A stretch of DNA of 36,474 nt from assembly GCA_944325705.1 (NCBI GenBank), contig CALVBB010000020.1, positions 1 to 36,474 on the forward strand, written 5' to 3'. Origin of the DNA: Candidatus Gastranaerophilales bacterium (GTDB lineage Bacteria > Cyanobacteriota > Vampirovibrionia > Gastranaerophilales > Gastranaerophilaceae). Below the pieces are notes generated by a model that saw nothing but the letters and a program-made list of their open reading frames with translations, had not been told where the DNA came from and did no database searches. Below are positions 1 through 36,474 of the stretch, one piece after another; position 1 is the stretch's first letter; every line of letters begins with the position of its first letter. The position numbers were made by a program, and so were the translations under genes.

Positions 1-378
1 AAAGATGCATACTGGGTTGTCAATGATGGTTCACGTACTACATTCGTGTTATCTGACGGAACTTTTGTTAGTATATTAGCATATTCGGGTTATGGCTCGA
101 CAGAAGGGAGTTCTAATGCTGACGGTAGTATTGTTGGTAATACTACCGGTACTGACCCCAGAATTATTGTTGACTTAAACGCTTCAAAAACTCCTAATAA
201 ATTTGGCAGGGATACCTTTCTGCTGCAGCGTGTTGCAGGTAAAGGAGTAATGCCTTACGGATACAACGAGGATGATGATACGGTTAATGATAATTGTTCG
301 AAAACCGGTTCGGGCTTTATGTGCGCTGCAAAGTTGATGCGTGAAGGCTGGGATATGAAAGATGATCACCCGTGGTAA
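1..378 (+). CDS. Pseudopilin (type IV pilin / type II secretion-like), C-terminal part
   Basis: The reading frame is open from the first base, so the gene begins upstream of the window and only the last 125 residues are seen. The N-terminal prepilin helix that would prove the family is missing. What remains looks like the globular domain of a type IV pilin-like protein: it opens with an aromatic-rich strand (KDAYWVVNDGSRTTFVLSDG), has short beta-type segments rich in Gly, Ser, Asn and Asp, and carries two cysteines near the end (in NDNCSKTG and FMCAAK) that could form the C-terminal disulfide loop of pilins. The final MREGWDMKDDHPW resembles the C-terminus I associate with many pseudopilins of gut Melainabacteria. 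Such proteins are inner-membrane anchored and assemble into pili or secretion pseudopili. A clear hairpin terminator follows. The family call is from memory of similar sequences and the partner machinery is not in view. Confidence 0.6.
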   Translation, partial: KDAYWVVNDGSRTTFVLSDGTFVSILAYSGYGSTEGSSNADGSIVGNTTGTDPRIIVDLNASKTPNKFGRDTFLLQRVAGKGVMPYGYNEDDDTVNDNCSKTGSGFMCAAKLMREGWDMKDDHPW

Positions 379-387
379 ACAGCTTAA

Positions 388-421
388 AAGCCCTGCTTTT
401 TAAGGCAGGGCTTCCGTTTTA
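388..421. terminator. Rho-independent terminator after the pseudopilin gene
   Basis: A perfect 9-bp stem, AAGCCCTGC at 388-396 pairing with GCAGGGCTT at 405-413, encloses an 8-nt loop and is followed by a T-rich tract (CCGTTTT). It lies 10 nt after the pseudopilin stop codon. Because the left arm is preceded by A-rich sequence, it could also end transcription coming from the opposite-strand gene at 450-653. Confidence 0.85.
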
Positions 422-449
422 TATCGTTTGGATATTTTGGGCTTGTTTA

Positions 450-653
450 TTAATTGTTGCTTAGAACTAATCTGAAAGTTGCAAGATTTTTGATAGAGAG
501 CATTGCGTGTTTGTTGTGCTGCTCTTCTGAAATATTGAAGATTCTAATAATTCTCTGGATTTCTTCCAAATCTTTTCTTGAATTGATTTTATAAACATTC
601 TTGATTGGATCAGAAACTACAGACATCATTGTATTTAATTCTTGTTCTTTCAT
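450..653 (-). CDS. Small protein of unknown function, 67 aa
   Basis: I do not recognise this protein. It is a short, charged, probably helical polypeptide without a signal peptide or membrane segment, starting MKEQELNTMMSVVSDPIKN and ending in a hydrophobic stretch (ATFRLVLSNN). Support for it being real comes from a good ribosome binding site (AAAGAGGA about 7 nt before the ATG) and from its position facing the terminator of the pseudopilin gene, which can serve both strands. It stands alone: the next gene on the same strand, mazG, starts far upstream and ends 139 bp away. The coding call is moderate because the gene is so short. Confidence 0.55.
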   Translation of the reverse strand: MKEQELNTMMSVVSDPIKNVYKINSRKDLEEIQRIIRIFNISEEQHNKHAMLSIKNLATFRLVLSNN

Positions 654-792
654 ATTAATCCTCTTTCCTTATATTTCTATAAAGGATTTTTTTCTAAAGA
701 AATTGCCTTTTTGAAACAATACCCCTTAATATTTGTTAACATAACCCTGAAATGAGATTATTACCGGCTTTTAAGCGTTGGAGGCCTAACTT

Positions 793-1563
793 CTAATTTA
801 GCGCTTTTTTGGCAGTTTTCCATAATTGGTCATATTCTTCAAGAGAATATTCAGTTAATGGTTTGTCAGCCAGTTCTTCCATTTTCTTAAATCTACTTAT
901 AAACTTTTTGTTTGCCTTTAAGAGAGCCTGCTCTGCGTCAATTTTGTTCCAGCGTGCAAGATTCACAACCGCAAACAGAATATCGCCGAATTCCTCTTCC
1001 ATAAGATCCCGGTTCTCTGCCTGTTTTGCCTCCTGAAATTCTTTAAATTCTGATTTTATACAGTCGTATAATGAAGCCTCATCCGGCCACTCAAACCCCT
1101 GCTTAACAGCCTTTTTGCTGATTTTCTGGGCGCTCATCAGTGCGGATTGCGCTTTTGAAACTCCGTCCATTGCGGATTTCCTGTGCTTTTTTTCTTCCGC
1201 TTTTAATTTATCCCAGTTATCAAGGATTTCTTTGGTGGAAGAAACTTTTGTATTACCGAAAACATGCGGATGTCTGTGGATAATTTTATTTTTAATCCCA
1301 CGTGTAACATCTTCTAATGTAAAAGCGCCTTCTTCGCTTGCAATCTGTGCGTGGAGCACTACCTGCAACAAAACATCGCCGAGTTCTTCCTGAAGATGTT
1401 TCATGTCATTGTCATCCATTGCATCAACTGCCTCGTAAGCTTCTTCAAGCATATTTGGACGCAGTGACTGGTGTGTCTGCTCTCTGTCCCACTGACAGCC
1501 GTCAGGCGCACGCAGCCGTGCTATTACCTCTACAAATTCTTTTAATTCTTCCACATATCCCAT
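793..1563 (-). CDS. mazG: Nucleoside triphosphate pyrophosphohydrolase MazG
   Basis: MazG hydrolyses nucleoside triphosphates to monophosphates and pyrophosphate in the cytoplasm, cleansing the nucleotide pool and, in some bacteria, lowering alarmone levels. The 256-residue protein has the two tandem MazG domains of the full-length family. The first contains the metal-binding pattern ExxE-x12-ExxD (in LEEAYEAVDAM and LQEELGDVLLQ) and the typical N-terminal LRAPDGCQWDREQTHQSLRP. The HRHPHVFG segment closes the first domain. The second domain has EFKEFQEA...MEEEFGDILFAVVN. An upstream in-frame TTG would add six residues, but I prefer the ATG at 1563 because an extended -10 promoter ends six bases before it, predicting a leaderless mRNA. 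The gene appears to be monocistronic; the neighbouring regulator remnant at 1590-1901 lies just upstream on the same strand. Confidence 0.93.
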   Translation of the reverse strand: MGYVEELKEFVEVIARLRAPDGCQWDREQTHQSLRPNMLEEAYEAVDAMDDNDMKHLQEELGDVLLQVVLHAQIASEEGAFTLEDVTRGIKNKIIHRHPHVFGNTKVSSTKEILDNWDKLKAEEKKHRKSAMDGVSKAQSALMSAQKISKKAVKQGFEWPDEASLYDCIKSEFKEFQEAKQAENRDLMEEEFGDILFAVVNLARWNKIDAEQALLKANKKFISRFKKMEELADKPLTEYSLEEYDQLWKTAKKALN

Positions 1564-1578
1564 ATTTCTATGATAGCA
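1564..1578 (-). promoter_or_regulatory. Extended -10 promoter of mazG, predicted leaderless start
   Basis: Read on the minus strand the sequence is TGC-TATCAT-AGAAAT-ATG: an extended -10 element (TGn plus TATCAT at 1575-1570) followed by exactly six bases and the mazG ATG. Transcription starting about seven bases after the -10 box would begin on the start codon. No Shine-Dalgarno sequence fits between them. No convincing -35 box is present, as expected for an extended -10 promoter. Confidence 0.6.
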
Positions 1579-1589
1579 CAAAGGTTAAT

Positions 1590-1901
1590 TTAATTAATTA
1601 AATCTTTATGAATTTTATACAAAATTTGAAGATGTTTTTCATCTGCGTACTGCAGAAGTTTTTTAAACTCGTCTTTTATGTAGTTTTTATCTTTCAGACC
1701 GTCAAAGTTGAAAAACTCTTTAATTTCAACATCCAGAACGTTCGCAATGCGTTCAAGTGTTTCTATTGAGGGGTAAGAACCGGCAATTTCCAGTTTTGAG
1801 ATGTGTTTGGTATCTCTGCCGATAAGTTCAGCAAGCTTTTCCTGTGTAAGTCCCCGGCTCTTGCGCAGTTGTTTTATTCTTATTGCTAATAACTCTTTTG
1901 T
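1590..1901 (-). pseudogene. XRE-family HTH regulator, start codon lost
   Basis: On the minus strand a frame ending in TAA at 1590-1592 reads ...KQLRKSRGLTQEKLAELIGR, followed by DTKHISKLE and SIETLERIANVLDVEIKEFF. This is a textbook Cro/C1-type (HTH_3) DNA-binding domain with its recognition-helix region, followed by a short charged tail ending HKDLIN. Upstream, the frame runs only to a TAA at about 1932-1934 and contains no ATG, GTG or TTG before the domain, so no normal translation start exists. From about 1902 onward the same DNA is better explained as a glycosyltransferase remnant on the plus strand. I conclude that a deletion or insertion removed the 5' end of this regulator. A rare non-canonical start (CTG or ATA/ATT) would be the alternative. 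No frameshifts or stops interrupt the remaining ~103 codons, so the event may be recent. Confidence 0.75.
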
Positions 1902-2210
1902 GTACGGAAAAGCTATATTGATAAATACGGCTTATTTGATGTTGTTTATGAAAACGGGTACTGTGAGGAAGTTGATTTTTCGTTGGCTGTCAGAAATCGA
2001 GGTCTGCGCTGTGTTCTTATAGATAATTTGTATGTGATACATCATAAAAATAAAAGTTTTAAGAATACCCGTTCGGAGGCATTAACCAATAATAACAAAA
2101 TTTTATACAGCCGCTGGGGAAAGTTTTTTCATCAAAAAGATTGCTCTATGACGGATGATAGGACTATGAGCGATTTTATTGTAGAGGTTTTGGCATTTTT
2201 AACGGTGTGA
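1902..2210 (+). pseudogene. C-terminal remnant of a family 2 glycosyltransferase
   Basis: The frame, open from 1893, reads SYIDKYGLFDVVYENGYCEE followed by VDFSLAVRNRGLRCVL and then YVIHHKNKSF. This is the acceptor-side region of GT2 enzymes, where the [ED]-D motif (here EEVDF) follows the conserved GLFDE-type segment and precedes a His-containing strand (YVIHH). The nucleotide-sugar-binding N-terminal half, about 200 residues in the family, is absent, and the homology begins abruptly beside the truncated regulator. A GTG/ATG at about 1983 opens the frame formally but would give a non-functional tail, so I treat it as a remnant. It ends in TGA at 2208-2210, only 22 nt before a second glycosyltransferase-like remnant, suggesting that an entire glycan gene cluster has decayed here. 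Confidence 0.7.
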
Positions 2211-2232
2211 TATTGCTTGTGGCTAAAATTAA

Positions 2233-2481
2233 GAAACAAATATAATTTACCGCAAGCATTCCGGAGATATTAATAAACTTATGGATGAATGGTGGTATTA
2301 TATTGAAAACTACTCCAAACGCGACCAGCTATCTCTTTCTTATGTATTATGGAAAAATCAGGTGAAAATTGAAGATATAAGTATTCCAAACGCAAGAATT
2401 GACGATAAAAATTTTAAGATGTTTTCTCATAACCCGGAAAGAACAATAACCGGCAAAATTTTAAGTTTTATTTTCAGGTAA
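2233..2481 (+). pseudogene. C-terminal remnant resembling a DUF616 (TOD1/MUCI70) glycosyltransferase
   Basis: The frame, preceded by an in-frame TAA at 2230, reads NIIYRKHSGDINKLMDEWW then YYIENYSKRDQLSLSYVLWK. The pattern R-x-H followed by MxEWWxxI...S-x-RDQLSLxYxxWK is what I recall from the C-terminal part of DUF616 (TOD1/MUCI70-type) glycosyltransferases, which are around 200 residues or more. Only about 82 codons remain. An ATG at 2281 starts the MDEWWYY segment, but no ribosome binding site precedes it and the upstream codons are still homologous-looking, so it is best seen as the tail of a truncated gene. The assignment rests on motif memory and needs a profile search. Confidence 0.5.
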
Positions 2482-2560
2482 AATTTGCAACTAAAGTATA
2501 AGTATTTTTTTTAACAATACACCAAAAGGTTGATTGATATATAAAAAGTTATGATATTCT

Positions 2561-2593
2561 TATAATGTAAAGTATTTACACACAGAGAGAGAG
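2561..2593 (+). promoter_or_regulatory. -10 box and ribosome binding site for the 2603-3430 operon
   Basis: A consensus TATAAT lies at 2561-2566 after an A/T-rich spacer. No strong -35 box is found at the standard distance. A purine-rich GAGAGAGAGG stretch at about 2583-2592 ends 9-10 nt before the ATG at 2603 and can act as the ribosome binding site. This gives a leader of roughly 30 nt, unlike the leaderless-type starts elsewhere in the window. Confidence 0.45.
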
Positions 2594-2602
2594 GATTATA
2601 TA

Positions 2603-3055
2603 ATGGGAAGTTTTTCAATTGATGCGGTTCGTGAACGTCTGTTTAATTCGACAAAGCACGAAAAAGTTGTGTCCAGAACTTCAAATCCGTTCGCTGCTAC
2701 TTCTTTCAAAGGTAACGTTTTAACAGCTGATGTTTTTGAAACAAAGGACAAAACAAGTTTTACAGGAAAATTAAAGGCCAGCGCGCTTGTTAGTTCAATT
2801 TCTAACATTGGCGCAAAAATCCGTTCCGGTATTGAATCTGTTGCAGAATTTGGTAAAAAGGTTAAAGACAGCGTAATCGGCGGCTGGAACAAGTTAAATG
2901 AAATTGAAATCTCCATTGCAAATCCGGTTAAATCTTTGAAAGAAAGCTGGAATGCAATGCAGGATAATATGATTGTTAATAATTATGCTAAAAAAGAACC
3001 TGCTCAGTTGGAAACTATGTTGAAAAATGAGCTTGGACTTTCAGTTGCGGCTTAA
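2603..3055 (+). CDS. Protein of unknown function, 150 aa, first gene of a two-gene operon
   Basis: I do not recognise this family. The protein is basic, has no signal peptide and no clear membrane helix. Residues 28-45 read NPFAATSFKGNVLTADVF; the S-F-K-G-N core resembles the SFSGN near the N-terminus of another small unknown protein in this window (23741-24061). The middle (about 55-100) contains short amphipathic or weakly hydrophobic helices (ALVSSISNIGAKIRSGIESV), and the C-terminus is charged and helical. A purine-rich ribosome binding site precedes the ATG. The next gene starts 9 nt after the stop with its own strong AAGGAGG, so the two are surely co-transcribed and a terminator closes the unit. 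It is probably lineage-restricted. Confidence 0.75.
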   Translation: MGSFSIDAVRERLFNSTKHEKVVSRTSNPFAATSFKGNVLTADVFETKDKTSFTGKLKASALVSSISNIGAKIRSGIESVAEFGKKVKDSVIGGWNKLNEIEISIANPVKSLKESWNAMQDNMIVNNYAKKEPAQLETMLKNELGLSVAA

Positions 3056-3064
3056 GGAGGATAG

Positions 3065-3430
3065 ATGATGGACAGAAGAAACGTTAAAAATATTATTGAT
3101 GCTTTAGCAATTCATCAGGATCCTGATTCTATCAGAGTTCTGAATGAAGTAGGAACAAATTCTTCAATTGATGAGGTTAGAGAAATGACTTCGCGTGCTC
3201 TTGTTAAAAAGAATGTGCACGATTCTCTTGAAGTTGTTATCTCAAATCAAGGCAAAGGTATTAACGATTTAAGTACACTTGTTGCTATGAGTACTATTAA
3301 TGAATTGCTTGCTCTCGATGACAAAACAGAAGCAATCAAAATTCTTGAAGATACCGTTGCAAACCACTCTGAAGAAGACGTCAGAGATAACGCACGTTCA
3401 GTAAAAGCATTAATGGCTCTAAGCTGCTAA
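3065..3430 (+). CDS. Helical protein of unknown function, 121 aa, second gene of the operon
   Basis: The protein is acidic, wholly cytoplasmic in appearance, and predicted by eye to be alpha-helical. Its layout recalls two or three HEAT/ARM-like helical pairs (IDALAIHQDPDSIRVLNEVG; TLVAMSTINELLALDDKTEA; KILEDTVANHSEEDVRDNAR), each with D/N-rich turns, but I cannot assign it to a family. A strong Shine-Dalgarno AAGGAGG at 3053-3059 overlaps the end of the preceding gene. Two adjacent ATG codons (3065 and 3068) are possible starts; spacing slightly favours the second. The operon ends in a strong hairpin terminator. A scaffold or protein-interaction role is a guess from the repeat-like architecture only. 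Confidence 0.75.
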   Translation: MMDRRNVKNIIDALAIHQDPDSIRVLNEVGTNSSIDEVREMTSRALVKKNVHDSLEVVISNQGKGINDLSTLVAMSTINELLALDDKTEAIKILEDTVANHSEEDVRDNARSVKALMALSC

Positions 3431-3461
3431 TAATTCAGTCGTAATTGCAGTTAATATAAAT

Positions 3462-3497
3462 AAAACTCCGGTTAGCTATATAAACCGGAGTTTTTAG
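3462..3497 (+). terminator. Rho-independent terminator of the two-gene operon
   Basis: A 12-bp perfect stem (AAAACTCCGGTT at 3462-3473 with AACCGGAGTTTT at 3483-3494) encloses a 9-nt loop and ends in a T run. It lies 31 nt after the stop codon at 3430. Confidence 0.9.
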
Positions 3498-3544
3498 TGT
3501 TTCTGTTCTGAACTTATATCGCAGTTTACACTGAAGCCTCCTGC

Positions 3545-3649
3545 CATCTCCCCCCCCCTGAACTCTTTTGCCGCAAATTTTGTTTTCTAGCAAAATGGTT
3601 CACGGTGACTGGGTTTAAGTTCAGGGAGATGCTGAAATAAATTCAGCAT
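3545..3649. repeat. Long inverted repeat with poly-C tract, plus adjoining hairpin
   Basis: The arms CATCT-C9-TGAACT (3545-3564) and AGTTCAGGGAGATG (3618-3631) are inverted copies, except that the left arm has nine C where the right arm predicts three. A second perfect hairpin (ATGCTGAA at 3629-3636 with TTCAGCAT at 3642-3649) abuts the right arm. The 53-nt interior has no reading frame of note. It lies between two convergent transcription units and resembles a dispersed palindromic intergenic repeat; only this copy is in the window. Confidence 0.6.
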
Positions 3650-3694
3650 GACAATATTTGTATATCAGGAGAAAACGTGGATTTTAATTAATGT

Positions 3695-4963
3695 TTATTT
3701 ATTGAAATAAAATCCGTCAGCTTTAAATCTGTCTATTACTTCCTGAAGCTGTTCGTCACTGCATACAAATGATAGTCTGAAAAATCCCTCGCCATGTGCG
3801 CCGAACGCGTTGCCCGGAACAAGAACAACTCCTGATTTTTCTAATACATCCGCACAGAAATCAAATGCCGAGGAGTATTTTTGAGGTATAGGCAGCCAGA
3901 GGTAGAAGGTTGTATGCGGCACTTTAGCTTCATCTATCGGCCAGCCGAGTTCTTTAAATCCTTTTACAATAATTGCCTGTTTGTGTTTGTAGTTTTTGTT
4001 GCCTTCTTCAATGTATCTGTCGCCGGCTTCAGAGTTAAGTATGTAAGCACATGCCTTCTGGAGCGCTTTAAAGATACCGTTGTCGATGGTTGACTTGCCT
4101 TTCCCGAGCCGCTGTACAATTTCCGGATTCCCGCAAACCCAGCCTAAACGCCAGCCGGTTATAGCATAAGGTTTTGAAAGGCTGAAAAATTCAACAGCAA
4201 TGTCTTTTGCTCCATCTAATTCAAAGATGCTGAAAGGTTTTTCTTTTTCGTCAAAGTATAAGTCGCAGTATGCCGCATCAGAAATTAAAAGAATTTCGTG
4301 TTTTTTACAAAAATCAATTACTGATTTTGCGTATTCTTTTGTAGTGCTTACACCGAGCGGGTTGTTCGGGTAATTTATGATAAGCGCCTTAACATTATCC
4401 GGATTATAGCCGTCTTTGGTGAGTTTATCAAAGATTTCGTCAAGATTTGGCTTGAAATCGTTTTCGTAGGTCAAAGGCATCGGATACGCAATTCCGCCCG
4501 AGCACTGTACAAACTGCAGGTATGAAGCATACCCCGGATCAGGCACAAGAATAATATCTTTCTCAAGCCGGTTTTCTTTCGGAGTGATCAAAAACCTAAC
4601 GAGGTTTGCAATCCCTTCTTTAGAACCCATAAGCGAAAATATTTCAGTATCAGGGTTAAGTTCTACGCCGAAACGGTTCTTCATCCTTTCTGCTATTGCT
4701 TTTCTAAAGTAAGCTTCACCCTTCGGAGTTGAATAAAGATGAATTCCGTCCTCATCAAGAACCTCTTTAAGTTTATCAAGAAGTTCTTTTGGCGGAGCCG
4801 CTGTCGGAGCGCCCATAGACAAAGAAATCGGTGCTCTGTTTCTCTTTATTAAATCTGGTTTTAACTGTTCGGTTTTTTCTTTTAGCTTAAACATAATATA
4901 AGTGTCAAGCGACATTACGTCTTTGTTAAAAAGTTTTTCTGCTAAATTTTCTCCTTTTTTCAT
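3695..4963 (-). CDS. Class I PLP aminotransferase, probable LL-diaminopimelate aminotransferase
   Basis: This is a fold-type I, PLP-dependent aminotransferase of 422 residues, a normal length. Conserved elements are visible in order: YSTPKGEAYFRKAIAERM (77-94), SLMGSKEGIANL (110-121), the NYPNNPLG substrate/cofactor loop (197-204), SDAAY (228-232, Asp to the pyridine nitrogen), the Schiff-base lysine K264 in SLSKPYAITGWRLGW, and a substrate-carboxylate Arg near the C-terminus in FFRLSF. The SKEGIAxL and VPDPGYASY motifs match the DapL-type enzymes of Cyanobacteria and related groups, which make LL-diaminopimelate directly from tetrahydrodipicolinate for lysine and peptidoglycan. Substrate specificity cannot be proved from sequence alone, so aspartate/alanine aminotransferase activity remains possible. 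It is the last gene of mlaE-mlaF-aminotransferase, starting 24 nt after mlaF with an AGAGGAT ribosome binding site. Confidence 0.85.
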   Translation of the reverse strand: MKKGENLAEKLFNKDVMSLDTYIMFKLKEKTEQLKPDLIKRNRAPISLSMGAPTAAPPKELLDKLKEVLDEDGIHLYSTPKGEAYFRKAIAERMKNRFGVELNPDTEIFSLMGSKEGIANLVRFLITPKENRLEKDIILVPDPGYASYLQFVQCSGGIAYPMPLTYENDFKPNLDEIFDKLTKDGYNPDNVKALIINYPNNPLGVSTTKEYAKSVIDFCKKHEILLISDAAYCDLYFDEKEKPFSIFELDGAKDIAVEFFSLSKPYAITGWRLGWVCGNPEIVQRLGKGKSTIDNGIFKALQKACAYILNSEAGDRYIEEGNKNYKHKQAIIVKGFKELGWPIDEAKVPHTTFYLWLPIPQKYSSAFDFCADVLEKSGVVLVPGNAFGAHGEGFFRLSFVCSDEQLQEVIDRFKADGFYFNK

Positions 4964-4987
4964 ATAAATATCCTCTTTTCTTAATTT

Positions 4988-5707
4988 TTAAGCAATCATT
5001 TTCATTGGGCCTTCGAGCGAGGCTGTTACAAACTGTTTTGTGTACGGGGTATTCTGTCTGAGCATTTCTTCCGGAGTTCCCGCGAACACTATTTTCCCGT
5101 CATAAAGCATGATGATTTTGTTTGCCGTTCGCGTAATTGTTGACATCTGGTGGGTCACGACAATTGAGGCAGCGTTGGTTTCCTGCTTGAGCCTTACTAT
5201 GTAATCTTCTATAAGTGTAGAAGATATAGGGTCAAGCCCTGCTGTCGGCTCGTCATAGAGAATTGTTTTCGGCTCTGTCACAATTGCACGGGCAAAGCTT
5301 ACACGTTTTTGCATACCGCCTGAAAGTTCAGAAGGAAATTTATTCTCAATTCCTTTTAAGCCGACAAGTTCAAGCTTTTGCTCAACTATTTTCTGTAATT
5401 CTTCTTCTGTATATTTGTTGCGGAGTTCGCGCCTTTCACGCAATGCAAAGGAAATATTATCCGCAACATTCAGAGAATCAAATAATGCAGAATACTGAAA
5501 TACCATAGCAATGTCGCCTTCTGATGTAATAATTTCTCCGCCGTCTTTTTCTATCAGCCCGCAGATGAGTTTCAGGATGGTGCTTTTGCCGGAGCCGCTA
5601 AATCCGACTATTGCAAGGGTTTCGCCGTCCTCAACCCTGAATGACACGTTATCTATAACCTTTTTATCATCAAATATTTTTACAAGATTTTTAACTTCAA
5701 TACTCAT
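4988..5707 (-). CDS. mlaF: ABC transporter ATPase of an Mla-type phospholipid transporter (MlaF-like)
   Basis: This is a complete 239-residue ABC ATPase. Walker A is GFSGSGKST (35-43), the Q-loop glutamine is Q71 in MVFQYSALFDSL, the ABC signature is LSGGMQKR (128-135), Walker B is TILYDEPTAGLDP (148-160) and the switch histidine is H186 in VVTHQM. The QYSALFDSLNV stretch and the LSGGM(Q/R)KR signature are typical of MlaF/Ttg2A/TGD3 ATPases, which power lipid movement between inner membrane and cell surface. The permease gene mlaE lies 15 nt upstream. The expected substrate-binding MCE-domain protein (MlaD) is not present here, since the next gene is an aminotransferase. Confidence 0.92.
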   Translation of the reverse strand: MSIEVKNLVKIFDDKKVIDNVSFRVEDGETLAIVGFSGSGKSTILKLICGLIEKDGGEIITSEGDIAMVFQYSALFDSLNVADNISFALRERRELRNKYTEEELQKIVEQKLELVGLKGIENKFPSELSGGMQKRVSFARAIVTEPKTILYDEPTAGLDPISSTLIEDYIVRLKQETNAASIVVTHQMSTITRTANKIIMLYDGKIVFAGTPEEMLRQNTPYTKQFVTASLEGPMKMIA

Positions 5708-5722
5708 AATTTGTCCTTTTTA

Positions 5723-6532
5723 TTAAAAGAAGAATATAATCGCGAAAATCATATCCCATATTACAATAGCAACAAAAGACCAGACGACAGCCTTTGTCGT
5801 GGCAAGACCGACACCTTTGGCGCCGCCTTTTGCAGCATAGCCACAGGCGCAGCTGATAAGAGCTATTGTTCCGCCAAAGCATATAGATTTTAAAATGCTT
5901 ACACTCAGGTCTTTCATATAAACGCCAAGCCATGCAGAATCAAAATAAGCTCTGTATCCGAGTTCTGTAGTCATAGTTGTGGTTACAGCCCCTGCAAGCA
6001 CGCCTACAATTGAAGCAATAATCACCACAACCGGCATCATAAATAATCCCGCTAATATTCGAGGAACAAAAAGATACCTTACAGGGTCTACTTTCAAAAC
6101 TTTCAGGGCGTCAATTTGTTCTGTTACACGCATTGTAGCGATTTCAGAGGCTATTGAGGAGCCTATCATCGAAATTATTGCAAACCCTGACATAATTGCT
6201 CCGACTTCTCTTACGATTAGTATTGTCATCAAAAGCCCGACAAAGTGGCCTCCGCCCTGTTTTACCATCTCTGAAGCAACCTGAGAGGCTACAATTATTG
6301 AGGTCATACCGACAATAGAAAGTGTAATCGGGAGTGAACTTATTCCAAAGCGTTCGCACTGCCACATAAGTTCTTTATGATTAACCTGAAACGCGAGGAT
6401 GTATTTCAGCGCGGCAAATCCGCTCTGAACAATTCCGCCTAGGGTATCCAAAAAATCAACAATTTCTTCGCTAAGACCTTTGTATATCTTATATGTTGCT
6501 GATTGTCTAAAGTATTTTTTGAGCGCTCCCAT
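5723..6532 (-). CDS. mlaE: MlaE-family permease of an Mla-type lipid ABC transporter
   Basis: The 269-residue protein is an integral inner-membrane protein of the MlaE/Ttg2B/TGD1 (DUF140) family. It starts with a short amphipathic region, then has about five to six hydrophobic segments. The most conserved parts are LPITLSIVGMTSIIVASQVA, the EVGAIMSGFAIISMIGSSIA segment with the family motif ASEIATMRVTEQIDAL, and the DPVRYLFVPRILAG loop, all textbook for the family. With MlaF it would form the transporter core for phospholipid trafficking. It is the first gene of the operon. A consensus -35/-10 promoter lies directly upstream, ending six bases before the ATG, and a perfect palindrome covers the -10 box. 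Confidence 0.93.
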   Translation of the reverse strand: MGALKKYFRQSATYKIYKGLSEEIVDFLDTLGGIVQSGFAALKYILAFQVNHKELMWQCERFGISSLPITLSIVGMTSIIVASQVASEMVKQGGGHFVGLLMTILIVREVGAIMSGFAIISMIGSSIASEIATMRVTEQIDALKVLKVDPVRYLFVPRILAGLFMMPVVVIIASIVGVLAGAVTTTMTTELGYRAYFDSAWLGVYMKDLSVSILKSICFGGTIALISCACGYAAKGGAKGVGLATTKAVVWSFVAIVIWDMIFAIIFFF

Positions 6533-6568
6533 TCCTTAATTATACTAAAAATTAAGGCTTAAAGTCAA
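6533..6568 (-). promoter_or_regulatory. mlaE promoter with overlapping palindrome
   Basis: On the minus strand TTGACT (6568-6563) and TATAAT (6544-6539) are separated by 18 bp, and the -10 box ends six bases before the mlaE ATG, predicting a leaderless or nearly leaderless mRNA. CCTTAATT at 6534-6541 and AATTAAGG at 6550-6557 form a perfect 8-bp inverted repeat that spans the -10 box, a plausible operator. Confidence 0.65.
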
Positions 6569-7303
6569 TTAATAAGCTTTATTTATTAAGGAATTGTGTG
6601 TTTCCATTTCTATTTTATCATCAAGCTGCTGAAGTTTTATTTTTTCGCCGTATCGTTTTTCGAGCGCAAGTTCTATCAAATAATCTGCAAAATGAGTATT
6701 TTTTGGCAGAAAAGAGCCGTGAAGATAGGTTCCGAAAACGTTTTTATACCGTGCGCCTTCGGTTTTATCCTGACCGTTATTTCCGTTTCCTGTTGTAATA
6801 ATGGCAAGCGGTTTTGTTTCTCCCTGAAGATAGGTAAGCCCGCTGTGGTTTTCAAACCCGACAAGAGTTTGAGGTGTAAGAAAGTCTGTCTTTGCTGTAA
6901 CATTTCCTATAAACCTTTTGTTTCCGGCAACGGTATAGGCATCCATAAGACTGAGTCCTTTAAGTTTATCTTTATCATGAGGCTGGTAATAATGGCCAAA
7001 AAGCTGGTATCCTCCGCAAATTCCTAAAAATACCGCACCTCGGTCGCGTTCTTCTGTTAAAAAAGATTTGTGCGAATATAGAATGTCAGCAACTTCTTCC
7101 TGCTGTTTGTCCTGGCCGCCGCCTATAAAATACAGGTCATGTTCTTTTATAGTATCTTTTGTGTGGATTTCTTCAAACTCAACCTCAATTCCGCGCCACT
7201 CGCAGCGTTTTTTCAGGGTAATAATATTTCCTATGTCGCCGTACAGGTTTAACAATTCAGGATAAAGGTGTGCTATAGAAATTTTTAAAGCTCTGTTTCC
7301 CAT
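6569..7303 (-). CDS. gatD: GatD-like glutamine amidotransferase (lipid II isoglutaminyl synthase subunit)
   Basis: This is a class I (triad) glutamine amidotransferase of the CobB/CobQ-like group. From the ATG at 7303 it has 244 residues, right for GatD, with the nucleophile C96 in FLGICGGYQLFGHYY and the catalytic H195 in GTYLHGSFLPKN. The N-terminal HLYPELLNLYGDIGNIITLKKR is the characteristic GatD/CobB-like opening, and FFNHSG-type FENHSG (150-155) is also conserved. GatD supplies ammonia to MurT, which amidates the D-glutamate of lipid II. No murT gene is next to it in this window. A longer frame opening at 7465 is unlikely because it would run through the divergent tatD promoter and start region. 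The -10 box TGC-TATAAT ends 7 nt before the chosen ATG. Confidence 0.85.
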   Translation of the reverse strand: MGNRALKISIAHLYPELLNLYGDIGNIITLKKRCEWRGIEVEFEEIHTKDTIKEHDLYFIGGGQDKQQEEVADILYSHKSFLTEERDRGAVFLGICGGYQLFGHYYQPHDKDKLKGLSLMDAYTVAGNKRFIGNVTAKTDFLTPQTLVGFENHSGLTYLQGETKPLAIITTGNGNNGQDKTEGARYKNVFGTYLHGSFLPKNTHFADYLIELALEKRYGEKIKLQQLDDKIEMETHNSLINKAY

Positions 7304-7347
7304 AAGTGTGATTATAGCACAAATTTCGTGCGTGGTATAATTGTTAT
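7304..7347. promoter_or_regulatory. Divergent leaderless-type promoters of gatD and tatD
   Basis: Only 44 bp separate the two start codons, and they hold two promoters. Leftward, TGC-TATAAT (-10 at 7316-7311) ends 7 nt before the gatD ATG. Rightward, TGG-TATAAT (-10 at 7336-7341) ends 6 nt before the tatD ATG. Neither gene has room for a Shine-Dalgarno sequence, and both -10 boxes carry the TGn extension that replaces a -35 box. Confidence 0.65.
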
Positions 7348-8118
7348 ATGAATGAAACATATTTGATTGATACACACTCCCATGTAGATATGCTTGAGGA
7401 GATAAGCGTTGAGAATGCAATAAAAAATGCAAAAGATGCAGGTGTAAAAAAGATACTGGTTCCATGCGCTTCCCCGAAAGATTTGGATAAGATTTATGAA
7501 CTTGTTACCGGATATGAAGAATTATACGGGCTTCTCGGGGTTCACCCTTCGGAAGTAAAAGATTGGGATGACAGTCTTATTAGTAAAATAAAAGAGTACT
7601 CAAAATCAGAAAAGATTGCGGGGATAGGGGAAATCGGTCTGGATTACTACTGGGATAAATCCTTTAATGACCTGCAAAAAGAGGTTTTCATAAAGCAGAT
7701 AAAACTTGCAAATGAACTTAACCTCCCTATTTGCGTGCACGATAGAGAGGCGCACAAGGACAGTTTTTATATTTTAAAAGAATACAATAAAACCTCGAAA
7801 GTTGTAATGCACTGTTTTTCAGGCAGCGTTGAATTTGCACGCGAGTGTATAAAAGAGGGCTGGTATCTGGCACTGGGCGGTGTTGTAACATTTAAAAATG
7901 CCGTTAAGATGAAAGAAGTTGCTGCTGATATTCCATTAGACAGACTGCTTCTTGAAACAGATGCGCCTTACCTTACTCCTGTGCCGTATAGAGGAAAAGA
8001 AAACCAGCCGGCTTATGTAAAATTCGTTGCGGAAGAAATTGCAAAACTTCGCGGAATTACTTTTGAGGAAGTTGCAGCTGTAACTTCCAGTAACGCAGAG
8101 GCCGTTTACTTTATGTAA
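7348..8118 (+). CDS. tatD: TatD-family metal-dependent deoxyribonuclease
   Basis: TatD-family enzymes are amidohydrolase-fold, metal-dependent nucleases acting on DNA 3' ends or D-aminoacyl substrates in the cytoplasm. The 256-residue protein has every metal-ligand motif: DTHSH (8-12), E95 in GEIGLDYYW, H131 in ICVHDREAHKD, H155 in MHCFSGS and D205 in ETDAPYLTP. It ends shortly after the conserved P-x-R/N-x-P segment (RGKENQPAYV). The start ATG lies six bases after an extended -10 box, so no other start was considered. It is divergent from gatD. The 176-nt gap to tlyA contains a long hairpin. Confidence 0.95.
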   Translation: MNETYLIDTHSHVDMLEEISVENAIKNAKDAGVKKILVPCASPKDLDKIYELVTGYEELYGLLGVHPSEVKDWDDSLISKIKEYSKSEKIAGIGEIGLDYYWDKSFNDLQKEVFIKQIKLANELNLPICVHDREAHKDSFYILKEYNKTSKVVMHCFSGSVEFARECIKEGWYLALGGVVTFKNAVKMKEVAADIPLDRLLLETDAPYLTPVPYRGKENQPAYVKFVAEEIAKLRGITFEEVAAVTSSNAEAVYFM

Positions 8119-8183
8119 CTTTTGCCTATTGCTTGAGTGAGGACTGAAATCTTTGATTTTAATGCGTGATGAGCTTACTATAT

Positions 8184-8247
8184 GAGGTATTTGTTTTCGA
8201 ACGATAGCGAGAGCAGAGCGGGAGCGTGTTGAGAAAATAAATACCTC
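8184..8247. repeat. Long intergenic hairpin between tatD and tlyA
   Basis: GAGGTATTTGTTTTC (8184-8198) and GAAAATAAATACCTC (8233-8247) form a 15-bp stem with one mismatch around a 34-nt, purine-rich loop (ACGATAGCGAGAGCAGAGCG and onward). The stem is too A/T-rich and lacks a U tract for a standard terminator. It sits 33 bp before the tlyA promoter. Confidence 0.6.
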
Positions 8248-8279
8248 TGTTTACTTATCTGGCAAAAATATTGTTAGTG

Positions 8280-8294
8280 TGCTATTTTAAAAAT
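8280..8294 (+). promoter_or_regulatory. Extended -10 promoter of tlyA, predicted leaderless start
   Basis: TGC-TATTTT (-10 at 8283-8288) is followed by six bases (AAAAAT) and the ATG at 8295. There is no Shine-Dalgarno sequence. This arrangement, matching that of mazG and tatD, is the reason for choosing the ATG at 8295 rather than an in-frame start at 8271. Confidence 0.55.
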
Positions 8295-9104
8295 ATGAAA
8301 AAAGAAAGACTGGACAAATATCTCGTTGATTTAGGCTATTTTGATACCAAAAGCAAGGCTGCTTCTGCCATACTTGCAGGTCACGTTAAAATTAATGATG
8401 AATATATTACAAAAGCAGGGTTCCAGATTTCACCGGATAAAGAGTATGATATTTCTGTAAAGTCTATGCCGTATGTCTCACGCGGCGGGTTTAAGCTTAA
8501 AAAGGCGCTTGATACTTTTCCTGTAAATATTGAGGGGCGGATTTGTTTTGATGCGGGTGCTTCTACCGGCGGCTTTACAGACTGCCTTCTGCAAAACGGT
8601 GCAAAGTTTGTTTATGCTGTTGATGTCGGCTACGGACAGCTTGACTGGAAAATTCGCGCAGACAAAAGGGTTAAGGTTGTTGAACGCACAAATCTGAAGA
8701 TTTGTGCGTATGAAGATATTTACTCAACTAATGAGCAGGTAGCAGATTTGCTTGTAAGCGATTTATCATTTATTTCTCTTACCAAGGTTATTGCCAATCT
8801 GAAAAAGCTGCTTAATCCGGAGTTTCATGAAATGATTTGTCTTATAAAACCACAGTTTGAGGCAGGCAGGGAAAATGTTGAAAAAGGCGGTGTTGTTAAA
8901 GATAAAAAGGTTCACGCAGAAGTTATAAAAAATGTTGTTGATTTTGCAATAACTACAGGGTATTCGGTTAAAGGGCTGACCTATTCTTCAATCAAAGGCC
9001 CGTCCGGAAATATTGAATATCTTATATGGCTTTCTACAGAAAGAGAAGGCTTTATGCCGGATATAGAAAATGTTGTTAAAGAAGCGTTTGAGGTATTGAA
9101 TTAA
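8295..9104 (+). CDS. tlyA: TlyA-family rRNA 2'-O-methyltransferase
   Basis: TlyA methylates ribose 2'-OH groups in 16S and/or 23S rRNA. From the ATG at 8295 it has 269 residues, the family length. The N-terminus is an S4 RNA-binding domain (about 1-60, ERLDKYLVDLGYFDTKSKAA). A conserved linker VSRGGFKLKKAL is followed by a Rossmann-like FtsJ/RrmJ methyltransferase domain with the SAM-binding motif FDAGASTGGFTDCLL, the VDVGYGQLDWKIR segment, the acidic strand DLLVSDLSFISL and the lysine-containing LIKPQFEAGR. The KGPSGNIEYL segment closes the fold. Proteins of this family are often called hemolysins historically, without direct evidence here. It converges on the minus-strand gene at 9101-9550, overlapping it by four bases at the stop codons. 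Confidence 0.93.
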   Translation: MKKERLDKYLVDLGYFDTKSKAASAILAGHVKINDEYITKAGFQISPDKEYDISVKSMPYVSRGGFKLKKALDTFPVNIEGRICFDAGASTGGFTDCLLQNGAKFVYAVDVGYGQLDWKIRADKRVKVVERTNLKICAYEDIYSTNEQVADLLVSDLSFISLTKVIANLKKLLNPEFHEMICLIKPQFEAGRENVEKGGVVKDKKVHAEVIKNVVDFAITTGYSVKGLTYSSIKGPSGNIEYLIWLSTEREGFMPDIENVVKEAFEVLN

Positions 9105-9550
9105 AGCGCCGGCTTGGCTGATTTAATTTCAGTAAGCGGTGTTGCTCCGTACATATCAATGTATTTATAAATATTAGAAATAATCCCCGGTGCAAAATAG
9201 TAGTTGTTGTTTGCCGGTGTAATCTTCAGCATTGTATTTTTGTTGTCTACATTTACTATGCTTGCCAGAAATTCTTTATTAACAGCATTAAACAATATAT
9301 AACCGGTTTTAGACTGCATTTCAAGAGGCTCAAAACGATTTGCGTTAATGCTTGCTATTGTCATGTAGAATAATTTTTCTGCATTCATAGGATAAACTCT
9401 TGTGCAGTGCTCAAAAGGTACGTTTTGCGGGGTTACAAGAGTGCTCAAATTCATTCCGGTATTTTGTGTATTTTGCTCGGCAAAGACCGGTATGCCGGCT
9501 AAAAATAATACATTTAATCCTATCAGCAGATATTTTTTTATTCTTTCCAT
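9101..9550 (-). CDS. Secreted or periplasmic protein of unknown function, 149 aa
   Basis: The N-terminus is a clear signal peptide: two basic residues (MERIKKY), a hydrophobic core (LLIGLNVLFLAGIPVF) and a signal peptidase I site at AEQ (about residues 24-25). The mature part is a small mixed alpha/beta domain (TRVYPMNAEKLFYMTIASIN; TGYILFNAVNKEFLASIV; NTMLKITPANNNYYF) that I cannot place in a family. Its layout, with a beta-rich strand that may read a cell-surface or lipid ligand, is only suggestive. The ATG lies inside the last codons of polA (13-bp overlap), so it is translationally coupled to polA at the end of that operon. At the 3' end it overlaps tlyA tail to tail by four bases. Confidence 0.8.
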   Translation of the reverse strand: MERIKKYLLIGLNVLFLAGIPVFAEQNTQNTGMNLSTLVTPQNVPFEHCTRVYPMNAEKLFYMTIASINANRFEPLEMQSKTGYILFNAVNKEFLASIVNVDNKNTMLKITPANNNYYFAPGIISNIYKYIDMYGATPLTEIKSAKPAL

Positions 9551-12405
9551 GTGTCACCTGTACTTAAGTCAACAACTAACGGAACTGCAAGCGGCTGGTG
9601 AAGTTCCATTGCCTCTTTGATTAAAGTTTTAATTTGTGGCAGTTCTGTTTTTAATGCTTCTACTACAAGTTCATCGTGAACCTGCATTATCATTTTAGAT
9701 TTAAGATTGTTTTCCTTTAATTTTTTAGAGAAATCAATCATTGCAATTTTCATCAAGTCTGCAGCGGTTCCCTGCATAGGCTGGTTTATTGCAGCGCGTT
9801 TTGCAAACTCTCTAATCATACTGTTCGGGCTTGCAAGTTCTGCTTTGAGGTATCTTTTCCTCCCGAATATAGTTTCAACATACCCGTGAAGTTCAGCCTG
9901 CATAACTGTTGCTTCCATATATTCTTTGATTTTCGGGTAGGTCTCAAAATATTTGTTGATAAATATATCTGCCTCACTGTTGGTTATACCAATAGCCTTA
10001 GCAAGTCCGTATTTGCTCTGTCCGTATATTATCCCGAAGTTAACAGCTTTTGCTTTATATCGCATTTCTCTTGTAACATCTTCTACCGGAACTTCAAAAA
10101 CTTTTGAAGCTGTCAGAGTATGGACATCAATTCCTGACCTGAAAGCTTCTATAAGCCGTTCATCACCTGATATGTGAGCCAGAAGCCTCAATTCAATCTG
10201 GGAGTAGTCTGCTGATAAAATTACTGAAGTTTTCTTATTTGCCGGTACAAAAGCTGTTCTTATTTTGTTGCCTTCCTCTGTTCTTATCGGAATGTTCTGC
10301 AGGTTAGGGTTTGAAGAAGAAAGTCTGCCGGTGGCTGTGATTGTCTGGTTATATGTTGTGTGAATTCTGTTATCAACCGGATCAATCAGTGCAGGAAGCG
10401 CATCCGTGTAAGTTGATTTCAGCTTTGCATATTTGCGGTATTCAAGTATCAGCCTTGCAATATCATATTCTTCGGCAAGTTCTTCCAGCACCTCGGCGCT
10501 TGTGGAATAATGCGACCTTCCTCGTTTTTTCTTACTTTTTAATCCAAGCTGGTCAAAGAGGATTTCTCCAACTTGCTTTGGTGAATTTATATTGAAACCG
10601 CAGTCCGCAAGATCGTAAATTTTTCTTTCCAGTCTGTGAAGTTGATTGTCCATTGTTCTCGAAAGCTGTTGCAGATATTCGACGTTAACTGATACGCCGT
10701 TAAATTCCATCTCTGCAAGAACTTCAGCCATCGGAACTTCAATTTCATATATAAATTTAACCTCATCAGCACTGAGTTTTTTCAGCCAGAATGCTGTAAG
10801 TTCAGTTATCATTCCGACTTCATCTGCAGCATGTTTCAAAACGTTGTTGATATCGGCGTCTTTGACTTTTATTTGTTTTTTCTTGTCTTTTACAACAGGA
10901 GCATACTCGCAGATTACATGGTTAAGATGTTCAAGAGCCTGAACGGCAATATCATGATTTCTTGCCGGATTTTTTACATAGCTTGCAAGAATAATATCGA
11001 ATTTTACACCCCTAAGAGTTATTCCGCAGTTTTTGAAAACATTGTAGGCAGTCTTTGAGTCATAAGTTATTTTTTTTATATTTTCATTTTCAAATATAGG
11101 ACGCAAAAGATTGAATACATAATCCGCATCTAGCTGGGTTTCCAGATTTTCGTGATGCAGCGGGATATAGTAAACTTTATTGTCATACCCTGTTTTATTG
11201 TTTAATTTAACCTTGCCGTTATCTAGTTTCAATAAGTCGCTGTAACTTACGGCAATTCCAGTAAGCGTGCTGGAAACTGCACTTTTTATATCCGCGTAAA
11301 CTTGAAAAGTTATTAAATCCTTGGTTTTTAATTCGTTGACAAGAGCCTCAAAGTCCGGACTGTCAGTAATAAGTTTCCCTTTATAGCAGTTATTTTCTTT
11401 GTTAACTTCTGCATGTATTGCCTGAGAAAATATTCCTAGCTGCAGTGGTGATGTTTCAGAGTCTGTTACGGTATCTTGTTTTCTTTTGCCTTTTCCTGCT
11501 GTTTCTTTATTAAATGATGCAAGTATTTCGTTAATATTTTTGATAAAACTGTAAAACTGCATTTTTGTAAGAAATTCTGTTACTGCTTTTATGTCAGGCA
11601 ATTCTACCTTTGTTTTTTCAAAATCAAAACCTAAATCCAAATCTCTTACGATAGTTGCCAGATACTGGCTCAAAACTGCGGAATCTTTTCCATTGCATAC
11701 CTTTTCCCTGATAGAATTTTCAGGAATTTCTTCACAGTGTTCAAGAACTCCTGCAAGGCTGCCGTATCTTAAAAGAAGCATACGGGCTGTTTTTTCTCCG
11801 ATGCCGCGAATACCCGGAATACAGTCAGATGTATCCCCCCTTAACGCTTTATAATCAATAACCTGATCCGGATAAACACCGAGTTTGTCGTGTACTTTTT
11901 TCCAGTCGTATTCTAATAAATCGCCGCGGCTCGGAATAATAACTTTTATGCAGCCTCTTTTATCGACAAGTTGAAAGGCATCCTGATCTCCGGTCAGAAT
12001 TAAAACTTTATGTCCTAATTCGCACGCCTGTTTTGAAATTGAGCCGATAACGTCATCTGCTTCATACCCTTCTTTAGTGTAGATAGGTATGCTGAAAGCT
12101 TTTAACCCTTCATAAATTATTCCCATCTGCTGCTGCATCATATCAGGCATAGCTTCCCTGTTTGATTTATACTCAGCGTATTTGTCAGTTCTGAATGTGT
12201 GGTGGCTTACATCAAATGCCACGGCAATTGCATCAGCCTGCAAATCAGGATTTTTAAGAAGATCAAATATCGCTTTAAAAAAACCATAAACAGCCCACGA
12301 AGGTATACCGTCTGTGGTTTTCATATTTGTTCTCTCCAGCGCAAAATATTGCCTGAATGCCAGTGCATGACCGTCAATCAATATTAATGTTTTTTGTTTT
12401 CCCAT
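9538..12405 (-). CDS. polA: DNA polymerase I, proofreading domain probably inactive
   Basis: The 955-residue enzyme has the normal three-part architecture. Residues 1-~290 form the 5'-3' exonuclease/flap nuclease (LILIDGHALAFRQYFAL; GYEADDVIGSI; LTGDQDAFQLVD; ALRGDTSDCIPGIRGIGEKT). About 330-520 is the 3'-5' exonuclease-like domain, and the C-terminal part is the family A polymerase with motif A ADYSQIELRLLAHISGD (about 732), motif B RYKAKAVNFGIIYGQS (about 788) and motif C MQVHDELVVE (about 905). In the exonuclease-like domain the Exo I D-x-E pair is replaced (LITFQVYADIKSA), so proofreading is likely lost. Polymerase I fills repair gaps and removes Okazaki primers. It follows clpX by 32 bp on the same strand and overlaps the next gene. 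Confidence 0.96.
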   Translation of the reverse strand: MGKQKTLILIDGHALAFRQYFALERTNMKTTDGIPSWAVYGFFKAIFDLLKNPDLQADAIAVAFDVSHHTFRTDKYAEYKSNREAMPDMMQQQMGIIYEGLKAFSIPIYTKEGYEADDVIGSISKQACELGHKVLILTGDQDAFQLVDKRGCIKVIIPSRGDLLEYDWKKVHDKLGVYPDQVIDYKALRGDTSDCIPGIRGIGEKTARMLLLRYGSLAGVLEHCEEIPENSIREKVCNGKDSAVLSQYLATIVRDLDLGFDFEKTKVELPDIKAVTEFLTKMQFYSFIKNINEILASFNKETAGKGKRKQDTVTDSETSPLQLGIFSQAIHAEVNKENNCYKGKLITDSPDFEALVNELKTKDLITFQVYADIKSAVSSTLTGIAVSYSDLLKLDNGKVKLNNKTGYDNKVYYIPLHHENLETQLDADYVFNLLRPIFENENIKKITYDSKTAYNVFKNCGITLRGVKFDIILASYVKNPARNHDIAVQALEHLNHVICEYAPVVKDKKKQIKVKDADINNVLKHAADEVGMITELTAFWLKKLSADEVKFIYEIEVPMAEVLAEMEFNGVSVNVEYLQQLSRTMDNQLHRLERKIYDLADCGFNINSPKQVGEILFDQLGLKSKKKRGRSHYSTSAEVLEELAEEYDIARLILEYRKYAKLKSTYTDALPALIDPVDNRIHTTYNQTITATGRLSSSNPNLQNIPIRTEEGNKIRTAFVPANKKTSVILSADYSQIELRLLAHISGDERLIEAFRSGIDVHTLTASKVFEVPVEDVTREMRYKAKAVNFGIIYGQSKYGLAKAIGITNSEADIFINKYFETYPKIKEYMEATVMQAELHGYVETIFGRKRYLKAELASPNSMIREFAKRAAINQPMQGTAADLMKIAMIDFSKKLKENNLKSKMIMQVHDELVVEALKTELPQIKTLIKEAMELHQPLAVPLVVDLSTGDTWKE

Positions 12406-12437
12406 AGTAAATTTCCAAATATTTTACGCTTTAGTTT

Positions 12438-13748
12438 TTAAGCTATTATTTCTTTTGAATCGCCGTTTGTTTTTGTAGGAAGCGGAACAACCTCCGCATT
12501 GTTTCTGTTCTTTACCATATCGGCGGTAACTGTAAATTTGCCTTTGTTTTCTTTGGAAGGAACATCATACATTACATCCAGCATAATTTCTTCAACAATA
12601 GCTCGAAGTGCTCTTGCACCTGTATTTCTTTTCAGCGCTTCCTGAGCAATCAAATCGATTGCTTCCGGCTCAAATTCCAGATCAACACCATCCATTTCCA
12701 GCAGACATTTGTACTGTTTCAACACTGCATTTTTAGGCTCTGTCAAAATCATCTTTAGAGTTTTTTCATTCAACGGATCAAGCACTGCGTAAGTAGGAAT
12801 ACGGCCGATAAATTCAGGAATTAAACCAAATTTCAGCAAATCATCCGGTTGAAGTTTTTTCAGTAATTTAGCAGCATTAGCTTCCTTTTCTGCCTGTGAT
12901 AGAGGTGCTTTTGCTCCAAATCCTACAGAACTTCCAACCTGAGCACGTCTTTCAATAATTTTTTCCAGTCCGACAAATGCTCCGCCTACAATAAACAGAA
13001 TATTTGAAGTATCAACCTCAATGAATTCCTGATGAGGGTGTTTTCTTCCGCCCTGAGGAGGAACATGCGCTACTGTACCTTCTATCATTTTCAATAAAGC
13101 CTGCTGTACGCCTTCCCCTGAAACATCTCTCGTAATTGAGGTGTTTTCGGACTTTCTTGAAATTTTGTCGATTTCATCAATATAGATAATGCCGCGCTCG
13201 GCTTTAGTTGAGTCAAAGTCCGCATTCTGATAAAGTCTTAGAAGAATATTTTCAACGTCATCACCAACGTAGCCGGCTTCTGTAAGAGTTGTAGCGTCAG
13301 CCACAGCAAAAGGTACATCAAGCATTTTTGCTAAAGTTTGTGCCAGTAATGTTTTACCGGAACCAGTAGGACCAACAAGCAGAATGTTGGATTTCTGGAT
13401 TTCAACATTATTTTTCAAATCCGCAGACTTGTTGTGTTTTAATCTTTTGTAGTGGTTATAAACAGCAACTGCAAGCACTTTTTTTGCATCATCCTGTCCT
13501 ATAATGTACTGATCTAAGTATGCTTTAATTTCGTGCGGTTTTGGGATAGGTTTTTCAGAAGTTAATTCTTCGGAATTTTCTCCTTCTTTTTCTTTATTTT
13601 CAAAAAATTCTTCATCAAGAATTTCATTGCAAAGTTCTACGCACTCATCGCAGATGTAAACTTCAGGGCCGGCAATTAATTTTTTTACCTGATCCTGTGA
13701 TTTCCCGCAAAAGGAACATTTTAATCTGCTGTCATCATGCTTTGGCAT
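12438..13748 (-). CDS. clpX: ATP-dependent Clp protease ATP-binding subunit ClpX
   Basis: ClpX is the hexameric AAA+ unfoldase that recognises tagged substrates and feeds them to ClpP. The 436-residue protein has the N-terminal C4 zinc-binding domain (C11, C14, C33, C36 in CSFCGKS and ICDECVELC), Walker A GPTGSGKT (126-133), the pore loop GYVG (159-162), Walker [10 protein letters not shown] (187-195), the RKH pore loop ([10 protein letters not shown]), the IGF-type ClpP-docking region ([12 protein letters not shown]; degenerate here) and sensor 2 ([13 protein letters not shown]). It lies downstream of clpP in the order tig-clpP-clpX, which is conserved in many bacteria. The 158-bp gap to clpP contains two palindromes and a -10-like element, so clpX may also have its own promoter. 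Confidence 0.97.
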
Positions 13749-13770
13749 TTCTTTTTTCCTCTTTTATTGC

Positions 13771-13853
13771 CTGGAGGCTTATAAGCCTCCAGTTTTATAC
13801 TTATGGTTGAATTAATAGTTTTATTTCAGGTCAGGCTTATTACCTGAGTTATA
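13771..13853. promoter_or_regulatory. Palindromes and possible promoter in the clpP-clpX intergenic region
   Basis: A perfect, loop-free 22-bp palindrome with half-site CTGGAGGCTTA occupies 13771-13792, inside the clpX leader. A second, looser repeat pairs TCAGGT (13826-13831) with ACCTGA (13842-13847). On the minus strand a TATAAC box (13853-13848) lies next to the second repeat. The first palindrome is not followed by a T run on the minus strand, so it is not a simple terminator for clpP; an operator or mRNA-processing hairpin is possible. Confidence 0.45.
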
Positions 13854-13906
13854 CCCTTTTTATTTTTTTGATTATGTTGCACACCTTACAGTTGCAGCAT
13901 TCCTGC

Positions 13907-14497
13907 CTACTTGATAGCATCGCGAGATACGACTTTATCAATCATGCCGTACTCAAGTGCTTCTGCAGGTGTCATAATGTAATCTCTATCAGTATCTTTT
14001 TCGATTTTCTTGATTGACTGACCAGTATTTGAAGCAAGTATTTCGTTCAGGGATTTCTTAATTCTGATAATTTCAGCAGCCTGAATTTCAATATCAGTTG
14101 CCTGTCCCTGAGCGCCGCCTAAAGGCTGGTGGATTAAAACACGTGAATGCGGCAGAGCCATTCTCTTGCCTTTTGCTCCTGACGACAGAAGGAATGCGCC
14201 CATAGAAGCTGCCTGACCCAGACAAATTGTTGAAACGTCAGCTCTTATGTGCTGCATAGTGTCATAGATTGCAAAACCTGCAGTAACGCTTCCGCCCGGA
14301 CTGTTAATATATAACATAATATCTTTTTCCGGATTTTCACTGTCAAGCAGGAGCATCTGTGCAACGACAAGGTTTGCTACCATATCGTCAATCGGAGTGC
14401 CCAGAAATATAATTCTTTCTCGTAATAATCTTGAGAATATATCAAATGAACGCTCGCCTCTGCTTGATTGTTCTATTACTACAGGTACAAAACTCAT
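13907..14497 (-). CDS. clpP: ATP-dependent Clp protease proteolytic subunit ClpP
   Basis: ClpP is the serine protease that forms the 14-mer degradation chamber for ClpX (and ClpA/C) substrates. The 196-residue protein has the catalytic Ser98 in [15 protein letters not shown], His123 in [14 protein letters not shown] and Asp172 in DTDRDYIM, and the oxyanion-type INSPGGSV segment (65-72). Its N-terminal [20 protein letters not shown] is typical, including the short propeptide region. It lies between tig (upstream, 58 bp) and clpX (downstream). A TATAAT box at 14532-14527 and an AAGGAAT ribosome binding site precede the ATG, so it can be transcribed apart from tig. Confidence 0.97.
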
Positions 14498-14526
14498 GTT
14501 TTTTATTCCTTTCTTATTTTCATTAT

Positions 14527-14532
14527 ATTATA
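14527..14532 (-). promoter_or_regulatory. -10 box of a likely clpP promoter
   Basis: TATAAT on the minus strand lies in the 58-bp gap between tig and clpP, about 30 bp before the clpP ATG; a second overlapping TATAAT follows five bases downstream. A leader with the AAGGAAT ribosome binding site results. No clear -35 box is seen because it would fall inside the end of tig. Confidence 0.45.
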
Positions 14533-14555
14533 CGGACAGCCTGGTTTTCCAGTTT

Positions 14556-15866
14556 TTATTTGGAAGCTTTCGGCGCAACGATTTCAGTCTTGTTGTTTGC
14601 CATCAAGAATTCTTTTACTTTGTCATTGATTGCCTGCTGCGAGAGAGATCCCAGAATTTCCGGATTTTTACTGATTTGTTTCATAATATCCTGTTGAGAT
14701 ACCCCGTAAGCAGTGCCCAGTTCCTGGAATTTTTTATCGAGGTCAGCCGGTGCAATCTTGATATTTTCTTCTTTTGCTATTTTGTCAATAACAAGAGAGT
14801 TTTTAATCCTTACCTTGGCATCCTCCTGAATATCTTTTATTAATTCTTCTTCATTGCGGGTTTTAGTAACCATTTCCCAGCTGATACCCTGCGCAGCAAG
14901 TCTGTTTTTGTAATCAGCAAGAAGAGAATCAGCTTCGCGGTCAATCATTGACTGAGGAATTTCTACTTCTGCAGCGTCGATTACTTTTTTGAAAACTTCG
15001 TTTTCTGCTTTGTTTTTGTTAGCATTTTCTCTTGCCGTGTCAAGATATTTTCTCACATCAGCTTTTAATTCCTCAACGTTATTGAATTTTCCGACTCTCT
15101 GAGCAAATTCATCGGTAATTTCAGGGATAATTCTTTCTTTAATTTCATTGATGTGAATTTTGAAAGTGGCTTTCTGACCTTTCAGGCTCTCATCGTGGTA
15201 ATCTTCCGGGAAAGTAACTTCAATTTCAAAATCGTCGTTAAGGCTTTTGCCGACAATTTGTTCTGCAAAACCCGGAATAAATGTAGAATGACCGAGGTCT
15301 AATCTGTAGCTTTTACCTTCTCCGCCTTTAATTTTTTCACCGTTTGTAAAACCTTCAAAGTTAATATTTACAATGTCAGTTGCGTTAGCCGGTCTGTCTA
15401 AAACCATTTTTTCTTCCGCATACTGGTTCTGGATGTTTTCGAGAGCTTTGTTGAATGATTCTTCGGTAACCGGAATATCTTCAACTTCAACGTTTAAGCC
15501 TTTATATTCACCGAGCTTAACTTCCGGTCTTGTTTCAACGTGTACCGATACTGTTAAATCTTTGCCAAGTTCAAAATCATAAGATGTAATATAAGGCTGT
15601 GTAATTACATCCAGGTTATTTTCAGTGATTGCTTCATTAATAACTTTCGGCATCAGGTTTTCGATAGCTTCCTGTTTAATTCTTTCCTTTCCGACCTGTG
15701 TTTCAATAACCTGTCTCGGTGCTTTACCTTTTCTAAAACCGTCAATATTTACATACTGGGAAATTCTTCTGACTGCAAGGTTATAAGCATTTGTAGCTTC
15801 AATAGCCGGAACTGTAATATTCAATTTTACAACATTTTCTTTTTCATTTTCAACTGTAACTTTCAT
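14556..15866 (-). CDS. tig: Trigger factor, ribosome-associated chaperone
   Basis: Trigger factor binds near the ribosome exit tunnel and delays misfolding of nascent chains. The 436-residue protein has the N-terminal ribosome-binding domain with the signature FRKGKAPRQVIE (about residues 44-55, the GFRxGxxP motif that docks on protein L23), the FKBP-type PPIase domain in the middle (DIVNINFEGFTNGEKIKGGE ...YRLDLG) and the long helical C-terminal chaperone arms. The start ATG is preceded by an AAGGAC ribosome binding site and a TATAAT box about 36 bp upstream. It leads the tig-clpP-clpX-polA block and is divergent from the DUF374 acyltransferase gene. Confidence 0.96.
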   Translation of the reverse strand: MKVTVENEKENVVKLNITVPAIEATNAYNLAVRRISQYVNIDGFRKGKAPRQVIETQVGKERIKQEAIENLMPKVINEAITENNLDVITQPYITSYDFELGKDLTVSVHVETRPEVKLGEYKGLNVEVEDIPVTEESFNKALENIQNQYAEEKMVLDRPANATDIVNINFEGFTNGEKIKGGEGKSYRLDLGHSTFIPGFAEQIVGKSLNDDFEIEVTFPEDYHDESLKGQKATFKIHINEIKERIIPEITDEFAQRVGKFNNVEELKADVRKYLDTARENANKNKAENEVFKKVIDAAEVEIPQSMIDREADSLLADYKNRLAAQGISWEMVTKTRNEEELIKDIQEDAKVRIKNSLVIDKIAKEENIKIAPADLDKKFQELGTAYGVSQQDIMKQISKNPEILGSLSQQAINDKVKEFLMANNKTEIVAPKASK

Positions 15867-15999
15867 AATTTGTCCTTTATTATTTACATGTATCTTTCCT
15901 GATTATACCTGAAAAAAATCATAGTGCAAGTACGTCAAATATATGAAATGTCTTTTACAAATTGAATTACATGCGTTTTTTCTATGGTACAATTTTTTT
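15867..15999. promoter_or_regulatory. Divergent promoter region between tig and the DUF374 acyltransferase gene
   Basis: Leftward, TATAAT (15907-15902, minus strand) precedes tig by about 36 bp, with AAGGAC as ribosome binding site. Rightward, TGG-TACAAT (-10 at 15988-15993) is followed by TTTTTT and the ATG at 16000, again the six-base leaderless spacing. The two promoters therefore use different start modes in the same intergenic region. Confidence 0.55.
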
Positions 16000-16680
16000 A
16001 TGGTTAGATTGATTAATGAAAAAAATATCTGGATTTTGCAGAAGGCTGTGCTCGGGTATATGAAGCTTCAAGAGCCTCATACTCATATTGTGGAAATTAA
16101 CCAGAAAAATTTGCGGCCGTGTATTTATGTAATGTGGCATTCTGATCAGTTTTGTGTATACGGACTTCAACATAAATCAAAGGTGAATATACTTATAAGC
16201 ACTTCTTTTGACGGGGAAATAGTAACCTATGCGGCTCAGGGTATGGGCTTTAGCACAGTAAGAGGTTCTTCCGGCAAGAAGGGCGCGGTTGAGTCTTCAA
16301 TGCAGATGCTTGAAAAGCTTAATGCCGGCGAAGACGTTGCAATTATGGTAGACGGGCCGGGCGGGCCTTATCATTCTGTTAAAAACGGCGCAATAAAGCT
16401 TGCCAGAATGTCAGGAAAGCCTATTGTGCCTGTTTGCTGGTACTCTGCTGACAGAACTTTTCATACACTTCCAACCTGGGATAAGATGACTTTTCCTGTT
16501 GGAAGTGTAAAGATTATAAATCTTTACGGCGAGCCTATTTATATTCCGAAAGACCTGCCGGATGAGAAACTTTCAGATATGAAAAAACTGATTAAAGATG
16601 CCCTTGAAAACTTGCAGAAAAGAGCACCTGAGGTTTATAAGGAGGCTTTAGAAAACAAATTATGGGACAAAAAGCAATAA
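16000..16680 (+). CDS. DUF374-family lysophospholipid acyltransferase-like protein
   Basis: This 226-residue protein belongs to the DUF374/LPLAT group of acyltransferases that act on lipid A or phospholipid precursors at the inner membrane. Visible are VMWHSDQFCVY (the catalytic H-type motif region in this family, with H-x5 rather than the classic HxxxxD), STSFDGEIVTYAAQGMGFST with RGSSGKKGAVES, and the conserved DGPGGPYHSVKNGAIKLA plus PIVPVCWYS strand; the DGPxGP-x-x-x-x-xG motif is diagnostic. The ATG at 16000 is chosen because an extended -10 box ends six bases before it; an upstream in-frame ATG at 15943 would extend into the promoter. It overlaps the nitrilase gene by 19 bp in one operon. 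Confidence 0.85.
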   Translation: MVRLINEKNIWILQKAVLGYMKLQEPHTHIVEINQKNLRPCIYVMWHSDQFCVYGLQHKSKVNILISTSFDGEIVTYAAQGMGFSTVRGSSGKKGAVESSMQMLEKLNAGEDVAIMVDGPGGPYHSVKNGAIKLARMSGKPIVPVCWYSADRTFHTLPTWDKMTFPVGSVKIINLYGEPIYIPKDLPDEKLSDMKKLIKDALENLQKRAPEVYKEALENKLWDKKQ

Positions 16681-17483
16681 AACTCTGTATTCTGCAGATG
16701 AATTCCAAAATAGGGGATATAAAGGCTAATCATAAAAAAGTTCAGGATATTGTAGAGCGTGAACTTCCGTCGGGTGCTGATTTTTTAGTTCTGCCGGAAG
16801 TCTGGACTGTCGGCTGGTCTTGTGAAGATTTCCCTGCAAGTGCTGAGCCGTTTGAAGATTCGCCAACGCTTGAGTTTTTGTCTAAACTTGCAAAAGCGTA
16901 TGATGTTAACATTCTGGGCGGAAGCTTTATTCAAAAAATGCCTGAAGGTAAAGCTTTAAACAGTTGTCCTGTCTTTGACAGGCACGGCAGGCTTGCTGCA
17001 ATTTATTCCAAAAATCATCTTTATTCATACTGCGGCTGCAGTGAGGGAAATTTTGTAAGAGTTGGTGATTGTCCGGTCTTGGTAACGCTTGAAGGGATTA
17101 AAATAGGGCTTACTATTTGTTATGATATAAGATTTCCTGAAATTTTCAGAGCATACAGGATTGCCGGAGCTGATTTGATTGTAAATATGGCTGCATGGGG
17201 CTCTAAAAAACCTGTTCCATGGGAAACCCTTACCCGTGCCCGGGCAATTGAAAATCAAATATATCTTGCTGCAGTCACTCAATCCGGCCCTATAAAAGAC
17301 GGAGAATGGAATATCGGTCATTCCAGAATTTTTGATTATATGGGAGAAACAATTGCCGAAATTAAAGATCAGCGCGAGGGTATATGTTCCTGTGACATAA
17401 ATTTTAACGAAATGTACAAATACCGGAACACTTGTACTATACTAAAAGACATCAGAGATAATTACGAGGTAACATCTGTATGA
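16662..17483 (+). CDS. Carbon-nitrogen hydrolase, nitrilase superfamily (omega-amidase-like)
   Basis: Nitrilase-superfamily amidases hydrolyse C-N bonds with a Glu-Lys-Cys triad. In this 273-residue protein these are E46 in FLVLPEVWTVG, K117 in YSKNHLYSY and C153 in LTICYDIRFPEIFRA, all in the expected contexts. The sequence most resembles the Nit2/omega-amidase and related branch (NMAAWG-type segment; RARAIENQIYLA; IGHSRIFDYMGE), which acts on alpha-ketoglutaramate or deaminated glutathione. The exact substrate is inferred only. It starts 19 bp inside the acyltransferase gene, and its TGA overlaps the ATG of dacB (ATGA at 17480-17483), so the three genes form one translationally coupled operon. 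Functional linkage with its envelope neighbours is not obvious. Confidence 0.88.
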   Translation: MGQKAIKLCILQMNSKIGDIKANHKKVQDIVERELPSGADFLVLPEVWTVGWSCEDFPASAEPFEDSPTLEFLSKLAKAYDVNILGGSFIQKMPEGKALNSCPVFDRHGRLAAIYSKNHLYSYCGCSEGNFVRVGDCPVLVTLEGIKIGLTICYDIRFPEIFRAYRIAGADLIVNMAAWGSKKPVPWETLTRARAIENQIYLAAVTQSGPIKDGEWNIGHSRIFDYMGETIAEIKDQREGICSCDINFNEMYKYRNTCTILKDIRDNYEVTSV

Positions 17484-18835
17484 AAAAAATTTTTAGCATG
17501 TTAGGGATTTTTGTGCTTCTGGCTTGTAATTCAATAGCATTTGCAGCGTCAAATTTTAATAAAGTTATTTCGGATTCCGGTATTCCAAAAGATAATGTTT
17601 CGGTTTCCATAAAAAATGTCCAAACAGGTGAAGCAGTCTACGAACTTAATGCGGAAAAACTCGTTCCGCCTGCCTCTACACTTAAACTGGTAACCCTTGC
17701 CGCATCAGTTGATACTTTGGGGCCTGCTTATAAATTTACGACAGTTATTTATAAATCGACAAACAACGATTTGTATATAAAACTCAGCGGTGATCCGTAT
17801 TTGTCGGCTAATGATTTAAAAACGCTTCTGGCAGCTGCAATGGAAAAGAAAGTTACAGCACCGAAGAATATTTATATAGACGCTTCTGTCCTGGATGATA
17901 AAGACTGGGGTGAAGGCTGGCAGTGGGATGATGATTTAAATATTCTAATGCCGCATTTCAGTGCGTATAATCTTGACGGTAATCTCCTCGGTGTTCTTGT
18001 TTCGCCTACAGTAAACGGTGCTCCGGCAGAAATCAGTACAAAAGTTTTTTATCCGGTAACTTTTATGAACCTTGCCGTTACCGGAAAAGAAAACAATATT
18101 ACATTTGAGCGTAATAACAGTATTGCCCCTGATATGATTACGGTAAAAGGCACTATTTCAAAAAGTGAAGGCTTTGCAATTCCTGTAAATAATCTGAAGC
18201 GGTATTTCCGCCTGAGACTCGAAGATGCTGTACGCGATGTTAAAATGGAATATTACGGGAATCTTATAGAAAAAAAACTTCCCACAAAAGACGTGTATGT
18301 TGTTGCAAGCGTCAGCCATCCTTTAGCTCTTGCAATGAAAGCTGTTCTTGTAAAAAGCAGCAATCTTGCCGCGGAAACAGTTTTTAAAACAGCAGGCGGA
18401 AAATACATAAACGGCACGGGTTCAATTCCGGCAGCTCTGGAGATGTTTGATGCTTACTGTAAAAAGATAGGTGTAAATCCTGAAAATATAAAAATTGTTG
18501 ACGGAAGCGGGGTTTCAAAAAATAATTTAATGAGTGCTGATTTTATGACAGATTTTCTTTCCGCACAGGCAAAACAGCCTTACTTTGCCTCAATGCAGAA
18601 GATTATGGCAACCTCCGGTGAAGGTACTTTAACAGACAGAATGCTTTATTTTAAAGAGAATCTCAGAGCCAAAACCGGAACATTATCGGATATAAGTGCT
18701 ATTGCAGGATATATTACCTCAAGAAACGGCACTCTTTACGCGTTTGATATAATGATAAATGATGCAAAATCACGCCCTATTGATAAAAAAGTTCTTGAGG
18801 AATATATTATCAGAGCCATCTATCTAAATGATTAG
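17480..18835 (+). CDS. dacB: D-alanyl-D-alanine carboxypeptidase/endopeptidase (PBP4, DacB family)
   Basis: This 451-residue protein is a periplasmic class C low-molecular-weight penicillin-binding protein. It has a signal peptide (MKKIFSMLGIFVLLACNSIA, cleaved after AFA). The three active-site motifs are present: SxxK as STLK (S66-K69, the acyl-enzyme serine), SxN as SSN (about 293) and KTG (about 398). The typical intervening region between SxxK and SxN carries an inserted domain. PBP4-type enzymes remove terminal D-Ala or cleave 4-3 cross-links, shaping peptidoglycan. An alternative lipoprotein reading of the signal (LLACN, a possible lipobox-like LxxC) is worth noting: L-L-A-C fits a lipobox at about residues 13-16. 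It is the last gene of the operon. Confidence 0.92.
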   Translation: MKKIFSMLGIFVLLACNSIAFAASNFNKVISDSGIPKDNVSVSIKNVQTGEAVYELNAEKLVPPASTLKLVTLAASVDTLGPAYKFTTVIYKSTNNDLYIKLSGDPYLSANDLKTLLAAAMEKKVTAPKNIYIDASVLDDKDWGEGWQWDDDLNILMPHFSAYNLDGNLLGVLVSPTVNGAPAEISTKVFYPVTFMNLAVTGKENNITFERNNSIAPDMITVKGTISKSEGFAIPVNNLKRYFRLRLEDAVRDVKMEYYGNLIEKKLPTKDVYVVASVSHPLALAMKAVLVKSSNLAAETVFKTAGGKYINGTGSIPAALEMFDAYCKKIGVNPENIKIVDGSGVSKNNLMSADFMTDFLSAQAKQPYFASMQKIMATSGEGTLTDRMLYFKENLRAKTGTLSDISAIAGYITSRNGTLYAFDIMINDAKSRPIDKKVLEEYIIRAIYLND

Positions 18836-18965
18836 CGCCGACACAGGGGGCGGGCTGGTGAGATTGGTTAAGAAGTACACTTAACAGGTGAAGTGTGAGG
18901 CTTGAGCAGGTGAATGGTTCAACAATGCTGTGCGCTGATAATAAAAAAAGTGAAGAGGAGGCGAT
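18836..18965 (+). other. Possible structured RNA or 3' UTR element after dacB
   Basis: This 130-bp stretch is noticeably richer in G than its surroundings and contains several mutually exclusive hairpins: GTTAAG/CTTAAC, ACACTT/AAGTGT, and a possible closing pair CACAG (about 18841-18845) with CTGTG (about 18928-18932). The 8-mer CAGGTGAA occurs twice. A terminator follows at 19010. I see no protein frame. It shares GGGGGCGGG, TAAGAAG and GCTGTG in the same order with the region after dnaE (31887-31948). I cannot match it to tmRNA, RNase P, 6S or SRP RNA. Confidence 0.3.
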
Positions 18966-19009
18966 TGGGCTTTCAGCACATCAGTTAAACTTTGTATGAA
19001 TAAAAAAAG

Positions 19010-19046
19010 AAAGAGTTGGGGGAAGTATCGAACCCAACTCTTTTTT
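19010..19046. terminator. Bidirectional Rho-independent terminator
   Basis: AAAGAGTTGGG (19010-19020) pairs perfectly with CCCAACTCTTT (19033-19043) around a 12-nt loop, with a T run to the right and an A run to the left. It can terminate both dacB transcripts and the minus-strand gene at 19051-19758, whose stop codon lies five bases away. Confidence 0.9.
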
Positions 19047-19050
19047 CTAC

Positions 19051-19758
19051 CTAGTTGTTTTGGGTTGACGGATTAAAGAATATAGTTACCAGAGTTGTTA
19101 GGGTTCCCAGAGCTACAGCGCCCGCTGCTGCAGATCGGGCTCTAGCTTTTGGTAGAAATTTTTTAATGGAGGTGTAGCTCTCCTTCAAGTTATCTTTGTT
19201 TATAAGCTCAAAAAGTTTGTTAGAGGTTTTTGTGTGTTTGGTTGCAAGAGCCTTTTGCATTTCTTTGTAAGCTGTCTTAACTTCGTAGCCTCTGTCAGGA
19301 AGTTTTCGCATTGCCTCAAACTTTGCACGGCGGATTTCTTTTAGGGCTTTTTTATATTCGTATGCAAGTCCTTTTATGTCAGCGCCGGTTTCGGAAGCTT
19401 CTCTGATAGCTTCTTTTTTTCTTGTTGCATTTGATAATAGTTCATCGTCAATTTTTACTGCAGAATATTTTTGCCTCCACTTTTTGGCAGCATGTTTGAT
19501 GCTGTTCTGGTCGGCAGCCCCGGATGTGTGAAATTCATCGGATGCTTGTTGAATATTTTTTAGTGCTGCGAGTTCTTTCTTCAACATCGTGTCTTTAACC
19601 TCTTTGGGAAAAAGCTTTTCAAACGTATCCGGCTGTTGTACGAGAAGTCTTTTTAAAGAATATTTCCGCGGAGCAAAAGCATAACCGCTGATAAGACCGA
19701 CACCAGCTCCTGCAGCCATTGCTTTCGCAGGGTTGATGTATAAGGATTTCTCACTCAT
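19051..19758 (-). CDS. Protein of unknown function with terminal hydrophobic segments and a helical centre, 235 aa
   Basis: I do not recognise the family. The N-terminus has a glycine-rich hydrophobic stretch (AMAAGAGVGLISGYAFA, about 13-29), and the C-terminus a second one (AAAGAVALGTLTTLVTIFF, about 210-228). Between them lies about 180 residues of highly charged, Lys/Glu/Ala-rich helix, likely coiled coil (KKELAALKNIQQASDEFHT; YEYKKALKEIRRAKFEAMRK). This layout suits a membrane-tethered or membrane-bridging helical protein. Translation is well supported: a strong AAGGAGGTG Shine-Dalgarno sequence lies 7-8 nt before the ATG, and a terminator follows the stop. It is a single-gene unit, convergent with dacB and divergent from the GT2 gene. 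Confidence 0.8.
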   Translation of the reverse strand: MSEKSLYINPAKAMAAGAGVGLISGYAFAPRKYSLKRLLVQQPDTFEKLFPKEVKDTMLKKELAALKNIQQASDEFHTSGAADQNSIKHAAKKWRQKYSAVKIDDELLSNATRKKEAIREASETGADIKGLAYEYKKALKEIRRAKFEAMRKLPDRGYEVKTAYKEMQKALATKHTKTSNKLFELINKDNLKESYTSIKKFLPKARARSAAAGAVALGTLTTLVTIFFNPSTQNN

Positions 19759-19904
19759 GATGACACCTCCTTATTCTATTTATCCTTTTTCTATAACTCC
19801 TAATAAACCTGTGCACATACTTTAACTCGTAAATATATTTTTTGTGGTTTTTTCTGAAATAAATTTACATCTTGTAACAATTAGCAGATGCGTTTTCTCT
19901 ATGT

Positions 19905-19926
19905 TATACTGTAGAGGGAGTCAGGA
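19905..19926 (+). promoter_or_regulatory. Extended -10 promoter and RBS that fix the start of the GT2 gene
   Basis: TGT-TATACT (-10 at 19905-19910) places transcription start near 19917, which rules out the in-frame GTG/ATG starts farther upstream (19844). Purine-rich AGGGAG and AGGAAAAG sequences precede the ATG at 19931, so this gene has a short leader with a ribosome binding site, in contrast to the leaderless starts. Confidence 0.5.
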
Positions 19927-19930
19927 AAAG

Positions 19931-20779
19931 ATGGATCCAAGGGTAACTATAATTACAACTACGCATAATATAATTGATAAAGAGCAGACGGATGATTTTA
20001 ATTTGATGGTAAATCTTCTTGATATGCAGACTTATCCTGAAATTGAACATATTATTATAGATAACGCATCAACTGACGGTACGGATATACTTTTGAAAGA
20101 TTACAAAAACAAAGGGTTCCTGAACTTTTTTTCAGAAAAAGATACCAGCAAATTTCACGGTTACAATAAAGGAATTATGCGGGCAAAGGGCAAATATATT
20201 GCTTTTATAAGTGTTGATGATTTTTTCCATGATATTACTGCTATACAGGATGTAGTTAATCTTATGGAAGCGAACAATGCTGATTTTTCATTTTCACCGG
20301 CTTACTGCAGGCATCCGGAAGGCTTTGTATTTCTGTTTCAGCCGGCTATGCACAATGCTTTTCAGGTAATGCCATGTGCGCGTCAGGCTATGTTTTTTAA
20401 AAAGTCTGTTCTTGAAAAGGAAAATTATTTTGATGAAAAATTTAAAATAATGTCTGATTTTGATTTAATTATCAGGCTAATGCTAAAAAAGTATAACGGT
20501 ATATTTTTCGACGGGAATTATACAACGTATAAGCTTGGTGAAAAAGCTTACAATGAGCCTGAAAGATCTGAATCTGAGTGTAAGTCTATTTTTTATAAGA
20601 ATTATAGAAGTCTGATAAAGCTTGATGATGACATGCTTGATTATATGGTGAAGGATTCTGATTTTCCGCGCGAATTATTAGAAAAACTCAGCACCTGTTT
20701 TCCGGAGGAGGACAAGGATTTGTTCTTTGAACGCTGCGAACAAATGCACCAGCTGCGCTTAGATGCGCAGAAAAAATAA
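19931..20779 (+). CDS. Family 2 glycosyltransferase
   Basis: This is a complete 282-residue GT-A fold glycosyltransferase. The N-terminal nucleotide-binding strand reads VTIITTTHNI, followed by IIIDNASTDGT (about 40-50, the conserved D-x-S-x-D-G-(T/S) motif), GYNKGIMRAKGKYIAFISVD with the DxD-like VDD (about 98-100, metal and sugar-nucleotide binding), and a later FDEKFKIMSDFDLIIRLM segment in the position of the catalytic ED motif (here SDFD). It probably adds a sugar to a surface glycan. The start at 19931 is set by promoter and RBS placement. It may be functionally linked to the Gfo/Idh/MocA oxidoreductase that follows, since such pairs occur in glycan gene clusters, but a separate promoter lies between them. 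Confidence 0.88.
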   Translation: MDPRVTIITTTHNIIDKEQTDDFNLMVNLLDMQTYPEIEHIIIDNASTDGTDILLKDYKNKGFLNFFSEKDTSKFHGYNKGIMRAKGKYIAFISVDDFFHDITAIQDVVNLMEANNADFSFSPAYCRHPEGFVFLFQPAMHNAFQVMPCARQAMFFKKSVLEKENYFDEKFKIMSDFDLIIRLMLKKYNGIFFDGNYTTYKLGEKAYNEPERSESECKSIFYKNYRSLIKLDDDMLDYMVKDSDFPRELLEKLSTCFPEEDKDLFFERCEQMHQLRLDAQKK

Positions 20780-20800
20780 TGTTAAAACTTTTTTAACTAT

Positions 20801-20828
20801 TTGCAAAATAGCATGTGTAACGTATGAT
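20801..20828 (+). promoter_or_regulatory. Promoter of the oxidoreductase-pgsA-like-trmL-nnrD operon
   Basis: TTGCAA (20801-20806) and TATGAT (20823-20828) are separated by 16 bp, in the 89-bp gap after the GT2 gene. A leader of about 34 nt follows, with AAGGGATT as the ribosome binding site before the ATG at 20869. The -35 sequence is identical to that of the tRNA-Gly(GCC) promoter. Confidence 0.6.
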
Positions 20829-20868
20829 ATTAATATATAAAAGTAAAAGGTTAAGGGATTAATATAAT

Positions 20869-21867
20869 ATGAAACAACAAAAGATTGCGGTAATCGGCTG
20901 CGGAGTATGGGGCAGAAATATAGTAAGAAATTTTTATAACCTCAATGTTCTTGATATTGTCTGTGATCTGGATGAGAGCAATCTCCAGAAAGTTAAAGAA
21001 CTTTATCCGGGTGTAAAAACGACAAAAGATTTTAATGAAATTATTAATAATCCGGAAATAACATCTGTTGCCGTCGTAACCCCGAGCCATACACATTACA
21101 AAGTTGTTAAGGCCATGCTTGAGGCCGGTAAAAACGTTTATGTGGAAAAACCTATATCAACTGTTGCTCAGGAGGCAAAGGATTTGACAGAACTCGCTCA
21201 TGAAAAAGGCTTGGTGTTGATGGTAGGGCATCTCTTGCTTTATCACCCTGCGGTTAACAGGTTAAAAATGCTTATTGAAGAAGGAGAACTCGGCGATATT
21301 GTTTACGCGCAGAGCGACAGGCTCAATGTGAATTTCTTTAAAAATGACCGCAGTGTTATGTGGGATTTAGCACCGCATGATGTTTCTATGATGAGTTATG
21401 TAACCGGAAAAGATCCGCTAAGGGTTATTGCTGCAGTAGGATGTTCGTCTGAACAGAACGATATTATGGATATTACACATATTACGATTGAATTTGAAGG
21501 CGGTATGGTCGGACAGATTTCGGACAGCTGGATTACTCCTAAAAAGCATGTTCAGCTTCTAGTGAGAGGAACAAAAGCAACTGCTATTTTAGATGATACA
21601 GTTCCTGAAAATAAACTTGTAATTTTTGATAATTTTGTAAAAGACAGTTCAAAAAATATCAGTCTTGATTATCTGGAAATTGAACCGCTGAAACTTGAAT
21701 GCCAGCACTTTATCAGCTGCTGTGAAACCGGCAAAAAAGCCCGTTCTGATGGAGATAACGGATTTATGGTAACAACAATTCTCGAGCAGGCTGAAAAGAT
21801 TATGCTTGGCGACAGAAGAAAAAATCTTGATGAAGTAAGCTTTGCACTCTCAAGAACAAAAAAGTAA
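20869..21867 (+). CDS. Gfo/Idh/MocA-family NAD(P)-dependent oxidoreductase
   Basis: The 332-residue protein has an N-terminal Rossmann fold with the dinucleotide motif IGCGVWGRNIVRNF (residues 9-22) and the conserved substrate-binding EKP in VYVEKPIS (about 92-98), followed by the C-terminal beta-sheet domain containing DLAPHDVSMM, where the catalytic His is usually found. Within the family it resembles UDP-N-acetyl-hexosamine/uronic acid 3-dehydrogenases (WbpB/WlbA-like) and related sugar-nucleotide enzymes. That specificity is inferred, not shown. It heads an operon: the CDP-alcohol transferase gene begins 6 nt after its stop. A role in making a modified sugar for the surface fits the adjacent GT2 gene. 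Confidence 0.88.
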   Translation: MKQQKIAVIGCGVWGRNIVRNFYNLNVLDIVCDLDESNLQKVKELYPGVKTTKDFNEIINNPEITSVAVVTPSHTHYKVVKAMLEAGKNVYVEKPISTVAQEAKDLTELAHEKGLVLMVGHLLLYHPAVNRLKMLIEEGELGDIVYAQSDRLNVNFFKNDRSVMWDLAPHDVSMMSYVTGKDPLRVIAAVGCSSEQNDIMDITHITIEFEGGMVGQISDSWITPKKHVQLLVRGTKATAILDDTVPENKLVIFDNFVKDSSKNISLDYLEIEPLKLECQHFISCCETGKKARSDGDNGFMVTTILEQAEKIMLGDRRKNLDEVSFALSRTKK

Positions 21868-21873
21868 GGAGTT

Positions 21874-22503
21874 ATGATGATTAGTATAAAAGATAATCTT
21901 GCAAATATAGTTTCAATTAGCAGAATTTTTGTAGCATTTGCTGCTGTATATCTGCTTTTTATTCCGTCTGATATAAATCTTTTATGGGCATTTATTTTAA
22001 CAGTTATTGCATTTTCTCTTGACGGTCTGGATGGTTATCTTGCGAGAAAGTTAAATCAGACATCTGAACTAGGTTCTGTTCTTGATATTATGGGTGATAG
22101 AATTGTTGAAGTTACATACTGGGTGGCTTTTGCAGTTTTGGGGTGGATTAGTATTGTATTCCCGCTTATATGTGTAACAAGGGCTTTTGTGACCGACGGA
22201 ATAAGAAGTGTTGCTCTCTCTCAGGGGTATACTGCATTTGGAGAGAAAACAATGCAAAAAACAGATTGGGGGCAGTTTATCTGTGCTTCAAAATTTATGA
22301 GAATAAGCTATGCCGTTGCAAAAGTAGGCGCTTTTATGCTTTTAATTCTAGCACATGTCGCAGGATGTCCTTTATTTGCCCTGGTTAACCTGCCGGTGCT
22401 GGCTCAGGTGTTTGCATTTATCGCAATTGTTTTTTGTGTTGTAAGGGCGCTGCCGGTTATTTTTGAAAGCGGCTATCTATTTAATAAGGCAGAAAATGAG
22501 TAG
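21874..22503 (+). CDS. CDP-alcohol phosphatidyltransferase (PgsA/PssA-type)
   Basis: This 209-residue inner-membrane enzyme carries the full catalytic signature DGxxARx8GxxxDxxxD at residues 53-75 (DGYLARKLNQTSELG, then VLDIMGD), which binds the metal and CDP-alcohol. About five or six hydrophobic segments follow the family topology. Such enzymes make phosphatidylglycerol phosphate, phosphatidylserine, phosphatidylinositol phosphate or similar lipids. The acceptor cannot be told from the motif, and the low similarity to canonical PgsA argues against naming a gene. It starts 6 nt after the oxidoreductase with a GGAG ribosome binding site, and its last codons overlap the start of trmL. Confidence 0.87.
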   Translation: MMISIKDNLANIVSISRIFVAFAAVYLLFIPSDINLLWAFILTVIAFSLDGLDGYLARKLNQTSELGSVLDIMGDRIVEVTYWVAFAVLGWISIVFPLICVTRAFVTDGIRSVALSQGYTAFGEKTMQKTDWGQFICASKFMRISYAVAKVGAFMLLILAHVAGCPLFALVNLPVLAQVFAFIAIVFCVVRALPVIFESGYLFNKAENE

Positions 22504-22945
22504 GCTTAATATTGTTCTTTATGAACCTGAAATTCCGCAGAATACAGGAAATATTGCAAGACTCTGTGCCTGTACAGGCGCTTCGTTGTATCTTGTAGGG
22601 AAGCTAGGTTTTTCACTCGCCAGCAAATACACAAAGCGTGCCGGATTAGACTACTGGGATAGTGTGGACTTGCATAAAGTTGATACAATGGAGGAATTGT
22701 TTGAGGCGAATAAAGATGCTACCTTTTATTATCTGACAACGAAAACAAAACGTGTTTATACTGATGTAAAATTTAAAGATGGAGATTTTATTGTATTCGG
22801 GCCGGAAACAAGAGGGCTTCCGGAGGTTTATGTAATGGATAAAAATGCGCTTACTATTCCTATGAAGGAAGGTCAGAGGAGCTTAAATCTTTCAAATTCG
22901 GTTGCAATTGTAGCTTATGAGGTGATACGACAAAATGGACTTTAA
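22496..22945 (+). CDS. trmL: tRNA (cytidine/uridine-34-2'-O)-methyltransferase TrmL
   Basis: TrmL is a SPOUT-class methyltransferase that methylates the wobble ribose in tRNA-Leu. From the ATG at 22496 the protein has 149 residues, matching the short family. It begins with the characteristic IVLYEPEIPQNTGNIARLCA, then has KLGFSLASKYTKRAGLDYWD, FIVFGPETRGLPE and RSLNLSNSVAIVAYEVIRQ, which form the trefoil-knot SAM site. An upstream in-frame ATG at 22463 lies within the preceding gene and would add an unlikely extension. It overlaps the CDP-alcohol transferase gene by 8 nt and nnrD by 11 nt, so translation is probably coupled. Confidence 0.93.
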   Translation: MSRLNIVLYEPEIPQNTGNIARLCACTGASLYLVGKLGFSLASKYTKRAGLDYWDSVDLHKVDTMEELFEANKDATFYYLTTKTKRVYTDVKFKDGDFIVFGPETRGLPEVYVMDKNALTIPMKEGQRSLNLSNSVAIVAYEVIRQNGL

Positions 22946-23738
22946 GATGCCGCCAAGAAGTGAAAATTCCCATAAAGGAACATTCGGAAGAGTTTTGAAT
23001 ATTTCGGGTTCTGATTATATGCCCGGGGCTGCATTATTATCTAGTCTTGCCGCATTAAAAATCGGATGCGGATATGTTTTTCTGGCGGCCTGCGAAAGGG
23101 TAATTGATGCTGTTGCTGCACAGACACAGAATGTGGTATTTACACCTCTTTCGGATATTTCTAATCAGTTAAAGCTGGCAGATGTTTTACTCATTGGCTG
23201 CGGATTATCAACATCTGAGGGGGCAGAAATAGTTTTCAAAAATGTTTTAAAAAGTGTTCCGGATATTCCATGCGTTATTGATGCGGACGGTCTGAATATA
23301 TTATCAAAAATTCAATCAGCGGTGCTTCCTGAGAATACGATACTTACCCCTCATCCGAAAGAGGCCTCAAGACTTCTCAGAAAAGACATGGATGAAATAC
23401 TTGCTGATATGGAAGGTTCTGCAAAAGAAATTTCAAAGAAGTTCAGTTGTGTAACTGTTTTGAAATCGCATAACACTGTAGTTTGTTCAAAAGATTTTGA
23501 AATATACGTAAATCACACCGGCTGTAGTGCTCTTGCAAAGGCAGGCAGCGGGGATGTTCTTGCAGGCATGATAGCAGGGCTTCTTGCGCAGAAATGTGAT
23601 GCTTATTACTCGGCAAAATTAGGAGTTTATCTTCACGGGCTCTGCGGGGATATTGCAAAAAATGACCTGACCGAATACGGAGTTATGGCTCACGATTTGA
23701 TCAGGTACATTCCTTATGCTGTTAAATCTATATTATAA
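22935..23738 (+). CDS. nnrD: ADP/ATP-dependent NAD(P)H-hydrate dehydratase (CARKD), standalone
   Basis: This enzyme repairs hydrated NAD(P)H. The 267-residue ribokinase-like domain starts with SHKGTFGRVLNISGSDYMPG (substrate-binding KGxxGxxLxIxGS), continues with VIDADGLNIL and TPHPKEASRLL, and contains the nucleotide-binding NHTGCSALAKAGSGDVLAG (the GSGDVL motif with the catalytic Asp). In most bacteria the partner epimerase NnrE is fused at the N-terminus; here the dehydratase is standalone, with no epimerase domain in this window. It is the last gene of the operon and converges on the gene at 23741-24061 with only two bases between stop codons. Confidence 0.92.
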   Translation: MDFKMPPRSENSHKGTFGRVLNISGSDYMPGAALLSSLAALKIGCGYVFLAACERVIDAVAAQTQNVVFTPLSDISNQLKLADVLLIGCGLSTSEGAEIVFKNVLKSVPDIPCVIDADGLNILSKIQSAVLPENTILTPHPKEASRLLRKDMDEILADMEGSAKEISKKFSCVTVLKSHNTVVCSKDFEIYVNHTGCSALAKAGSGDVLAGMIAGLLAQKCDAYYSAKLGVYLHGLCGDIAKNDLTEYGVMAHDLIRYIPYAVKSIL

Positions 23739-23740
23739 AA

Positions 23741-24061
23741 TTATCCAAAGAAATTGAAATTTGGTTCAATTGTTGCCGGTTTAGTTTCATTAAATTTCGG
23801 AACAATAGATTTGCTTATAGCTATAGACTGCATAGTTTTGTCATGTCCAATTGCTCTTTGAGTTGTAGGAACATTTCCAAAATATGCACCAACACCTACA
23901 TACTGGTTAGATCTGGCAGCTTTCTGGTTTGAATTAATAAGCATGCGTGCGGCTTCCTTTGTTTTTTCTGCTGCTAATTTAGCCTGTTGTGATGCTTTTT
24001 TCTGCAGATAAGCTTTAGCCATATTGCCGCTAAAAGAAACTGCGTTAATTGTGTTGTTCAT
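23741..24061 (-). CDS. Small protein of unknown function, 106 aa, with SFSGN motif
   Basis: I do not recognise this protein. It starts MNNTINAVSFSGNMAKAY and has a central Ala/Lys/Gln-rich helix (QKKASQQAKLAAEKTKEAAR, likely coiled coil) and a low-complexity, Gly/Asn/Pro/Thr-rich C-terminus ending PNFNFFG. No signal peptide or membrane segment is seen. A good ribosome binding site (AAGGAG) precedes the ATG by about 6 nt. The VSFSGN near the N-terminus echoes the SFKGN of the protein at 2603-3055, and I suspect a lineage-specific family of small proteins with this motif. It is convergent with nnrD. Confidence 0.7.
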   Translation of the reverse strand: MNNTINAVSFSGNMAKAYLQKKASQQAKLAAEKTKEAARMLINSNQKAARSNQYVGVGAYFGNVPTTQRAIGHDKTMQSIAISKSIVPKFNETKPATIEPNFNFFG

Positions 24062-24285
24062 TTTTTCTCCTTTTTAATTCATTACGGGGTAATAATATTT
24101 GGTTATATGTTATTTATAACTCATAAAAATAATAATTGCTAAAAGTATATCCTAACATTTACAAATATTAATAATAGCTAACACACTTAACACACTTAAC
24201 ACACACGCTCGCATTAAAAGCCTCGGGCATTTTACGCCACCTCCCTTAAAAGGAATGGATTAATTACCCCGCTATAACCAGTAAG
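24062..24285. other. Non-coding stretch with a short tandem repeat
   Basis: No convincing reading frame is present. The right two-thirds includes a tandem array of the 9-mer TAACACACT (three units at 24179-24205, the last with a final A). The leftmost part should carry the promoter of the minus-strand gene at 23741-24061. The remainder is A/T-rich and featureless to my eye. A hairpin-forming element begins at 24286. Confidence 0.5.
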
Positions 24286-24425
24286 AAATCTAAAATGTCA
24301 CCACGAACTGCAAGCACGAGCTGTATTAAAAAGCTCAACCCGAAGCCGGTGAATTCGCTGCACTCAGGACAGCACCTGCTTCTCTTAACCGCGGCTGTTT
24401 TTTCGTTAGGGTAACATTTATATTT
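24286..24425. repeat. Hairpin-forming intergenic element, copy 1
   Basis: The core at 24333-24381 matches copy 2 (26190-26237) at about 84 percent. Its inner stem pairs GAAGCCGGTG (24342-24351) with CACCTGCTTC (24373-24382) with one mismatch. A further shared CGGCTG...TTTCGTT block follows at 24392-24406. The ends (24286-24302 and 24409-24425) are imperfectly complementary, so the element can close into a rod. It lies in the 411-bp gap between the gene ending at 24061 and anmK. Confidence 0.6.
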
Positions 24426-24472
24426 CCCTCTGCTGCCGATTATAAATGCCTCTCCGGCACATGTTCATTTAT

Positions 24473-25603
24473 TTAGTTGTTTGTAATTTTACCTGTAATT
24501 ACGCGTTTGTTTGCACCAGTGCATTCCGGAAGATTGTTTGGAATTCCATAGTAACAGCAGTACCCCAGAACCGCAAAGGCCATGACTTCTTTAAAGTTGC
24601 TTGAAATTCCGTAGTCTTCATGCGTTTTCAGGTTTATTTCTGCAGGAAGATATTGTCTTAAATATTTCATCAGCTGTGGATTGTAAGCTCCGCCGCCTCC
24701 GATTACGGCTTCTTCAATATCAAGTTCGGGATATATAAATCTTTCGTAAGCCTGCGCAATTGTTTTTGCAGTGAGTGCTGTAAGTGTTGCGATAACATCA
24801 GCCGGATTTTCCGGTGCAAAGCGCAGGGCATTTTCTATATATTGTCCTGAAAAATATTCTCTGCCGGTAGTTTTGGGAGGGTTACGGAAATAGTATTCGT
24901 CCTGTAGCAGACAGTCAAGCCAGCTTGATGAAATGTTTCCGGATTTGGCAATTTTTCCGTCTTTATCATAAGGCATGTTAAAGAATTTTTGCATGCAGTA
25001 ATCAATCATCATATTGCCAGGCCCTGTATCAAATCCGAATGTCGGATGGGAGTGTGATATGACCGTAACATTTGAAATTCCTCCGATATTTTGGACGGCA
25101 ATATTTTTACCTGTTTTCTTAAACCATTTTTCATCGGCAAAGCAAACAAGAGGCGCCCCCTGTCCGCCGGAGGCAATGTCCGCTTCCCTGAAATTTGATA
25201 TAGTAAGGCAGCCTGTTTCTTGGGCAATAACAGAACTTTCGCCAAGCTGCAGAGTGCTTTTCAGACTTATACCGTCCAGTTTTTCATCAAACGGAAAGTG
25301 GTAGACTGTCTGACCGTGGCTTGATATAAAATCAGGTTTGCCGTGTTCTGAAATTAAAACCTTACAAGCATCAGCAAAGCAGTGTCCTATTGCAAAATTC
25401 ATCAGGCAAATATCTTTGACGTTAGCGTTTCCGGAAAATATCTGAAAAATTTTTGCTCTTATGTGTTCGGGATATTTGTAGTTAATTCCCTGAATAAGTT
25501 CACAGCTCAAATCCGGATGAACAATGCAGAGTCCTGCATCAATACTGTCGCATGAAGTTCCTGACATGAGTGCTATAATTTTTTTATCTTTTAATTCATC
25601 CAT
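24473..25603 (-). CDS. anmK: Anhydro-N-acetylmuramic acid kinase
   Basis: AnmK phosphorylates and opens 1,6-anhydro-MurNAc released during peptidoglycan turnover, feeding it into MurNAc-6-phosphate for recycling. The 376-residue protein shows the ASKHA-type ATP-binding start ALMSGTSCDSIDAGL (about 11-25), the SSHGQTVYHFP segment, QNIGGISNVTVIS with the following GFDTGPGNMMIDY (the catalytic Asp-containing motif) and GGGGAYNPQLMKYL near the C-terminus. The length and all motifs are as expected. The start at 25603 follows an A-rich stretch rather than a strong Shine-Dalgarno sequence, so translation initiation is weak or unusual. The gene is flanked by long intergenic regions on both sides. Confidence 0.92.
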   Translation of the reverse strand: MDELKDKKIIALMSGTSCDSIDAGLCIVHPDLSCELIQGINYKYPEHIRAKIFQIFSGNANVKDICLMNFAIGHCFADACKVLISEHGKPDFISSHGQTVYHFPFDEKLDGISLKSTLQLGESSVIAQETGCLTISNFREADIASGGQGAPLVCFADEKWFKKTGKNIAVQNIGGISNVTVISHSHPTFGFDTGPGNMMIDYCMQKFFNMPYDKDGKIAKSGNISSSWLDCLLQDEYYFRNPPKTTGREYFSGQYIENALRFAPENPADVIATLTALTAKTIAQAYERFIYPELDIEEAVIGGGGAYNPQLMKYLRQYLPAEINLKTHEDYGISSNFKEVMAFAVLGYCCYYGIPNNLPECTGANKRVITGKITNN

Positions 25604-26131
25604 CTTTTTATTTACCCGAAAATGTGTAATTACGATTTAAAAAATCAACTAATCCCCAAATACTCCTGCATAAACATTTTTTCTAAATTAACCTAAATAA
25701 TAAAAAAATATATCCCTAATCTTTTCTTACACCTCAAGTAAAAACTTTTTAACCTTTTAAAATTTTTTTCTATCCTTTAATCCTCTCGCAAGAATTACTT
25801 AGCCATCACCTCTTTTTCTTTCTCTTACCTTGATGTTATCTCTCAAATCTCCCCTATCCGGCAGCCGGATTTATCCATCTGTGTAATTTACTTTATTTGT
25901 TTTCCACAAGTATTAATGTAAAACTAAGTAAAATAATTGACAAGCAAAAAAAAATTAATTATTATTTACAATTGACCATGCCCCCCGCTCTAATCATAAA
26001 AAATTCAAGTTCTTAAATCTTAATGAAGATTTTTTAATGAAATTACGTAAAATTTTAAAGAGTTTTTTGTTGACAAATTAAATTCCGTGAAAATAAACAG
26101 ACCATGCTTATTTGAATAAATAAAAATTTTA
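25604..26131. other. Long A/T-rich non-coding stretch
   Basis: About 530 bp with no supported gene on either strand; all frames are short and of biased A/T composition. It must contain the promoter of anmK near its left end. One C-rich spot (CCCCCCGC at about 25981) and a single TTTTCCACA sequence (about 25900) stand out, but I see no array of DnaA boxes. The hairpin element begins at 26132. Confidence 0.5.
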
Positions 26132-26305
26132 AAGTACAGAATAATCAAAAATCTGAGCTGTAACTGCATTCGCTAGCCGCTTGTAATCTGCTCAACCTGA
26201 AGCAAGTGAACTCGCTGCGATCAGACAGCACTTGCTTTTGAATTTGTTTCGCAGAACAACGGCTGCTCATTTCGTTGAAGTCAGATTTTTAATTATTCTG
26301 TACTT
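26132..26305. repeat. Hairpin-forming intergenic element, copy 2, with 25-bp inverted ends
   Basis: The ends at 26132-26156 and 26281-26305 are inverted repeats of 25 bp with one mismatch (AAGTACAGAATAAT... and its complement). Inside lie a second stem (AGCCG at 26175-26179 with CGGCT at 26260-26264) and a third, perfect 9-bp stem (AAGCAAGTG at 26200-26208 with CACTTGCTT at 26229-26237). The whole 174 bp can fold as one rod. It lies about 118 bp before the first WYL regulator gene and shares its core with copy 1. Confidence 0.7.
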
Positions 26306-26398
26306 AATCTGTATTACTACATAACAGTGTGATTGAAGCCTTATTAAAATATTCCGGAGTAATTGTAAATTGTAGCCAATTTTAGAATTTTGTAATAT

Positions 26399-26413
26399 TA
26401 TAATAGGAAGGAG
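26399..26413 (+). promoter_or_regulatory. -10 box and ribosome binding site of the WYL operon
   Basis: TATAAT at 26399-26404 is directly followed by GGAAGGAG (26406-26413), 10 nt before the ATG at 26424. The leader is therefore very short (about 12-14 nt), and the transcript start would fall inside or at the edge of the Shine-Dalgarno sequence. No -35 box is evident. Confidence 0.5.
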
Positions 26414-26423
26414 CAGCTTTTTT

Positions 26424-27365
26424 ATGAAAGAGTTTTTGAAAAACAATAAGGTTACATACAACTTGATGTCCTTTACCGGCTTCAAATCACTTCTTGTTTT
26501 TTCTCTTTTGCTTGAATCTCCTAAGTCCTATCTTGAAATTAAAGATTATTTTGAAAAGAACGAATTTATAAAAGAGTCTATTTCTATAGATACATTGAGA
26601 GTTTATCTGACCTCATTACGAATGGCTGGTTGCGAGATAATAAGAGCAAAAAAGACTGAAGGCTCAAAATACAGAATGGTTTCACATCCATTTGAACTTT
26701 CGCTTAATGCTGATCAGATAAAAAGTATTACCAAAGTTTATAAGGCTTTGTCAAAAAATATTAAACTTGAAGAGCTAATAATGCTTGACACATTTTTATA
26801 TAAACTGGCAGACCGGCTTCACAACAAAGATTTCAAAGAGGCAATTGAGGCGGTTTCTCCGCTTTTCGGGCTGGATATAGCCCTGCTGGATGAACTTTTA
26901 AAATGTGCTTCCGCAAAAAGGCAGATAACTATCGAGTATAACTCTCCGCGTTCCGGCGTTAAACCTATTGAAATAATTATTGATAAACTCTGTTTTAATA
27001 ACAATAAGCTTTATCTATACGGAACAGGGCTGGAATATAATCAGTATACCTATCTTCCGGTTTCGAGAATTAAGAGGATTATTGAGATTAAATTAAAAAA
27101 TGCCATGATAGCTCCCCCGGAAAATATTATCATCGGTTTTGAAATTAAAACACGACAATCAGAGTTTAAGCTCGGTGAAGATGAGAAAATTATTGAGATA
27201 AAAGAGAACAGTATTGTTGCTGAATTAAGTACATCTAATCCCTTTATTGCAAAGCAGAGGATACTTTCTCTCGGTTGTGCCTGCAAAGTTTTATATCCGG
27301 AATCCTTTAAAAATGATATTATTGAAACTCTTAAACGCATGAAGGAGGGTTACTTCCTTGGCTAG
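26424..27365 (+). CDS. HTH-WYL domain transcriptional regulator, first of a tandem pair
   Basis: The 313-residue protein has an N-terminal winged-helix-type region (about 1-95, including IDTLRVYLTSLRMAGCEIIR in the recognition-helix and wing position) and a C-terminal WYL domain (about 155-240), where ITIEYNSPRSGVKPIEIIID and KLYLYGTGLEYNQYTYLPVS form the SH3-like beta-barrel that binds nucleotide or DNA ligands in this family. A C-terminal extension (WCX-type, about 245-313) follows. WYL regulators sense ligands such as ssDNA or cyclic nucleotides. The next gene, also a WYL regulator, begins eight bases before this gene ends. Together the pair resembles PafB/PafC of Actinobacteria. Confidence 0.8.
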   Translation: MKEFLKNNKVTYNLMSFTGFKSLLVFSLLLESPKSYLEIKDYFEKNEFIKESISIDTLRVYLTSLRMAGCEIIRAKKTEGSKYRMVSHPFELSLNADQIKSITKVYKALSKNIKLEELIMLDTFLYKLADRLHNKDFKEAIEAVSPLFGLDIALLDELLKCASAKRQITIEYNSPRSGVKPIEIIIDKLCFNNNKLYLYGTGLEYNQYTYLPVSRIKRIIEIKLKNAMIAPPENIIIGFEIKTRQSEFKLGEDEKIIEIKENSIVAELSTSNPFIAKQRILSLGCACKVLYPESFKNDIIETLKRMKEGYFLG

Positions 27366-28281
27366 ATTGAGTGAAAAATATAATGATTCGGTATTGAAAA
27401 TATTTGAACTTCTTAAGCTTCTTTCAAATGGAGAGGCACAGTTTTCAGATGTTATAAATATTTTTGCAGATGAAGTCGACGGCGTGAAGTCAAATTCTCA
27501 TGTAATTTTGAATAAATATCTGAATACTTTAAAGATTTTCGGACTAAAAATTAAGAAGAAAAAGAATACATACTATCTTTTAAACACTCCGTTCAGTATT
27601 GATTTAACAGAAAATGAACTTAAATCTGTACTACTCTTAAGGTCAGCGTCTGAAATCTTGCCGGAAGGTAAATCAAAAGAAAGTTTTAATAAGTTTATCA
27701 AAGAACTTGAGTTAAGATATAGTGAAAAAACAAAAATTTTGCTCCAATCTATTTCTCCTGATGAAAATTTCGATTTGTCATGCTATTTTGCAAAATTTAA
27801 AGACAGGATAAATGACTGCGAAAAATACTGTCAGGAAAAACAAAAACTTGAAATAGCTTATGTTGCCGGCGATGAATTTCAGTCTATAATATGCTCGCCG
27901 AAAGAGGTTAAGTACCAGAATAGAAAAGTATGTTTCAGTGTCTATAACCAGCTTAGCCGTCAGATATTTGATATTCCTATTGACTGTATAAAATCAATCA
28001 GGCAGCTTCCGACGATTTCCAGTGCGCCGGAAATTAGCATGACAGTTGTTTTCAGGCTTAAAGAGCCTCTTTCAAAATCTTATAAACTGAAAGAGTGGGA
28101 ATATGCAAAAGGATTTGATGAGCAGGGTAATCTTACAGTAATAAATACAAACGAAGATTTTGACGTACTTTTTGCACGCTTATTGAAGTATGCTGATAAA
28201 TGCGTTATTGTTTCACCGAAATTTTTGAAAGACCGTATGGTTTCCATTATTGATAAAACTCTGGAAAATTATCAGGATTAA
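27358..28281 (+). CDS. HTH-WYL domain transcriptional regulator, second of a tandem pair
   Basis: The 307-residue protein begins with TTG (27358), placed 8 nt after a strong AAGGAGGG that overlaps the end of the preceding gene; no ATG nearby fits better. The N-terminal half has a winged-helix-like region (VILNKYLNTLKIFGLKIKKK about 48-67, with the YYLLNTPFSIDLTENELKSV turn typical of this family). The C-terminal part is a WYL-like barrel (LEIAYVAGDEFQSIICSPKE; KVCFSVYNQLSRQIFDIPID), followed by a WCX-type extension. It is more divergent than its partner and lacks an exact W-Y-L signature. The pair lies directly upstream of dnaE (51 bp), which has its own promoter. Confidence 0.75.
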   Translation: MARLSEKYNDSVLKIFELLKLLSNGEAQFSDVINIFADEVDGVKSNSHVILNKYLNTLKIFGLKIKKKKNTYYLLNTPFSIDLTENELKSVLLLRSASEILPEGKSKESFNKFIKELELRYSEKTKILLQSISPDENFDLSCYFAKFKDRINDCEKYCQEKQKLEIAYVAGDEFQSIICSPKEVKYQNRKVCFSVYNQLSRQIFDIPIDCIKSIRQLPTISSAPEISMTVVFRLKEPLSKSYKLKEWEYAKGFDEQGNLTVINTNEDFDVLFARLLKYADKCVIVSPKFLKDRMVSIIDKTLENYQD

Positions 28282-28317
28282 TTAAAATTAACATTACCTG
28301 ATAAAATAAATCTGCCG

Positions 28318-28332
28318 TGATAAAATTAAATT
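28318..28332 (+). promoter_or_regulatory. Extended -10 promoter of dnaE, predicted leaderless start
   Basis: TGA-TAAAAT (-10 at 28321-28326) is followed by six bases (TAAATT) and the dnaE ATG at 28333. No Shine-Dalgarno sequence lies between them, although the gene could also be read through from the WYL pair 51 bp upstream. Confidence 0.6.
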
Positions 28333-31300
28333 ATGTCAAGACCTTATGTACCATTGCATGTCCACAGTGAATATTCGCTTCTGGACGGCGCTATAAGAAT
28401 AAAAGATTTAGTAAATTTTGCAAAAGAAAACGGCATGCCGGCAGTTGCTCTGACTGATCACGGTGTAATGTACGGCGATATGGAGCTTTATACAACTGCA
28501 AAAGAAAACGGTGTAAAACCTATCTTAGGCTGTGAATTTTATGTGCATGACGGTGATATTACAGAGCGCGATAAGATGCACAATCCGTGTTACCACCTTG
28601 TTCTTCTTGCAAAGGATAAAGCCGGCTATGCAAACCTTATAAAACTAGTTTCTGTTGCATGGTGCAAAGGTCGTTACATGCACCCGCGTATAAATTTTGA
28701 ACTGCTAAAAGAACACCATGAAGGGCTTATCTGTCTTTCAGCGTGTCTTGGCGGAGAGGTGCTGCAGAACCTTTTGAAAAATGATTACGAAGCTGCAAAG
28801 AAAACTGCGCAGAGTTATAAAGATTTGTTCGGCGAGGACTATTATATAGAACTTCAAGATCATGGGCTGGACGAGCAGAAACGTACAAATCCTGAACTTA
28901 TCCGACTCGCAAAAGAACTTAATCTAAAAATGGTTATCACAAACGATTCACACTATCTTTACAGGGAAGATGCAGATATGCACGATACGCTTCTTTGCAT
29001 GCAGACTAACAGCGAAAAAGATGACCCGAATCGTTTCCACTTTGCAAACAATGAATTTTACGTAAAAACCGCCGAGCAATTAAGGGATTCATTCAGGTGG
29101 ATGGATGCTGAAATGTTTGAGGAGTGTATAAATAATACCGTAGAAATTGCCGAAAAATGTCACCTGACACTTGAACTTGGAAAAAGTCCGCTGCCTGATT
29201 ATAAAGTTCCGCAGGGTTATACGATTGATTCCTATCTTGAGTATCTGGTGTATGAAGGCTGCAAAAAACGTTACGGGGAAATTACTCCGGCATTAAAAGA
29301 ACGAGTTGATTACGAAATCGGTGTAATTGAGCAGATGGGATTTGCTGCGTATTTCTTAATTACATGGGACTTTATTCATTACGCCAAAACCCACGGAATT
29401 CCTGTAGGCCCCGGCAGAGGCTCTGCTGCAGGATCTGTTGTTGCTTATGCACTTGAAATTACAGATTTGGATCCGATTAAACATAAACTCTTGTTTGAAA
29501 GATTTTTGAATCCTGAACGTTTTACCATGCCCGATATTGATATTGACTTTTGTATTGAACGCCGCGGTGAGGTAATTGATTACGTTACCAAAAAATACGG
29601 TGAGGACAAGGTCTGCCAGATTATAACTTTTGGTACTTACGCTGCTAAAGCTGCCCTCAAAGGTATCTGCAGAATTTTGAAAGTTCCGTTTTCCGAGAGC
29701 AACAAACTTGCTTCTCTTGTTGAGCCTGCTATAGAACTTGCTCAGGCAACAAATCCTAAAGCGAAAACCCTGAAAGATGCCATGCAGGTTGACGGTTCAG
29801 AATTGAAAACTCTTTATGATAAGGATGAACAGCTTCCGGCAGGAGATCCTTCTGAAGGTAAAACTGTCGGTGTCAAAAAGATTGTAGATTTAGCTGTTGC
29901 TATTGAAGGAATTAAGAATAATACAGGAACCCATGCCGCAGGTGTAATTATTGCACCTGAGCCTCTGGATCATATCCTTCCGGTACAGCCTTCAAAAGAC
30001 GGTATTGTTCAGACCGGTTATCCTCCGCATGATGTTACGGAAGTCTTGAGCCTTTTGAAAATGGACTTTCTCGGGCTGAGAAACCTTACAACTATTTATA
30101 AAACAGTCGATTTAATTAAGCAGCAGCAGGGAATTGAATTAAAGATAAATGATATTCCGCTTGATGACAAACCTGTTTATGACATGCTTATGACAGGAGA
30201 CACTGACGGAGTATTCCAGCTTGAATCGCAGGGGATGAAAAACCTTGTTAAAAAACTGAAACCTGACGTGTTTGAAGATTTGGGTGCGCTTGTTGCGCTG
30301 TTTAGACCGGGGCCGCTGGATTCCGGCATGGTTACGGACTTTGTAGAAAGAAAACACGGGCGTCAGCAGATTACTTATGCCCATCCGCTTCTTGAACCGG
30401 TTCTGAAAGATACTTACGGAACAATTGTTTATCAGGAACAGATTATGCAGGTGTTTCAGGTTCTGGCAGACTACACACTCGGTCAGGCAGACATGGTGCG
30501 CCGTATGATGGGTAAGAAAAAAGTCGATGAAATGGAAAAGCAAAAATCTAAATTCATCGAGCGTTCAGCTCAGCACGGTATGTCCTCAAAAGATGCGGAA
30601 GCTTTGTTTAACCAGATACTTGCGTTTGCATCTTACTGTTTTAACCGGTCGCATTCGGCTGCTTATGCTTTTGTAGCTTACCAGACAGCTTATTTGAAAT
30701 GTCATTATCCTGTAGAATATCTTTCAGCACTTCTATCAAGTGTTGCAGGCGATCAGGATAAAACCCAGCTTTACATAGAAGAAGCCCAGAAAAAGGGTAT
30801 AAAAGTTCTTCCTCCTGATATAAACCATTCGCAATCAACCTTCACTCCTGATGAAGGAAATATCAGATTTGGTCTTGCCTCTATTAAACAGGTCGGAGAA
30901 GGTGTTATTGAAGAAATTATAAAAGAACGCGAGGCAAACGGACCGTATAAATCAATTTACGATTATTGCAAGCGGCTGGATTCAAAATGTTCCAATAAGA
31001 AAACTCTTGAAGGATTGATTAAAGCCGGAGCTTTTTCTAATATTGAAAAAAGTCGTAAACAACTGATGGAAAATATTGACTATATTACGGCAACGGCTTC
31101 TAAGGAAGCAAAAGCAAGAGAATCCGGGCAGGGAAGTCTTTTTGACTTATTAGGTGACAGTTCTGCTGTAGAAGATGCAAAATTCCAGCTTTCAGGTTCT
31201 GATGAAGAATACGACCAGCGCCAGATTCAAATTCTGGAGAAAGAATTTTTAGGGTTTTATGTAACCTCTCATCCGCTTTCCACAATTCGTGACAAGCTGC

Positions 31301-31878
31301 CGTTTTTAATGACACATAAAATATCAGAGCTTCCGGAGTTGAAGAACGAAAAAGTTGTTACTATATGCGGACTTGTGACAGCTGTAAAACAGATCCCGAC
31401 AAAGAAGGATCCTACAAAATTTATAAGGTTTGTGACAGTGGAAGATTTATCCGGCAAGACGGATGTAATAGCATTCAATAGTAAAATTCAGGAATACGGG
31501 CCATTTTTGGAAACCGAGCAGCGTGTCATTATTTCCGGAAAGATTAACCGCAGAAGTGACGATGAACCTCCTGTTATTCTTGTAGATACAGTTAAACCTG
31601 TTGATAACTCCAATATATTTACTATAGAACTTACTGATGATTTTAAGTTTGAGGAACTTGTTCTTCTGAAAAACGTACTATGCGACTATCAAGGTTCTGA
31701 TCCTGTGATGCTGAAAGTAAAGGATGACTATGGCATGTCAAAAATTCTTACAGCCTCAATGTTCTGGGTAGATTCTTCAAATGATTTGTCTAACCGGCTG
31801 AAGAAAGCATTTCCGGATAGGCTTGAGATAAATATACGCTCGATGGACACTAAAGAGGAAGATCTACAGGCGGCATAA
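28333..31878 (+). CDS. dnaE: DNA polymerase III subunit alpha (DnaE1 type)
   Basis: This is the replicative polymerase catalytic subunit, 1181 residues. In order it has the N-terminal PHP domain (PLHVHSEYSLLDGAI; ALTDHGVMYGD; ACLGGEVL; NDSHYL), whose metal-binding His/Asp residues appear intact so proofreading by this domain is possible; the C-family polymerase core with GPGRGSAAGSVVAYAL and the catalytic Asp residues in PDIDIDF (about 398-404) and LKMDFLGLRNL (about 578); the beta-binding and helix-hairpin-helix region; and a C-terminal OB-fold (VTICGLVTAVKQIPTKK). No intein or split is present. The clamp-binding motif is probably near the internal QGSLFDLLG segment (QxxLFxL-like). It follows two WYL regulators and is followed by a tRNA-Gly gene. 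Confidence 0.97.
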   Translation: MSRPYVPLHVHSEYSLLDGAIRIKDLVNFAKENGMPAVALTDHGVMYGDMELYTTAKENGVKPILGCEFYVHDGDITERDKMHNPCYHLVLLAKDKAGYANLIKLVSVAWCKGRYMHPRINFELLKEHHEGLICLSACLGGEVLQNLLKNDYEAAKKTAQSYKDLFGEDYYIELQDHGLDEQKRTNPELIRLAKELNLKMVITNDSHYLYREDADMHDTLLCMQTNSEKDDPNRFHFANNEFYVKTAEQLRDSFRWMDAEMFEECINNTVEIAEKCHLTLELGKSPLPDYKVPQGYTIDSYLEYLVYEGCKKRYGEITPALKERVDYEIGVIEQMGFAAYFLITWDFIHYAKTHGIPVGPGRGSAAGSVVAYALEITDLDPIKHKLLFERFLNPERFTMPDIDIDFCIERRGEVIDYVTKKYGEDKVCQIITFGTYAAKAALKGICRILKVPFSESNKLASLVEPAIELAQATNPKAKTLKDAMQVDGSELKTLYDKDEQLPAGDPSEGKTVGVKKIVDLAVAIEGIKNNTGTHAAGVIIAPEPLDHILPVQPSKDGIVQTGYPPHDVTEVLSLLKMDFLGLRNLTTIYKTVDLIKQQQGIELKINDIPLDDKPVYDMLMTGDTDGVFQLESQGMKNLVKKLKPDVFEDLGALVALFRPGPLDSGMVTDFVERKHGRQQITYAHPLLEPVLKDTYGTIVYQEQIMQVFQVLADYTLGQADMVRRMMGKKKVDEMEKQKSKFIERSAQHGMSSKDAEALFNQILAFASYCFNRSHSAAYAFVAYQTAYLKCHYPVEYLSALLSSVAGDQDKTQLYIEEAQKKGIKVLPPDINHSQSTFTPDEGNIRFGLASIKQVGEGVIEEIIKEREANGPYKSIYDYCKRLDSKCSNKKTLEGLIKAGAFSNIEKSRKQLMENIDYITATASKEAKARESGQGSLFDLLGDSSAVEDAKFQLSGSDEEYDQRQIQILEKEFLGFYVTSHPLSTIRDKLPFLMTHKISELPELKNEKVVTICGLVTAVKQIPTKKDPTKFIRFVTVEDLSGKTDVIAFNSKIQEYGPFLETEQRVIISGKINRRSDDEPPVILVDTVKPVDNSNIFTIELTDDFKFEELVLLKNVLCDYQGSDPVMLKVKDDYGMSKILTASMFWVDSSNDLSNRLKKAFPDRLEINIRSMDTKEEDLQAA

Positions 31879-31985
31879 AGCTAAGTGGGGGCGGGGCTAT
31901 GTGTATAAGAAGGTAATTAGTGGCACGTGCCTTAGGCTGTCTGCTGTGTTTTTAATAGCATAAAAACAAAATAAGAAAAAAGTGC
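31879..31985 (+). other. Possible structured element between dnaE and tRNA-Gly
   Basis: GGGGGCGGGG (31887-31896), TAAGAAG (about 31905-31911) and GCTGTG (31943-31948) occur in the same order as in the stretch after dacB, though with different spacing. The segment between can fold weakly: AGC-TAAG near 31880 with CTTAGGCT near 31931, and a palindrome GGCACGTGCC at about 31922-31931. No reading frame is present and no T-rich hairpin terminator for dnaE is evident. Confidence 0.25.
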
Positions 31986-32013
31986 TTGCAAAAAAAATTT
32001 GCCCATGTATAAT
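31986..32013 (+). promoter_or_regulatory. Promoter of tRNA-Gly(GCC)
   Basis: TTGCAA (31986-31991) and a consensus TATAAT (32008-32013) are separated by 16 bp and lie 19 bp before the mature tRNA 5' end. Confidence 0.75.
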
Positions 32014-32032
32014 AAAGAAGTAACGCAAATAA

Positions 32033-32107
32033 GCGGGGGTAATTCAGTGGTAGAATGCTTCCTTGCCAAGGAAGATGTCGCGAGTTCGAGCCTCGTCTCC
32101 CGCTCCA
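32033..32107 (+). tRNA. tRNA-Gly (anticodon GCC)
   Basis: The 75-nt gene has a 7-bp acceptor stem (GCGGGGG with CTCCCGC, one G-T pair), the anticodon loop TTGCCAA between CTTCC and GGAAG, and a standard T-arm (GCGAG-TTCGAGC-CTCGT). The discriminator T is followed by an encoded CCA end, unlike the other tRNA genes in this window. It has its own promoter and terminator, making it an independent transcription unit. Confidence 0.97.
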
Positions 32108-32110
32108 TAA

Positions 32111-32140
32111 AAAAGACTCACCTTAAGTGGGTCTTTTTTA
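32111..32140 (+). terminator. Rho-independent terminator of tRNA-Gly(GCC)
   Basis: AAAAGACTCAC (32111-32121) pairs with GTGGGTCTTTT (32127-32137) with one G-T pair around a 5-nt loop, and the arm runs into a T tract. It starts four bases after the tRNA CCA. Confidence 0.9.
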
Positions 32141-32226
32141 TTAAAGTTCAATATTGATGCGAACTTATAAATGCGCCGTCCGGTGGCGTTTCGGATGGAT
32201 TAAGATTAAAAGAGGGATATTAAAGC

Positions 32227-33904
32227 ATGAAAAATAAAAGTTTATGGATAGGGTTAGGGATACTTTTGGCAGCTGTAATCTTCAGGGTTCTCTGTCTGGA
32301 TAAAACAGGCGGGCTCTGGTATGATGAACTTGTTTCATATAACGAAGCTGCGCAGGCTGATATTATTCAAGTAATTTCTTATACTTTAAAAACGGATGTA
32401 CATTTTCCTGTTTATCCGGTCTTGCTTCACCTCTGGACAAAAATTTTTTCATTGTCGGATTTATCATTGCGGGCTTTTTCGGCATTTTTCGGTGTCTTAA
32501 CTGTTATTGCTGCATATTTTGCCGGCAAAGAACTTAAATCTAAAGAAACAGGGCTGTATTGCGCTGCTGTTTTTGCCATTAACAGCTTCCTGATTTATTA
32601 TTCACAGGAAGTCAGGCTTTATTCTATTTTAATGTTTTTGATAACCTTATTAACTTATTTTGCACTCAGGTTAAAAAATGTACGGGGAGAGGTACCTGCC
32701 TCAATGCTTGTCATTACAGGGTTTTCACTTACTTCATGGTCTGTGGTACATACTTATACAATCGCATTTTTGTATGTAATTCCTGTTTTCGGAGTTTTGT
32801 ATTACGAAAAATACAGGCAAAAGGAAAACTTAATGACTTTGAATTATGCGGCTTCAATATTTGGAATATTGTGTCTGCCTGCGTTGTTTTTATATTTCTT
32901 CAAATTATGCGAATTACACAAATCAGATAAACGGTTACTACTGTGACTGGTCATCTCTGTTTGTAGTTATTCAGGACTGGTTCAGTCCGGTACTTGAAGG
33001 GCTTTTGAATAATCCGGTTCACTATATTTCTTATCTTATACATAATTTTACTTTTACTATAATATTTTTTATAATTCTGCCGGTTATTGTTTCTATTGCG
33101 GTTACAGGTTATGCTCTCAAAAAAGATAAAGATGCGTTATTGTTAATTATACCGTCTGTTCTGTTTTTTATTGCAGAAATAATTGCATTTAAGACAACAA
33201 ATTTTAAAATTTTGCCGCGGTATGTTTCTCTTGCGTTGCCGAATCTTCTTCTCGTTCTGGGGCTCGGGCTCTCAATGCTGCCGAAAGATAAAAAATTAAA
33301 TATAATTATCCCGGCACTGCTGATAGTTATAAACCTTTCTTACTTGTGTTTTTCTCAAAATGCAGCATTCAGTTTGCCGCGTAACGGGTTCCGTGCGGTG
33401 GCGGAGCTTATTAACTCTCAAAATTTGAATGACGGCGATTTTGTTGTTGTCTGGAACAGAAAAGAAGTTCTGGATAAGTATGTTCAAACAGATAGACTTA
33501 TGATACTTAGTCTTTTGAAAGATTTTGCTTACCGCTCTGAAAGAATTTTGGGGCATGAAGAAGAGCTTAACAAGCTTTCTCTTGACAAGCGTAAGGAAAT
33601 TTTGCGAACCTATTTTGCGGAAGTAATTCCGCCTCGTAACAACATTGCCCTGATGAGTTTTATTTTGCGTAAGATGAAACCTGGGCAGAGGTTTGTTATT
33701 ACATCAAGCAGATACTTTGACGAATTCTCGCCGGAGGTTTTTGCCGCGGCTGTTAACAATGATGAAAAGTACGCTCTGATAAGTTATAATGATTTGCTTA
33801 CTATTAAGGCATTGATTGTAGTCAAAGAGATGTGTGCGCGTAATCTGAATTTTAAAGGCCGTTATGAAAATGGCGACAGTGTTATTTTTGTATTTGAGAA
33901 ATAA
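32227..33904 (+). pseudogene. GT39-type membrane glycosyltransferase, broken by a +1 frameshift
   Basis: Two overlapping frames together give one protein of about 560 residues. The first frame (32227-32946) starts with a signal-anchor helix and contains the catalytic Asp-Glu of GT-C PMT/ArnT-like enzymes (D33, E34 in GGLWYDELVSYNEA), then several membrane helices ending in LCLPALFLYFFKL. It then runs out of homologous-looking sequence and stops. The frame one base later continues naturally with NYTNQINGYYCDWSSLFVV, more membrane helices and a periplasmic C-terminal domain (MKPGQRFVITSSRYFDEF). The shift lies at about 32895-32918; one extra base would explain it. Such enzymes transfer sugars from polyprenyl phosphate to surface acceptors. 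An AGAGGGA ribosome binding site precedes the ATG. A sequencing error is possible. Confidence 0.78.
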
Positions 33905-33906
33905 TA

Positions 33907-34482
33907 CTAGGCTTCGTTAATATCTTTTTCTACAACAGGCGGGATAGGTGATTCGATAATTTTTTGAAGATAAGCGTCATTTTCTTCTTTTACTCTGGTG
34001 CCGATTTGTGTTATTTCTTCGTCTGTTGTGAAGAAATTTCTTACGGAATATCTCAGAACCATCATTCCTTTGTCCGGATGTTTCTCATATTTGTAGATAT
34101 TATATTCAAAATAATTTTTACCATGCTCTGTGCCGTGTGCCAGATAACTCAGCGCAGCTTTATTCGCTTTTTTGTTTTCTATAAATTTTAAAAGCACATC
34201 TGTTTCGTTATTTTCAACTTCTTTGCACCTCTCATCCGCAAATTTTATCGGTTTATTTATCTCAGGATAGTAGTAAATCCCGATTAATTGTGTCCGGTTA
34301 TTTCTGTTTTCTCCTTTCAAAAAATACTCGTTTTCGTACCCTTTTGTTTCCGGTGAAAGTGCACTGTATTTTAAAATATATACGTTGTTGTTAAAATGGA
34401 TTTCTTCAGCTCTTGCGTAATTCGTAAGTGCAATTGCCGCAACTATTAAAAGACAGAAAGCTAAAAGCACAATTCTAAGCAT
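33907..34482 (-). CDS. Exported protein of unknown function, 191 aa
   Basis: The N-terminus is a signal peptide or anchor (MLRIVLLAFCLLIVAAIALT, cleavage plausible after ARA at about 25). The mature domain (about 27-191) begins EEIHFNNNVYILKYSALSPE and includes beta-strand-like segments (NEYFLKGENRNNRTQLIGIY; FEYNIYKYEKHPDKGMMVLR), ending with a helix and a Pro-rich tail (PIPPVVEKDINEA). I do not recognise a family. An AGGAGAATAAC ribosome binding site lies just before the ATG. It converges with the broken GT39 gene, with two bases between stop codons, and no terminator separates them. Confidence 0.8.
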   Translation of the reverse strand: MLRIVLLAFCLLIVAAIALTNYARAEEIHFNNNVYILKYSALSPETKGYENEYFLKGENRNNRTQLIGIYYYPEINKPIKFADERCKEVENNETDVLLKFIENKKANKAALSYLAHGTEHGKNYFEYNIYKYEKHPDKGMMVLRYSVRNFFTTDEEITQIGTRVKEENDAYLQKIIESPIPPVVEKDINEA

Positions 34483-34597
34483 GTTATTCTCCTAATTGTA
34501 TTTTATATTGCCGGTTATATTAGAAAAAATAAGTTATTTTTCATAAAATTTAATTAATCTTTCGTATAGAATTGCAGTATAATTTTGTTGGTGTTAA

Positions 34598-34603
34598 TAT
34601 AAT
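34598..34603 (+). promoter_or_regulatory. -10 box of tRNA-Gly(CCC)
   Basis: TATAAT lies 16 bp before the mature tRNA 5' end at 34620. A TTGCAG at 34572-34577 is a possible -35 box, though at a long 20-bp spacing. Confidence 0.45.
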
Positions 34604-34619
34604 TCTGTAAGTTACATAA

Positions 34620-34691
34620 GCGGATGTAATTCAGTGGTAGAATGCAACCTTCCCAAGGTTGACGTCGCGGGTTCGAGTCCCGTCGTCCGCT
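34620..34691 (+). tRNA. tRNA-Gly (anticodon CCC)
   Basis: The 72-nt gene has acceptor stem GCGGATG with CGTCCGC (one T-G pair), anticodon loop TTCCCAA between CAACC and GGTTG, and T-arm GCGGG-TTCGAGT-CCCGT. The CCA end is not encoded. It reads the rare GGG glycine codon. The last 18 bases plus downstream flank are duplicated 173 bp farther on, as at sites used by integrating elements. Confidence 0.96.
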
Positions 34692-34876
34692 TTTTAGTTT
34701 AAAAATGTAACAGAGAAGGGTGCTGGTATAGCGGAGCGGACGCCAGCCTCTCACCCGAGTTTGCCGCTTCAGTTAGTCGCGGCAAACAGGGTTCTGCCCA
34801 TGGGGTCCTGCCTCGTAAGGCTCGTGTTGCTCGCTAACGATGCAGGCGAGTCCCGTCGTCCGCTTTTAGTTTAAAA
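34674..34876 (+). repeat. Direct repeat of the tRNA-Gly(CCC) 3' end flanking a small insert
   Basis: The 3' part of the tRNA with its flank (CGAGTCCCGTCGTCCGCTTT and the following bases to 34704) recurs at 34847-34876 with one T fewer. About 142 bp lie between. The insert is G/C-rich compared with its surroundings and contains a perfect 9-bp hairpin (GTTTGCCGC 34759-34767 with GCGGCAAAC 34779-34787) and a weaker CTCGC/GCGAG hairpin. The second copy cannot form a complete tRNA. The structure looks like attL/attR left around a tiny element or its remnant. Confidence 0.7.
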
Positions 34877-34895
34877 CAGTAGTCCGGTATTTTTT

Positions 34896-34927
34896 TGTTA
34901 TAATAAACTAGAAATGGCAGGTGAATT
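34896..34927 (+). promoter_or_regulatory. Extended -10 promoter and RBS supporting a TTG start
   Basis: TGT-TATAAT (-10 at 34899-34904) predicts transcription from about 34911, and AGGTGA (34919-34924) is positioned as a Shine-Dalgarno sequence for the TTG at 34928. The only in-frame ATG candidates lie well inside the nucleotidyltransferase fold, so the TTG start is preferred. Confidence 0.5.
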
Positions 34928-35707
34928 TTGGATAAGACTTTTGAGTTGATAATAGATGAATTTAAAAACTTCAAACAGGTTGAAGCTATTGCAATCGGCG
35001 GTTCCAAAAAAGCTGATACTGCAGATGCTGCTTCTGATATTGATACTTATGTATTCACGGACAACGAAATCCCTGTTGAGTGTAGGCTTAATCTGGTAAA
35101 GAAATTCTCATCAAAATATGAAGTCGGCTGTGAGTATTTCGGTGCAGGGGATGAATTCTTGGTTGATAATATGAAGCAGCAGCTTGATGTCATGTATTTT
35201 GATAGACGCTGGATTGAAAATGTTCTGGAAAATGTTTGGGAAAAACACTATCCCTCTAACGGTTACACTACATGCTTTTTATTTACAATTAAGCATTGCG
35301 AGCCTGTTTATGATAAAGACGGTTGGCTCTCAAGGCTTAAGCAAAGGCTCGAGACGCCTTACCCTGATGAATTGAAACAGAATATTATAAAAAGAAATTT
35401 GATGCTTCTAAAAGATAAGCCTTTTGCTTCTTACTATGAACAGATACAAAAAGCGATTTTAAGAAATGATTTGAACAGTATTAATCATAGAATTGCCGCT
35501 TTTATGGCAAGCTATTTTGATATAATTTTTGCAAATAACATGCTTTTGCATCCGGGCGAGAAAAAACTCGTTGAATATGCACTTGGACACTGCAAAATTC
35601 TGCCTGTAAATTTTGCGGAAAATATAAATAAACTACTTACACAGCCTAATTCGGAAACACTTAAAATTCTTGATGAAATGGTTTGTAATTTGAAAAATAC
35701 ACTTTAG
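34928..35707 (+). CDS. Nucleotidyltransferase-fold protein with DUF4037 domain
   Basis: The 259-residue protein has a DNA polymerase beta-type nucleotidyltransferase head: IAIGGSKKADTADAASDIDT (22-40) with the GS motif (G25-S26) and the metal-binding D37-x-D39, and a third possible carboxylate in QQLDVMYFD (about 85-93). The C-terminal half is helical and matches the layout of DUF4037 proteins. Related proteins include minimal nucleotidyltransferases and aminoglycoside-type transferases, but the substrate here is unknown. It starts with TTG after an AGGTGA ribosome binding site, stands alone, and ends two bases before the convergent DUF486 gene. Confidence 0.75.
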   Translation: MDKTFELIIDEFKNFKQVEAIAIGGSKKADTADAASDIDTYVFTDNEIPVECRLNLVKKFSSKYEVGCEYFGAGDEFLVDNMKQQLDVMYFDRRWIENVLENVWEKHYPSNGYTTCFLFTIKHCEPVYDKDGWLSRLKQRLETPYPDELKQNIIKRNLMLLKDKPFASYYEQIQKAILRNDLNSINHRIAAFMASYFDIIFANNMLLHPGEKKLVEYALGHCKILPVNFAENINKLLTQPNSETLKILDEMVCNLKNTL

Positions 35708-35709
35708 GT

Positions 35710-36051
35710 TTACCATTTTTTGAAAATGAAAAATACGGCAAGTATTATAAACGCAAACCCGATAAGGTAATTCCATTTGAATTGTTCTTTCAAATACAGA
35801 ACAGAAAAGAAGCTGAACACGATGAGTGTAATAACTTCCTGAATGGTTTTGAGCTGTGCTGCGTTGTAAACCTCATGCCCTATCCTGTTCGCCGGAACCT
35901 GAAAACAGTATTCAAAGAAGGCTATTCCCCAGCTTACAAGTATAACTGCTACAATCGGGGCAGCTTTAAACTTTAAGTGTCCATACCAGGCAAATGTCAT
36001 AAATATGTTTGAAATTGTGAGCAATATAATTGGAGCTAAATATTTAATCAT
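35710..36051 (-). CDS. DUF486 / DMT-superfamily small membrane protein
   Basis: This 113-residue integral membrane protein has four hydrophobic helices and the characteristic DUF486 features: an N-terminal LAPIILLTISNIFMTFAWYG helix, WGIAFFEYCFQVPANRIGH between helices 2 and 3, the AAQLKTIQEVITLIVFSFFS helix, and a final LKEQFKWNYLIGFAFIILAV helix ending in a basic FKKW. DUF486 proteins belong to the drug/metabolite transporter superfamily; their substrate is unknown. The ATG at 36051 is preferred over an upstream in-frame TTG (36072) because that codon overlaps a TATAAT box (36066-36061). The resulting leader is very short (about 2-3 nt) and lacks a clear ribosome binding site. Confidence 0.85.
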   Translation of the reverse strand: MIKYLAPIILLTISNIFMTFAWYGHLKFKAAPIVAVILVSWGIAFFEYCFQVPANRIGHEVYNAAQLKTIQEVITLIVFSFFSVLYLKEQFKWNYLIGFAFIILAVFFIFKKW

Positions 36052-36079
36052 AACAAAATAATTATATAACAAAAAACTC

Positions 36080-36108
36080 TTGACTTTTAAATTTTTTCTT
36101 AATACAAT
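36080..36108 (+). promoter_or_regulatory. Strong promoter of the tRNA-Thr/Thr/Tyr cluster
   Basis: TTGACT (36080-36085) and TACAAT (36103-36108) are separated by an ideal 17 bp and lie 11 bp before the first tRNA. It is back to back with the DUF486 promoter. Confidence 0.8.
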
Positions 36109-36119
36109 AAATTCTGTTA

Positions 36120-36191
36120 GCCGGCATAGCTCAACGGTAGAGCAACGGTTTTGTAAACCGTAGGTTGTAGGTTCGATTCCTATTGCCGGCT
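36120..36191 (+). tRNA. tRNA-Thr (anticodon TGT)
   Basis: The 72-nt gene has acceptor stem GCCGGCA with TGCCGGC, anticodon loop TTTGTAA between ACGGT and ACCGT, and T-arm TGTAGG-TTCGATT-CCTATT. CCA is not encoded. It is the first gene of a tRNA cluster behind a strong promoter. Confidence 0.97.
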
Positions 36192-36263
36192 TTTGTACTT
36201 TATATCGAAACTCTTTATGTATGCTTTAAAGCTTGAGTGCTCACGGGTGCACAATCAATTTAA

Positions 36264-36335
36264 GCCCTTGTGGCGCAGGGGTAGCGCACTCCCTTGGTAA
36301 GGGAGAGGCCACGAGTTCAAATCTCGTCAAGGGCA
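36264..36335 (+). tRNA. tRNA-Thr (anticodon GGT)
   Basis: The 72-nt gene has acceptor stem GCCCTTG with CAAGGGC, anticodon loop TTGGTAA between CTCCC and GGGAG, and T-arm ACGAG-TTCAAAT-CTCGT. The discriminator is A and CCA is not encoded. It lies 72 bp after the first tRNA-Thr without a terminator between, so it is probably processed from the same transcript. Confidence 0.97.
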
Positions 36336-36397
36336 TTTGTGCTGCCTGCAGGTTTTATAATAAGAAGTAAAGAGAGATGATTATTAAAATAGAATAT

Positions 36398-36474
36398 GGG
36401 TAGGTGCCCGAGTGGCTAAAGGGAGCAGACTGTAAATCTGCCGTCGCGAGACTACGGTGGTTCGAATCCACCCC
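36398..36474 (+). tRNA. tRNA-Tyr (anticodon GTA), cut by the window end
   Basis: A class II tRNA begins GGGTAGGTG-CCCGAG with the D-arm GTGGCTAAAGGGAGC, has the anticodon loop CTGTAAA between GCAGA and TCTGC, a long variable arm (CGTCGCGAGACTACG) typical of bacterial tRNA-Tyr, and the T-arm GTGG-TTCGAAT-CCAC. The last bases of the acceptor stem lie beyond the window. It continues the threonine tRNA cluster; in many bacteria such a cluster (Thr/Tyr/Gly/Thr) precedes tuf, which may follow. Confidence 0.93.

Follow-up and report, generated by a model that had tools for sequence, protein, structure and literature searches.

The question raised by the window (the whole stretch of 36,474 nucleotides analyzed here, from a Candidatus Gastranaerophilales bacterium) is why the 3' end of a tRNA gene occurs twice, on both sides of a short insert. 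tRNA genes are among the most common landing sites of mobile DNA. The intact gene, tRNA-Gly(CCC), lies on the plus strand at 34619-34692 (identified by ARAGORN; Rfam tRNA score 65.3 bits). The direct repeat, CGAGTCCCGTCGTCCGCTTTTTAGTTTAAA, which the preliminary description had traced over the T-arm half, the acceptor stem and the downstream flank of this gene, is present as described: positions 34674-34703 match 34847-34876 with 87% identity in an ungapped comparison, the second copy is one T short in a run of T residues, and the gapped BLAST match within the same genome reaches 97% (E = 6.1e-7). The insert between the copies (34705-34846, 142 bp) contains no gene and, as also noticed before, is rich in G+C on an A/T-rich background (0.50-0.60 in 100-base windows vs 0.19-0.36 over the 600 bases that precede the tRNA gene). 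The insert had further been called strongly structured on account of a perfect 9-bp hairpin. This hairpin, GTTTGCCGC/GCGGCAAAC, is real (34759-34767 / 34779-34787), but taken by itself the sequence folds with unremarkable energy (z-scores of -1.2 and -1.7), so that the structure is accepted here because of covariation within the family described below.

A search for the insert elsewhere, which had been proposed as a check, reveals a multi-copy family that is present at other tRNA genes of the same genome and of its relatives. In the source genome (G000), a 188-base BLAST query recovers itself, a second place, C35 (79%), with a similar unit behind tRNA-Lys(CTT), the tRNA tail, and three chance-level matches. 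Among related genomes, BLAST matches were found in 16 of 59, behind tRNA genes for Gly (CCC, GCC, TCC), Lys, Met, Asp, Ile and Leu. When the order Gastranaerophilales was scanned with a covariance model built from 14 copies (R1), 127 of 383 genomes, from 26 of 52 genera, gave a match; in a fuller scan of 18 genomes, 15 are positive, with 2 to 29 matches each, and no match was found in G003, G007 and G011. A second model of 63 rows (R2) matches 88 of 386 genomes of the phylum, 85 of which belong to Gastranaerophilales; the other three (G394, G399, G408) yield one weak match each. The window copy scores 114.9 bits with R1 and 100 bits with R2 (matched span 34736-34861). A pattern scan of named records identified 50 stretches, mostly titled Candidatus Gastranaerophilales; the pattern is also present in a Coriobacteriaceae record (L091), which gives no covariance-model match, and no unit was matched in the phage, plasmid and viral-contig collections. 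Four records titled "uncultured Brachyspira sp. RUG745" (L082, L090, L100, L105) contain units that equal those of G008, a member of the window's own genus, in score and length (e.g., the pair L100/L010); the title of these records looks wrong. Many units are located at contig ends (e.g., L008, L097, L116, L132, L134); arrays of units probably break short-read assemblies, so that true copy numbers are underestimated.

Most copies are attached to tRNA genes. Counting elements of at least 90 nt, 85 are distinct, and in 59 of them a tRNA gene is located on the same strand less than 400 nt upstream; 17 isoacceptors are represented. The available sequence shows no upstream tRNA for the remaining 26, many of which are truncated by the end of a contig or come further along in an array; two of these belong to an array at a tmRNA gene (L064, RF00023) and one is the L106 case discussed below, and true orphans exist but are few (e.g., L090 and L097). 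When 127 tRNA genes from loci chosen for their elements, and thus an enriched sample, were examined, the last 14 nt of the tRNA were found to be copied within 420 nt downstream in 46, compared to 0 of 127 in each of two controls. With Rfam 15, the tRNA alone reaches the gathering score in the window stretch and six further loci, and in four additional loci nothing but tRNA and tmRNA does.

The units share a common order of parts, which, outward from the tRNA, comprises the break in the T-loop, the left copy of the tRNA tail with its trailer, a spacer, an arm denoted R', a hairpin H1, the sequence GGTTC, the hairpins H2 and H3, and the right copy of tail and trailer. In the window, the break point TTC^GAG, i.e., the start of the repeat, falls at 34674/34675 and is followed by the left tail and trailer (34675-34704) and by a spacer (34705-34734) that differs among units and is where the units of the G004 array diverge. 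The R' arm (34735-34756) repeats the tRNA tail imperfectly and in antisense, as AGCGGACG...CTCTCACCC. It overlaps H1 (34753-34792), which reads ACCC-GA-GTTTGCCGC / GCGGCAAAC-A-GGGT in this copy and varies in sequence while pairing is kept (covariation in helices 2-4). Next comes GGGTTC (34789-34794), which copies the T-arm's 5' half and occupies the same position in relatives, and then the conserved module of about 53 nt with H2 and H3 (34795-34847), located where the T-loop would read TTC^GAG, and the right tail and trailer (34848-34876). The unit size is about 110-175 bp (153-174 bp within arrays), and many units contain terminator-like hairpins.

The break point and the R' arm are the features that tie a unit to its tRNA. 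In 48 of the 59 tRNA-linked elements, the repeat starts at the T-loop break TTC^GAG; the other 11 deviate, with L083 and L088 having no such repeat. When a narrower alignment is used, CGAG, GAG, GAA or an equivalent opens the repeat block in almost every tRNA-linked case. The length of the target duplication varies from about 18 to 50 bp. In antisense scoring, the R' arm averages 19.2 against the tail of its own tRNA, 12.6 against other tRNAs and 10.1 when shuffled, and the own tRNA scores best in 32 of 50 cases and not best in 18; for the window unit, the score is 22 against its own tRNA, the best of 14, with a mean of 12.8 against the others.

The module is not confined to standard units. 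In genus g6 (L121, L122, L124, L127, L128, L129, L130, L131), it interrupts several other repeat families, e.g., a repeat of L129, GTCATTCTGAGCGAAGCG / AAGAATCT, with a similar palindrome in L121; these repeats include a GTCATTCTGAG...AAGAATCT palindrome with the module inside. In L106 (reverse strand, about 1415-1570), the bare module of about 53 nt is located inside the T-loop of a near-complete tRNA-Val(TAC) gene. An interpretation of this case as a tRNA intron was discarded given that ARAGORN finds a second tRNA-Val(TAC) gene in the genome, which makes splicing unnecessary. The 5' ends of tRNA genes present a mirror image of the pattern: the first 12 nt are copied within 260 nt upstream in 37 of the 127 tRNA genes for which the upstream sequence was long enough, two of these cases being tandem Ser genes, compared to 1 and 0 in controls. 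These 5' units (seen at L156, L043, L048, L059, L061, L101, L125, L132, L195 and other loci) are 85-146 bp in size, are broken near the D-loop, are in some cases tandem, and often contain ACTCTGCCGA and an antisense arm. The arm scores 16.1 against its own tRNA vs 12.5 against others, and the own tRNA ranks first in 13 of 35 cases, so that the antisense match is weaker than in the 3' family. Neither of the window's two tRNA-Gly genes was found to have a 5' unit.

The fold of the 3' unit is conserved over sequence. Across 60 distinct rows, 89.1% of the cells are paired vs 32-42% for slid structures, and changes on both sides are seen in 23 of 30 pairs vs 15.9 in shuffles, with the qualification that this alignment was fitted to the covariance model and the counts lean towards its structure; in the first MAFFT alignment, covariation was already apparent in 13 of 26 pairs. 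The kind of pairing is informative as well. Among the 655 cells of H3, 637 are Watson-Crick, 3 are G.T, 4 are A.C and 11 are other, whereas the 972 cells of the acceptor and anticodon stems of 81 tRNA genes from the same loci include 898 Watson-Crick, 69 G.T, 2 A.C and 3 other pairs, i.e., G.T shares of 0.5% and 7.1%, respectively, of cells that are not independent. Over all helices together, G.T (59) and A.C (67) are about equal in number, in part due to misalignment of H1 and an unstable pair in H2; since such noise yields G.T and A.C alike, the argument rests mainly on H3. Folded as RNA, only 7 of 59 elements have a plus strand that is more stable than their minus strand. The shortage of G.T pairs in the best-aligned helix and the rarely superior stability of the tRNA strand point to selection on pairing of DNA rather than of RNA transcribed with the tRNA. 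Judging from these sequence patterns, the unit probably acts as folded DNA, not RNA.

Several lines of comparison bear on whether units move. In G017, the units behind tRNA-Val(GAC) and tRNA-Arg(CCT) are identical at 108 of 110 positions, with unrelated flanks; the match is bounded by ATGGACTC on the left and GAGTCCA on the right, and both tRNAs contain GGTTCGAGTCCA (L195; in other genomes, L052 and L057). Additional Val/Arg pairs with 87-92% identity have the right-hand end at the same point, and the Lys(CTT) and Val(TAC) units of L010 and L070 are 91% identical over 100 nt, from CTCTCAC to GCAAGCGAG. The presence in one genome of near-identical units of about 110 bp at two different tRNA genes, each with its local tail, implies that units move. 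A Val-to-Lys copy in G164 (L070/L083) was considered as proof of transposition and dismissed because it looks like part of a larger duplication that includes the end of an OmpH-like gene. The same L070 locus (4050-4680) encodes a small protein that we take, from reading its sequence by eye, to be GIY-YIG-like. Its gene lies between inverted TCAGATTTACTAATCCGAC-type repeats, is missing from L083, the related copy, and has the look of a small mobile element of its own.

Occupancy is variable. In a survey of Val(GAC) sites in one genus, where the tRNA tail could be recovered from 19 of 23 genomes, 9 sites are occupied and 10 have no unit in the available sequence (just 100 nt in L198). Seven of the occupied sites have an intact core, one (L190) is cut by a contig end after the start of R', and one (L204) is interrupted. 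The interruption in L204 is in the loop of H3 and consists of a repeat resembling the reverse complement of the 5'-family sequence. The genes that follow mostly differ between empty and occupied sites, and no clean before/after insertion pair was found among the 19. At the window's own site, the place between tRNA-Gly(CCC) and the DUF4037-like gene is taken in G004 by an array of the unit (3.4 copies of 173 bp), and tRNA-Gly(CCC) is followed by other sequence, with no element in the approximately 200 bases read downstream, in G003, G007 and G012; the loci of DUF4037-like homologs in the rest of the genus include a tRNA gene of any kind in 0 of 9 scanned. A larger island in this interval, whose presence in other strains had been named as telling, was not seen in relatives. 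The opposite expectation, that all relatives would carry the same conserved insert as befits a structured RNA, does not hold either, as occupancy varies and the base pairing is DNA-like.

These observations are best compatible with the unit being a gene-less mobile DNA cassette that targets the T-arm of tRNA and tmRNA genes and is moved in trans, a reading to which we assign a probability of about 0.5. Counting against it are that no recombinase could be linked to the units, that neither an excised circle nor a pair of the same site before and after insertion was seen, the weak folding of the single sequence, the 18 of 50 cases in which R' does not fit its own tRNA best, and the 26 of 85 elements with no tRNA upstream. 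The recurrence behind many tRNAs, the break at TTC^GAG in the T-loop, the tail on both sides, the arrays, the covarying fold, and the near-identical units at two different tRNAs of one genome are direct observations. The att-like character originally ascribed to the repeat fits recurrence at many tRNAs, the T-loop break and the arrays, and so does the "satellite-like minimal element" that was among the options listed for the insert. Because the segment from the T-loop to the trailer is present on both sides, the tRNA stays intact. The working form would be folded DNA, single-stranded or cruciform, in which the R' arm may pair with the strand of the tRNA tail while the H2-H3 module protrudes from the break point; pairing between R' and the T-arm might help to pick the target, insertion would duplicate the target from the T-loop to the trailer, and arrays could arise by repeated insertion or unequal recombination. 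The simplest view is that of a selfish minimal element. The more specific proposal, of a new class of folded single-stranded units that choose a tRNA via base pairing of a target-derived arm, insert at the T-loop, duplicate the tRNA end and thereby spare the host, and build arrays around tRNA genes, with a parallel family at the D-loop near the 5' end, is tentative and on balance doubtful. An open-access literature search covering titles and the beginnings of abstracts found no description of such units, although they might be described elsewhere.

Units that contain no gene have to rely on an enzyme supplied in trans, and the rival explanations differ in part in the enzyme they invoke. No recombinase linked to the units was found (PF00589 in 18 genomes; PF01797 in 383). 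All 18 genomes encode at least two PF00589 proteins, and a dedicated integrase was rejected as a candidate given that G000, G017, G244, G040 and G049 encode just two each; the G000 pair score as XerC/XerD relatives, slightly below the equivalog cut-offs. An integron-like system, in which a tyrosine recombinase would insert circles of gene-less DNA, each with a foldable site resembling attC, at the T-loop, with the tail as an attI-like target, and the cassettes would excise and re-insert to form arrays, is unlikely but would account for the fixed break point, the single orientation relative to the tRNA, the foldable arm with a variable hairpin end, the G.T-poor pairing in H3, and an array (L191) that mixes units with different terminators. 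Nevertheless, the motif RYYYAAC...GTTRRRY, which we take to be the attC core boxes, is present in 0 of 59 elements on either strand, and the two G000 recombinases score 164.7 and 151.5 bits against a cut-off of 265 for the integron integrase profile TIGR02249. Moreover, a Val circle inserted into the T-loop of tRNA-Arg would leave a Val tail on that tRNA, whereas occupied loci readable on both sides, Arg loci included, retain their own tail at both; we therefore favor insertion events that duplicate the target between T-loop and trailer (or a tail that was corrected afterwards). It is very unlikely that the unit is a palindromic repeat of the REP type mobilized by a Y1 (RAYT-type) transposase: the nesting of the module in other palindromic repeats of genus g6 and, in G107, a Y1_Tnp gene immediately preceded by a module-bearing repeat are suggestive of such a system, but over 383 genomes the association with PF01797 (Y1_Tnp) is not positive (both present in 32, the element only in 95, Y1 only in 92, neither in 164; odds ratio 0.60), G000 encodes no Y1_Tnp protein, and the unit is larger than a REP and has a target-derived arm.

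Two further alternatives dispense with mobility or with DNA as the working form. A structured RNA derived from the tRNA transcript, e.g., a processed sRNA or a decoy for tRNA processing, would explain the orientation along the tRNA strand, the strong covariation and the terminator-like hairpins, and yet is quite unlikely given the pairing and strand statistics above, the presence in several loci of a terminator-like hairpin that separates the tRNA from the unit, the occurrence of the module away from tRNAs, and the lack of an Rfam match; it was set aside as first choice because H3 lacks the abundance of G.T pairs characteristic of tRNA stems. That the insert is an immobile scar of an excised element or a decayed tandem duplication of the tRNA tail, as was also suggested early on, is highly improbable. 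Direct repeats of the tail and units truncated within H1 or the terminator hairpin at the right end of arrays in several loci would be expected under this explanation, but the insert is a conserved multi-copy unit, with no larger island seen at the locus, and decay of a duplication would not explain why 17 isoacceptors and tmRNA are followed by one conserved module with its fold, nor why different tRNAs have near-identical units.

If the preferred reading of a mobile cassette moved in trans is true, it would show how small a tRNA-targeting mobile element can be, add a new case of DNA selected for its fold rather than its sequence, explain assembly breaks at tRNA genes in Gastranaerophilales, and offer a test system for target choice via base pairing. 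The unit stands outside integron attC sites, tRNA islands, REP/RAYT systems, MITEs and Rfam families because it misses at least one defining feature of each. REPs are short palindromes of 20-40 bp tagged with GTAG or CGTC (PMC3733652). The unit resembles REPs and BIMEs in being small palindromic DNA with mismatched stems but differs in its size of 110-175 bp, its three hairpins and target-derived arm, and its attachment to tRNA genes. GTAG is found on the minus strand of many copies; the window copy has CGCTAACGA at that place instead. With MITEs and rickettsial palindromic elements, as generally known, it shares the absence of genes, the multiple copies, movement in trans and the capacity to enter RNA genes; unlike in those elements, its terminal arms vary with and match the local tRNA rather than forming a fixed transposon end, and the target duplication is long and not of fixed length. 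As in tRNA-integrating islands and their satellites, again as generally known, the tail is duplicated, the tRNA is restored and direct repeats flank the element, but there is neither an integrase nor any other gene between the repeats (142 bp in the window insert; 153-174 bp in array units), a single family serves 17 isoacceptors and tmRNA, and the repeat takes in the trailer. Finally, integron attC sites and cassettes, in their familiar form, are likewise short non-coding DNA that folds as one strand, with structure conserved over sequence (for the present unit, a foldable single strand is suggested by covariation and the G.T-poor H3), a variable hairpin end, and directional arrays at one anchor site; the unit is distinguished from them by the lack of attC boxes and cassette genes, the failure to find an integron integrase in G000, the anchoring at many tRNA genes, and the copy of the local tRNA tail that it carries. 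The apparent functional likeness to attC cassettes may serve as a lead.
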